The notes under the pieces are model-generated. The model saw only the letters and a list, made by a program, of their open reading frames with translations, was not told where the DNA came from and did not search any database. Made by a program: the position numbers and the translations under genes. DNA of 42,236 nt from a virus, in IMG/VR virus record IMGVR_UViG_3300025087_000156, positions 1-42,236 of that record; one strand, written 5' to 3'. This document shows positions 1 to 42,236 of the stretch, one piece after another (position 1 is the first letter of the stretch; each line of letters starts with the position of its first letter).

Positions 1-1205
1 CTACTAATAATCGTCTTCTCGGCAGGGCAACGGCAGGTGCTGGAGATGCTGAAGAAATAACGCTTGGGACTAATCTATCGATTAGCGGGACTACACTTAA
101 TGCAACTGGTGGCGGTGTTACAGACCACGGTGCTTTAACGGGACTTGCAGATGATGACCATACACAGTATGCCCTACTTTTAGGTAGGGCGAGTGGGCAA
201 ACTTTAATTGGTGGTAATGCTACAAATCAGGCATTGCAATTAAAATCTAATTCCATTGATAGTGGGGCGTCTTTCATACATCTTCACAGATATGGTATTG
301 GTATTAAAACTACCGACATAGAAACTTGGTATTCGGGATTTGACGCTATTGAAAGTCATTCTAATTCAATTATTCTGGGCAATAGTGCAGAACCGAGAAA
401 AATGTATCTAACAAGTAATGTTTATTATAGCACTGATTGGAAGTATAAGACAACCGCCGCTGCTTCTATGATTAAATTACAGAATAATACAATAACATAT
501 TATTCTGCTCTGTCAGGCACAATAGACACTACAATTACTTGGACTACTATGGGAGATTTTGACGGAACAAGATTACGATTAGGCAAAGGGCTACAGTTTA
601 ATGGCGTCTCAACTTCTGTTGATGATGTAAATACCCTTCACGTTGATTCCACAGCAAGGGCATTGGTAGTTAGCTGTGGAATTACAACATCTTTTGGGGC
701 ATCTTACGGACCCGCCATAGGTGGTAAAGGGAATACTTATTCGGCTATAGCAAATCAAAGAGGTAACTGGTATTTTAATGCGGGTAATCCTACTACTCCT
801 AATATTCAAGAGGGTAGGATTATTATGAGAACAGGCGCAGATGTCGATAGATTTGAGTTGACAAAAGATGGGAATATAACGATTGGCTCTACTTTATCGG
901 CAGGAACAGATTATTCTGGCGGTGGAATAGGGTGCTTAACGCAATTACTTGCAAATACTAATCCGAGCAGTTCACCTGTAAATGCTTATATTCAATATGG
1001 GGCAGATATTGTGGCAGGGAATACCGCTCCACACTTTAGAACGGAAAATGGGAGTATTATAAAATTATTTAAGTCATCAGCATACACCCCAACAAATGTT
1101 ACTACGGATAGAAGTTTTGATGCTAATGCTACAAGTATAGATGAATTGGCGGATGTATTGGGAACTTTAATTGTTGACCTACAGGCAACTGGATTGATAG
1201 GATAG
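1..1205 (+). CDS. Tail fibre protein, C-terminal part (5' end outside window)
   Basis: An open frame runs from position 3 to the TAG at 1203-1205 (400 codons) with no start near the left edge. The translation opens with LLGRATAGAGDAEEITLG, followed by a GLADDDHTQYALLLGRASGQ motif. Both are typical repeat modules of phage tail fibre and appendage proteins. The end of the protein (TDRSFDANATSIDELADVLG) is also a common fibre terminus. No intramolecular chaperone (S74-type) domain is visible. The same module style fills the open frame at 40089-42236, so the two pieces are most likely one gene cut by the contig ends. A role in host recognition is inferred from the family. Confidence 0.85.
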   Translation, partial: TNNRLLGRATAGAGDAEEITLGTNLSISGTTLNATGGGVTDHGALTGLADDDHTQYALLLGRASGQTLIGGNATNQALQLKSNSIDSGASFIHLHRYGIGIKTTDIETWYSGFDAIESHSNSIILGNSAEPRKMYLTSNVYYSTDWKYKTTAAASMIKLQNNTITYYSALSGTIDTTITWTTMGDFDGTRLRLGKGLQFNGVSTSVDDVNTLHVDSTARALVVSCGITTSFGASYGPAIGGKGNTYSAIANQRGNWYFNAGNPTTPNIQEGRIIMRTGADVDRFELTKDGNITIGSTLSAGTDYSGGGIGCLTQLLANTNPSSSPVNAYIQYGADIVAGNTAPHFRTENGSIIKLFKSSAYTPTNVTTDRSFDANATSIDELADVLGTLIVDLQATGLIG

Positions 1206-1222
1206 AAAGTAAGGTGAGATAA

Positions 1223-1369
1223 ATGACTGAAAATGAATGCCTAAAAATAGGCGGGCATTGCTGGATTGAGAAACTTATAGGGACATCTCTTGACCATATT
1301 AGAGAATGTAAGCATTGCGGTAAAAAGGAAGAAGAAAAGGTAATTCCTGAAAAAAGGGAATGGATATAG
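1223..1369 (+). CDS. 48-aa Cys/His microprotein, zinc-binding candidate
   Basis: A small ORF begins 17 bases after the fibre stop, with AAGGTGAG as ribosome site. It holds Cys6, His12-Cys13 and a CKHC knuckle at residues 29-32, followed by a Lys/Glu-rich tail. The Cys/His spacing suggests one zinc ion, but no family is recognised. It is the first of a run of very small + strand genes after the fibre. Function unknown; the zinc role is inference. Confidence 0.6.
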   Translation: MTENECLKIGGHCWIEKLIGTSLDHIRECKHCGKKEEEKVIPEKREWI

Positions 1370-1390
1370 AATTTTTAGAAAGGAGATGAT

Positions 1391-1702
1391 ATGGCGAAAC
1401 TAATAAGGGGGCTAAATGTGATTTTAACGGACATTGATGGACGCCCAATACTTGCAAATTCTAATAGTAAAGATGAATTAAAAGTAAAGACAGTGCTTGT
1501 GTCATTACTTATAAATCGAAAGGTTGATGTGTTAGACAGCTTGAAAAGTTACGACCTTGCAACAAAGATATTTGGATTTGATAAAGATGAAATAGAATTA
1601 GATGATACTGATTTTCTATTTATAAAGAAAGCAGTAGAGGACAATGGAGTAGGATACTTTGCAGGTATAATAGGGCAAATATATAAATTGTTATTGAACT
1701 GA
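1391..1702 (+). CDS. Conserved-looking small phage protein (103 aa), unknown function
   Basis: The start is set by a strong AAAGGAGATGAT ribosome site. There are no membrane segments. After an N-terminal beta-like stretch come helices with KVKTVLVSLLI and a C-terminal pattern EIELDDTDFLFIKKAVEDN. That pattern closely resembles the C-terminal half of the protein at 19843-20199 (EIDFTDEEIDVLIKIVDSN), so the two may be paralogues of a short phage protein family. Proteins of this layout often sit beside virion genes, but I cannot assign a role. It is cytoplasmic by composition. Confidence 0.7.
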   Translation: MAKLIRGLNVILTDIDGRPILANSNSKDELKVKTVLVSLLINRKVDVLDSLKSYDLATKIFGFDKDEIELDDTDFLFIKKAVEDNGVGYFAGIIGQIYKLLLN

Positions 1703-1707
1703 AACTT

Positions 1708-1899
1708 ATGGGCAAATGGAGACATAGAAATAACGATAATTATGCAATGCCGAAAATAGAGAGAGTGTGGCGAAACTGCCTTCAGATAGGTTGCGGTAAG
1801 CGATTTTTGGCGGTAGGGCTTTTCAATCGCACTTGCCCGAAATGTAAGAATAAGCCACCTTTAAGTTATGGAGTATTGGAGTATAAAAACAATGGGTAA
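1708..1899 (+). CDS. Zinc-ribbon microprotein (63 aa)
   Basis: The sequence shows a four-Cys ribbon: Cys24 and Cys29 (CLQIGC) and, after a short hydrophobic turn, CPKC at 43-46. The N-terminus is rich in Arg and Asn. The start lies 5 bases after the previous stop with no clear ribosome site, so translation is probably coupled. Similar ribbons are common in phage accessory genes and may bind nucleic acid or protein. No specific partner is known. Confidence 0.6.
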   Translation: MGKWRHRNNDNYAMPKIERVWRNCLQIGCGKRFLAVGLFNRTCPKCKNKPPLSYGVLEYKNNG

Positions 1900-2020
1900 G
1901 AATAATATGGTTAGCGAAAAGCCCGCAAAGGATTATATCAGAGAAAAGGTTGAGCCGATTGCTATAAAGTTTTTAGAGGGTAAAAAGATAACAGAAGTGG
2001 AGAATAAGATACTCTCATAG
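1892..2020 (+). CDS. 42-aa small protein, unknown function
   Basis: The ATG overlaps the end of the zinc-ribbon gene by 8 bases, and GGAG lies 11-14 bases upstream. The product is charged and mainly helical (KDYIREKVEPIAIKFLEG) with no Cys and no membrane segment. It is too short for family assignment. Support comes from the overlap, the ribosome site and the compact gene packing. Confidence 0.45.
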   Translation: MGKNNMVSEKPAKDYIREKVEPIAIKFLEGKKITEVENKILS

Positions 2021-2048
2021 TATCCGTTTTATTGCTTGGAGAAAATTT

Positions 2049-2198
2049 ATGAGCATAATAATATTAGGACTGATAGCCATATTTAGTGCAGGAATAATCG
2101 TATGGATATATGCTGTATTAGTCGATAAGCATTATAGAAAAGAGCAATCAGATGCCGATAGATTATCAGATAAAATGAAAGCAAATAAAAAGGACTAA
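2049..2198 (+). CDS. 49-aa single-pass membrane protein
   Basis: GGAG sits about 8 bases before the ATG. Residues 3-25 form one continuous hydrophobic helix (ILGLIAIFSAGIIVWIY), followed by a highly charged tail rich in Lys, Asp and Arg. The shape, a short outer end, one membrane helix and a charged cytoplasmic tail, fits a small holin, antiholin or spanin-like lysis protein. Many unrelated phage membrane proteins look the same. It lies in the same cluster as the coiled-coil membrane protein at 2365 and the lipoprotein at 3089. Confidence 0.6.
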   Translation: MSIIILGLIAIFSAGIIVWIYAVLVDKHYRKEQSDADRLSDKMKANKKD

Positions 2199-2200
2199 TT

Positions 2201-2347
2201 ATGTTTAATCAGAAAATATACGATTATGAACATAATGTTATATCGTGCTGTAAGTGGTGTAATTGGATTAAAAAAGATTGCTCGCAAATGGAATTCGTTA
2301 AACATTGTAAAAAGATAGTAGATAATTGCATAGAAATTTTAGGTTAG
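2201..2347 (+). CDS. 48-aa Cys-rich microprotein
   Basis: It starts 2 bases after the previous stop with AAGGACT as ribosome site. Cysteines lie at 16, 17, 20, 27, 36 and 43, with CCKWC at 16-20. It may bind zinc or form disulphides; no family is recognised. Confidence 0.55.
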   Translation: MFNQKIYDYEHNVISCCKWCNWIKKDCSQMEFVKHCKKIVDNCIEILG

Positions 2348-2364
2348 AATGAAGGATAGTAAAG

Positions 2365-2577
2365 ATGATTGAGACATTAAAAGATAAATGGGTTTATTAT
2401 GCTGTAACTGTAATTATCGGTGGGATAATATTAAGCTGGCTATGGACATTGCAGGGATTTGCCAATGCACACGCAGAGCGATTAGCGAAAATCGAGACAT
2501 CACAGGAATATAGCTACAGAGAAGTTATACGGCGCCTTGATAAGATAGAAACAAAAATGGACGGATTAGGGAAATAG
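2365..2577 (+). CDS. Small membrane protein with coiled-coil tail, holin/lysis candidate
   Basis: The 70-aa product follows AAGGATAGTAAAG. One membrane helix occupies about residues 9-28 (VYYAVTVIIGGIILSWLW). The rest is a charged amphipathic helix with heptad-like spacing (RLAKIETSQ, VIRRLDKIETKMDGL). This is the mirror of the XhlA hemolysin layout (coil then membrane helix) and is often seen in phage lysis cassettes. I call it a lysis candidate from shape and position only. Confidence 0.65.
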   Translation: MIETLKDKWVYYAVTVIIGGIILSWLWTLQGFANAHAERLAKIETSQEYSYREVIRRLDKIETKMDGLGK

Positions 2578-2590
2578 GAATAAATAGAAT

Positions 2591-2686
2591 ATGAAAAACC
2601 TATCTATGTTCTTTTCTATCGATTGTAATAACACAATTTCTCTATGGCAATTATTGATAGGTATGATTGCCATTTACAAAATTTGA
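2591..2686 (+). CDS. 31-aa hydrophobic peptide, uncertain
   Basis: A short ORF fills the gap between two better-supported genes. The C-terminal half is hydrophobic (SLWQLLIGMIAIYKI) and could insert in the membrane. The ribosome site is weak (AGGA about 12 bases upstream). It could be a real micropeptide or spacer sequence. Confidence 0.3.
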   Translation: MKNLSMFFSIDCNNTISLWQLLIGMIAIYKI

Positions 2687-2687
2687 T

Positions 2688-2831
2688 ATGTCAGATATAA
2701 AGTGCGTAAAATGTAAGGCAATAGTATTACAGAAATGCCCTATCTGTAGTGAGTATAATTGCCCTGAATGTAATATTATCTGTCGTAACGAAAAATGTGA
2801 GGCAGAAATTATTTTTACAGAAAACGAATAA
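2688..2831 (+). CDS. 47-aa protein with four paired cysteines (zinc ribbon)
   Basis: Eight cysteines are arranged as CVKC (6-9), CPIC (17-20), CPEC (25-28) and CRNEKC (32-37). This is enough for two zinc sites and is a very regular pattern for so short a protein, which argues that it is real. The ATG lies 1 base after the preceding stop and no ribosome site is seen, so translational coupling is likely. Function unknown. Confidence 0.6.
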   Translation: MSDIKCVKCKAIVLQKCPICSEYNCPECNIICRNEKCEAEIIFTENE

Positions 2832-2832
2832 T

Positions 2833-3066
2833 ATGATACACATACATATCAGTGAAGAGCCACAGCAACCCAAACACGAACATAGCTTTTTTAGATATGA
2901 GGATGAGACGATATTTACACCAGAGGATATGGTAACACATAAGGAAGTTATAACTCACCGACTTAAATCTATAATATGTTTATGCGGTGAGGTGTTAGAG
3001 GTAACTCCACAGGCAAAACGAGATAGGGTTGTCGAGAATAATATTACATATACAAAATTAAATTAA
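2833..3066 (+). CDS. 77-aa His-rich protein with CLCGE knuckle
   Basis: I chose the ATG one base after the preceding stop. The longer frame from 2749 would overlap the zinc-ribbon gene and its extra residues look like shadow translation. The N-terminus is His-rich (MIHIHISEEP, KHEHSFF) and a CLC motif lies near residue 49. A metal role is possible but no family is recognised. It precedes the lipoprotein gene by 22 bases. Confidence 0.5.
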   Translation: MIHIHISEEPQQPKHEHSFFRYEDETIFTPEDMVTHKEVITHRLKSIICLCGEVLEVTPQAKRDRVVENNITYTKLN

Positions 3067-3088
3067 AGAAAGTGAGGTGAGAAAGATT

Positions 3089-3562
3089 ATGAAGATTAAG
3101 TTATGGATGATGATGTTGATACCGCTATCATTTATTGCGGGGTGTAAGGTAGTAGAAAGTGTAATCGAAGGCATATCTGGAGCGGTGGGTGGTTCACCGG
3201 GAGAAGTAGGAACTACAATCGCAACAGGTGTGGCGACAGGCGGGACTTCGTTTTTAATTCAATTAGGCATAGGTGCTTTAACTGGATTAGGGACGGGGCT
3301 ACTCGGCTGGGCAAAGAATAAAGAGGCAGATGGACGAACACCTAAATTGGACTATAAGAAAGTAGGGGCGGACATTGCTTGGGGCGGACTTGCTGGAGTG
3401 GTAACTAATTTGATGGGCGTTCCGTTAGAGACAACAACCGATATAGGTAAAAATGTCGGAGCAGTTGTTATGACCGATTGGGGAACTAAAGCGTTGTGGC
3501 GACATCTATTAGTTTATGGATTTGAGTTTGTGAAGAAGATGATAACTAAACCTAACTCTTAA
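3089..3562 (+). CDS. Predicted lipoprotein with glycine-rich hydrophobic core
   Basis: Start at ATG 3089 behind AGTGAGGTGAG gives 157 aa. Residues 2-18 form a signal peptide ending in the lipobox FIAG-Cys19, so the mature protein should be lipid-anchored at the cell surface or periplasmic membrane face. Residues 26-80 are Gly/Ala/Thr-rich and hydrophobic (GAVGGSPGEVG, GIGALTGLGTGLLGW), like glycine-zipper pore segments. A basic amphipathic C-terminus follows. The place at the end of a late gene run suggests lysis (outer spanin-like) or superinfection exclusion. Both are inference. The terminator follows 20 bases later. Confidence 0.7.
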   Translation: MKIKLWMMMLIPLSFIAGCKVVESVIEGISGAVGGSPGEVGTTIATGVATGGTSFLIQLGIGALTGLGTGLLGWAKNKEADGRTPKLDYKKVGADIAWGGLAGVVTNLMGVPLETTTDIGKNVGAVVMTDWGTKALWRHLLVYGFEFVKKMITKPNS

Positions 3563-3581
3563 TAAACCCTCTTCTCAAGGT

Positions 3582-3618
3582 AACTCTCACTAATCTCACG
3601 ATTGGTGAGAGTTTTTAT
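3582..3618 (+). terminator. Rho-independent terminator of the late operon
   Basis: A 14-bp stem (AACTCTCACTAATC with GATTGGTGAGAGTT, one G-T pair), 4-base loop TCAC and TTTATTTT tail. It lies between the convergent lipoprotein gene and the - strand gene ending at 3615. On the - strand there is no T-run, so it acts mainly rightward. Confidence 0.85.
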
Positions 3619-4094
3619 TTTAATAATAGCTCTTGATATTCCTTTTTAATTCCAAGTATATTTTTTATAAAACGCTCTCTACTTTGCGGTGAATGAAATC
3701 TCTGTGGATGTATTTTAGGGAACATTTTTAAGTAACTTTCGATTTGCTTTATTACATATTGCTTATTATTAAAAACATCATTATTGGTAAATCTTAATAC
3801 TAAATGCCCCTTACTGTGAATGTATGCGTCTTGCCGAATATCCTTTTGCATTTGCTCTCTGCAATTATGATATTCACCATCTACTTGAATATATAAATTA
3901 CACTTTGACTTACCTTTCGTTTTTATTAGTATATCAGGTATTATAGAACCTATAATAGATTGATAGATTGGAACTATTCCTAAATCATACATAATAATCT
4001 TTAGCATTTCAAGTTCTGCTAATTGGGGATGTCTGCGATTATATATCTTATAGTGTTGTAATTTATCTCTTGATACTAAATTATGTTTATTCAT
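3615..4094 (-). CDS. DUF559/Vsr-like PD-(D/E)XK endonuclease-like protein
   Basis: The 159-aa protein follows AAAGGAG. Its core matches the DUF559/very-short-patch-repair fold: PDILI at 53-57, LYIQVDGEYH at 67-76, and RFTNNDV at 101-107, the usual LRFTN(N/D)-V signature, followed by a final helix. In most relatives the second motif is (I)ELDG; here Gln70 replaces the Glu, so activity may be altered. It probably nicks or cleaves DNA. It sits directly after an HNH gene, and such pairs behave as selfish endonucleases in phages. Confidence 0.7.
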   Translation of the reverse strand: MNKHNLVSRDKLQHYKIYNRRHPQLAELEMLKIIMYDLGIVPIYQSIIGSIIPDILIKTKGKSKCNLYIQVDGEYHNCREQMQKDIRQDAYIHSKGHLVLRFTNNDVFNNKQYVIKQIESYLKMFPKIHPQRFHSPQSRERFIKNILGIKKEYQELLLK

Positions 4095-4121
4095 TGATTA
4101 ACTCCTTTCTCTTAATCAGCG

Positions 4122-4475
4122 TTAGCCAGAGCTTAAGTTGGGTAATTCATAGTATTGGGGACATTTTCTACCTTTATCCCAGTAAGTTCGTCTAATCCAT
4201 TTCTTTATCCTTTTTTTTATTCGTTTTGTTTTTTCTCGTATGGATTGATTTATAGGTAGATTATGTATTAGATTATGGCATTCTCTACATACTGCCATTA
4301 AATCGCTTAAATATTCCTTACTAATTCTCTTATATGTTAGATGATGAATATCTATTTTTACTAAACGATAGCAGATACTGCATTTTCCTTTATACAATTT
4401 AGATTGTCTAAATTTATTCTTTGTTTCTTTCCAATGATTTGATATTAAATAATTCTCTCTGTAACTTTTATTCAT
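4122..4475 (-). CDS. Small HNH endonuclease
   Basis: The 117-aa product has the full HNH zinc framework: CSIC at 32-35, IHHLTY at 43-48 with the two histidines, VCREC-H at 62-67 and a final His at 71. The N-terminus is basic. It is likely a DNA nicking or cleaving enzyme, free-standing homing type. The start has no clear ribosome site: the base-paired GTGAGGAC of the upstream hairpin is about 20 bases away. Transcription from 4591-4620 would have to pass a terminator at 4481-4526 to reach it, so expression may be conditional. Confidence 0.85.
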   Translation of the reverse strand: MNKSYRENYLISNHWKETKNKFRQSKLYKGKCSICYRLVKIDIHHLTYKRISKEYLSDLMAVCRECHNLIHNLPINQSIREKTKRIKKRIKKWIRRTYWDKGRKCPQYYELPNLSSG

Positions 4476-4480
4476 TATGC

Positions 4481-4584
4481 AAATAAAAAAGTCCTCACGG
4501 TATCCAGCTAAAGATTGTGAGGACTTAAATATTAGGTCGGATATTCACCAACCTTTTATTTTCGCTTAATAGCTGGATACCTAA
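4481..4584 (-). ncRNA. Predicted structured small RNA with interleaved (pseudoknot-like) stems and terminator
   Basis: Read leftward: strand A GGTATCCAGCTA (4581-4570), a 7-bp hairpin AGGTTGG/CCGACCT (4554-4533), strand B AAGTCCTCAC complement pair (4526-4517), strand A' TAGCTGGATACC (4510-4499), strand B' (4498-4489), then TTTTTTATTT. A/A' is 12 perfect bp and B/B' is 10 perfect bp, and they interleave as A-B-A'-B'. B/B' plus the T-run is a terminator whose 18-base loop contains A'. A promoter-like site ends at 4591, which would start RNA right at strand A. It is either a free RNA of about 100 nt or an attenuating leader of the HNH gene. Confidence 0.6.
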
Positions 4585-4590
4585 TATACC

Positions 4591-4620
4591 CTATCGTCAG
4601 AAGTCAAGTAAAATCTTTAA
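4591..4620 (-). promoter_or_regulatory. FliA-type promoter candidate for the small RNA
   Basis: On the - strand, TTAAAGATT (4620-4612) is followed after 15 bases by CGATAG (4596-4591). It resembles the sigma-28 pattern TAAAGTTT...GCCGATAA and shares both boxes with the site at 19712-19740. The likely start is near 4584, at the first base-paired strand of the RNA. An overlapping TTGACT...TATTAG could be read by sigma-70 instead. Confidence 0.5.
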
Positions 4621-4621
4621 T

Positions 4622-4668
4622 ATTATTTATAAATAATCCTTGACAGCCCTTTCTGAATTAACTTAAAG
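4622..4668 (+). promoter_or_regulatory. Promoter region of the sigma gene with palindromic operator candidate
   Basis: A perfect 16-base palindrome, ATTATTTATAAATAAT (4622-4637), lies 2 bases before a consensus TTGACA (4640-4645). After 17 bases comes a weak -10, TTAAAG (4663-4668). The palindrome could bind a regulator of the sigma gene. The -10 is poor, so the promoter may need help. Confidence 0.4.
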
Positions 4669-4680
4669 TATCCCCCCAGA

Positions 4681-5337
4681 ATGAAATGCAGTATCTTGAA
4701 GCATGATACAATAGTCAAAGAATACCTACCGCTTGTGATAAATGAAGCAACGCATTTTGCTAAAGCCGTCCCCCAATCTGTGCAGATAGATGACCTTATA
4801 CAAGAGGGTAGTAAGGGATTGCTTGACGCTATTGATAAGTTCGATACAGCAAGAAATGTAAAGTTTGGCATATATGCAAGGATACGGATACGAGGTGCGA
4901 TTTATGATTACTTAAGACGATTACTAAAAAGTAGAAATGTATTTAATACGCAAAAACGGATAGATACATTTTCTCAAGGATATACATTAGAGCATAATCG
5001 CTTGCCAAGTGATGATACGATAATGCGTAAAGTAAGTATAACAAGAGAGCAATTATATTTCTCTCGTAATATCAATAATGATGACCGTCAGGGCTATACG
5101 ACAGAGCCGTCAGTCAAAGATGATTACTTCCCTTCGGAGTTGATAGATTATATGTGCAAATATCTACCAAAACGAGAGGGGCAGATAATCGAGCTTCGTT
5201 ATATTCAATCCCATACGCTTAAAAAAATAGGGGTTATGTTACAGTTGTCCGAATCGAGAATATGCCAACTACACATAAAAGCATTACAAAGAATAAAGGA
5301 AGTTATTAAAAGCAGACCTCAACTCATTGCATCATAG
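4681..5337 (+). CDS. Phage-encoded sigma-70-family sigma factor (FliA/SigB type)
   Basis: The 218-aa protein has region 2 at about 14-82 (YLPLV, DDLIQEGSKGLLDAIDKFD at 37-55, then YARIRIRGAIYDYLR) and region 4 at about 160-208 (LPKREGQIIELRY, helix-turn-helix LKKIGVMLQLSESRICQLH). A short region 3 lies between, and region 1 is absent. This size and pattern fit alternative sigma factors of the flagellar/stress group. It should bind host core RNA polymerase and redirect it to phage late promoters such as 19712-19740. It is the only + strand gene inside the - strand early block. No ribosome site precedes the ATG and there is no other start in frame, so translation may be near-leaderless. Confidence 0.9.
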   Translation: MKCSILKHDTIVKEYLPLVINEATHFAKAVPQSVQIDDLIQEGSKGLLDAIDKFDTARNVKFGIYARIRIRGAIYDYLRRLLKSRNVFNTQKRIDTFSQGYTLEHNRLPSDDTIMRKVSITREQLYFSRNINNDDRQGYTTEPSVKDDYFPSELIDYMCKYLPKREGQIIELRYIQSHTLKKIGVMLQLSESRICQLHIKALQRIKEVIKSRPQLIAS

Positions 5338-5364
5338 GAAGAAATCCCACAGTTGCCCTAATTT

Positions 5365-5670
5365 TTAAGGTTTGCTTATAAGTTCGTGGCATAGCTCCGA
5401 ACAGAAATCGGTCTGCTTATTACTTATAAACTTTTTTGCACAGAAGACGCATTCAGTTGCTCTCGCAATTTCACTGCTTCCGTTCGTGCCTTTTTTTACC
5501 ATTCGTATATCTTTCCTATTATTATAATTCCATCTACACCCTTTTTGACAAAATTTCTGCTTACCCCGTATACGCTTAAAGTATCGACCACAATTACTAC
5601 AAATTTGGGACAATCCAACCAGTTGAAATGAAAATTGATAATTTAATCCAGTTATCTCATCTATGGGCAT
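5365..5670 (-). CDS. Double zinc-knuckle protein (101 aa)
   Basis: Two similar Cys modules are visible: CSNCGRYFKR...KFCQKGCRWNYNNR at 24-52 and CVFCAKKFI...DFCSELC at 74-94. The CxxC...FCxxxC layout with a trailing Arg/Asn-rich helix is a known zinc-binding fold in phage and mobile-element proteins and probably contacts nucleic acid. GAGGGG precedes the start. It ends 27 bases from the convergent sigma gene, and a promoter candidate lies at 5701-5728. Confidence 0.7.
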   Translation of the reverse strand: MPIDEITGLNYQFSFQLVGLSQICSNCGRYFKRIRGKQKFCQKGCRWNYNNRKDIRMVKKGTNGSSEIARATECVFCAKKFISNKQTDFCSELCHELISKP

Positions 5671-5700
5671 TTTAATACCCCTCTGGCAAGTTACACGCTT

Positions 5701-5728
5701 TTACTATCTAATTACATTGTCTTGTCAA
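5701..5728 (-). promoter_or_regulatory. Sigma-70-like promoter candidate
   Basis: On the - strand, consensus TTGACA (5728-5723), 16-base spacer, then TAGTAA (5706-5701), about 30 bases before the gene ending at 5365. The -35 is perfect and the -10 is weak. It could give the zinc-knuckle gene its own transcript. Confidence 0.4.
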
Positions 5729-5738
5729 TAATATTGCC

Positions 5739-6335
5739 CTACAGCCCCGATAAACCTCGAATAATGCCCCTATTTCCTATAGAGGTGGAGGCAAGGGCTT
5801 CATTTTCATCCATTTCAATGTTAATGCCCTGCTTTAACTCATCTATTCTATGTTGTAATGTTTGACTATCTTTTATACCACCTTTTACATAAAGTAAAGT
5901 ATCTAAAGCTCTTCCATATTTATTTATTTCGGCTTGGCATTTCCAATAAGTTAGCTTAAATTCCCATTTTGTCCACTCACTATGGAGACCTTTAATATCG
6001 TGGCAATCTTGACATAACAAAATATAATTACATACGGCATCCACACCACCTGCCTGTAGAGGCGTAATATGATGGACTTCTGGATTTAGTCCATTCTTAC
6101 ATAAAGGATTCATACATTCATAATCAAAAAACTTTTTATATGTCCCCATTAAATAAGCCCTTCTTTTATTTTTGCTCATTCTCCTATCTTCTCCGAAACA
6201 AATAAAGGGCAGGGTGCAACGATAGGAACGGATTCTGAATTGCTTCAGAAGACGTGCTACAATTTCCCTGCCCAGTATTATTAACTTGTTCCATTTATCC
6301 TTCCAATCGTTGCTATATATATATCGTCTATTCAT
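5739..6335 (-). CDS. HNH endonuclease
   Basis: I start at ATG 6335, behind AAGGAAAA, rather than the upstream GTG at 6380; this gives 198 aa. The HNH core is CMNPLC at 74-79, EVHHITPLQAGG with His88-His89, NYILLCQDCH at 103-112 and His118. The N-terminal about 65 residues are very basic, as in DNA-binding extensions of homing enzymes. The C-terminus is a charged helix. It likely makes double- or single-strand cuts in DNA. It follows directly on an 18-codon ORF that looks like the start of a DNA methyltransferase, suggesting insertion into or replacement of such a gene. Confidence 0.85.
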   Translation of the reverse strand: MNRRYIYSNDWKDKWNKLIILGREIVARLLKQFRIRSYRCTLPFICFGEDRRMSKNKRRAYLMGTYKKFFDYECMNPLCKNGLNPEVHHITPLQAGGVDAVCNYILLCQDCHDIKGLHSEWTKWEFKLTYWKCQAEINKYGRALDTLLYVKGGIKDSQTLQHRIDELKQGINIEMDENEALASTSIGNRGIIRGLSGL

Positions 6336-6346
6336 TGTATTTTCCT

Positions 6347-6403
6347 TCAATACTTGAGAGTTTCTAATGCAGACCCGCACAGTATCTTATTCTCTATGTC
6401 CAT
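6347..6403 (-). pseudogene. Possible remnant of a DNA methyltransferase N-terminus
   Basis: ATG 6403 opens an 18-codon frame ending in TGA at 6347. Its translation MDIENKILCGSALETLKY resembles the first strand of N4/N6 DNA methyltransferases (NKIxxGDALExLK), with the catalytic-core Asp replaced by Ser. The expected following segment is missing and the HNH gene starts 11 bases later. The stretch is short, so chance similarity cannot be excluded. Confidence 0.3.
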
Positions 6404-6407
6404 ATTC

Positions 6408-6593
6408 TCATTCTATTTCAACCTCGACACTATCCTCATTTGCCTTTCTTAAAGTTCTCAATATAGTTACTATCTTTTTAACTCCGCATTCACAATCCAC
6501 ACACGCCTTACCCCTATATGCAAATCTTAAGGTGCATCTATGTCCCTTGTGAACACTACCCCTTGCGTGTTGAGTGTATATCTGATTGCTCAT
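6408..6593 (-). CDS. 61-aa Cys-containing protein, unknown
   Basis: The frame starts 4 bases after the stop of the RusA-like gene with GGTTGAGAG upstream. Cysteines at 20, 31, 34 and 36 (CVDCEC) could bind a metal. The C-terminus is acidic (EDSVEVEIE), nearly matching the EDSVEVIMG tail of its upstream neighbour, which is odd and may reflect a small local duplication. No family recognised. Confidence 0.5.
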   Translation of the reverse strand: MSNQIYTQHARGSVHKGHRCTLRFAYRGKACVDCECGVKKIVTILRTLRKANEDSVEVEIE

Positions 6594-6597
6594 ACTC

Positions 6598-6954
6598 TCA
6601 ACCCATAATCACCTCAACGCTATCCTCTTGCGATTTAACTGCTTGTGTGGTTACTTTTCTAACATAACGAATGTCATCATCGGGAATTATCCACCCATTA
6701 TTTTTAATACCATCAATAATAATTTTAGCACAGACATTATCACTATCTAATATTCTACCTCGACAAAAGGCAGTGATTGTAATATCAACAGGGAATTTCA
6801 GCTTAATTAGGTTTTTGTCATTCTGTTCACCCAATATACAATCTATCATCTGCCTCCAGCTTTCTGCAATCGACTGCCTCTTCCACCCGTGTATTCCGCT
6901 ATAAAATATATTATTAGAGATTGCCTTTATCGGGATACTAAACCTAATCTTCAT
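6598..6954 (-). CDS. rusA: RusA-like Holliday junction resolvase
   Basis: The 118-aa product has the RusA signature: a beta start MKIRFSIPIKAI, then ILDSDNVCAKIIIDGIKN with the acidic pair in the D-x-D-N motif at about 70-72, then IIPDDDIRYV at about 89-97. RusA is a dimeric metal-dependent nuclease that cuts four-way junctions, usually during recombination-linked replication or before packaging. It overlaps the upstream Cys-rich gene by ATGA. A second, more divergent copy lies at 8273-8662. Confidence 0.75.
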   Translation of the reverse strand: MKIRFSIPIKAISNNIFYSGIHGWKRQSIAESWRQMIDCILGEQNDKNLIKLKFPVDITITAFCRGRILDSDNVCAKIIIDGIKNNGWIIPDDDIRYVRKVTTQAVKSQEDSVEVIMG

Positions 6955-7229
6955 CTTTTATACTCTGCTGTATCTTTATAGTTTATCAAAGTAGGAATAG
7001 CCACAAATTTATGGTTATCGTCCTTACAATCATTATCAGCAATGTCCACAAATGCAAAAGTTTCCAATGTTCGTAACTCTCGCCGAAGGCATTTGATACA
7101 AATCTGAATTTCACGTTGTGAGGCAACTTCTACTTTACGTTGTGAAGCTATCTCTACTTTACATTGTTCACACATTGACACTTCATCACAACTACAATAT
7201 TTACATTCACAAACTGGACATTTACACAT
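6951..7229 (-). CDS. Cys-rich protein with short internal repeat (92 aa)
   Basis: The N-terminus is a dense Cys cluster, MCKCPVCECKYCSC, then CEQC at 20-23, and CIKC near 44-47, so several zinc ions are likely. Between them an 8-residue unit is repeated in tandem, KVEIASQR then KVEVASQR, with a third partial REIQI. The C-terminal half has no recognisable motif. Its stop overlaps the RusA start (ATGA), so the two are translated together. Function unknown. Confidence 0.65.
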   Translation of the reverse strand: MCKCPVCECKYCSCDEVSMCEQCKVEIASQRKVEVASQREIQICIKCLRRELRTLETFAFVDIADNDCKDDNHKFVAIPTLINYKDTAEYKR

Positions 7230-7237
7230 CTTTCACC

Positions 7238-8161
7238 TCACTTTCTCTTCAGCATACTACTATCCAATATAAAATTTTGCCCTGCTGGTAATATCATAAC
7301 CTCTATCTTATCACCCAACTTTTGTATCAGAGAATACTGAACGAGCTCAGGTGTTAATGATTCAGATAGTTTCCTATTAGCTTCAGCTTGTTTTTCAGCT
7401 ATAGATAAAATCGCATTTCCCTCCCCCCTTGCTTTCTCAACGGCTTGGTCAGCCTGGTTCTTAACAATTTTGATTTTCTGCTCCTCTTCCAATGCCCTTT
7501 GTGTAGCAATCTGCTTGGCTTCAATCGAGGTTTCAAATGCGTTAGAGAAATCTATGTTGTCAAGCAATAAGTCAACAACAGTTATGGAATACGATGATAG
7601 TTCGCCCTTCAACTTCTCGCTAACTGTGTGCCGAATTGCCTCTCTATTGGGGGCTATATCGACACTTTTATACTTAACTATTTCATCCTTAAAGTTTTGT
7701 GATACTCTCGGCTCTACTAATGTCTCAAACCATTTAACCCCTACAGTTCTGTAAAGCTCCTGAATTGTCTCAGGGCTAACCTTAACATTAAGAGATGCCA
7801 TTACAAGCACGGTTTGTGTTTCTATGCTAAACGATTCTAATCTCCCAAACACGTGCCTTTGCACCTGTATATTAGCTATTACGACTTTTCTATAAGGCAG
7901 AATGAATTGAAGTCCTTCTGTGATTTGCCCCTTAATTGAGCCAAACTCATACACTACTCCGATATGTCCTGCAGGTATTTGGTAGAGCGAGAAACTAATT
8001 GTTGCAACAATAATTATCGCTATAGATACCAGCAGAGATATATTAGTAATGAGCAATCTGTTTGCCTTGATTCCGCCACCCGCCTCTACTATTCTCACTA
8101 TCGTAAATTTAATTATAAAGTATAGTATAACCGCTATTAGTAGCCATACAAAATACATCAT
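7238..8161 (-). CDS. SPFH/prohibitin-like membrane protein
   Basis: The 307-aa protein has two N-terminal membrane helices (2-22 and 38-60), then the SPFH core beginning IPAGHIGVVYEFG at 62-74 and GLQFILPY at 83-90, and a long charged coil (about 210-265) with IEAKQIATQRALEEEQK and AEKQAEANRKLSESL. This is the layout of prohibitin, HflC and stomatin, which form ring-shaped membrane scaffolds and restrain FtsH-type proteases. In a phage it may protect phage proteins, reorganise the membrane or block superinfection; this is inference. Two alternative ATG codons, 8161 and 8158, are adjacent. Confidence 0.85.
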   Translation of the reverse strand: MMYFVWLLIAVILYFIIKFTIVRIVEAGGGIKANRLLITNISLLVSIAIIIVATISFSLYQIPAGHIGVVYEFGSIKGQITEGLQFILPYRKVVIANIQVQRHVFGRLESFSIETQTVLVMASLNVKVSPETIQELYRTVGVKWFETLVEPRVSQNFKDEIVKYKSVDIAPNREAIRHTVSEKLKGELSSYSITVVDLLLDNIDFSNAFETSIEAKQIATQRALEEEQKIKIVKNQADQAVEKARGEGNAILSIAEKQAEANRKLSESLTPELVQYSLIQKLGDKIEVMILPAGQNFILDSSMLKRK

Positions 8162-8162
8162 A

Positions 8163-8249
8163 TTATGCTCCTTTCTTATTTTTAGAAATAGTTAATCCAA
8201 CAACAAATCCTACAAAAAACCCAATCATCGCACATACAACAAATGACAT
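8163..8249 (-). CDS. 28-aa single-span membrane peptide
   Basis: A strong AAGGAAGGGGGTGAT ribosome site lies about 8 bases before ATG 8249. Residues 2-21 are hydrophobic (FVVCAMIGFFVGFVVGLTI) and the tail is SKNKKGA. The stop is 1 base before the SPFH start and the AAGGAG of its 3' end serves that gene. It may be a small partner of the SPFH protein, from position only. Confidence 0.6.
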   Translation of the reverse strand: MSFVVCAMIGFFVGFVVGLTISKNKKGA

Positions 8250-8272
8250 AATCTATATCACCCCCTTCCTTT

Positions 8273-8662
8273 CTAATCTATAATCACCTCTACAACCAAT
8301 CGTGGATTTTGTTTATCTATCTCTGGCTTATGAATTGTGCCGTAAAAATTCTTATCTCCTACATTTTGAGGCAACCCTAATGTCTTATAAATTGCATCTG
8401 CCAATAGCGACCAGCAATTCCCTGTATCAGCGTATATATTGCTATCAAAATAACACTGCATATCTATTCGTATAAAAGGGGACTTAATACCTTTGACTCT
8501 ATGGAATAATTCTCTGAAGCCCTCCGCTGTCATAAAATATATGCCGATAACCTTCTCATAATTCTGTGTCTCTCTCGGCATATATATATCCCCATACTTA
8601 CCTTTGCGAGGTCGGGACATTCCAACGGGATTGCGACCCTCGACTGTAAATTTAATCTTCAT
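8273..8662 (-). CDS. Second RusA-like protein, divergent active site
   Basis: The 129-aa protein begins MKIKFTVEGRNPVGMSRPRKG, a RusA-type first strand and Arg-rich loop. It continues with DIYMPRETQNYEKVI and then YADTGNCWSLLADAIYKTLGLPQNVGDKNFYG. The D-x-D-N motif of RusA is here D-T-G-N and the distal acidic motif is GDKNF, so one catalytic Asp appears lost. It could be a resolvase with shifted ligands or a non-catalytic junction binder. AGGTGAAAG precedes the ATG. Confidence 0.65.
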   Translation of the reverse strand: MKIKFTVEGRNPVGMSRPRKGKYGDIYMPRETQNYEKVIGIYFMTAEGFRELFHRVKGIKSPFIRIDMQCYFDSNIYADTGNCWSLLADAIYKTLGLPQNVGDKNFYGTIHKPEIDKQNPRLVVEVIID

Positions 8663-8671
8663 CTTTCACCT

Positions 8672-8842
8672 TTAAATAGAGTAAGCACATTTAATTTGCA
8701 CCATATCATTACACAATAATTTAACCTCAATATCTATATTCTCTTCACATTCTACGCACTTCTCGGAATAAGGTATTTTTATACCATTTATTAACAATTT
8801 ACTCTGTAGTGCAAATTTATGAGATTTACATTTCCCACTCAT
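8672..8842 (-). CDS. 56-aa Cys-containing small protein
   Basis: Start at 8842 within an ATGA overlap with the upstream gene, behind AGGGGGGATAAAAAG. Cysteines lie at 5, 29, 32, 44 and 52, including CVEC. The pattern suggests a small treble-clef or ribbon. Function unknown. Confidence 0.6.
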   Translation of the reverse strand: MSGKCKSHKFALQSKLLINGIKIPYSEKCVECEENIDIEVKLLCNDMVQIKCAYSI

Positions 8843-9132
8843 CTTTTTATCCCCCCTCTTAAACTATCCCACATTTTATCTGAGTATATAACAGCGCCTC
8901 GCAAGCGTAAAACGTAATCAGCAGGGACAGTGCATTCATAAACGTTATCAGCACCTGTAGTAATTATATCCCTATAAAGCCGCTTATAAACATTATCATC
9001 AACAACCATATATTGTATAGGAGACGCAAACTTGCTGTGTAATGCTATTTCTAAACTTTCTAATTTATCTGCAACATTCTGTGCATAAGATAGGGGTATC
9101 AGTTGATTACACTCTTTACATTTAATTCCCAT
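8839..9132 (-). CDS. 97-aa protein with N-terminal zinc knuckle half-site
   Basis: It opens with MGIKCKECNQLIPLSYAQNVADKLESLE, a Cys pair followed by a helix, then a mixed segment with many charged residues. Only one CxxC is present, so a metal site would need dimerisation or other ligands. AAGGGGAGGTGAAAG precedes the ATG. It overlaps the upstream gene by 11 bases and the downstream one by ATGA. No family recognised. Confidence 0.6.
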   Translation of the reverse strand: MGIKCKECNQLIPLSYAQNVADKLESLEIALHSKFASPIQYMVVDDNVYKRLYRDIITTGADNVYECTVPADYVLRLRGAVIYSDKMWDSLRGGIKR

Positions 9133-9358
9133 CTTTCACCTCCCCTTTTTCATTTGGACAAATAGATAAATTCCTAATAGAGAATATCCCTATATTTTCA
9201 AACGGAACGTGCAACCTTTCGTGGTCGCTGTGATTATACCGACCTTCTGCGTGTTTTAGAATTAAGATGTTAGGTAAGCAAATCTCATCTAACTCCCACT
9301 CATTATCCTGCGTGTCCGTAAAAACTGCGTTACTAAAATCAATGTTCACATCTACCAT
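9122..9358 (-). CDS. Small phage protein, paralogue of the gene at 12184-12408
   Basis: The 78-aa product shares most positions with the 12184 product: (D/N)V(N/D)xDFS(N/K)AVFTD, EWELD(E/S)ICLPNILILK, (L)xVPFEN(I/L)G(I/M)FS(I/R)RNLSI. No catalytic motif or membrane segment is visible; it looks like a small beta-rich domain. AGGAGAAATG precedes the start. Two retained copies in one operon suggest dosage or diverged targets. Function unknown. Confidence 0.7.
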   Translation of the reverse strand: MVDVNIDFSNAVFTDTQDNEWELDEICLPNILILKHAEGRYNHSDHERLHVPFENIGIFSIRNLSICPNEKGEVKDGN

Positions 9359-9373
9359 ATCATTTCTCCTTTC

Positions 9374-9859
9374 TTAAAGTTTAATTTCTATAGGGCAAGG
9401 GCAGATGAACTCCTCACATTTGAGATTATTCACTACTTCTTCGAGAGTAGATACTTGTAGGATATTATACATATTGCATACAACATCTACATTACCTTTA
9501 CGCCAAAATCCTTCGGGGCATACTACAATTAACTTATGAGAACGAGCATGAAGTCCTAATTCTAACAGTGTAATAGGGGACTCAGTATTCTTATCAAAAT
9601 ACATAAGTATTATATTTGCTTTCTCCAATCCTGCCAATTCCCATTCTACCTGCTCAACGAACCTTTTATTATTGATACTCTGACTCCAAGACGAATCCCA
9701 GTCATCTCTTCTGGGGTTTAGAATCGTCCAATTAGTATCACGCATCAGGGACACTACTTTATCTTGCCATTTCTCCGCATTGCCCATCTCGATACTGCCA
9801 GCAAGAAATATTGACTTGCTACCTTCCCCCATTTCATTAGGTGCTTTAATTTCTATCAC
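9374..9859 (-). CDS. Nucleoside 2-deoxyribosyltransferase-like protein
   Basis: The 161-aa product shows the family pattern: IFLAGSIEMG at 17-26 (ligand loop), WQDKVV, ILNPRRDDWDSSW at 46-58, FVEQVEWELAGLEKANIILMYF, and SPITLLELGLHA at 94-105, whose Glu100 matches the catalytic glutamate, then VVCPEGFWRKGNV at 112-124. Such enzymes move deoxyribose between bases, or hydrolyse nucleotides. In phages they may salvage host nucleotides or alter nucleotide signals. Substrate cannot be told from sequence. Confidence 0.8.
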   Translation of the reverse strand: MIEIKAPNEMGEGSKSIFLAGSIEMGNAEKWQDKVVSLMRDTNWTILNPRRDDWDSSWSQSINNKRFVEQVEWELAGLEKANIILMYFDKNTESPITLLELGLHARSHKLIVVCPEGFWRKGNVDVVCNMYNILQVSTLEEVVNNLKCEEFICPCPIEIKL

Positions 9860-9875
9860 CTTCCACCCCTCCTTT

Positions 9876-9986
9876 CTATCTAAAAATTAAATATACAATC
9901 CCGTAACCTAACACTATGCCTATCATACCCAAGATAATATAAATCACTGCGGGCTTCCAATAGTGCCAAGTAAAGAAATTATTCAT
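9876..9986 (-). CDS. 36-aa membrane peptide
   Basis: ATG 9986 lies in an ATGA overlap with the RNA ligase-like gene, behind GGGAGGAG. Residues 12-35 form one membrane helix (AVIYIILGMIGIVLGYGIVY). The N-terminus is aromatic-rich (NNFFTWHYW). Function unknown; one of several tiny membrane proteins in this operon. Confidence 0.55.
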   Translation of the reverse strand: MNNFFTWHYWKPAVIYIILGMIGIVLGYGIVYLIFR

Positions 9987-10561
9987 CTCCTCCCATCACC
10001 CTTAAAATCCTTCGTCTTTATCTTAAACATCTCCCCATTTTTGCAATGCCACACAATACCTTCAATCAAACAGTTATTCCCATATTTACTTTTTTGACTT
10101 GGAAGCCACTCTCTCAATGCCTCGTATGTAATCGGTGCATCTTCAAATATAGGACATTGCCCTAATGAAAAGAATACTGCAATATTTTTGTCAAGATTTA
10201 ACGGATTGCCTTGTATATTTTTACCCACTGCCTCCGCACTCCATTCACCATCGGGAATTTGAGATAAATTAGTATTCTGAACTGCGTCAAAAATCCACTT
10301 ATCCGAAGAATCACTCTCCGAAGCATCAATATACCACGGCTCTTCTATACCTCTATGTTTTTGTATTCTATCTGGGTTCTTTCTTTTTTCAATCCTAACT
10401 ACAATGTGGTTTCTAACAGTAACTCGTATATTAGTTCCATCTAATTTCTCCGTAGCCACCGCCTCATTTAATTGTAAAGAGTCAAATCCCTCGACATATT
10501 TATCAATACACGCTCTATTCCCATTCCAGTCCCTTTCAAAAATTGTTTTTATTTTATTCAT
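9983..10561 (-). CDS. RNA ligase-like nucleotidyltransferase
   Basis: The 192-aa protein carries the covalent nucleotidyltransferase motifs: motif I EKLDGTN with Lys39 as the adenylated residue, a GEWSAEAVGKNIQGNP segment near 105-120 (motif III/IIIa region), LIEGIVWH near 166-173 (motif IV) and MFKIKTKDF near 178-186 (motif V). The length fits the compact single-domain RNA ligase 2-like group of phages. It likely seals RNA breaks, for example tRNA cleaved by host defence nucleases, though DNA substrates are not excluded. AAGGAAAATG precedes the ATG. Confidence 0.8.
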   Translation of the reverse strand: MNKIKTIFERDWNGNRACIDKYVEGFDSLQLNEAVATEKLDGTNIRVTVRNHIVVRIEKRKNPDRIQKHRGIEEPWYIDASESDSSDKWIFDAVQNTNLSQIPDGEWSAEAVGKNIQGNPLNLDKNIAVFFSLGQCPIFEDAPITYEALREWLPSQKSKYGNNCLIEGIVWHCKNGEMFKIKTKDFKGDGRR

Positions 10562-10615
10562 CTTACATTTTCCTTTCTAATTCAACTTATAAATAATATA
10601 CACATCTAAAATATC

Positions 10616-10858
10616 TCACTTTTTACAATCATCTACCAATTCTTTTAAGCCAGCAATATGATTGTTGTTAGAGATATTACCAAATAACGCTTTATCACAT
10701 TCACGCTTCATAAGGTATGTCGCCCTCTTCATCATAAGTGCTGGAAACTCCATTGTAAGCAGTTCGTCTTGTTTAGCAAAGCACCCTTCACGATACCCCC
10801 TTCTATAAGCCCTTTCAGGATAAATGTGTTCTAATAGCCAGTTAAAAATTGCCTTCAT
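10616..10858 (-). CDS. 80-aa helical protein, unknown
   Basis: A clear AAAGGAGAGTAAAA ribosome site supports the start. The product is helical and basic at the N-terminus (ERAYRRGYREGC) and has no membrane span or complete metal motif. Its neighbours are replication and repair genes. I do not recognise a family. Confidence 0.6.
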   Translation of the reverse strand: MKAIFNWLLEHIYPERAYRRGYREGCFAKQDELLTMEFPALMMKRATYLMKRECDKALFGNISNNNHIAGLKELVDDCKK

Positions 10859-10872
10859 TTTTACTCTCCTTT

Positions 10873-11304
10873 CTAAAATAACTTTTGCTCTATAAATAAA
10901 TCAGGATTAAATATCTGCCGTAGCATTCGCTTCATCTTATTATACTGCACTATCATACTCATTGCCTTTGACCTCATTGGCTTTAGTCCATTCCAACCTT
11001 CCTCAAGAGTAGCGGGAATATACAGTCCCTCATCTCCAAACATTATACAGGCAATTCCATTCTCTCGCAAGTATTGACAGTATGCTCTAATTTTACGACA
11101 GTGATTTGGGAACGATACCTTTAAGGCATTGCTCGTATTTGACGGGAAAACTCCGCCCGGCTTCATACCCATAACTTCTATAATGAAATAATCCCTTGCA
11201 AGTGTTGGCTCTTTGATTGCATTGACTTTACCTATATGATGTTTCTGCATATACTTTAGGAATACTAATGCGTCATCTCTTAATCTATCCCTTTTTTGTG
11301 TCAT
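10873..11304 (-). CDS. 143-aa basic protein, possibly DNA-binding
   Basis: I start at ATG 11304, in an ATGA overlap with the preceding gene, because the longer frame to 11346 lacks a ribosome site and would overlap that gene. The sequence is Lys/Arg/Met-rich (RDRLRDDALVFLKYM, SFPNHCRKIRAYCQYLRENG, RSKAMSMIVQYNKMKRML) and could contain a winged-helix-like fold. No catalytic motif. Function unknown. Confidence 0.6.
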   Translation of the reverse strand: MTQKRDRLRDDALVFLKYMQKHHIGKVNAIKEPTLARDYFIIEVMGMKPGGVFPSNTSNALKVSFPNHCRKIRAYCQYLRENGIACIMFGDEGLYIPATLEEGWNGLKPMRSKAMSMIVQYNKMKRMLRQIFNPDLFIEQKLF

Positions 11305-11483
11305 AGTAGTTTTTTCAGCTTTCTGAAAAGCGGGGCAGTTACGCATTGAATTCTAAACGCATAGTAGTATTTGCCTTCAATCCATTCGCCACCTCTACTT
11401 TTCGCTCGTAGCCAACCGCTATACCAGAATTGGAATAGTGTATTGTTTATTCTGTCGAGCAGATTTTTTATTATGCCTCTCAT
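11301..11483 (-). CDS. 60-aa basic small protein, unknown
   Basis: ATG 11483 follows GGTGAG and overlaps the upstream stop by 4 bases; its own stop overlaps the next start (ATGA). It is aromatic and basic (NNTLFQFWYSGWLRAKSRGG, KYYYAFRIQC). Flanking overlaps on both sides argue that it is translated. Function unknown. Confidence 0.5.
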   Translation of the reverse strand: MRGIIKNLLDRINNTLFQFWYSGWLRAKSRGGEWIEGKYYYAFRIQCVTAPLFRKLKKLL

Positions 11484-11884
11484 AACTCACCTTCAAGATT
11501 AGAAGGCGGGGACATTAAATCCCCACCTTCACCGCTAACTTGGCCTTGCTCTTTGCTATGGCTACTTGCTTCTGCAATTTCTCTCGATTTGCACACCGCA
11601 CATATTCCATCGCTGACGTTCACCAATGCAAGCTTATCGTGGTCTTCAGATGCGGTTTCTATCCGTAGATATTTCTTACACCACGCACACCATACTAACC
11701 CGAGAATAGAATTGCTTTGCATTGCGAATACTTTCGCTTGGCATAAAAAATCAAGCTCTGCTGTGTCCCACGAAGGATGCGTCCATTTCGCTTTGTCCAA
11801 TTCTTCGATAAGAATATCTACCGCTTCAGGATTTGTCTCATTAACTAACTGTCTAATCTTATCAAAGAATTCCTGTTCGTTCAT
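11480..11884 (-). CDS. Protein with CAWC...CAVC zinc site (134 aa)
   Basis: The N-terminal about 60 residues are helical and acidic. A zinc ribbon follows with CAWCKKYLRIE at 66-76 and SDGICAVCKSR near 91-101, a pattern common in small bacterial and phage proteins. The C-terminus is a low-complexity Ser/Gly/Glu tail. The DNA of that tail contains a small inverted repeat (GGGGA...TCCCC near 11514), possibly an RNA hairpin between coupled genes. Function unknown. Confidence 0.65.
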   Translation of the reverse strand: MNEQEFFDKIRQLVNETNPEAVDILIEELDKAKWTHPSWDTAELDFLCQAKVFAMQSNSILGLVWCAWCKKYLRIETASEDHDKLALVNVSDGICAVCKSREIAEASSHSKEQGQVSGEGGDLMSPPSNLEGEL

Positions 11885-11904
11885 AGCTTATCTCTCCTTT
11901 CTAA

Positions 11905-12180
11905 TTAAACAAAATCCTCATCATTAATTTTTGTAGGGTCATCAAATTTGGCGGTATCGAACCCCAGAGCATTCCTCTTTATCCTATCTTTACCCGACTT
12001 TGTCTTGCTATCCCCCTTTTTTCTAAAGAATGTCTTTCCTGATATGCGCCCCTTACGCCAATGCTTCGCCAATCCCTCACTACACCCTGAACATCTTATC
12101 TCTATCCCCTTTTTACCTCTATCAAATTCCTGATAATCGACTGTCGGCTTTTGACATATACTACAAATTTTACTTTCCAT
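11905..12180 (-). CDS. Zinc-ribbon protein with basic tail (91 aa)
   Basis: Two Cys pairs, CSIC at 6-9 and CSGC near 30-33, form a ribbon, followed by a Lys/Arg-rich segment (KHWRKGRISGKTFFRKKGDSKTK) and an acidic end (FDDPTKINDEDFV). The charge pattern suggests binding to nucleic acid or SSB-like partners. AAGGAGAAATAAG precedes the start. No family recognised. Confidence 0.65.
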   Translation of the reverse strand: MESKICSICQKPTVDYQEFDRGKKGIEIRCSGCSEGLAKHWRKGRISGKTFFRKKGDSKTKSGKDRIKRNALGFDTAKFDDPTKINDEDFV

Positions 12181-12183
12181 ATC

Positions 12184-12408
12184 TTATTTCTCCTTCCTAT
12201 ATTTTGGGTAAATAGACAAATTACGAACAGAGAACATCCCTAAATTCTCAAATGGAACGCTCAACCCTTTGTGGCCGCTGAAATTCCGCAAATCCTTTGT
12301 GCGTTTTAGAATTAGAATGTTAGGCAAGCAAATACTATCTAACTCCCACTCATCAGCACGGATGTCCGTAAAAACTGCTTTACTAAAATCAACATTTACA
12401 TTTATCAT
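12184..12408 (-). CDS. Small phage protein, paralogue of the gene at 9122-9358
   Basis: The 74-aa protein repeats nearly the whole pattern of the 9122 product (VDFSKAVFTD, EWELDSICLPNILILK, SVPFENLGMFSVRNLSI). The DNA is also clearly similar, so duplication within this phage lineage is likely. GGAGGTGAAAG precedes the ATG, and the start overlaps the end of the next upstream gene by 20 bases. Function unknown. Confidence 0.7.
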   Translation of the reverse strand: MINVNVDFSKAVFTDIRADEWELDSICLPNILILKRTKDLRNFSGHKGLSVPFENLGMFSVRNLSIYPKYRKEK

Positions 12409-12577
12409 CTTTCACCTCCAATATCCTATTATTCTCAAGAAGCAATGTCCATATACTATCGAATTCATCAATATCTTTGTCTTTATGAAACTGTTCCTTA
12501 AATTTTATTTTAACATCAGCTAAATTATTTGCTTCTAAAATTATCCTTCCAGTTCTATCTATTAACCCTATCTTCAT
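12389..12577 (-). CDS. 62-aa protein, unknown
   Basis: GAGGAGATATTAAAAG precedes ATG 12577. The N-terminus has a beta-hairpin look (MKIGLIDRTGRIILEANN) and the C-terminus ends DDKCKC. It overlaps both neighbours by about 20 bases, as do others in this operon. Function unknown. Confidence 0.5.
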   Translation of the reverse strand: MKIGLIDRTGRIILEANNLADVKIKFKEQFHKDKDIDEFDSIWTLLLENNRILEVKDDKCKC

Positions 12578-12764
12578 CTTTTAATATCTCCTCAAAACTT
12601 TTACCCTTGACATCAGAAAATACTTCCTCATCACAAGGGCAATCATCATATAGCATTTGACAATCATCGCAGAATATTGGCTGTGTATACGGACTATTAG
12701 AATTCCCGTTATGCTTCCAGCAATTAAGCCCATCATTATCGATTGCGTCAATTCCTCTACGCAT
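12555..12764 (-). CDS. 69-aa acidic Cys-rich protein
   Basis: GGGAGGTAAAAG is a strong ribosome site. Cysteines at 15, 32, 35, 42 and 44 (FCDDCQMLYDDCPC) with nearby His suggest a zinc site in a very acidic context. The acidity argues against direct DNA binding. Function unknown. Confidence 0.6.
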   Translation of the reverse strand: MRRGIDAIDNDGLNCWKHNGNSNSPYTQPIFCDDCQMLYDDCPCDEEVFSDVKGKSFEEILKDEDRVNR

Positions 12765-12993
12765 CTTTTACCTCCCTATATTTGATTGTTACAAATAAAG
12801 CTGAAACCCTTACAAGTATATTGCCACTTTTCCATACTGCGATAAAGGGAAGTTTAGAATACACTCCATCTTCTGAATATACTTCTATTTTTTCTATTCC
12901 AAGTTCACCCTTAATATATCCTTCTCCTGTATCGAAAAATCTAACACTTTCAATTTCTCGCTCATCTTCGAGAATAGTAATTGTATTACTCAT
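12757..12993 (-). CDS. 78-aa beta-rich protein, unknown
   Basis: I start at ATG 12993 behind AAGGAAGGTGATAAAA; the 20 upstream codons of the open frame read through a terminator-like hairpin and are unlikely to be translated. The product alternates charged and hydrophobic residues (SVRFFDTGEGYIKGELGIEKIEVYSE), typical of a small beta sheet. No family recognised. Confidence 0.6.
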   Translation of the reverse strand: MSNTITILEDEREIESVRFFDTGEGYIKGELGIEKIEVYSEDGVYSKLPFIAVWKSGNILVRVSALFVTIKYREVKDA

Positions 12994-13020
12994 TTTTATC
13001 ACCTTCCTTTCTAATCTAAT

Positions 13021-13070
13021 TAAAAATATCAGAGGGCGAATCGCAGTCATCACGCACGACTCCGCCCTCT
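13021..13070 (-). terminator. Intrinsic terminator or attenuator inside the early operon
   Basis: On the - strand, AGAGGGCG (13070-13063) pairs with CGCCCTCT (13038-13031), extended by AGTCG/CGATT past a one-base bulge, then GATATTTTT. It lies in the gap between the genes at 13081 and 12993 and could reduce expression of everything leftward. The T-run is short, so partial termination is likely. Confidence 0.55.
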
Positions 13071-13080
13071 CCGTTCACAA

Positions 13081-13437
13081 TCATTCCTTCTTTCTAAAGC
13101 TAACCCTCTCACGTCCATATAGTTCATTCCACTGCTCACATTCTATACAACTGCATTGTATTTTCCCCTTATCATCTCGATAAGTCCAAATAGAGCCAGA
13201 TGGCCGCTTATAGTGATTATCAACTAAATGCCCACATATCTTACATTTTGTAATCACTTTAGCATTTATAATATCAGAAGGCGCCGGGGTAGAATTTACG
13301 AGCCCTGACGCCTTCCTCTTTTTCAGAAGGTCTATCTCAAATGCCTTGTCCTGCTCCAAAGCCCTAATGCCTTTATCTATCGCCTCATACATCTTGGCGT
13401 AGCATTCTAAACATTCAAGCATAACTTTATTTGTCAT
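13081..13437 (-). CDS. 118-aa protein with zinc site, unknown
   Basis: The N-terminal half is a helical segment (CLECYAKMYEAIDKGIRALEQDK). The C-terminal half holds CKICGHLVDNH and, later, CSCIECEQW, a plausible four-ligand zinc site. AGAGGATT precedes the start. It directly follows SSB in the operon, so a replication-related role is possible but not shown. Confidence 0.6.
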   Translation of the reverse strand: MTNKVMLECLECYAKMYEAIDKGIRALEQDKAFEIDLLKKRKASGLVNSTPAPSDIINAKVITKCKICGHLVDNHYKRPSGSIWTYRDDKGKIQCSCIECEQWNELYGRERVSFRKKE

Positions 13438-13446
13438 TTTAATCCT

Positions 13447-13821
13447 CTAAAATGGTATAGCACTATCAGATTTATCAGCTACTTTAGTATCCTTACTTTT
13501 TTGGCTAAACTTAACCCGACTGACCATAATTTTTATTCTACTGTGTTTCTGCCCATCTTTTTCCCATCGCTCTTGTTTTAACTCCCCACTTACAGTTAGC
13601 ATACTGCCCTTCTTTTGATACTGCGATATTGCCTCTGCCTGCTTGTTAAAACTAACACAATCGACAAACGACACGGGGTCTTTCTCGCCCTCTGCCTTAT
13701 CCTTTTTGTAGCCATTCACGGCGATAGTGTAATCGCATACCGCCATACCGCTTGGCGTATATTTTAATTCAGGGTCTTTAGTCAAATTACCTGTAAGTAA
13801 CACTACATTTATATCACTCAT
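13447..13821 (-). CDS. ssb: Single-stranded DNA-binding protein
   Basis: The 124-aa product is a clear bacterial-type SSB: an OB-fold start NVVLLTGNLTKDPELKYTPSG (shown in part by LTGNLTKDPELKY at 9-21), FVDCVSFNKQAE, GSMLTVSGELKQERWEKDGQ, and a short linker ending in the acidic tip DSAIPF. The tip should recruit host or phage repair proteins. It coats ssDNA during replication and annealing. Its start overlaps the Bet stop by ATGA, so it is coupled to the recombinase. The linker is short compared with host SSBs. Confidence 0.95.
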   Translation of the reverse strand: MSDINVVLLTGNLTKDPELKYTPSGMAVCDYTIAVNGYKKDKAEGEKDPVSFVDCVSFNKQAEAISQYQKKGSMLTVSGELKQERWEKDGQKHSRIKIMVSRVKFSQKSKDTKVADKSDSAIPF

Positions 13822-14879
13822 TTTCTATTTCCCCTCCTTCTATCAGCCATCGCTCCAATTTTTATAAGCGTCTCTTTATGTTTTGTCTTGCTTACAGGCA
13901 TACCCGTTAGATGCTGAACTTCGCTGTCAAGCCCTAACATTATACATAATTCGGCATTAGGCAATCCCTTTCTGCTCGCCTGCTTGTGCAAGGATTGTGC
14001 CTGCCCTGCTGATAGAGGTATCATATCTTTTGGCTCTACATCATCAGCGTCTTCGGATGGCTTACCCACAGCTAACTCTCGCCTTTCTATCTCTTGAGTA
14101 ACAAGTTGTAGCTGGTTATTTTCAAGCATAGGCAATCCTATCTTGAATTCTCGCATAATCCAATCCTTAAAGTCATCCGCTTCTTTTATTGATAATCCTT
14201 TGATATATACTGCCACATTATCATATAGCTTCTCGTCAATAGAAGTAGTTGCGGGAGCAGGAGATGTCATATTTTTTATCTGGTCAATCTTTGGCATAGT
14301 CGTTTTATCTACTATCTCTGCTTCCACATTTTTAATCGAATCTGCTTGTTGCATTTCTTCGTCTGCATATATGCTGGACAAGTCATCGGGGAATGCCTTG
14401 CGTAGTGCAAGCGCCTCTGCACATTTTCCTATCATTAGGAATGGCATTTTAGCCCAAAGAAACATAGCCGTTCCGTCCTTTTTCTTTTGAACATACTCAC
14501 TAAAAAATGCAATAGCTCCCACTTCGTGAACAGTTCCTGCTAATAACTTTCTAACTTTTACGGTTGCCGAAATAGGCAGGTGTGTTTTCTCGTCTATAAC
14601 ATAAATCGGTTCACTACTACCCGCATATTTATTTGTCCGTTCAGCGACCAGCCGAAGTCCGTCTATACCCGTCTGTATCGTCCCCTCTTCCTTCTGCGTT
14701 TGATTATTCCACCTTTTTACAAAATGATATTGCTTTGCCAGTGGGTCAAGCCCCGTTTTTTTGCCGAAGTATAAAAACAGCTTAAACTCGTCATCAGTAG
14801 CGCCTTTGCATACCATTGACTTGATTAAGTTAATCTGTTCGGCTGTCCATTCATTTTGAACTGCTACTTCATTTGTCAT
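13818..14879 (-). CDS. bet: Bet-type single-strand annealing recombinase
   Basis: The 353-aa protein matches the lambda Bet family. Near the N-terminus it has EFKLFLYFGKKTGLDPLAKQ and GIDGLRLVAERTNKYAG, followed by VGAIAFFSEYV and WAKMPFLMIGKCAEALALRKAFP. These mark the annealing core, residues 1-185. The rest is a divergent helical C-terminus longer than in lambda, ending with a basic tail. It anneals complementary ssDNA with SSB. No paired exonuclease is seen in the window; the Gam-like gene is immediately upstream. Confidence 0.9.
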   Translation of the reverse strand: MTNEVAVQNEWTAEQINLIKSMVCKGATDDEFKLFLYFGKKTGLDPLAKQYHFVKRWNNQTQKEEGTIQTGIDGLRLVAERTNKYAGSSEPIYVIDEKTHLPISATVKVRKLLAGTVHEVGAIAFFSEYVQKKKDGTAMFLWAKMPFLMIGKCAEALALRKAFPDDLSSIYADEEMQQADSIKNVEAEIVDKTTMPKIDQIKNMTSPAPATTSIDEKLYDNVAVYIKGLSIKEADDFKDWIMREFKIGLPMLENNQLQLVTQEIERRELAVGKPSEDADDVEPKDMIPLSAGQAQSLHKQASRKGLPNAELCIMLGLDSEVQHLTGMPVSKTKHKETLIKIGAMADRRRGNRK

Positions 14880-14893
14880 ATTATCTCCTTTCT

Positions 14894-15397
14894 CTATTTG
14901 ACATAAAATTTCTCAAAACCCTTCTCAACATTTACACCATCAGGCACTTTGCCCTCCTTCTCATAATACTCATTAGCAGGGGTTATGATTGTGCGGGTCT
15001 CTACTACATAGCCCGCCACCTTGTTATCATCACACCATTTAATATATGTGTCCTTATCGGTTATAACTAACTTATCTTTCTGCGTCCTAAATCCTATTGT
15101 AGCACTTGCTAACTTAATGCTTTTACCTTTTACGGTTGTCAATTCCTTTGCTGTCCAATCCTCTAATTGATTACTGCAAAGATATTGCAATCGCTCTAAA
15201 GTCCGCTCGGCGTGTGCGACATATTCTCGGCATTGCTCCTTCCTCCGCTCTATCTCGTTTTGCCACATAGCAAGCAATCCTGAAAAATATGTAGCGTCCT
15301 TTTCGTCAGCTACTATCAGTCCCTGTTTTTGCGAGTTATCAAATGGTGTCGCTTCATTTAACGCTAACGCTAAAATGTCTATAACTTCATTTACCAT
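14894..15397 (-). CDS. gam: Gam-like host nuclease inhibitor
   Basis: The 167-aa product has the Mu Gam pattern: a long helical hairpin (MWQNEIERRKEQCREYVAHAE) then KSIKLASATIGFRTQKDKLVI and a closing YVVETRTIITP segment. Mu Gam binds DNA ends and shields them from RecBCD-type exonucleases. It comes just before Bet and SSB in the same transcript, giving an end-protection, annealing and coating set. AAAGGAGAATAT precedes the ATG. Confidence 0.8.
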   Translation of the reverse strand: MVNEVIDILALALNEATPFDNSQKQGLIVADEKDATYFSGLLAMWQNEIERRKEQCREYVAHAERTLERLQYLCSNQLEDWTAKELTTVKGKSIKLASATIGFRTQKDKLVITDKDTYIKWCDDNKVAGYVVETRTIITPANEYYEKEGKVPDGVNVEKGFEKFYVK

Positions 15398-15409
15398 ATA
15401 TTCTCCTTT

Positions 15410-15712
15410 CTAAAATAGTAAGGTTTCTTTAACTGCAACCCAATTTACAGAGGCAGTGGAGGGCGAAGTTAGAGTGTCGCTTCCACCCTCTTTATCTGCC
15501 TCAATGTTACCCATCCCCGTGCTATCCGCCAAGCCCTCATCCTGACCCGTGAGGTTATCACTTCTAACTATCGCAGGTAAGTTAAATTCCTTTCTTAAAT
15601 CGAGTTTATTGTTAGCATAAAGTAGCCAATGCCCCCAGCAAATATAATGGTCTATCCACCGCAACGCTGACCGCTGACAACATCCTTCAACTTCGCAATA
15701 ATCTATTGTCAT
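15410..15712 (-). CDS. 100-aa protein with N-terminal Cys/His cluster
   Basis: Residues 6-28 hold CEVEGCC, then CWGH, a compact Cys/His site resembling a small zinc finger. The second half is low-complexity (SDNLTGQDEGLADSTG, TSPSTASVN). The DNA of that half contains nested inverted repeats (GAGGCAG...CTGCCTC around 15450-15502), perhaps an RNA structure between the early genes. AAGGATAT precedes the start. Function unknown. Confidence 0.55.
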   Translation of the reverse strand: MTIDYCEVEGCCQRSALRWIDHYICWGHWLLYANNKLDLRKEFNLPAIVRSDNLTGQDEGLADSTGMGNIEADKEGGSDTLTSPSTASVNWVAVKETLLF

Positions 15713-15917
15713 ATTCTATATCCTTTCTTCTATCTCGCCTATAAACTATTTGCTCAAAATCCCTTATCAACGGAAGCGACGTTTCGACATAAAATTTACC
15801 ATTACTTTTGACTATAACTACATAACCCTTGACGAACTTCGCCCGTCTTATAGCTTTGCTCTTGCTGTCGAACACTGCCTGTATAAGCTCCCTCTTACCA
15901 TATTTTACCTTTACCAT
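15687..15917 (-). CDS. 76-aa basic protein, unknown
   Basis: AAGGGGAATGAT supports ATG 15917. The product is rich in Lys and Arg (RELIQAVFDSKSKAIRRAKFVKG) with a beta segment (YVVIVKSNGKFYVETS). It could bind DNA or RNA. It overlaps the following gene by 26 bases. No family recognised. Confidence 0.55.
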   Translation of the reverse strand: MVKVKYGKRELIQAVFDSKSKAIRRAKFVKGYVVIVKSNGKFYVETSLPLIRDFEQIVYRRDRRKDIEYDNRLLRS

Positions 15918-15930
15918 ATCATTCCCCTTT

Positions 15931-16185
15931 CTAACAAAAAATATACTCTATCCCGCTTTGCTCAACATAGACACAATGTCTGCCCTGATACCGACCCTTG
16001 AAGAAACTTACTGAATAGTCATCCTTTATATGCAGTATGCCCTTTACATACTGTGGGAACAGCTCATTTAATACGAAGGGTTTTACATATTTAGTAAAGG
16101 TTCTATATGTAATACTCTTTGCAGAATCAACCATCTTTTGAAGGTCTTCAGCATTCCCCGAAACGCAGTTAGTAATATACTCCAT
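15931..16185 (-). CDS. 84-aa early protein, unknown
   Basis: It is the first gene of the leftward early operon. Its ribosome site GGAGGT lies 6-11 bases before ATG 16185, just beyond the T-run of the structured leader at 16197-16309. The product is mixed alpha/beta with no clear motif (SITYRTFTKYVKPFVLNELF, then YVEQSGIEYIFC). Being first suggests an early host-takeover role, as in other phages, but nothing in the sequence proves this. Confidence 0.6.
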   Translation of the reverse strand: MEYITNCVSGNAEDLQKMVDSAKSITYRTFTKYVKPFVLNELFPQYVKGILHIKDDYSVSFFKGRYQGRHCVYVEQSGIEYIFC

Positions 16186-16196
16186 AGCCTACCTCC

Positions 16197-16309
16197 ATAA
16201 AAAATAAGAGCGGGGACGGTTGATACGCATAGTATCCGCAGACATACATCCACGAACAGAAATGCCCGTTCCCGCTCTACTCTTTATTATTATTCTTCCT
16301 ATGCGTATC
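16197..16309 (-). promoter_or_regulatory. Structured leader with interleaved stems and terminator, early operon
   Basis: Read leftward: A GATACGCATAG (16309-16299), a 20-base A-rich linker, B AGAGCGGGAACGG (16278-16266), a 33-base loop, A' CTATGCGTATC (16232-16222), two bases, B' CCGTCCCCGCTCT (16219-16207), then TTATTTTTTAT. A/A' is 11 perfect bp; B/B' is 13 bp with one wobble. The order A-B-A'-B' is the same as at 4489-4581. It should act as an attenuator between the promoter at 16327-16354 and the whole early operon. Confidence 0.65.
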
Positions 16310-16326
16310 ATATTAAATCTATAAGG

Positions 16327-16354
16327 ACTATATCACATCTCGGCGATATTACAA
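16327..16354 (-). promoter_or_regulatory. Promoter candidate for the early operon
   Basis: TTGTAA (16354-16349), 16-base spacer, TATAGT (16332-16327) on the - strand, about 10 bases before the first paired strand of the leader structure. Both boxes are moderate matches to sigma-70. Confidence 0.4.
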
Positions 16355-16392
16355 ATATAATTTGCATAATTCGTAAAAATAGTTAAAATAGT

Positions 16393-16421
16393 TTGACTGA
16401 CAAAACTACCATATATAGTAT
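16393..16421 (+). promoter_or_regulatory. Rightward promoter candidate in the non-coding region
   Basis: TTGACT (16393-16398) and TAGTAT (16416-16421) with 17-base spacing; an overlapping TATAGT gives 15. It would transcribe the gene-free region, perhaps as an origin primer or regulatory RNA. Confidence 0.35.
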
Positions 16422-16544
16422 AATATAATTTTAATCACACAATATATAGATACCATATACTATTAGTATGAACACACGAATTGTTTTTATCTATATGTAG
16501 TATAGAAAACCATAATATAGGGGAATTTATTTTTACCTGCTAAC

Positions 16545-16573
16545 TTGACAAAATTAAAACTAAATACTAATAT
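16545..16573 (+). promoter_or_regulatory. Rightward promoter candidate in the non-coding region
   Basis: Consensus TTGACA (16545-16550), 17-base spacer, TAATAT (16568-16573). No gene lies downstream on this strand for over 3 kb, so any transcript would be non-coding or antisense to 17896-19499. Confidence 0.45.
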
Positions 16574-16785
16574 ATCAATATGTCTTATCCATACCAAAAA
16601 GATTGTAACTGCCAAACCTGTAGAACCTTCTATAAACCTCAAAAAAAAGTAATTGTAAAAATTACCCGAACCCAAACTGCATACCTACTATACAACTCTG
16701 TCCCCTCTTACCCTATCTCACTTAACTAATACGCAAAAATACTTAACTCATACCATAGGTAGTAATAGTAATACTGCCTGACACA

Positions 16786-16809
16786 TTTTATACCATTAGT
16801 GGTATAAAA
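16786..16809. repeat. Perfect inverted repeat, operator or hairpin
   Basis: TTTTATACCA, loop TTAG, TGGTATAAAA: 10 bp perfect. It could be an operator for a dimeric regulator or an RNA hairpin in a rightward transcript. Confidence 0.6.
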
Positions 16810-16854
16810 GAAGGATACTTCAACCAGACCGCACGCAGTATAGAGACAAAGCAT

Positions 16855-16886
16855 AGGCAAGTGAGAGGCAAGTGAGAGGCAAAATC
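16855..16886. repeat. Tandem 11-bp repeats (AGGCAAGTGAG)
   Basis: Two perfect copies of AGGCAAGTGAG (16855-16865, 16866-16876) and a partial third, AGGCAAAATC. The last forms an inverted match with GATTTTGCCT at 16951-16960. Iteron-like. Confidence 0.65.
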
Positions 16887-16953
16887 TTTTTCAAGGAATG
16901 ATACATCAACTGCCAAGTAGTGATGTCTTTTAATCTATTGATAATGCAAGGAT

Positions 16954-16973
16954 TTTGCCTATATTTGCCTATA
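16954..16973. repeat. Tandem 10-bp repeats (TTTGCCTATA)
   Basis: Two adjacent perfect copies, 16954-16963 and 16964-16973. The core TGCCTA is the complement of TAGGCA, which recurs across this region. Possible protein-binding iterons. Confidence 0.6.
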
Positions 16974-17242
16974 CCCTTTAATTTACAAGGATTTAGGGCA
17001 TACCCTTAAATTCGTGAAATTAACATTGCTTGTAGATACCCGCCAGACGCAAACTATGGATAAAGGGAAGTAATTCTACACTTGAGACCCTGTCGCTGAA
17101 TGTAGAGCAACTCCACGCAGTGGCGTAAATGTCAATAGTTATTATGAGGTGATAGGGATAGATAGGGATATAGGCATAATGCAAACGTAGGCAAATAGCG
17201 AATAGGCAGGGGGCAACAGTGATTACTTGATAGTTAAACATT

Positions 17243-17264
17243 TTATCAACATATTATCAACATA
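17243..17264. repeat. Tandem 11-bp repeats resembling DnaA boxes
   Basis: TTATCAACATA occurs twice in tandem (17243-17253, 17254-17264). TTATCAACA differs from the DnaA box TTATCCACA at one base. One helical-turn spacing puts both on the same face of DNA. Supports an origin here. Confidence 0.5.
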
Positions 17265-17690
17265 TCATACCTTGACCTTGATAGTATTTAATGCAGTAAC
17301 TAACGCACTAAAGACAGGGACGGCGGTTGATAGAGAGGTAGAGATAAACACCTCGAGGTATGCAATCTTGCCTATATGCCATATGAGAAGTTACCTTTAT
17401 GCCATTCTTTACTTACCTTGCCCCTATATAACCCCAACGTATAGGCAGTAAAGAAACATCACCTATCTACTTCTACCTACCTACACTACCATATATGTTA
17501 ATACCGCATAACTGTAACGCTGTAACACCATACAGGGTTACCTATGGGGGTGGCGTCATTGGGACAATACCCCCTCTCTTCTGCATCTGTGCCTAAGATT
17601 TTGAAAAGTGATTAGAATAAAGGGGGGCGGTATTTAGGATAGATAGCCAGAGTTTGCAGGTCTGAATCTGTGAAATTTGCAAAATTAAAG

Positions 17691-17840
17691 TTACTACACT
17701 TACTACATTACTACATAAGGGGTATAAGTAGTAACTACATAAGGAGTGTAGTAATGTGTAAAACTACGCATAAGTATCTATCATATATATAGTTATAGTA
17801 TAAGTAGTAGTGTAGTTAGTAGTAGTAGTAGTAGTATATA
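17691..17840. repeat. Cluster of TTACTACA repeats with (AGT)n run
   Basis: TTACTACA at 17691, 17700 and 17708, ACTACATAAGG twice (17711, 17734), inverted TGTAGTAA near 17748, and an AGT run around 17818-17835. AT-rich sequence follows, as in an unwinding element. Confidence 0.55.
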
Positions 17841-17895
17841 AATTATTAAATTATTGAAATTTAAGGGTTTTATGGTATAGGTAGGGGGGTAGTTA

Positions 17896-18252
17896 CTACA
17901 TACTACAGAAGGAGCGGGATAGCGTATTTTGATAAGAATTAGCGGTTTTTAATGCCTGAGCGATACGGTGCCAGGAGCGACTATCGTAATTCAGGCAGAA
18001 GCGAAGGTTATCAATATCTTGAAGGGATTTAACGGAATTAAGCATAGTATCGCTGATGAGGACTTTGAAGAGGTTATTAGTAACCATACTTCTTATTTCT
18101 TTCAAGAGTTGGGATTTACCGGTGCCGAGAAATTGAGCAATATCGCTTGAGTATAGGTCTGTATCGGCGAGCCAGCGGGATACCATATCAAAGTAGTCGT
18201 ATAGTTCGTATTTGGCGAATAACCCTTGTAATTCTTCTAACTCTTTTCGCAT
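17896..18252 (-). CDS. 118-aa helical protein, likely partner of the replication ATPase
   Basis: GGAG lies 8 bases before ATG 18252, which falls inside the end of the ATPase gene (16-base overlap), so the two are co-translated. The product is helical (LFAKYELYDYFDMVSRWLADTD, LLKEIRSMVTNNLFKVLIS) with no Cys cluster or membrane span. A loader or accessory role for the ATPase is inferred only from gene order. It ends at the repeat-rich region. Confidence 0.65.
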   Translation of the reverse strand: MRKELEELQGLFAKYELYDYFDMVSRWLADTDLYSSDIAQFLGTGKSQLLKEIRSMVTNNLFKVLISDTMLNSVKSLQDIDNLRFCLNYDSRSWHRIAQALKTANSYQNTLSRSFCSM

Positions 18253-19499
18253 AATGATTTCTCCATAAGGGTATAGGAATATGCTCCACGTTTGCCGTCC
18301 TGCACCTGTGCTATTCTGCCACTTTGGATTAGAGTATCTATGATAGGTGTAAATTCTTGTAGCTTTAGATTGGATGATTGCAAGAGTTCCCGTCTTGAGA
18401 GCTTACCGCCCTTACGTTCTATGAGTTCGACTATCTTTTGTGATTTCTTGCCGTAATCGGTAAATTGAATTTTACCCGTAGAGAATAATGAGCATAAATC
18501 AACGATACCGCTTTTTGTATCGTTAATCGCATTCTCCATATCGTCAGCAGAAATTTCCTCTCGTAACCCGTTAGCGGCGTAAATGATAGCCAGCTTGATA
18601 CAAGAGGTGCAATACTGGTCTATCACGGCATCCAATATCGGCGGCGTATTGTCAAACGTCTCTAATTCAAACTTGCGGTGGAGGAGTTCGGCTTCTTTAG
18701 AAAATCTCATCTGCCCGGCAGTTTTAGCGAACTCTTTAATTGCCTCGAGCTGGTGAACAACCTTATTTTCTTCATTTTGGGAAGGACTGGTCAGGTCGTG
18801 GATGCTCTTCTTATGCACCTTTTCGGTTACGATTACAAACATAAATCGTGCGAGGAATCCGCCTGAGATATGCTCTTCTTTTATAGAATCTGTGAACCAT
18901 ACTATCGTTGAACATCCGCCTATATTGATATACGGTTCTTTTATGACAAATTCGCCCTTTTGGGTGCTTCTGTCCATTATCGGCGGGCAGTCAAACATAT
19001 CCGTCAAAAACGACATAAGCTCTGTATTATAATTATTGTTAATCATTGCCATCAGCGATTTGAATTCGCTGTATGTAAATAAAGCCGAAGGTCTTCCCGC
19101 CAATACATCTAATATCTTTTCATAACTAAATGACGCTGGCGCCGAGAACGTGTGCGATTTAGTGCAGAACCCTACATCATTTATATCGCACAACCCTTTG
19201 TCCCGCTCGTATGGTGTGCAAGGTCTATGAATACGATTAGTAATATATCGCATTATGTTTAAGGATGTTGTCTTCATCGTATTCCGAGAGGCGCCGAGTA
19301 ACAAAATCCATAAGTTCGGATATATCCGAGTCCCTACATCAACATATACATTATGATTGAGAATTGTAGCTATGGATAACTTTGCCATCGCTAAATGATA
19401 GACACCCTTTGCGCTGGTTTTTTGGCTCGCATATCTGATATAGTTCCCGATAAAATTATCCCCGTCTAAAAGTTTTTGCCTTGCCGTTATGCCTACCAT
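18237..19499 (-). CDS. DUF3987-like P-loop replication ATPase
   Basis: I start at ATG 19499 (420 aa) rather than the upstream TTG at 19601, whose extra codons cross the leader hairpin. A Walker A-like GASRNTMKTT lies at 69-78 after a hydrophobic strand (LWILLLGA), then the family-typical YSEFKSLMAMI segment, a STQKGEFVI and GGCSTIVWFT region, and GGFLARFMFVI. The C-terminus (about 345-415) is winged-helix-like (KIVELIERKGGKLSRRELLQ, LIQSGRIAQVQDG). Such proteins act as helicase- or primase-linked ATPases in phage and plasmid replication. With no polymerase in the window, it is the main replication gene seen. Confidence 0.8.
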   Translation of the reverse strand: MVGITARQKLLDGDNFIGNYIRYASQKTSAKGVYHLAMAKLSIATILNHNVYVDVGTRIYPNLWILLLGASRNTMKTTSLNIMRYITNRIHRPCTPYERDKGLCDINDVGFCTKSHTFSAPASFSYEKILDVLAGRPSALFTYSEFKSLMAMINNNYNTELMSFLTDMFDCPPIMDRSTQKGEFVIKEPYINIGGCSTIVWFTDSIKEEHISGGFLARFMFVIVTEKVHKKSIHDLTSPSQNEENKVVHQLEAIKEFAKTAGQMRFSKEAELLHRKFELETFDNTPPILDAVIDQYCTSCIKLAIIYAANGLREEISADDMENAINDTKSGIVDLCSLFSTGKIQFTDYGKKSQKIVELIERKGGKLSRRELLQSSNLKLQEFTPIIDTLIQSGRIAQVQDGKRGAYSYTLMEKSLCEKS

Positions 19500-19512
19500 A
19501 TTACTTGCCCCC

Positions 19513-19599
19513 CCCTCTATAAAAAAAACAGCAGAGGGTAGGATGAAAACGCCCCGCCGTGCCTTTCGACATAGCGAGAGATGTAGCCCTACCCCCTGC
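19513..19599 (-). promoter_or_regulatory. Attenuator-like leader of the replication operon
   Basis: On the - strand, GCAGGGGGTAGG (19599-19588) pairs with CCTACCCTCTGC (19542-19531), 12 bp with one G-U, followed closely by TTTTTTTT (19528-19521), a terminator. The same downstream strand (CCCTCT) can instead pair with AGAGGG (19518-19513), part of the G-rich ribosome site of ATG 19499. So the leader can either stop transcription or hide the ribosome site. Confidence 0.55.
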
Positions 19600-19640
19600 A
19601 ATTTTAATTATTCTTTTCATAAAGCGTTTTCATAAAAGGA

Positions 19641-19669
19641 ATAATACTGCCTGTTTATAGTTATGTCAA
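19641..19669 (-). promoter_or_regulatory. Strong sigma-70 promoter for the replication operon
   Basis: TTGACA (19669-19664), 17-base spacer, TATTAT (19646-19641): one base from the ideal pattern. RNA would start near 19634 with a leader of about 135 bases. Host polymerase should read it at once after infection. Confidence 0.75.
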
Positions 19670-19711
19670 CAAAAATCGTATAAATAATTAAAAATAGTTT
19701 CACATACTTTG

Positions 19712-19740
19712 TTAAAGATTTATAGTTCTGATGTCGATAG
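19712..19740 (+). promoter_or_regulatory. FliA-type late promoter candidate at the head of the virion operon
   Basis: TTAAAGATT (19712-19720), 14 bases, CGATAG (19735-19740). It resembles the sigma-28 consensus TAAAGTTT...GCCGATAA with a spacer one base longer, and shares both boxes with 4591-4620. It is placed right for rightward transcription of packaging and virion genes by the phage sigma factor. Confidence 0.55.
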
Positions 19741-19842
19741 GCGAACTGTGGAGAATGGCACATCCTTTTTTAAGAGCTTGCCTGAAAAGGTGGAGCATAA
19801 GAATAAGAATTTTAGTTGATAAGGAAAATGGAGAATGGAAAA

Positions 19843-20199
19843 ATGATACTATCTAATGACGTGTTGAGGATACAGGATAAAAAGGTAACGAGGGTGAGCG
19901 ATGGCAAGGATATAACAATTTTTGAGTTTTTGAAGATGCAGATAGATATGTCGAGAGTTCAGGGGGGTATGGAAAAGGTAGTAAAAATCAGAGAAAAGTT
20001 TAATGCAGATAATGTTAGTGAGATTGACTTTACTGATGAGGAGATAGATGTATTGATAAAGATTGTAGATAGTAATCCGTTGGGTGAAAGGGTGGCAATG
20101 GTTGCTCCCGTTCTCTATACGTTAATGGCTATAAGGGATGAGATAAAGGAAGAGGGTAACATTAAGTTGATTAAAGGGAATGATGAGGTAAAAATATGA
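19843..20199 (+). CDS. First gene of the virion operon, 118 aa, unknown
   Basis: ATG 19843 has GGAG 9 bases upstream; ATG 19828 (AAGGA, very close) is the alternative. The C-terminal half (EIDFTDEEIDVLIKIVDSN) resembles that of the protein at 1391-1702, so both may belong to one small phage family. No metal motif or membrane helix. It overlaps the next gene by ATGA. Function unknown; position suggests packaging or head assembly support. Confidence 0.65.
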   Translation: MILSNDVLRIQDKKVTRVSDGKDITIFEFLKMQIDMSRVQGGMEKVVKIREKFNADNVSEIDFTDEEIDVLIKIVDSNPLGERVAMVAPVLYTLMAIRDEIKEEGNIKLIKGNDEVKI

Positions 20200-20564
20200 C
20201 AATATCAAGTGATGTGAGGAGGAGTTGGACGGTTCTGTCGTTTGACCAAGATTATACGGCTGCGATAAGCGGGACAGAGGCGACGGGGGTTGCCGTAGCG
20301 TCGTCTGTTGCAACAAATACGGGCATTGTGGTAGTAGATAAAATTACCCTATCGACAAATGTGGCAGGGAATATATGGTTCACTGACACGTCAGGAGTGC
20401 AAATTGGTAATGATTTTTATATATTGGCTAAAACGACATTCGTAGATGAACCCGAATGGCAATTACCCGTAGGGACAGGGTTATTGGTAAGAAGCGATAT
20501 TGCGGGCAATCATTCGGTGAATGTTCTTTATCATATAAAAAACAGACGTGGGGTTCCAAGATAG
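20196..20564 (+). CDS. Beta-rich small virion protein candidate (122 aa)
   Basis: The start overlaps the previous stop (ATGA). The product is rich in Thr, Val and Gly with regular beta alternation (TGIVVVDKITLSTNVAGNIW, WQLPVGTGLLVRSDIAGNH), like a jelly-roll head decoration or stabiliser domain. It lies just before the small terminase. Role in the virion is inferred. Confidence 0.6.
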   Translation: MTISSDVRRSWTVLSFDQDYTAAISGTEATGVAVASSVATNTGIVVVDKITLSTNVAGNIWFTDTSGVQIGNDFYILAKTTFVDEPEWQLPVGTGLLVRSDIAGNHSVNVLYHIKNRRGVPR

Positions 20565-20583
20565 GCAAGGGAGGGGGTAATTG

Positions 20584-21171
20584 ATGACAGGTAGGATAGG
20601 CGGAGTTAATTCATTGCCGTTGAATGAGATAATACCTATTGAGGATTGGACGGATGAGAGAAAGAGAATTGTTGCTACTGCGATTTTGGGTGGCTCTACC
20701 GTGCAGAAGGCAATCGAGGCGGCTAATGTAACTCGTGGTGCATATTATTATTGGTGTGGTAATGACCCCCAATTTAAGGCCACATTAGACAGGGGAATTC
20801 CCATAGAGCTTCAATCGGCAATGCCCAACGCCATAAAAAAGCTGGAGTATATAATGGAGAATGGCGAGCCAGATGAGCAAAGGAAGGCGGCAGAGGCGCT
20901 GCTTCGTGAGGGTAAGATAATGGCATCACGAGTGCAAGTTCCGAGAAATATAAATGTAACTAACAATACGATTATATCAAATCTGACAGATGATGAGCTT
21001 TTATCTCGTCTCCGTAAATTTGACCCTGCGATACTGAGTAGCATTATGAATCAGGGTAGGGATATTGTAAAGAGCGTGGAGGTAATTGTGGAGAATGCTG
21101 ATGCAAAAGGCGAAAAGGAATCCGCAACTTCAGGAGATAACGGAACTTCTGACGGAACTGAAAAGCCGTAA
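20584..21171 (+). CDS. terS: Small terminase subunit candidate
   Basis: Start at ATG 20584 with GGGAGGGGG upstream gives 195 aa. A helix-turn-helix, IVATAILGGSTVQKAIEAANVTRGAYYYW (core GGSTVQKAIEAANVTRGAYY), lies near residues 30-58 and matches the DNA-recognition domain of small terminases. A helical oligomerisation region (IKKLEYIMENGEPDEQRKAAEALL) and a disordered acidic tail follow. It should bind packaging sites and feed DNA to the motor. It overlaps the large subunit gene by about 70 bases. Confidence 0.75.
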   Translation: MTGRIGGVNSLPLNEIIPIEDWTDERKRIVATAILGGSTVQKAIEAANVTRGAYYYWCGNDPQFKATLDRGIPIELQSAMPNAIKKLEYIMENGEPDEQRKAAEALLREGKIMASRVQVPRNINVTNNTIISNLTDDELLSRLRKFDPAILSSIMNQGRDIVKSVEVIVENADAKGEKESATSGDNGTSDGTEKP

Positions 21172-21940
21172 AGATGCAAGGGGAATAGATTTTTACGAGC
21201 CGTTTGAATGGGCAAAAGCGTTTCATCAGTGTCAGAAGCCGTTTAGATATGTAATTGGTTCTAATAAGGTAGGCAAAACCACAGGGGCAGCTGTTGAAGG
21301 TGGACGGTTTTCTCTTGGTACTCATCCGTATCGCAAGAATATCCGTATGCCTAATGAGGGGTGGGTTGTTTCTACTGATTTCTCTAAAGGATTAGAAGTC
21401 GCCCAGAGACGCTTTTTTGATTTCTTTCCTAAAGATAAAATTGCTTCTTATGAGAAAAGGTATAGGACATTACATACTACAGATGGCTGTATTGTCCGAT
21501 TCAAGTCGGCAGAGAGCGGCAGGGAGGCATTTGCGGGTGCGAATATTGATTGGGCTTGGGTTGATGAGGAATGTCCAAGAGATATATTTACGGAAATAGT
21601 TGCTCGCCTTGTTGCAACGGATGGGTGTCTGTGGATGACGATTGTTCCGATTGAAGGGATGGACTGGACATATACGGATATATGGGATAAGCAGGGGACA
21701 GTAGAATTTGATACTGATTCTCAGATATTCAGTCCAGAGATATGGGATAATCCACTACTTACGGATGTGCAGATTAAAAGGTTTATGCGGACATTGGGTG
21801 ATGATGAGATTCAGGCGAGAATTTACGGCAAGTATGCGACACGAAGTAAGATTATATATCAAGAACTTGACAATATTTTAATTTCCTCTAAAAAGGTAGA
21901 TGAGTTTTACCAGATAGCAAAGGAGGAGGTGGCGATGTGA
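21101..21940 (+). CDS. terL: Large terminase, ATPase half
   Basis: I place the start at ATG 21101, 7 bases after GGAG; ATG 21095 is possible. The 279-aa product has Walker A GSNKVGKTTG at about 53-62, Walker B WAWVDEE at 151-157 with the catalytic Glu, and a coupling-like segment LWMTIVPIEGMDW. It lacks the RNase H-like nuclease domain normally fused to it; that domain is encoded by the next gene, which starts within this gene's last codons. This is the packaging motor that binds at the portal. Confidence 0.9.
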   Translation: MQKAKRNPQLQEITELLTELKSRKDARGIDFYEPFEWAKAFHQCQKPFRYVIGSNKVGKTTGAAVEGGRFSLGTHPYRKNIRMPNEGWVVSTDFSKGLEVAQRRFFDFFPKDKIASYEKRYRTLHTTDGCIVRFKSAESGREAFAGANIDWAWVDEECPRDIFTEIVARLVATDGCLWMTIVPIEGMDWTYTDIWDKQGTVEFDTDSQIFSPEIWDNPLLTDVQIKRFMRTLGDDEIQARIYGKYATRSKIIYQELDNILISSKKVDEFYQIAKEEVAM

Positions 21941-22623
21941 TAGTGCTAAATCCAGAATGGGAATATGGGGTTGCTATCGATACGGGGTATTTTACTGCTG
22001 CGGTTTGGGGAGCAGTGGATTTTTATGGGAATATGATTGTTTATCGTTCTTATTTAGCGGAGAATAAGATTGTAGCTGAACACTCGAAGGAATTTTTATC
22101 TTATCAGGCAATCGATGGTGTGCTTCCAACCTATGTTATAGACCCAGGAAGTCAGGTAAAATTAGAATATATTGCAAATGGTATTTATTGTATAGATGGT
22201 GACAACTCGGTAGATGCGGGGAATAATTATGTTTCGTCTTTAATGCGTATTGATAAGGATAAACCCGTAGGTCTTGAGTGGAATAATCCACAGCTTCTTA
22301 TTTTGTCTGATGGTGAGGGGAATGATAAACTACTCCGCCAGATGAGAAATTATAGACGTAGGGACGTAAGGGGCGTTGTAAAGGATGATAGGCAGAGAGA
22401 AAAGATAAGAAAAGTGGACGACCATTTGTGTGATGCGTTGCGTTATTTATGTATGGCAAAATTGTTTCCGCAGAAGAGATGGCGTCAAGGAGTTGTGGGC
22501 AGTAAATTGGCAAGTAGGGTGTCTCCACATATTGAGCATATAAGGGGAATGGCGAGGAATTTACGTAACGGTAATTCTCGGTGGGAATCGCCCTATGATT
22601 TTCAGTTAGGAGTAGATTACTAA
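21937..22623 (+). CDS. terL: Large terminase, nuclease half (separate gene)
   Basis: GTG 21937 overlaps the TGA of the ATPase gene and has AAAGGAGGAGG 8 bases upstream, so it is an independently started gene rather than a simple frameshift. The 228-aa product shows RNase H-like acidic residues: VAIDTGYFTAAVWG (Asp15), YVIDPGSQ (Asp69) and KVDDHLCDALRYL (Asp161/162, Asp166). It should cut the concatemer at packaging start and end. The split is unusual; most TerL proteins are a single chain. Confidence 0.85.
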   Translation: MIVLNPEWEYGVAIDTGYFTAAVWGAVDFYGNMIVYRSYLAENKIVAEHSKEFLSYQAIDGVLPTYVIDPGSQVKLEYIANGIYCIDGDNSVDAGNNYVSSLMRIDKDKPVGLEWNNPQLLILSDGEGNDKLLRQMRNYRRRDVRGVVKDDRQREKIRKVDDHLCDALRYLCMAKLFPQKRWRQGVVGSKLASRVSPHIEHIRGMARNLRNGNSRWESPYDFQLGVDY

Positions 22624-22624
22624 T

Positions 22625-22996
22625 ATGGTAGAGCTGATTGTAGGTATATTGGCAATTACGATTATTGCTTTAGTGTGGTGTATAAATAAAGTATGCGACC
22701 TTGCATACAGGGAACGTAGGGAATTATATACTCGTATTCAGGGAACGTATTATGATGATAATATCAAGCAAGATGTAAAGGTTGTCGATATTCCGAATAG
22801 TAGCGACATTATTTTAAAACTTCCTGACCACGTAAAGGTGGATGCTGATGGCGTGATGATTGACACTAAAAATAATATAGCGTTTGAGAGTATGGATGAT
22901 TATGACCATTATGTGCAGACAATTGGCGGTCAAGATAGGGCTTTGACTAATTATGAGAAAGAGGAATTGTTAGTGAGGAATAGAAATGGAAATTGA
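22625..22996 (+). CDS. 123-aa protein with N-terminal membrane helix
   Basis: One base after the terminase stop. Residues 2-26 form a membrane helix (LIVGILAITIIALVWCINKVCDL); the rest is soluble and acidic with KLPDHVKVDADG. It overlaps the portal start by 11 bases. Position between terminase and portal hints at a packaging or membrane-tethering role, but no family is recognised. Confidence 0.65.
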   Translation: MVELIVGILAITIIALVWCINKVCDLAYRERRELYTRIQGTYYDDNIKQDVKVVDIPNSSDIILKLPDHVKVDADGVMIDTKNNIAFESMDDYDHYVQTIGGQDRALTNYEKEELLVRNRNGN

Positions 22997-25172
22997 CGTT
23001 GGTGTGCAGTCCGAGAATGTTACGGCGGGAACGTCTTCGCAGAACGAAGAAGCCGTTAATTTAGTTAAGAGTAGATGGGAGTCGAGAGAATCCTCTAAAG
23101 ACGCCTACGAGCAAATATGGTTTAAGAATCATTTATATTTAATTGGCAATCATTACACTAAAGTATCTGCTAATTCAGTAGCGCCCTTTTATGTTGGTAA
23201 GCCCAGCAATAGAGTTCGCCATACTATAAACTTTTGTATAAAATGGTATGAGTTGACGCTTGCGAAGTTATTGCAAAATGCTCCGCTTTTATATGTATCT
23301 CCTGCAACGAGTGAGGCGGAAGATGAAGGCAGAGCAAGATTGGCAGACCAGCTTTTGGAGTATTATGAGTATTTGTTAGATTTGGGCGTAGTAAGGGAAA
23401 AGTTATATAGCTGGGCGTGTGAAACGGGGAATGCGTGGATATATATATTTTGGAATAAAAATAAGGGAAGGGTTAGGGAGGTTCCGCAAATGCAAATGCA
23501 AATGCAGGACATCGGGGAAATGATGGATGGCGTAGAGATGATACAGACGCCTATAAATATTCCCGTTTTAGATGAAGATGGCAATCCGATTGTAGATAAA
23601 ATCCCAGAGGGTGATGTGGACTGCGAGGTATTGTCGCCATTTGAAGTTATGGTTGACCCGTATTCAACTGATGGTGATTATGAGTGGATATTAGTTTCAA
23701 GGTTGAAATCTATACGACAATTGAGGGATATGTTCGGCGAAGATGCAGTTAGGGATATTAAACCCGAGGATAGCGATACAACTTTTCTATATCATAAATA
23801 TATGCGGGATTTGGTTGGTGTTGATGGCAAGTCCGCCAATACATCTAATTCTTCAGCATCACTGAAGGGTGATGATAGATTGTGTATAGTTCACGAATAT
23901 TGGGAAAGAGTTAGTGGTCGGCATCCAGAAGGGAGATATATCGTTGTTACTGGAGATAAGGTGTTGTGGAATACAGGTATTCCCTATAATCATAAACAGA
24001 TACCTATATTGCACTTGTCATATCTAAATATAAATGGGCGGGTTTACGGAATGACGCCGCTTGAGCAGGCAATACCTATGCAGAAGGATTATAATCGTGC
24101 AAGGTCGCAAGAAACAGAGGATAGAAATAATCATTTAGTTAGACGGTTGTTGATACCCAAACAAAGTAAAGTTGAGAAAGATAATTTGACAGACGAGAGA
24201 GACGTTGTGTGGACTTTTCAACCTGGGATGAGGGGGGAAGAACCGCATTATATGGCGCCTCCGCCATATTTAGGACAGTGGGATAATATGATTGCACGGA
24301 CTCGCAGGGATTTGGAGGATTTGCTTTCCGTTCACGAGGTTTCAAGGGGAATAGCGCCAGGCAGTATTAAAAGTGGTGTTGGCATATCAATGCTTGTGGG
24401 TGCAGATGATAGGACAATTTATCCGCTTACAAAACATATGGAGCAGTTGATGTCTAAGGTTGGCAGGATGATATTGCAATTAGTTGACCAATTTGTAAGT
24501 GAGGAGAGGCAGGTAAAAATTGGTGGTAGGGATAGTGCTATAGAGGTTGTAAAATTTGGTGCAAAGGCATTGAAGGGCGATAATGCTGATGCGGATTATT
24601 TTGATGTTAGGGTAATAGAAGGTTCGGCGATGCCTAAAAATCCTATTGCCAAAAGACAGGAGGTCGTGCAACTGATACAGATGGGGGTCTTGTCTTCTGT
24701 AAATCCGCAGCATTCTCAATATATTACAAAGTATTTAGGATTAGGTAGCGATAAGAAAATGATGGCAGACGCAAAGGCGGATGAACAAAACGCAACGTTA
24801 GAAAATAATATGATGAAGCAGGGGACAAGATGTATTCCGAGAGAATTTGAGAATCACGCCATTCATCTTGCGGTGCTGAATGCCTATAGGAAAACATTAG
24901 AATATCGTAATTTGCCGAAAGATATACAGGTGGCTTTTGATGACCACGCAGGACTTACGGAACAAATGATGGTTTTAGGATTACAGAAAATGCAAATGAT
25001 GCAACAGGCGGCAATGGGAATGCCACAGCAGAGCTCGGGCGGCGGTATTAAGGGAATGGAGGGCAGGTCGCCTATGGCAGGTGAGGTTAATCCTGAAAAT
25101 CCGCCTGAACCTACGGCAGGGCAGGTAGAGGCAGACCAGAATTCTATTGAACCGCCTTATGAAGGAACTTAA
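22986..25172 (+). CDS. Portal protein
   Basis: The 728-aa product fits podovirus-type portals. It has an N-terminal helical wing (LVKSRWESRESSKDAYEQIW), a central CEVLSPFEVMVDPYSTDGDYEW segment, a clip/stem region with YGMTPLEQAIPMQKDYNRARS, and DLLSVHEVSRGIAPGSIKSGVG. The C-terminus is Met/Gln-rich (MQMMQQAAMGMPQQSS), then Pro-rich. Twelve copies should form the ring through which DNA is packaged. Length and order (terminase, portal, scaffold, capsid) agree. Confidence 0.9.
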   Translation: MEIDVGVQSENVTAGTSSQNEEAVNLVKSRWESRESSKDAYEQIWFKNHLYLIGNHYTKVSANSVAPFYVGKPSNRVRHTINFCIKWYELTLAKLLQNAPLLYVSPATSEAEDEGRARLADQLLEYYEYLLDLGVVREKLYSWACETGNAWIYIFWNKNKGRVREVPQMQMQMQDIGEMMDGVEMIQTPINIPVLDEDGNPIVDKIPEGDVDCEVLSPFEVMVDPYSTDGDYEWILVSRLKSIRQLRDMFGEDAVRDIKPEDSDTTFLYHKYMRDLVGVDGKSANTSNSSASLKGDDRLCIVHEYWERVSGRHPEGRYIVVTGDKVLWNTGIPYNHKQIPILHLSYLNINGRVYGMTPLEQAIPMQKDYNRARSQETEDRNNHLVRRLLIPKQSKVEKDNLTDERDVVWTFQPGMRGEEPHYMAPPPYLGQWDNMIARTRRDLEDLLSVHEVSRGIAPGSIKSGVGISMLVGADDRTIYPLTKHMEQLMSKVGRMILQLVDQFVSEERQVKIGGRDSAIEVVKFGAKALKGDNADADYFDVRVIEGSAMPKNPIAKRQEVVQLIQMGVLSSVNPQHSQYITKYLGLGSDKKMMADAKADEQNATLENNMMKQGTRCIPREFENHAIHLAVLNAYRKTLEYRNLPKDIQVAFDDHAGLTEQMMVLGLQKMQMMQQAAMGMPQQSSGGGIKGMEGRSPMAGEVNPENPPEPTAGQVEADQNSIEPPYEGT

Positions 25173-25335
25173 GAATGTTGTCGATATTAGGCATACTGAT
25201 TATGATAAGGTGTGTTCGGAATGCAAGAATCAGTGTATTAGGAATAATGATGTTAAGGATAAGCAGATTAGTATTTTTAATATAAAGGATGAGGTTGTAT
25301 ATTATTGTCAGATATGTGGAAGGCATTGGAGGTAA
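25159..25335 (+). CDS. 58-aa zinc-ribbon protein
   Basis: CSECKNQC at about 19-26 and CQICGRHW at the C-terminus form a ribbon. ATG 25159 lies inside the end of the portal gene; no ribosome site is evident and TTG 25147 is an alternative, so it may be coupled to portal translation. Function unknown. Confidence 0.55.
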   Translation: MKELKNVVDIRHTDYDKVCSECKNQCIRNNDVKDKQISIFNIKDEVVYYCQICGRHWR

Positions 25336-25341
25336 TTTTTA

Positions 25342-25590
25342 ATGGCAACAGGAATGGTATCAGATATGAATGGAATGGCGAAGCAAAAGTATATGAAGAA
25401 GGGAGGTAGCGGTATGGCGGAGAATTGGATAGCAGGAGCGATAAAAAAGAAGGGGGCATTGCATAAGGGCTTGAATGTTCCGATGGGTAAAAAGATACCT
25501 ATGATAAAGATGGAAATAAAGGAAAGCGATAGTCCTTTAATGAAAAGGCGAAAGCGGTTAGCCCAGACATTGAAGGGACTTAGAAAGTAA
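25342..25590 (+). CDS. Small basic phage protein with capsid-like N-terminus
   Basis: GGAGGTAA precedes ATG 25342 (82 aa). The C-terminal part, from ATG 25414 with its own GGGAGGTAGCGGT site, begins MAENWIAGAIKKKGALHKGL and ends in a basic helix. This is a motif of small proteins often found beside portal and capsid genes in phages. The first about 20 residues, MATGMVSDMNGMAKQKY, resemble the start of the capsid protein (MATGVISDLGNSLTQKY), suggesting a partial duplication. Two start points may give two forms. Confidence 0.65.
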   Translation: MATGMVSDMNGMAKQKYMKKGGSGMAENWIAGAIKKKGALHKGLNVPMGKKIPMIKMEIKESDSPLMKRRKRLAQTLKGLRK

Positions 25591-25677
25591 AAATATTGTT
25601 CGCCTAATGGCGAGAGTCATCCACTCGTTAAATTGGCGTTAAATAAAAATGGATGTTTATTTAGGAGGTTCTGCAAA

Positions 25678-26514
25678 ATGGGTATTGAAGAAGCAGTTGA
25701 CGTAAAAGGGACGTCTGGTTCGTCAGCAGACGGCATTGGCACAACGGCATCACCACAGGATGTTGAAACGCAAACGCAGGGTGGGGGCGATACTACCGCT
25801 ATTCAGGGTGATGGCAAGGAAGAGCAGGCAGTTCCTTATGCACGATTTAAGGAAGTGAATGATAAGAAAAACGAATTGGAGAAATTCTACGAAGAAGTTG
25901 ATGGTAATCTGGATGGAATGGTTAACGAAAGGGTAGGCAAGCTACTTCAGGACTCGACATTCCAGAAACAGTATTACGAACAACTCAAGAAAATCTACGG
26001 TTCGGAAGAGGCAAAGCAGATAGTAAAAGAGAATGTTCAGCAAGCGAAAGCAGGGCAACCCGTAACATTACCTCCAGAAATACAGCAAAAGCTGGCTAAA
26101 ATAGATGAGCTTTTAGCGTGGAAGAAACAGCAAGACGATGAGTCGATGCTATTAAAGGCAAGCGAGGCAGTTGATACGGAGATGCAAAAGCACCCTATTT
26201 TTAGAGAGGGGATATTTGCGTCAGAGGAATATGCGGATATTGTCAATAACTTTATTGCTGGTGAACTGAACAGAAATCGGGCTATGCCTATGTCTGTAGT
26301 TGTTGCCAATGCGGCTAAAAAGATGGCAGGGCTTGTAGAGAAAAGCAGGACTTCTTATGTTGAGAGTAAGGCAAATGCGGGCAAAACCGTTCCTTCTACA
26401 GTAAAGGGCGGTAGTGGTGCTCCCGCAGGAAAGCAAACAGCACCTAAAGGTTTTGATGAAGCTACGGCTTCTTTTGTTGAAGGTCTTAAGCAGTCAATAG
26501 CTTCAGAAGAATAA
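25678..26514 (+). CDS. Scaffolding protein candidate
   Basis: I start at ATG 25678 behind AGGAGGTTCTGC (278 aa), not the upstream 25633. The product is acidic and helical with coiled-coil stretches (YARFKEVNDKKNELEKFYEEVD, ILSSI-free helix EIQQKLAKIDELLAWKKQQD) and low-complexity ends rich in Gly, Thr and Gln. Such proteins guide procapsid assembly and leave before or during packaging. It lies directly before the capsid gene, as is usual. Confidence 0.75.
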   Translation: MGIEEAVDVKGTSGSSADGIGTTASPQDVETQTQGGGDTTAIQGDGKEEQAVPYARFKEVNDKKNELEKFYEEVDGNLDGMVNERVGKLLQDSTFQKQYYEQLKKIYGSEEAKQIVKENVQQAKAGQPVTLPPEIQQKLAKIDELLAWKKQQDDESMLLKASEAVDTEMQKHPIFREGIFASEEYADIVNNFIAGELNRNRAMPMSVVVANAAKKMAGLVEKSRTSYVESKANAGKTVPSTVKGGSGAPAGKQTAPKGFDEATASFVEGLKQSIASEE

Positions 26515-26528
26515 AGGAGAAACTTAAA

Positions 26529-27773
26529 ATGGCAACAGGAGTGATTAGTGATTTGGGTAATAGTTTGACCCAAAAATATGCAGGTGCGATAGTGTCTGAA
26601 ATAAACGATAACGACCCGTTTATGCAGAGAATGTCGAAGAAAACTGACATTATTACTGTGGATGGGTTAGGATTGTCAGTTCAGATGAGGGTTAAGTATG
26701 GAAACAACCCTGGCAGGTTGTCTATTGCGGAAAATGCTGATTTACCAACAGCTGGAGTTCCGCTCTGGGCGAAGCCGACAGTTGGGCTGAAATTTGCCTA
26801 TGGCAGATTTGCATTAACAGGGCAGGCAATGCAAGCTGCAAGGCGAAATCCTGAAGGATTTGGCACGGCAATCGGAGCGTTTATAGATAGCACAACGAAG
26901 GGCATAAAGAAGGATAGGGAAGTGTGGTTATTTGGACGTGGTTCTGGTGCATTATGCAAGGTAACACAGGCAAGCGGGTCAATCGGTGCGAATACGTTCT
27001 TTACGGTTGACAACGCTGCTGCGTGTGAAAGGGGAATGATTGTAAGTGATTTCTCGACTAATGAAGCAAGTGGCGGTTCTGCTGGTTCTGTAGGAACGGA
27101 TTCGGTAATTGGTGAGGTGGATATGATAAACAATAAAATCACACTTACCTCTGCTGAAACTGTTACGCAGAACTACTTCCTTTATAGGACTTCTGAACGT
27201 GGCAATGTTGCTATGGGCTTAGAAGGTATCTATGATGGTATAGACAGTGCAGGCAGTAGATTGCTTACGTCATTACAGGGCATAACCCGTGCAACTAATA
27301 CGTGGTGGGATGGCAATGTAATTGACTTTGGCGGAACGAATAGGGATTTGTCTGAAGACCAGCTCAATGCTCTTATTCAGGCAATCTATAAGAAAACAGA
27401 CGGTATGCCTAATACTATGGTTTCTAACTATGGCGTATTGAATGCCTATCATTCGTTAGTAAGACAGGATAGAAGATATTCTGACCTTAACTTTAATGCG
27501 GGGCATCAATCGTTGAAGTATAGTTATGGCAATACCACGATGGATTGGCTGGCGTCTCAATACTGCCCTAAGAATACTGCGTTTATTTATGATGCCAAGC
27601 ATTTGTTCTTGGCACAGGGTAGTGATGGAATAGGGTTTATGGCTGAAGATGGTAGCCGTCTTAACCGTATTCTAAATAAGGACGCCTATGAAGTTACTGA
27701 ATATGTCTATTATGACATAGTAACTGACCTTGCTGGTAGTGGTGGTGTAGTCAGAGATATAACAGAAGTGTAA
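26529..27773 (+). CDS. Major capsid protein (HK97 fold)
   Basis: The 414-aa product follows AAAGGAG. It has the N-terminal arm, then GLGLSVQMRVKYG, an ALTGQAMQAARRNP helix segment, GTAIGAFIDSTTKGIKKDRE (spine-helix-like), an inserted beta-rich region near 140-230, DLSEDQLNALIQAIYKKTDG and the final KDAYEVTEYVYYDIV. The overall pattern fits the capsid group of short-tailed phages with N4/P22-like major coat proteins. A strong terminator follows, so it is probably the most abundant product. Confidence 0.85.
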   Translation: MATGVISDLGNSLTQKYAGAIVSEINDNDPFMQRMSKKTDIITVDGLGLSVQMRVKYGNNPGRLSIAENADLPTAGVPLWAKPTVGLKFAYGRFALTGQAMQAARRNPEGFGTAIGAFIDSTTKGIKKDREVWLFGRGSGALCKVTQASGSIGANTFFTVDNAAACERGMIVSDFSTNEASGGSAGSVGTDSVIGEVDMINNKITLTSAETVTQNYFLYRTSERGNVAMGLEGIYDGIDSAGSRLLTSLQGITRATNTWWDGNVIDFGGTNRDLSEDQLNALIQAIYKKTDGMPNTMVSNYGVLNAYHSLVRQDRRYSDLNFNAGHQSLKYSYGNTTMDWLASQYCPKNTAFIYDAKHLFLAQGSDGIGFMAEDGSRLNRILNKDAYEVTEYVYYDIVTDLAGSGGVVRDITEV

Positions 27774-27783
27774 AACAGGTAAA

Positions 27784-27818
27784 TTGGTGGGGGAGATTGT
27801 CTTCCCCACCAAATTTAT
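27784..27818 (+). terminator. Terminator after the capsid gene
   Basis: Stem TTGGTGGGGGAGA with TCTTCCCCACCAA (13 bp, one wobble), loop TTG, followed by ATTTATT. The short T-run suggests partial termination, giving high capsid and lower downstream expression. Confidence 0.75.
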
Positions 27819-27848
27819 TAGAGGGCTAATCCTGAAATTCCCTCTAAT
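27817..27848 (+). promoter_or_regulatory. Second hairpin downstream of capsid
   Basis: ATTAGAGGG (27817-27825) pairs with CCCTCTAAT (27840-27848), 9 perfect bp, no T-run. It may be an RNA-stabilising or processing hairpin in tandem with the terminator. Confidence 0.45.
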
Positions 27849-27885
27849 ATAAAGAAATAAAAATAAGTGGATAAGGGAGTATAAA

Positions 27886-30201
27886 ATGAGTGTAAAGATA
27901 GGGAAAGTTCCAACGACAAAAGTTCTGAAATTAGTAAGTTATACTACGGCGAATTTGCCTACAGGAACTAATTTAAATCCGTCTATTGCTTGGGATAGCA
28001 CGACTGGGACAGTTAAACGTTACAATGGCACAAATTGGACGAATATAGGCGTATCTGGTAGTGCAGGAACGTTAGATGATAGCTATGATAGTGGTGGTGC
28101 AGGTGCGGGAAGAACCATAACAGTTGATGCTGGAGCTTTAACTCTTACTGGTTCTGTTCAGGTGGTTCTCGCAATAACGCAATCCGACAACTTCGGCGGA
28201 ATGACAATCAATAAAGCGGGTGCGGGTGCAGGCGCATTGATTGCACTAACTAATTCGGGGACTGGCAACGATATTACCGGTAATGCTGGTAATTGGTTGG
28301 TTACAGCTGCAGGTAACGCTACATTCGTAGATGTTGCGGCAACTACACTTACGGCTGCTACGGTTAGGTCGGCTGCTTCTGGTGCCGTTAATTTGGCGGT
28401 AGATGCTTCTACCACTGGAACAATAACACTTGGCGGAACATCTACAGGTGCTATCACACTTGGCAGGGCAACATCTCTATCAAGCACATTGGCGGTAACT
28501 GGAGCTACGACATTAAATGCTGGTTTAACCCAAAGTGGCGGTAATGTGTCAAGCACGGTATCCGCAACAACGGGCGATGGCGTTTTAATTGATGGCTCTA
28601 CGGTTACGACAGGTAATGTGTTTAGGATTGAGTATGATGCGGCTCTTGCTGGGGCGGGTTTTGGTGCTATATCGGTAACGGAAGATGGCTCTGAAGTATG
28701 GGTGGTGGGTGAGGATGGCAACACTACAATAGCTGGAACAGCTCTTGGCACGAATGCTTTAACGCTTACTACGGGCGATTTAACTGTAACTGATGGTAAT
28801 GTCAATATCACTACATCAACGGCTTCGGCGGCTGATATAGTTGACATTACAAGAGGCAATTCTGCTACAAATGGACACGCTATTGATATAGCAATGGGAA
28901 CTGCGGCGATTGCTGGTAATGCACTGAACATCAACTTTGGTAATGGTGCATCTACTGGACACGCAATAGCCCTTACTTATTCTGGTGCTAATACAGGCGA
29001 TGCTCTGAACCTGAATATGACAAGCAATGTTGCTGGTGGGGCATTAGTTGTAACTGGTGCTGGGACAAGAACGGATAGGTTAGTATCCTTAACGGATAGT
29101 TCTGGTGCAGCAGGCGCCGAGACAGTGTTTATTCAAAAAACAGCTGGCGCTGCGAGTATGATTTTACTCGACAACAATGGCGTTGCAGGTAGTGATACTC
29201 TTGAAATAGACCACGACGGTAATGTTACTGGTAGGGGTATCTACATTCACGGCGCAGCGTGGACTGGAACTGCAAGCGAGGGGTTGCTTGATATACAGAC
29301 CTCAGGCACATCAATAAGCGCTGGCAAGGGTATAGTGCTTAACCTCGCCAATACGGGTCAGCACGCAGCAGCTATAGACGGTTCTGCATTAGACATAACT
29401 GACGCCGCTACGGCGCCAGGTGCGGGGACAAGCTATGCGGTCAGGATAGGTGCTACTAATATAGAGGCATTGCACGTTGATGTTGGGCAGTCGTTATTTG
29501 ATGAGCTTGTTACTTTAGATGGCGGTGGACACTTAAACGATAATGACGGCTTAACGATAGGTAATGTTTCTGGCACACCAGACTTGAAGATATTCTCTGA
29601 TGCTACAAATACGATAGTAAATGTTGCTTCAGGGGCAATGAAGGTTGGTGATGCTGATGGCACGACTAACTATACACAATTTGCGAATGCTACAGGCGCT
29701 ATTACTTTTGTAGGAACTGCAAGACCTACCAAGAGTGAGTTTATACCTTATAATGTATTTACGTCTCACTCTGGCACACCAGCAATAGCGCAGGTAGGTG
29801 CAGGTATAGTTAGGGGTTGGGCTTTAGACGCTGATGGTGATGAAGCGATTGTATGCACATTTAGAGTGCCTGATAATATAGTTGCTGGGTCAACGGCGAC
29901 TGCATATATTTACTGGGCGGCTAACGCTGTGGCAAATGACTGCCGTCTTGACTTAACAACGTTAGCAGTTTCTGAAAGCGGTGCATTGGCGGGGGCTGGA
30001 ACGACTAACTCCGTTACTGATACTACTGACGGAACGGCTAATGACCTTAATATAACAGCTGGTATTACGACTGCGGCTTTGACTGCTGGGCAGTTACTTG
30101 CTGTGCAGGTAAATCGTGATGCTAATCATGCTGCTGATACATTAGCGGTAGATGCCGTTATAGTTGGTGTTAGGATTGACTATAGTGCGGGTAGTGTATA
30201 A
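27886..30201 (+). CDS. Large repetitive Ala/Gly/Thr-rich virion fibre or decoration protein
   Basis: The 771-aa product begins with a module common at the start of phage appendages (LPTGTNLNPSIAWDSTTGTVKRYNGTNW). It continues with hundreds of residues of repetitive beta-rich sequence (TGTITLGGTSTGAITLGRAT, DLTVTDGNVNITTST) like a beta-helix or triple-beta fibre. The C-terminal about 130 residues (FTSHSGTPAIAQVGAG onward) look like a separate jelly-roll domain. Its composition and higher GC set it apart from neighbours. Lying after the capsid, it is perhaps a head fibre or tailspike. Exact role not determined. Confidence 0.7.
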   Translation: MSVKIGKVPTTKVLKLVSYTTANLPTGTNLNPSIAWDSTTGTVKRYNGTNWTNIGVSGSAGTLDDSYDSGGAGAGRTITVDAGALTLTGSVQVVLAITQSDNFGGMTINKAGAGAGALIALTNSGTGNDITGNAGNWLVTAAGNATFVDVAATTLTAATVRSAASGAVNLAVDASTTGTITLGGTSTGAITLGRATSLSSTLAVTGATTLNAGLTQSGGNVSSTVSATTGDGVLIDGSTVTTGNVFRIEYDAALAGAGFGAISVTEDGSEVWVVGEDGNTTIAGTALGTNALTLTTGDLTVTDGNVNITTSTASAADIVDITRGNSATNGHAIDIAMGTAAIAGNALNINFGNGASTGHAIALTYSGANTGDALNLNMTSNVAGGALVVTGAGTRTDRLVSLTDSSGAAGAETVFIQKTAGAASMILLDNNGVAGSDTLEIDHDGNVTGRGIYIHGAAWTGTASEGLLDIQTSGTSISAGKGIVLNLANTGQHAAAIDGSALDITDAATAPGAGTSYAVRIGATNIEALHVDVGQSLFDELVTLDGGGHLNDNDGLTIGNVSGTPDLKIFSDATNTIVNVASGAMKVGDADGTTNYTQFANATGAITFVGTARPTKSEFIPYNVFTSHSGTPAIAQVGAGIVRGWALDADGDEAIVCTFRVPDNIVAGSTATAYIYWAANAVANDCRLDLTTLAVSESGALAGAGTTNSVTDTTDGTANDLNITAGITTAALTAGQLLAVQVNRDANHAADTLAVDAVIVGVRIDYSAGSV

Positions 30202-30212
30202 AAAGTAAAAGA

Positions 30213-30274
30213 GTATTAGCTCTTTAGCAGAATTGGGCGGTTGCTAATACAGCCGCCTATGTTTTAATTTTTTA
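30213..30274 (+). promoter_or_regulatory. Structured intergenic RNA with interleaved stems
   Basis: A GTATTAGC (30213-30220), B GGGCGG (30235-30240), A' GCTAATAC (30243-30250), B' CCGCCT (30253-30258), then TATGTTTTAATTTTTT. A/A' is 8 perfect bp and B/B' 6 bp with one wobble, in the order A-B-A'-B'. A competing hairpin AAAGAG/CTCTTT spans part of A. Same architecture as at 4489 and 16207, here on the + strand and directly before the AGGAGG of the next gene. Confidence 0.5.
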
Positions 30275-30284
30275 GGAGGTTAGT

Positions 30285-30698
30285 ATGGTAGCAGGGACAA
30301 TAGATGTTAGCAGAGAGGAAATCGAGAGATGTAAGCCGAAGTATGAGAGCGAGGAAGTAAGGACGGCAAATGTAATCAAGAATTTACGCAAACGTGCAAA
30401 ACTGATTGAATATAGAGAGAAGGAATACGCTAAAGATATAGCAGACCTCAATGAAAAGATAGACCTTGCTACAACAAATGGGGAAGACGGGAAACGTAGA
30501 GCGATGGTAAAGAAAAGAGACGAACTTAATTACCTCTATGATGCGTGGAGAAAATTACAGGAGATGGGTATTCCTGTAAACGAACCTCCTAAGGTTGACC
30601 CTATAGCAGAAAAAGATAAGGAGATTGCACGGCTGACTAAAGAGTTGGAAAAGGTAAAAGCGAAGGATACAACCAATGTCAATGTCAATGCCAAATAG
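30285..30698 (+). CDS. Coiled-coil protein, 137 aa, unknown virion role
   Basis: TTAGGAGG is a strong ribosome site. Two long helices, about 18-95 and 105-130, with heptad-like Lys/Glu patterns (IADLNEKIDLATTNG, KDKEIARLTKELEKVKAKD) are separated by a proline-rich hinge. It probably oligomerises. It sits between capsid-side and tail-side genes. No family recognised. Confidence 0.65.
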   Translation: MVAGTIDVSREEIERCKPKYESEEVRTANVIKNLRKRAKLIEYREKEYAKDIADLNEKIDLATTNGEDGKRRAMVKKRDELNYLYDAWRKLQEMGIPVNEPPKVDPIAEKDKEIARLTKELEKVKAKDTTNVNVNAK

Positions 30699-31212
30699 TT
30701 ACCTTTATAGAGTTAAGGAATTGCCCGCAGGCGTGGGAATACCGCCTGATTTCGTTATGGCGGGCTTGCGGGCTATTGACCCAAGTTTTAATTTACTGTG
30801 GAATAACTTTGGTAAACGTTGGGAAGTATGGGATATGTCCGCATTTAAGAAGCCCTATATATTTACGGCATTTAATAGGTATCCTATATGGCAAGGGGAA
30901 GTTGAACGTATTCAACGGGTGGTGTATATAAATCGGGGGGGCGACCCGTTTAAGTGGGTAAAAAGAGAACAAGGTGCGGAGAAGGAAAAAAAGGATAGAA
31001 ACTTTTCTAATGTATGTAAAGATATAGCTGATGATAATAGGCGTGAATTTTTAGGGGTATCTGGCAATCGTGTTCCTTTTGTATCAATGTCGATACCCTC
31101 AACTTCTACGAATATTAAAAGAAAGAATAAAAAAAATGGCAGATTTACAAACACTAATAACAAACGCAAGACGCAAGGCAAACCAGCCCTCAACGCAAGG
31201 GGCGGTAGATAA
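30676..31212 (+). CDS. 178-aa protein with basic disordered tail
   Basis: Starts within a repeated ATGTCAATGTCAATG run (MSMSM), so the exact start is uncertain; it overlaps the coiled-coil gene by 23 bases. Residues 5-100 are aromatic-rich and compact (LRAIDPSFNLLWNNFGKRWEV). The last 45 are very basic (NIKRKNKKNGRFTN, NNKRKTQGKP). The tail may touch DNA or capsid. Function unknown. Confidence 0.6.
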   Translation: MSMSMPNSYLYRVKELPAGVGIPPDFVMAGLRAIDPSFNLLWNNFGKRWEVWDMSAFKKPYIFTAFNRYPIWQGEVERIQRVVYINRGGDPFKWVKREQGAEKEKKDRNFSNVCKDIADDNRREFLGVSGNRVPFVSMSIPSTSTNIKRKNKKNGRFTNTNNKRKTQGKPALNARGGR

Positions 31213-32023
31213 TGATAGTGAGGTGGCTGTCTATTTGAATGAGGCGCAGGGGATATTATATCAGTCCATTGTTGACGCTGATGAGACATTTTTTGAAGAA
31301 ATAGATACTTCGCTTGGATTTGTAGCAAGCCAAGAGGAATATACATTACCAGATGTTGTAAAAGACCGTAAAATTACCCTGATTGAAAGAACCGACACTA
31401 CACCAGAAACGATATTATGGGCGATTAGAAGGTCTGAACGAAATTGGTGGTATAATGCTTCGTTTGTAGAAAGATGCTTTTTGAGAGGGAATATATTAGG
31501 ATTGTCTCCTGCCCCGTCTTCTACGGTTGCTACTAATATTCAGATAACATATATACGTATGCTTGCGCCTATGCACTATGCTACGGCAGTAAGCGGGACA
31601 GCAAGTAATATAACATTTGCAAGTTCGTCCTCTATAACGGCGGGCAGTTTAACTATTTATCCACCTGCTTTATATGTAGGGGAAAAGATACGGATAATTT
31701 CAGGAACGGGGGTAGGGCAAGAGCGAACAATATCTGCTTATAATAGCTCTACTCGATTGGCAACTGTGAGTAGTAATTGGTCAACAACGCCAGACGCCAC
31801 CTCTGTTTATAGCATTGTGTCAAGTATCCCAGAGGATTTTCATTATGTAATGGAATGGTATGCGGCAATGATTATAGCTGGCAAAATTCCCAATAAGGAT
31901 AGAGCAGAATTTTGTGCAAAGATGTATGCTGACGGGATGGCGAAGCTAACAACATTTATCGAACGTCGTATAAAGTATGGCGGGGTTCACATATCGCAAG
32001 TAGCCGAAGATGACCAGTATTGA
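31136..32023 (+). CDS. Head-tail adaptor protein
   Basis: I start at ATG 31136 (MADLQTLITNARRKANQ), 295 aa, since the frame upstream of it overlaps the previous gene. The pattern DSEVAVYLNEAQGILYQSIVDAD...FFEE, VKDRKITLIERTD and a late EDFHYVMEWYAAMIIAG matches podovirus adaptors of the SU10/P22 gp4-like type. These form the first ring under the portal. A beta-rich insertion lies near 150-245. Gene order before the nozzle agrees. Confidence 0.75.
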   Translation: MADLQTLITNARRKANQPSTQGAVDNDSEVAVYLNEAQGILYQSIVDADETFFEEIDTSLGFVASQEEYTLPDVVKDRKITLIERTDTTPETILWAIRRSERNWWYNASFVERCFLRGNILGLSPAPSSTVATNIQITYIRMLAPMHYATAVSGTASNITFASSSSITAGSLTIYPPALYVGEKIRIISGTGVGQERTISAYNSSTRLATVSSNWSTTPDATSVYSIVSSIPEDFHYVMEWYAAMIIAGKIPNKDRAEFCAKMYADGMAKLTTFIERRIKYGGVHISQVAEDDQY

Positions 32024-32028
32024 AAATT

Positions 32029-34542
32029 ATGCCAGTATTTAAGATAGATAATTTTGAGGGCAGATTAAAGACGGCAAAGAATGCCACTGCATTGCAACTG
32101 AACGAAGCAATAGTATGCGAACAGGTGGACTATTTTGATGATGCGGGTGCATTAAAGCAGGGCGGTGGATTTGCTACCACATCTTATGCAAGTGGAACAT
32201 CTATTACTGGGCTTGATAGGTTTTATGAGAGTTCAGGTATAAGGGAATTAACCGTTGTGGATGAAGCAACTGCAACATTATATCCGAGTTCAGGAAGTAA
32301 TGGAACGCTTGCAGTTGGGGGGACAGCAAGGAAAAGGTTTGCGGGTGCTTATGATTTGAGGTTTGCAGTAGGGCAGGATATAGTGCCAAAAACTATTAAG
32401 GGATTGGGCAATCAATCATCTATTAGACGGATGGGATTTCAAGAGCCGTATTCTAATGACGGGACGGCTATATCTACTTACACCGCAGCGGCATTACCTG
32501 CGGATTCCACGCCAGCGTGGACAAAAGTAGGGACGCCTACAGAGAGCGTAGCAAGTAGTATTTTAACGACAGCACAAGGTTCATCGGGGATAGCGTATTA
32601 CACAATAAATACTTCTGCTGTTTCGGGAACGTCATTTATACGAATAAGTGCTAATGTTAGTATTACTTCTGGTGGTATAAATAAGACAGCAACGAGAGCG
32701 CCTGCGTTTATGTTTATAGATGATGGTGCAAAGATATGCGTGTTGGCGATATATGATGACGCATTGTCAGTTGGGTATTTTAGTGGCGCTCCGTCTAACA
32801 GCAATTTCGTGGAATTGGCAAGCGTATATCCTCTAAAAAACAACGATGGCTATCATATTTATTCGTTATGGAAGGATGGTAATAATTCCGTTAAGGTATA
32901 TAGGGATGGAGAATTAGCATTATATATTGCTTATTCTAAATTTGGTGCAACGCAGTCAGGTAAGAATGTAGGGTTTGGATTATCGACAACGTCCGCAATT
33001 ACTGTTAAGTGGAAATATGACACTGCCAATAACTTTTTAGGGACATTAGAGGGTGGGGGTGCGAGTGCGGCCGTATTGGCAAGATATTCTCAACCTATGA
33101 CGGCAGCGGTTGGTGCGGCGGGGGTATTGACGGGAACGTATTCTTATAAGGTTAGTTTTATATTTGAGGGTAATACATCAAGGGAATCGACAGCCAAGCC
33201 ATCTAATGGAATTGCGACTGTAATATTGGCAAGCCAGCAGGGAAGTTTAAGTAATATTCCTACGGGGACGTCCAATGGCATATCTGGTGTAACTGCAAGG
33301 AATATTTACAGAACGAGGGCAGTAGATGCAACAAGATGGTATTATGTAGCAACGATAAATGATGATACTACGACAACGTATACAGATAATACTGCTGATG
33401 CAAGTTTAGAGTTGAGGGAAGCGCCTAATAATAATGGCACTTCTCCTCCCACGCAATATATTGCAATATGGAGAGACAGGTGTTTTACTGCACGTTCACG
33501 TTTAGGGCAGTCATATCTATATTATTCTGCTAATGCTGGAGATGAAGTTAGCGACAGTTCACTTAATACTGAGGTTCACGGAGCAAACGTAGAGATATTC
33601 CCTGATACGTTTTTTATGCGTGTAGGGGATAATAATACTCCTATAACGGGACTTGCAGTGTTTTTAGATATGCTTATCGTGATGAAGGATGATAAAATTT
33701 ATACCGTTACTGGTTACACACCATCTAACTTTAGGTTGCGTCCTGTCGAAAGTGCTTACGGATGTTGCAGTGGAGACAGTGTGGCGGTGAGTGATTATAT
33801 GTTTTTCGTTTCACGTAATAAATCGGCGGGGATTTATCGGTTTGATGGCGCTACCGTGAGGTGTATATCGGAAGATATAAATCCTACGATTTGGGATGAT
33901 GTAACAACTAATCGAATGCAAAATGCAGTGGGTATTACATATAGAGGGCTTTACATTGTAAGTATAGAGACAAGTGCCGACACGCCATCCTCTAAAAACA
34001 ATCGGTTATTTATATACGAATGGAAAACTAACTCGTGGAGTATAAATAAAAATGTTGGTGCTACACATTTCACTGCATTCGGCGGTGTAGATGATACGGG
34101 AGCATTGTATTTTGCACACAGTAATACTGGTGGAATATACCAGCTATTCAGTGGCAATACATTGGCAGGAACAGGAATATCTACAAAATGGCGAACAGGA
34201 TGGTTACGTCCTATAGTTCAGGGGTTTAATGGTCGCCTTCAGATGAAAACTATAACCTTCTTGGTGCTTGCTACATCTAACGGAACTTTAACTGTTGACA
34301 GATATTATGATTTTCAATCGTCTGCTCAACGTAGTAATGCTACAGCGGTATTGACAAGTGGGTATTCAAAAAATGCCGATACTGTTATTGGTGATAGTAG
34401 AGGAGTGCGGAAATGGGAAGTAGTTTGTAATGCGTCAGAGGAACAATTCGATTATTTTAGTTTAGCTTTAACTATAACGGGCGCATCGAGTGGCTTTACT
34501 CTTTATAGTATAATATTTGATTTTGATTTAATAAAAGAATAG
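32029..34542 (+). CDS. Tail nozzle protein (tubular protein B-like)
   Basis: Start at ATG 32029 (MPVFKIDNFEG), no obvious ribosome site, 837 aa. The N-terminus and the C-terminal half (YLYYSANAGDEVSDSS, GLAVFLDMLIVMKDDKIYTVTG, DYMFFVSRNKSAGIYRFDG) follow the beta-propeller pattern of short-tail nozzles. Residues of about 140-330 look like an inserted sugar-binding (LamG-like) beta sandwich (VKVYRDGELALYIAYS). It should form the tail tip tube. The insertion could help with surface binding. Confidence 0.75.
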   Translation: MPVFKIDNFEGRLKTAKNATALQLNEAIVCEQVDYFDDAGALKQGGGFATTSYASGTSITGLDRFYESSGIRELTVVDEATATLYPSSGSNGTLAVGGTARKRFAGAYDLRFAVGQDIVPKTIKGLGNQSSIRRMGFQEPYSNDGTAISTYTAAALPADSTPAWTKVGTPTESVASSILTTAQGSSGIAYYTINTSAVSGTSFIRISANVSITSGGINKTATRAPAFMFIDDGAKICVLAIYDDALSVGYFSGAPSNSNFVELASVYPLKNNDGYHIYSLWKDGNNSVKVYRDGELALYIAYSKFGATQSGKNVGFGLSTTSAITVKWKYDTANNFLGTLEGGGASAAVLARYSQPMTAAVGAAGVLTGTYSYKVSFIFEGNTSRESTAKPSNGIATVILASQQGSLSNIPTGTSNGISGVTARNIYRTRAVDATRWYYVATINDDTTTTYTDNTADASLELREAPNNNGTSPPTQYIAIWRDRCFTARSRLGQSYLYYSANAGDEVSDSSLNTEVHGANVEIFPDTFFMRVGDNNTPITGLAVFLDMLIVMKDDKIYTVTGYTPSNFRLRPVESAYGCCSGDSVAVSDYMFFVSRNKSAGIYRFDGATVRCISEDINPTIWDDVTTNRMQNAVGITYRGLYIVSIETSADTPSSKNNRLFIYEWKTNSWSINKNVGATHFTAFGGVDDTGALYFAHSNTGGIYQLFSGNTLAGTGISTKWRTGWLRPIVQGFNGRLQMKTITFLVLATSNGTLTVDRYYDFQSSAQRSNATAVLTSGYSKNADTVIGDSRGVRKWEVVCNASEEQFDYFSLALTITGASSGFTLYSIIFDFDLIKE

Positions 34543-34551
34543 GAGAATTTT

Positions 34552-35100
34552 ATGGGATTATTTGGAAGCAGCAAGAAAGGAAAGCTAAAACGTCAGTGGT
34601 TTCAAGACCCTACGCAGTATTATAATCGTGTATTTGCGCCGCTTGAAACGGCTGAACGTGAGGCGTCAGTTCGTGGTATTGAGCAGTCAGGTTACGAAAC
34701 GGATGCGGCACGGCAGGCGGCGATTGCAAACTTACAGCAAAATCTTGAAAGCAGGGGAGTAGCCGCTGGCGGTATGCAAGGCGGAGTAGCAGAGAGAATG
34801 GGATTGCAGGGACAGAGGATGAAGAATCTTTATAGTCAAGGAGAGCGAGACAGGATAGCCAGATTGATAGGTGCTATGAGAGCCCAAGCAGGCAGCACGG
34901 CTGCGGAATTGGAATGGCAAAGAAAGATGGCTAATGCCAGTCGTAAGAAGAGGGGCGGGATAGGCGCATTGTTAGGAGGTGCAGCGGGATTTCTGTTAGG
35001 CGGTCCTGTTGGTGCGGGGTTAGGAATGTCAGCAGGTAATACTATGGAAACAGGATTTACAGGTGCTGGGCTTGGTTCTTCTATTGGTTCGGCTTTTTAA
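34552..35100 (+). CDS. Small ejection protein candidate with glycine-zipper C-terminus
   Basis: AGGAGAATTTT precedes the ATG (182 aa). A helical, Gln/Arg-rich middle (AARQAAIANLQQNLESRG, RIARLIGAMRAQAG) is followed by a Gly/Ala-rich hydrophobic end (GIGALLGGAAGFLLGGPVGAG). This layout is that of small internal virion proteins (T7 gp14/P22 gp7-like) that leave the capsid and form a channel in the membrane. Next to two larger internal proteins, as expected. Confidence 0.7.
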   Translation: MGLFGSSKKGKLKRQWFQDPTQYYNRVFAPLETAEREASVRGIEQSGYETDAARQAAIANLQQNLESRGVAAGGMQGGVAERMGLQGQRMKNLYSQGERDRIARLIGAMRAQAGSTAAELEWQRKMANASRKKRGGIGALLGGAAGFLLGGPVGAGLGMSAGNTMETGFTGAGLGSSIGSAF

Positions 35101-35113
35101 GGAGAATGATGAT

Positions 35114-36154
35114 ATGGCAATAGATTTTAGGAATTACTTGGGACGTAGAGGTCAAAAGCAATGGTATGAAGCAGGCGAAACAGAAGGCCCTATGGAGAAT
35201 TTAGGGAAGTTAGGTATTGGGGGTATTGCTCCGCCGTCCACTGCCGATACTGTGCCCTCGGCGTTATCGAATATTATAAATATTCAGAACCGAGAAAAGG
35301 GTCTCGTTCAGACAAATAATTTTGCTGGATATGTTCCGAGCAGATACCAGGGTATTTCGTATGACCCGACAAAGTTTCCTAAAGGGATACCTTCATTTTC
35401 GACTACACTGCCTGAAAATATATCTCCATTTCCACAAAGAGAAGAACCTAAAAGCGTAGAGACATTGTTACAGGGATTGGCGACAGTAGGTGATGTATTG
35501 CGTAAATCTCAAGGAGAGGAAAGTAATTTATTAGCACAAACCAGACAGCAATTGGAGGGGACAAGAGAAAAGAGGTATCAAAATGCGATACAGCAATATT
35601 ATAGGGAAAATCCAGAAGAATATATGAAAATGATGTATCCTATAACACCATTACAGAAAGAGGAACTTGCTCTTAAAAGCCGAGCATTAACCCAGCAAGG
35701 AGTGATAAGTCCATATCAGCAGGAGCAGTTAAAGTTAGAGAGAGAAAAGTTTAGAGGTAGCCAAATCCCTAAATCTAATGAATTGTCAAAAATGGCGAGG
35801 TTAGAAGGATTGATGAAGGCGTTTGATATGGCTACTAATGATAAGGAAAGGGAAATTCTATGGAATGAAATAAACATAATGCTAATGAATCCGCTAACGG
35901 GTGGAGTTAGTAGGGAGGGTAGCCCAATCCCGCCCGCCGATACGGGAATGGAGAGGTCTCGGCGAATAATAGAGAAATATCCATTATCAAAAGTAGAGAC
36001 AGAATTATTGGCACAAACTGGACAGCCAGCAGTTACGCAAAATGGGGATGATGATATAACTGAAGCATACAATTATTTAACTATAGAACGGGGATATAGT
36101 GATGAAGATGCAAGGGAAATTATAAGACAAGAGCAGGGAGTGGGAGGTAGATAA
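35114..36154 (+). CDS. Internal virion (ejection) protein candidate
   Basis: I start at ATG 35114 behind AAGGAGAATG (346 aa). N-terminal about 110 residues are Pro/Gly-rich and disordered; 115-230 is helical and Gln/Glu-rich (LLAQTRQQLEGTREKRYQNA, PYQQEQLKLEREKF). A short helical domain with YSDEDAREIIRQEQ ends the protein. Neither catalytic motif nor membrane helix is seen. Its place between the glycine-zipper protein and the giant protein suggests an ejected core protein. Confidence 0.6.
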   Translation: MAIDFRNYLGRRGQKQWYEAGETEGPMENLGKLGIGGIAPPSTADTVPSALSNIINIQNREKGLVQTNNFAGYVPSRYQGISYDPTKFPKGIPSFSTTLPENISPFPQREEPKSVETLLQGLATVGDVLRKSQGEESNLLAQTRQQLEGTREKRYQNAIQQYYRENPEEYMKMMYPITPLQKEELALKSRALTQQGVISPYQQEQLKLEREKFRGSQIPKSNELSKMARLEGLMKAFDMATNDKEREILWNEINIMLMNPLTGGVSREGSPIPPADTGMERSRRIIEKYPLSKVETELLAQTGQPAVTQNGDDDITEAYNYLTIERGYSDEDAREIIRQEQGVGGR

Positions 36155-39100
36155 TGGATGACACTGCTACTGCTTCTTCTACTTTATTAGAACGTGTTAA
36201 GCGTAAGTATCCCGCCTTGCCGTCTCAACCGCCATTAGCTATACCGCAAAAAGCTGACGGTTCTTTATTGGAACGGATTAAGAATAAATATCCTTCAAAG
36301 CAAGAAGCAATCCCGAAGCCGATTTTTGAGCAACCTAAAATGGATGTGCCTACACCTGAATTAAAGAAAGAAGCAATCCGAACAAAAGCGGAAGTGTTTG
36401 AAAGAATGAAGATGCTTTCGCCAGAATTTGCTACTGAGATGGGGAAGATAGAGGAAATGGGTGGGGTAAAAGAATTAGGTATTTTAACGCCTTATGCTGG
36501 CAATAAAGAACAACTGCAAAAAGATGTGGAGCAATTTTATGTAACGGGTGAAGGGACATCACAGTTAAGGGATTTAGCCAAAAGGACACTTGAGAATATT
36601 GAGGCAAAACGAAAAGGGGAAATAGAACACGCAAAAGCGAGAGGGGGATATATACCACAACGGCAAGATTTTTCTAATGAGCAAGATTATCAGGATGCTC
36701 TTTCTTATGTAGCGCCTCAGATAAGAACAGCAATGAGATTAGCTGAAGCAGGAAAACCATTCGTAGAAACACCCTTACCTGTTACTGGCAAATTAGCAGA
36801 AACATTAGAAAAAGGCACAGAAGAGCAGATTGAAAAGGGTAGCACTTGGGGTGCATTGTGGCGAACTATGGCAAGAGGGGTTATACCCAAAACTCTGCCA
36901 GAATTAGCGGAATTATATGGGGCTGGTAAGGTTTTAGAGCCAGTAGGCATAGGACTAAAAGCTGGATTGGGTAAAGTAATAGGTGAGGTTGGGACAAAGC
37001 CAATATCTGAACTTATCCCTAAACCTAAACTTACAGCACAGCAGTTATCCGAAATGTTGGCAAAGGAAAGATTTTTTAGGGAAGGTGTTGCTGGTCGTCC
37101 AATGGCACGAGAAATACCTACGGCAGAATTTAAGCCGATAGAGAAACCTGAAGCTATCCCAATACCTAAAGAGCAGATAATATCTGAAACAAAGCCATTA
37201 CCAGAACGGATAGCGGAAATAATAAAAGAAATTAAGCCCATTACTGCTCAAGAGGGAATTCCACTACCTAAAGAGGTTACTACGGCGAAAGTTGAGGGAC
37301 AACCCCCTCCTATTCCTACCGAACCTATCGGAGAGGTTTCTGGGGGATTAAAGGAATTTATAGATAGTAAGGTAAGTCAGCAGTCAGGGTTTTCCCCAAA
37401 TGCCAATTATTTCAATACTCCAAAGTTACAATCTGTAAAGGGGGTGGCTTGGCGTGGAATGGGACAGAAAGAACTTGATAAGGTTATTTCGGGAGAGATT
37501 GTATATAAAGGAGGGGTTGCTGGGAGAGCTAATAGCTTTGCTCCTACTCCTGGGAGTGCTACACAGTATATAACTTCCTCAAAAGGTAAGTTTTTAGTTG
37601 AATTTAATAATATAGGAGAAGCGAAAGGTGAAACTATTACAAAGCCAGCCAACGCTAATAACATAGTTTCTGTAAAACGGTGGGATGGGGCTAAATTTAC
37701 TGATGTAACATCTGAATATTTAACAAAATTGCATAATAGATTAAAGGGTGAAGTGAAGCTCCCTCTTCCTCCCGCTACTAAACTGCCAACTAAACCATCC
37801 ATAAAGATACCAGAGTTAAAAGGTGAGCCAGTGATAGGTAAAATAGAAGGTAAGGATGTTCTTCGTCCAGAGCCAGAAATGGCTGGCGTGGGGCTGTCAA
37901 TACAGCCGATTGAAAGTGTAGGTAAAGCGAAAATACCTGTTATAAAAAGTAGTGGGTGGGATAAATTCAGATTTAATACTACAAACAACTTGCACTATTT
38001 TGATAAATTACTACCTCGTGATATAAGTAAAAAGATTACAGAAAGGTTCTATACTGCCAAGCAGGTAGCTGGGACTACTGCAATGGAGTTTGAGAAGGGG
38101 CTTATTTCTTATGCGGAACTGATGAGAACGGGCAATATTAAACGTATTGGCGGTATGCCGTTTGGACAAATCATAAGGGGGCTTGAAAAAAAGAAGCTAT
38201 TTGTAAAGACAGATGCCTTTGCAAAGGCAATGACAATGCAGGAACGTAACCCAGAATTGCTGAAGTCGTTAGAGGAACAATTAAAGAAAACGCCAGCGGA
38301 TGAGAGGTTGTTGCTCAAACAAAAAGCGGTAAGAGAGGAGTTAGCTCGAGCATTAAATACTATAGAAGAAATGAAGGCAAATGGCGAGGCACAACAGATT
38401 TTACCATATCTGCGTGAGATTCGCAAAAATGAGAGGGCAATGATACAGGACTTATATGACGCCAAAATAATCAATAAGGATACGTTGGGCAATCTGAATA
38501 AGCCCGAATGGTATGTTCCGCTTGAGAGGGTATTTGAGGGGCTTGAAGATGACGTTTCACTAAAATTTGTAGATGAGTTGAAAGGTATAACAGGACAAAC
38601 GGAGATTGCCAATATATTTACATCTATATCCCGTAAACGTTACATTATAAATAAGCTAATAGAGAATAATACAATGAAGTCGCTTATTGGTGAGGAAGCG
38701 GTTAGGCAGGGATGGGCAAGAAGAATTACAGGTAAAATGGAGAGAAAGTCCCAAGAGGCAGAGCAATATCTAATCAGAACTAAAGTAGACGGCACCCCAG
38801 TAACTTTTGCTCTAAATCCTAATGATATAGTTGGTAAGGAATTAGCACAAAGTTTAAGGGCATTTACTCCTATTCAGCTTAACGCTGTTCTTAAATTTTC
38901 TAATGTTCTTACTAAAGCATTGCAATGGTCTATAACAAGAAATCCTGCATTTTGGGCGGTGCGGAATATAGCAAGGGATGTTCCAATGCAGATGTTTGCA
39001 TCCAAGACGGGCAGTAATTTGATTTCTCCAGCTGTAACGACGTTTAAGCGTATTATAAAAGACCCTAAAGTAATGAAGTATCTTGATGAGTTTGAGTTAT

Positions 39101-40092
39101 TAGGGATGAAGGGTAGCACATTTTACGATTTTACTTCACGTGAAGAATTAGAAAAAATGGTAGGGGCTCAGTTTAAGAAGCCCGCTAAAGTATATGGGAT
39201 AAAATCATTAGCTAATTTTTATGAGCAGTTAGTTAAAGAGGGGGAATTATTATCAAGGTTTAATGAGTTTGTTAGGGCAAGAGAGAAGGGCATAAACCCT
39301 CTGCGAGCCGCACAAATGGCAAGAGAGGTAACCGTTAATTTTGCAAGAGAGGGTATGATTTCTCGGCAGATAGGAACGTTGATACCATTTTTTGGCGCAG
39401 GTGTTCAGGGAGCGTCCAGAGCATATCGCCTTATAGGTGAAAACCCTCGCAAGTTTGCATTACTTACTGCTACATTTATAACTACACCTTCAGTAATTGA
39501 ATGGTATCTTAATAGGGATAATCCTACGTGGCGTAATAATATAGCCCGCCAAAGATACTATACGATTGATATTGGGGATAGAGTTATACTTATTCCTAAA
39601 TTGTTTGAGATTGGTGCTATGTTTGGCACAATTCCAACATATATACTTGACTATATTTATGATAGAGACCCTAAAGCTGCGCTCCGTATAGCAGATACGA
39701 TATTAGGGCAAATTCCAGGCACGCAGGCAAAACTTACTGAAGATATTGGCATTCCTACACCTATACCTGGCTGGAGTGTGCCTCTGATAGAACAACTCGT
39801 AAATAAGAAATTATTTACTGGAAGAGAAATAGTTCCTTACGGATTACAGCGAAAACCCGCAGAACGGCAGTATAGGGAATGGACACCAATGTGGGTTAGA
39901 GAGTTGGCGGGCAAGGTTGGGATGTCGCCATTGCGATTACAAGCTTTAATAGAAGGCGTAATGCCAGGTATAAGTAGAAGTGTAATGATGGCTACTACGC
40001 CTGAAGATATATCTGCGGGGGAACGATTTGGGCGGTTGATGGGCGCTATTTCTCCCAAGCCTAAAGAATATAAATCACCTAAAAGAAGATGA
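36154..40092 (+). CDS. Giant internal virion protein (LPD38-like) with possible ADP-ribosyltransferase-like insert
   Basis: The 1312-aa product starts with two copies of a short motif, LLERVKRKYP (12-21) and LLERIKNKYP (38-47). A Pro/Lys-rich helical region follows. Residues about 425-525 (AWRGMGQKELDKVISGEI, SFAPTPGSATQYI, KFLVEFNN) resemble an ADP-ribosyltransferase-like domain, with WRG and SFA in the places of the R and STS motifs but no clear ExE. The rest is helical, ending in a region (about 920-1300: ITRNPAFWAVRNIARDV, VNFAREGMISRQIGTLIPFF) typical of LPD38 polyvalent/ejection proteins. It is likely injected with the DNA. Confidence 0.7.
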   Translation: MDDTATASSTLLERVKRKYPALPSQPPLAIPQKADGSLLERIKNKYPSKQEAIPKPIFEQPKMDVPTPELKKEAIRTKAEVFERMKMLSPEFATEMGKIEEMGGVKELGILTPYAGNKEQLQKDVEQFYVTGEGTSQLRDLAKRTLENIEAKRKGEIEHAKARGGYIPQRQDFSNEQDYQDALSYVAPQIRTAMRLAEAGKPFVETPLPVTGKLAETLEKGTEEQIEKGSTWGALWRTMARGVIPKTLPELAELYGAGKVLEPVGIGLKAGLGKVIGEVGTKPISELIPKPKLTAQQLSEMLAKERFFREGVAGRPMAREIPTAEFKPIEKPEAIPIPKEQIISETKPLPERIAEIIKEIKPITAQEGIPLPKEVTTAKVEGQPPPIPTEPIGEVSGGLKEFIDSKVSQQSGFSPNANYFNTPKLQSVKGVAWRGMGQKELDKVISGEIVYKGGVAGRANSFAPTPGSATQYITSSKGKFLVEFNNIGEAKGETITKPANANNIVSVKRWDGAKFTDVTSEYLTKLHNRLKGEVKLPLPPATKLPTKPSIKIPELKGEPVIGKIEGKDVLRPEPEMAGVGLSIQPIESVGKAKIPVIKSSGWDKFRFNTTNNLHYFDKLLPRDISKKITERFYTAKQVAGTTAMEFEKGLISYAELMRTGNIKRIGGMPFGQIIRGLEKKKLFVKTDAFAKAMTMQERNPELLKSLEEQLKKTPADERLLLKQKAVREELARALNTIEEMKANGEAQQILPYLREIRKNERAMIQDLYDAKIINKDTLGNLNKPEWYVPLERVFEGLEDDVSLKFVDELKGITGQTEIANIFTSISRKRYIINKLIENNTMKSLIGEEAVRQGWARRITGKMERKSQEAEQYLIRTKVDGTPVTFALNPNDIVGKELAQSLRAFTPIQLNAVLKFSNVLTKALQWSITRNPAFWAVRNIARDVPMQMFASKTGSNLISPAVTTFKRIIKDPKVMKYLDEFELLGMKGSTFYDFTSREELEKMVGAQFKKPAKVYGIKSLANFYEQLVKEGELLSRFNEFVRAREKGINPLRAAQMAREVTVNFAREGMISRQIGTLIPFFGAGVQGASRAYRLIGENPRKFALLTATFITTPSVIEWYLNRDNPTWRNNIARQRYYTIDIGDRVILIPKLFEIGAMFGTIPTYILDYIYDRDPKAALRIADTILGQIPGTQAKLTEDIGIPTPIPGWSVPLIEQLVNKKLFTGREIVPYGLQRKPAERQYREWTPMWVRELAGKVGMSPLRLQALIEGVMPGISRSVMMATTPEDISAGERFGRLMGAISPKPKEYKSPKRR

Positions 40093-42236
40093 CAATATTA
40101 ACTAATGAACCGATAAGGTTGTTTAAGGATACAGATAATTGGGATGGCAAACTCGTTGCTAACTTTAGGAATTTAGAATTTGCTCTTGAAGACATAACCT
40201 CACTAATTGGTGAAGTAGATGCAAGGGGACGGCTTGTTAATAACAGAGGATTTAATATAGGGCGAATGCAACTTTATCCTTATATTAACTTATCTAATAC
40301 TGACCTTGTCCAAAATTTCCTTGTATTAGAGCCACGATTTTCAGGAGAGGAGGCGGGATTTTGGATACATCCATATACGATAGATAGTGGAGAGTCGCAG
40401 ATAGTATTATCCGAAGATGTCAACTTGCAGACGGGGTCAGCTCTAAAATTAGAGGCAAGTGCATTAGACGGGACTGTGAGTATTTCGTCTATATTTCTTG
40501 GCACAGTTGGAACACCACAGCCGTTAGTGTTTAATGTAACTAATTTGACTGGTTCAACATACACACTAACAGAAGCAATGCGAATAGATACGAACTATGA
40601 TGTTCAGATTGGCGATACAGGGACTATTCTTACTTCTACAGAGCGACTGCATATAACTAAAGACGGAGGGGCGAGTGGGGCGTCTGCGGTAGTTATAGAG
40701 AATTCTAATAGCACTGGCGGGCAATCTAAATCCGCACAATTAGTATTAGCGAGCAATAATTCTGCAAAGTGGAGTATAGAAACAGATATTGGCAGGGCTG
40801 GAACACATAACTTTGGCATAAGGGACTTAACCGTAAATAAACCAAGAATGTGGTTTGATGCAAGTTATGGGCATTTATATATTGGCAGAGATACTGACAA
40901 TACCATAGTTAGCGCTGAAAGTGGGACAAGAGTTCTTTCCCTCGAAGCACCAACTAATTCTCGCCTACTCCTACGCACTACACTTGACCCAGCTGTTGCT
41001 AGTAGCGGCGACCCTTATACAGTTCAAGTTGCCTTTGGTCAAGATTTAGGTGTTGGCGGTGTTATACAGAGCGGGTCGGGTCAGCAGTCGTGGTTGCTAA
41101 TACATCATCTCACGGACACTCATTCTGCACAGCTAACTTTTGGTGCTGGACATATAGATATATCACATACTTATAGTTCTGTTAGGTCGGCATCTACTTC
41201 ATTTTGGCAGAGGGGGTTAGTAGTCGGCGATGCCCATACAGGATTAGCTTTAGGGAGTATATCTCCAGCATTCTCCGCCTATGGAACGTGTCTTTTAATC
41301 AATGATAACCAGCCACGTATATTATTTCAAGATTTAGACCAACTTACTGCAACACAGCACTTAAATGGTGAGGGGCTATTTACTATTGATTGTGGCGGAG
41401 ATGTAATGGCATTTAAACGTAGCACTACTACGGATAGCTGGGTAAGTGCGGATATGCTTGTTCTTAATAGTGGTGGCGTTAAGCAAGTCGGAGCGAGTGC
41501 TAATACGCAGGGTGATATACTATATTTTAACGGGTCTAATTGGGTGGCTCTTGGCTACGGAACGAGTGGGCAATTCCTTAAAACACAGGGAATTGGTGCT
41601 AATCCTATCTGGGCAGACGAGGCGGGTGTAGGTGATATGCTAAAGTCCGTTTACGATACTGATAATGACGGAATAGTTGATAACAGCGAATTAGTAGGCG
41701 GTAAAGCTGAAACGGAGTTTGCGTTACTTGCGGGAAGGGCAGGTGGGCAAATTTTATATGGTGGAACGGCAACTACGGAAGAATTACATTTATATGACAA
41801 TCCTACTAATAATAATGGTGTAAAGATATATCAAAATGGGCTGGGCGATAAGCACGTAGAATTGCTCATAAATAGTGGTTCATATTTCAGAGTAACACAC
41901 GCCAATACAGGTGAGGATTATGCCTTTGCAGGCGTGCCAATGATAATAAGAACAAGCGGGGCGAGTTTTCCAGTGGCTTCGGCAATACTTGAACTGTTCA
42001 GCACTACACAGGGATTTTTACCCCCACGAATGACTACTGCTCAAAGGGATTTAATTGGCACACCCGTAGCTGGGCTTATTATTTACAATGCAACTACTAA
42101 TGAGTTAAATGAATATAACGGGAGTGGCTGGGTAGCATTATTACCTACTGCACTTGCAAGTGCGAAACTTTTTGTAGGCAATGGTTCTGGTGTAGCTACA
42201 GCAGTAACCTTATCTGGTGATGTAACTAATGACAAT
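40089..42236 (+). CDS. Tail fibre protein, N-terminal part (3' end outside window)
   Basis: ATG 40089 overlaps the previous stop (ATGA). The frame stays open for 716 codons to the last base. The first about 130 residues (LFKDTDNWDGKLVANFRNLEF) probably attach to the virion. Later parts are beta-rich with fibre modules: QGDILYFNGSNWVALGYGT, VYDTDNDGIVDNSELVGGKA, ALLAGRAGGQILYGGTAT and RMTTAQRDLIGTPVAGLIIYN. It continues in sense at the window start (3-1205), so the complete protein exceeds 1100 residues. Binds the host surface by inference. Confidence 0.85.
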   Translation, partial: MTILTNEPIRLFKDTDNWDGKLVANFRNLEFALEDITSLIGEVDARGRLVNNRGFNIGRMQLYPYINLSNTDLVQNFLVLEPRFSGEEAGFWIHPYTIDSGESQIVLSEDVNLQTGSALKLEASALDGTVSISSIFLGTVGTPQPLVFNVTNLTGSTYTLTEAMRIDTNYDVQIGDTGTILTSTERLHITKDGGASGASAVVIENSNSTGGQSKSAQLVLASNNSAKWSIETDIGRAGTHNFGIRDLTVNKPRMWFDASYGHLYIGRDTDNTIVSAESGTRVLSLEAPTNSRLLLRTTLDPAVASSGDPYTVQVAFGQDLGVGGVIQSGSGQQSWLLIHHLTDTHSAQLTFGAGHIDISHTYSSVRSASTSFWQRGLVVGDAHTGLALGSISPAFSAYGTCLLINDNQPRILFQDLDQLTATQHLNGEGLFTIDCGGDVMAFKRSTTTDSWVSADMLVLNSGGVKQVGASANTQGDILYFNGSNWVALGYGTSGQFLKTQGIGANPIWADEAGVGDMLKSVYDTDNDGIVDNSELVGGKAETEFALLAGRAGGQILYGGTATTEELHLYDNPTNNNGVKIYQNGLGDKHVELLINSGSYFRVTHANTGEDYAFAGVPMIIRTSGASFPVASAILELFSTTQGFLPPRMTTAQRDLIGTPVAGLIIYNATTNELNEYNGSGWVALLPTALASAKLFVGNGSGVATAVTLSGDVTNDN

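Follow-up and report, generated by a model that had tools for sequence, protein, structure and literature searches.

A predicted late small RNA gene with interleaved stems beside a FliA/WhiG-family sigma factor gene in a phage genome

The short stretch at positions 4481–4620 (minus strand) of a virus of bacteria known from metagenome sequencing (IMGVR_UViG_3300025087_000156) is read here, with a probability of about one half, as a stand-alone late gene for a non-coding RNA of ~100 nt, driven by the phage's own sigma factor, the 5′ end of the RNA being captured by the loop of its own terminator. The whole record of 42,236 nt was analysed and is referred to below as the window. The reading as a late RNA gene under the control of the phage sigma factor follows from the promoter shared with the late operon and from the adjacent FliA/WhiG-type sigma factor gene. 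A more specific proposal is put forward only tentatively, namely that one of the two units carrying the exact promoter produces a small RNA dedicated to the late phase, locked end to end by a pseudoknot and serving as a stable regulator or scaffold. If this is true, the late sigma factor of the phage would control a single late operon together with a single small RNA, the latter belonging to the late programme by design and not as a by-product, and a terminator loop capturing the 5′ end would represent a compact route to a decay-resistant RNA.

Layout of the element

Two perfect inverted repeats, one of 12 bp (GGTATCCAGCTA/TAGCTGGATACC; 4499–4510 and 4570–4581) and one of 10 bp (AAGTCCTCAC/GTGAGGACTT; 4489–4498 and 4517–4526), interleave within a span of 93 nt and are followed by a T-run, in agreement with the coordinates and claims of the first-pass annotation. 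Read along the minus strand, the order is strand B (GGTATCCAGCTA, 4570–4581), hairpin C (4527–4561), strand A (AAGTCCTCAC, 4517–4526), the 6-nt linker AATCTT leading from A to B′ (4511–4516), strand B′ (TAGCTGGATACC, 4499–4510), strand A′ (GTGAGGACTT), the T-run TTTTATTT and the ATG of an HNH gene at 4475. Strand B is the perfect complement of 4499–4510 and strand A that of 4489–4498. Hairpin C consists of a 7-bp inner stem (AGGUUGG/CCGACCU), a 5-bp outer stem and the loop UGAAUAU, its predicted fold having an energy of −10.1 kcal/mol.

Strand A forms the 5′ arm of an intrinsic terminator, the end of which, recognised from its sequence as A′ plus the T-run, occupies 4481–4498. The A:A′ stem of 10 bp (−15.1 kcal/mol) is directly followed by the U-tract UUUUAUUU, giving a standard terminator apart from the loop of 18 nt, the terminator scan admitting loops of 3–8 nt. 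The claim that the first (5′) strand is complementary to this loop has been confirmed: 12 of the 18 loop nucleotides, i.e. B′, pair with B, and there is no gap between B′ and A′. The predicted RNA (4482–4582, minus strand; delimited from the promoter, the structure and the T-run, with a minimum-free-energy z-score of −3.8) contains no ATG-started open frame, and strand B would correspond to its nucleotides 2–13, i.e. to its predicted 5′ end. A coding reading of the element was dropped, there being no ATG frame in it and no upstream start for the HNH frame.

The interleaved perfect stems exceed chance. When the whole window was copied 300 times with a second-order Markov model, seven of the copies contained interleaved stems both of at least 10 bp and one reached a summed stem length of at least 22. 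In 20,000 dinucleotide shuffles of the local 205 nt separating the starts of the HNH and sigma genes, an interleaved pair of perfect stems, each of 10 bp or more, arose once; this local count leaves out the T-run, hairpin C and the promoter, which are additional coincidences. Concerning the strand, the z-scores of −3.8 (minus) and −4.0 (plus) are similar because perfect inverted repeats are symmetric, and they cannot tell the strands apart. The minus-strand orientation therefore follows from the T-run, the promoter and hairpin C, the latter holding one G–U pair on the minus strand and C–A at the same place on the plus strand.

The promoter, the sigma factor gene and their surroundings

The promoter-like sequence TTAAAGATTTTACTTGACTTCTGACGATAGG spans 4620–4590 on the minus strand and comprises a −35-like element (TTAAAGATTT, 4611–4620) and a −10-like element (CGATAGG, 4590–4596). 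Both are found, as an exact copy of the former and the same form of the latter, in a second promoter on the plus strand (TTAAAGATTT-N13-CGATAGG, 19712–19741), just upstream of the late operon and ~100 nt ahead of its first gene (~19.82 kb), in the switch region, where the early genes of the minus strand give way to the late genes of the plus strand. When the pattern TTAAAGATT-N12..16-CGATAGG was searched in the whole window and in 100 shuffles of it, TTAAAGATTT-N13/14-CGATAGG occurred in exactly two copies in the 42-kb phage and in none of the shuffles. The same sequence thus stands at another expected target of the phage sigma factor, the head of the late operon, and that copy recurs in six fragments of this phage (L002, L005, L015, L016, L023 and L025) recovered from other samples. 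Matches to the promoter pattern in IMG/VR outside the phage were judged to be due to chance, being scattered, by eye mostly within coding sequence and without a similar fold downstream.

FliA-type factors use promoters of the TAAAG/CGATAA type. The gene divergent from the RNA (4681–5337, plus strand), located between the small-RNA element and the early region, encodes an RNA polymerase sigma factor of the FliA/WhiG family: it contains the sigma-70 regions 2 and 4 (Pfam Sigma70_r2, 1.3e-15, and r4, 3.5e-13), its best PDB match is sigma-28 (1rp3, 1.1e-23) and its closest NCBIfam models are FliA (4.3e-41) and FliA_WhiG (1.6e-40), both below their curated cut-offs. The proposal of a FliA-type promoter has therefore been strengthened well past its original form, by the FliA/WhiG-like neighbour and by the sole other exact copy heading the late operon. 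From the identity of the promoter sequences and the family of the sigma factor we infer recognition and timing, the simplest reading being that the phage sigma factor would switch on the late operon and the small-RNA element together. With CGATAG at its usual position, the start of the RNA is placed by the usual −10 spacing at 4585–4582, so that strand B would be the 5′ end of an RNA of ~100 nt. At the small-RNA promoter site there is also an overlapping, weaker promoter of the sigma-70-like type (TTTACT-18-TATATT, 9/12), and a sigma-70-like match overlaps the late-operon promoter too, so the host polymerase might also use both.

The likely promoter of the sigma gene, TTGACA-18-TAAAGT at 4640–4669 (plus strand), would start the mRNA ~5 nt before the ATG, which suggests that this mRNA is possibly leaderless. 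A perfect 16-bp palindrome, ATTATTTATAAATAAT (4622–4637), lies exactly between the divergent promoters of the RNA and the sigma gene, and is a possible operator or UP-like element; TATAAATAAT recurs at 19679–19688, and the late promoter follows 24 nt further on. Just before that promoter there is also a second interleaved inverted-repeat pair (19543–19693; 10 and 11 nt), which is AT-rich and may be due to chance. A 13-nt perfect inverted repeat (AAATGCAGTATCT) connects 4373–4385, within the HNH gene, with 4684–4696, at the start of the sigma gene.

The HNH endonuclease-like gene (4122–4475, minus strand) starts just after the T-run and is followed by a gene for a DUF559 (Vsr/EDxHD-like) protein (3615–4094, minus strand) with a good Shine–Dalgarno (SD) sequence. 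In a survey of 46 gene starts, an SD-like match was seen at most of them and was absent at 4475 (minus) and 4681 (plus), in agreement with the earlier description of the element as lying between a sigma gene and an HNH gene without a ribosome site. The DUF559 and HNH genes are read as free-standing genes of the homing type, separate from the RNA. Four endonuclease-like genes—DUF559/Vsr-like, HNH, treble-clef HNH-like and HNH—are found on the minus strand around the sigma gene (3615–6380). A guide RNA of the IscB/IshB type, considered on account of a weak match of the HNH domain to IscB, was rejected, since only the HNH domain is present and the RNA terminates before the gene. Further along the minus strand, the gene at 7238–8161 encodes a membrane protein of the SPFH/Band 7 type (phrog_200), with which a protein from a 137-kb IMG/VR contig (L007) shares 58% identity.

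Folding and competing explanations

The H-type pseudoknot strand order B-A-B′-A′ is present, and whether both stems can be held at once hinges on the 6-nt linker. With B′ directly next to A′, the two stems can be stacked into a single helix. With the strands placed on an ideal A-form helix—a paper estimate—the linker must span ~44 Å, which with all 12 B pairs is impossible or requires it to be fully stretched; at 6.2 Å per link it is too short for all 12. With 1–3 pairs frayed at the far end of B, the cost of the linker is ~4–8 kcal/mol, rising to up to 11 kcal/mol for a longer path and a shorter link length. The duplex energies of A (−15.1 kcal/mol) and B (−13.7 to −20.0 kcal/mol) exceed this cost, and holding both stems is thus favourable on paper. 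On this model the pseudoknot with both stems is sterically possible, although only with 1–3 frayed pairs or a fully stretched linker.

In the preferred reading—that of a stand-alone late RNA—the FliA-type sigma factor would direct RNA polymerase to two promoters, near-identical in sequence, whose use we infer: one for the late structural operon and one for the RNA. The transcript would start at strand B or slightly ahead of it and end at the A:A′ hairpin with its T-run, after which the 5′ end (B) would pair with B′ in the terminator loop. The two stems would stack into a nearly continuous helix of ~20 bp, with a nick at the start of the RNA and both ends tucked away, the hidden ends presumably protecting the RNA from decay that begins at a free 5′ end. 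The main exposed parts would then be hairpin C together with two unpaired segments, UUAAGCGA and AAUCUU, and these may contact a target RNA or protein. The promoter elements shared exactly with the late operon alone (two copies observed, none expected), the adjacent FliA-family sigma gene, the stems interleaving beyond chance, the long U-tract after A′, the lack of an internal ATG frame and the position of B at nucleotides 2–13 all speak for this reading, whereas the short linker, the large terminator loop of 18 nt, the overlapping sigma-70-like promoter, the long promoter spacer and the lack of a convincing target among the phage gene starts speak against it.

The main rival, which we consider rather unlikely, is an attenuator leader of the HNH–DUF559 genes, with B:B′ as the antiterminator and A:A′ as the terminator, a signal or the speed of folding setting the late read-through. 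It accords with the T-run ending a few nucleotides before the HNH ATG and with the ensemble energies of the two states, which are nearly isoenergetic (−31.7 kcal/mol for the terminator state and −32.6 kcal/mol for the B:B′ state), B:B′ forming first in prefix folding, before A′ is complete. Moreover, the homing endonuclease genes of T4 are often silenced by RNA structure combined with late promoters (PMC2988022). The two stems, however, are not necessarily mutually exclusive: a pseudoknot may accommodate B:B′ together with A:A′, and B:B′ therefore need not block termination. In addition, the HNH gene has no SD sequence at a usable distance, the GAGGA in A′ being 16–17 nt off, so that read-through would translate it poorly—although the SD sequence of the DUF559 gene is a good one—and no ligand domain was recognised with Rfam.

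An antisense (countertranscript) RNA tempering the sigma gene, which would find its complement in the sigma leader of a plus-strand transcript coming from upstream and exert a negative feedback as in pT181 or with lambda aQ, is suggested by the position of the RNA, divergent from and just upstream of that gene, by a weak whole-length match to ctRNA_pT181 (RF00242)—the best one in a relaxed Rfam search, with 24.6 bits and an E-value of 0.32—and by the plus strand carrying hairpin C and then TTTTATTTT, as an attenuator might. We regard this role as quite unlikely, because the likely sigma promoter—the only good one on the plus strand (4640–4669)—is located downstream of the RNA gene, so that the sigma mRNA would be leaderless. 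A consensus scan, in which starts were not mapped, revealed no plus promoter of comparable strength upstream of the RNA (i.e. of 4489); hairpin C holds a C–A mismatch on the plus strand, and the ctRNA_pT181 match is far under the family cut-off of 56 bits.

It is likewise improbable that the stretch acts as DNA—as a site of binding or recombination, or as what an endonuclease insertion left behind—with the RNA being incidental. Perfect inverted repeats are equally symmetric as DNA, and many endonuclease-like genes lie in the region, which also has the 16-bp palindrome between the divergent promoters; the copy of the promoter at the late operon, the well-placed start, a T-run on the appropriate strand and the G–U pair of hairpin C, however, all fit an RNA. 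That the repeats arose by chance in a short intergenic stretch behind an ordinary promoter, A:A′ being merely a terminator, is very unlikely: the window had been scanned for oddities, one of the 300 Markov copies matched the summed stem length and no relative confirms the element, but the local rate is 1 in 20,000, B is located exactly at the predicted 5′ end and B′ abuts A′ exactly. The least probable alternative is attenuation through a leader peptide (TTG/GTG…AATATT TAA, 8 or 7 codons) ending in strand A, where a ribosome would block A:A′, since, although the frame is present and has AAAAGG just ahead of it, frames this short often arise by chance, the ribosome would have to initiate inside hairpin C and there is no regulatory run of codons.

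Relatives and comparison with known systems

No Rfam family reaches the gathering cut-off in the window (0 matches), which bears out, as far as Rfam is concerned, the initial impression that no described RNA family has this layout, and no Rfam family with an end-to-end locked pseudoknot architecture was found. Protein scans of IMG/VR with the sigma factor, capsid, Band 7, portal, terminase and HNH proteins yielded no relative carrying the element—the scans used exact short peptide patterns, by which diverged relatives can be missed—and returned either pieces of this phage itself at 100% identity, of which none covered 4.5 kb, or distant unrelated contigs. Scans of GTDB with the capsid and RecT proteins gave no relative, and blastn against INPHARED and PLSDB gave marginal stretches of 21–38 nt alone, without a relative carrying the element. 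A 17-mer from B′A′ that matched an unrelated coding stretch in a GC-rich contig was taken as a chance match. Concerning targets, the prediction against the phage gene starts gave only one match clearly beyond the null, the element itself before the HNH gene, and no convincing phage target of the predicted RNA was found among those starts.

The promoter resembles those of FliA (sigma-28) in its TAAAG-type −35 and CGATA-type −10 elements and in the FliA/WhiG-family sigma gene adjacent to it. It differs in the spacer of 12–13 nt between the octamers—the spacer of the E. coli FliA promoter being 11 nt—in the −10 element G(A/T)CGATAGG and in serving late phage genes. With ctRNA_pT181 the element shares two hairpins, the second being a terminator with a large loop, as well as the local matches CUCACAA.CUUU and UUUUUAUUU, whereas a replication gene as its target is lacking here; we know of no member of that family in which a 5′ strand pairs with the loop of the terminator. 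The preQ1 and fluoride riboswitches are pseudoknotted attenuators in which a stem near the 5′ end overlaps the terminator. The overlap of stem and terminator through a pseudoknot close to the 5′ end would be common to them and the phage element, although the latter matches no Rfam riboswitch and its stems of 12 and 10 bp are much longer.

In the leaders of the T4 endonuclease genes I-TevI, mobE and segB, a hairpin hides a real ribosome site and the late transcripts lack the hairpin (PMC2988022). A late promoter and an RNA structure before an endonuclease gene are predicted here as well, but the structure is a terminator and the ribosome site is absent. Lambda OOP and aQ and the c4 RNAs of P1 and P7 are small phage RNAs complementary to a neighbouring mRNA (PMC12197685), in a review of phage regulatory RNAs from which the word "pseudoknot" is absent. 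The predicted RNA is divergent from the sigma gene and does not overlap its likely mRNA, which sets it apart from OOP, aQ and c4; as small phage RNAs beside a regulator of late genes, these nevertheless appear to be, by analogy, its nearest functional counterparts.
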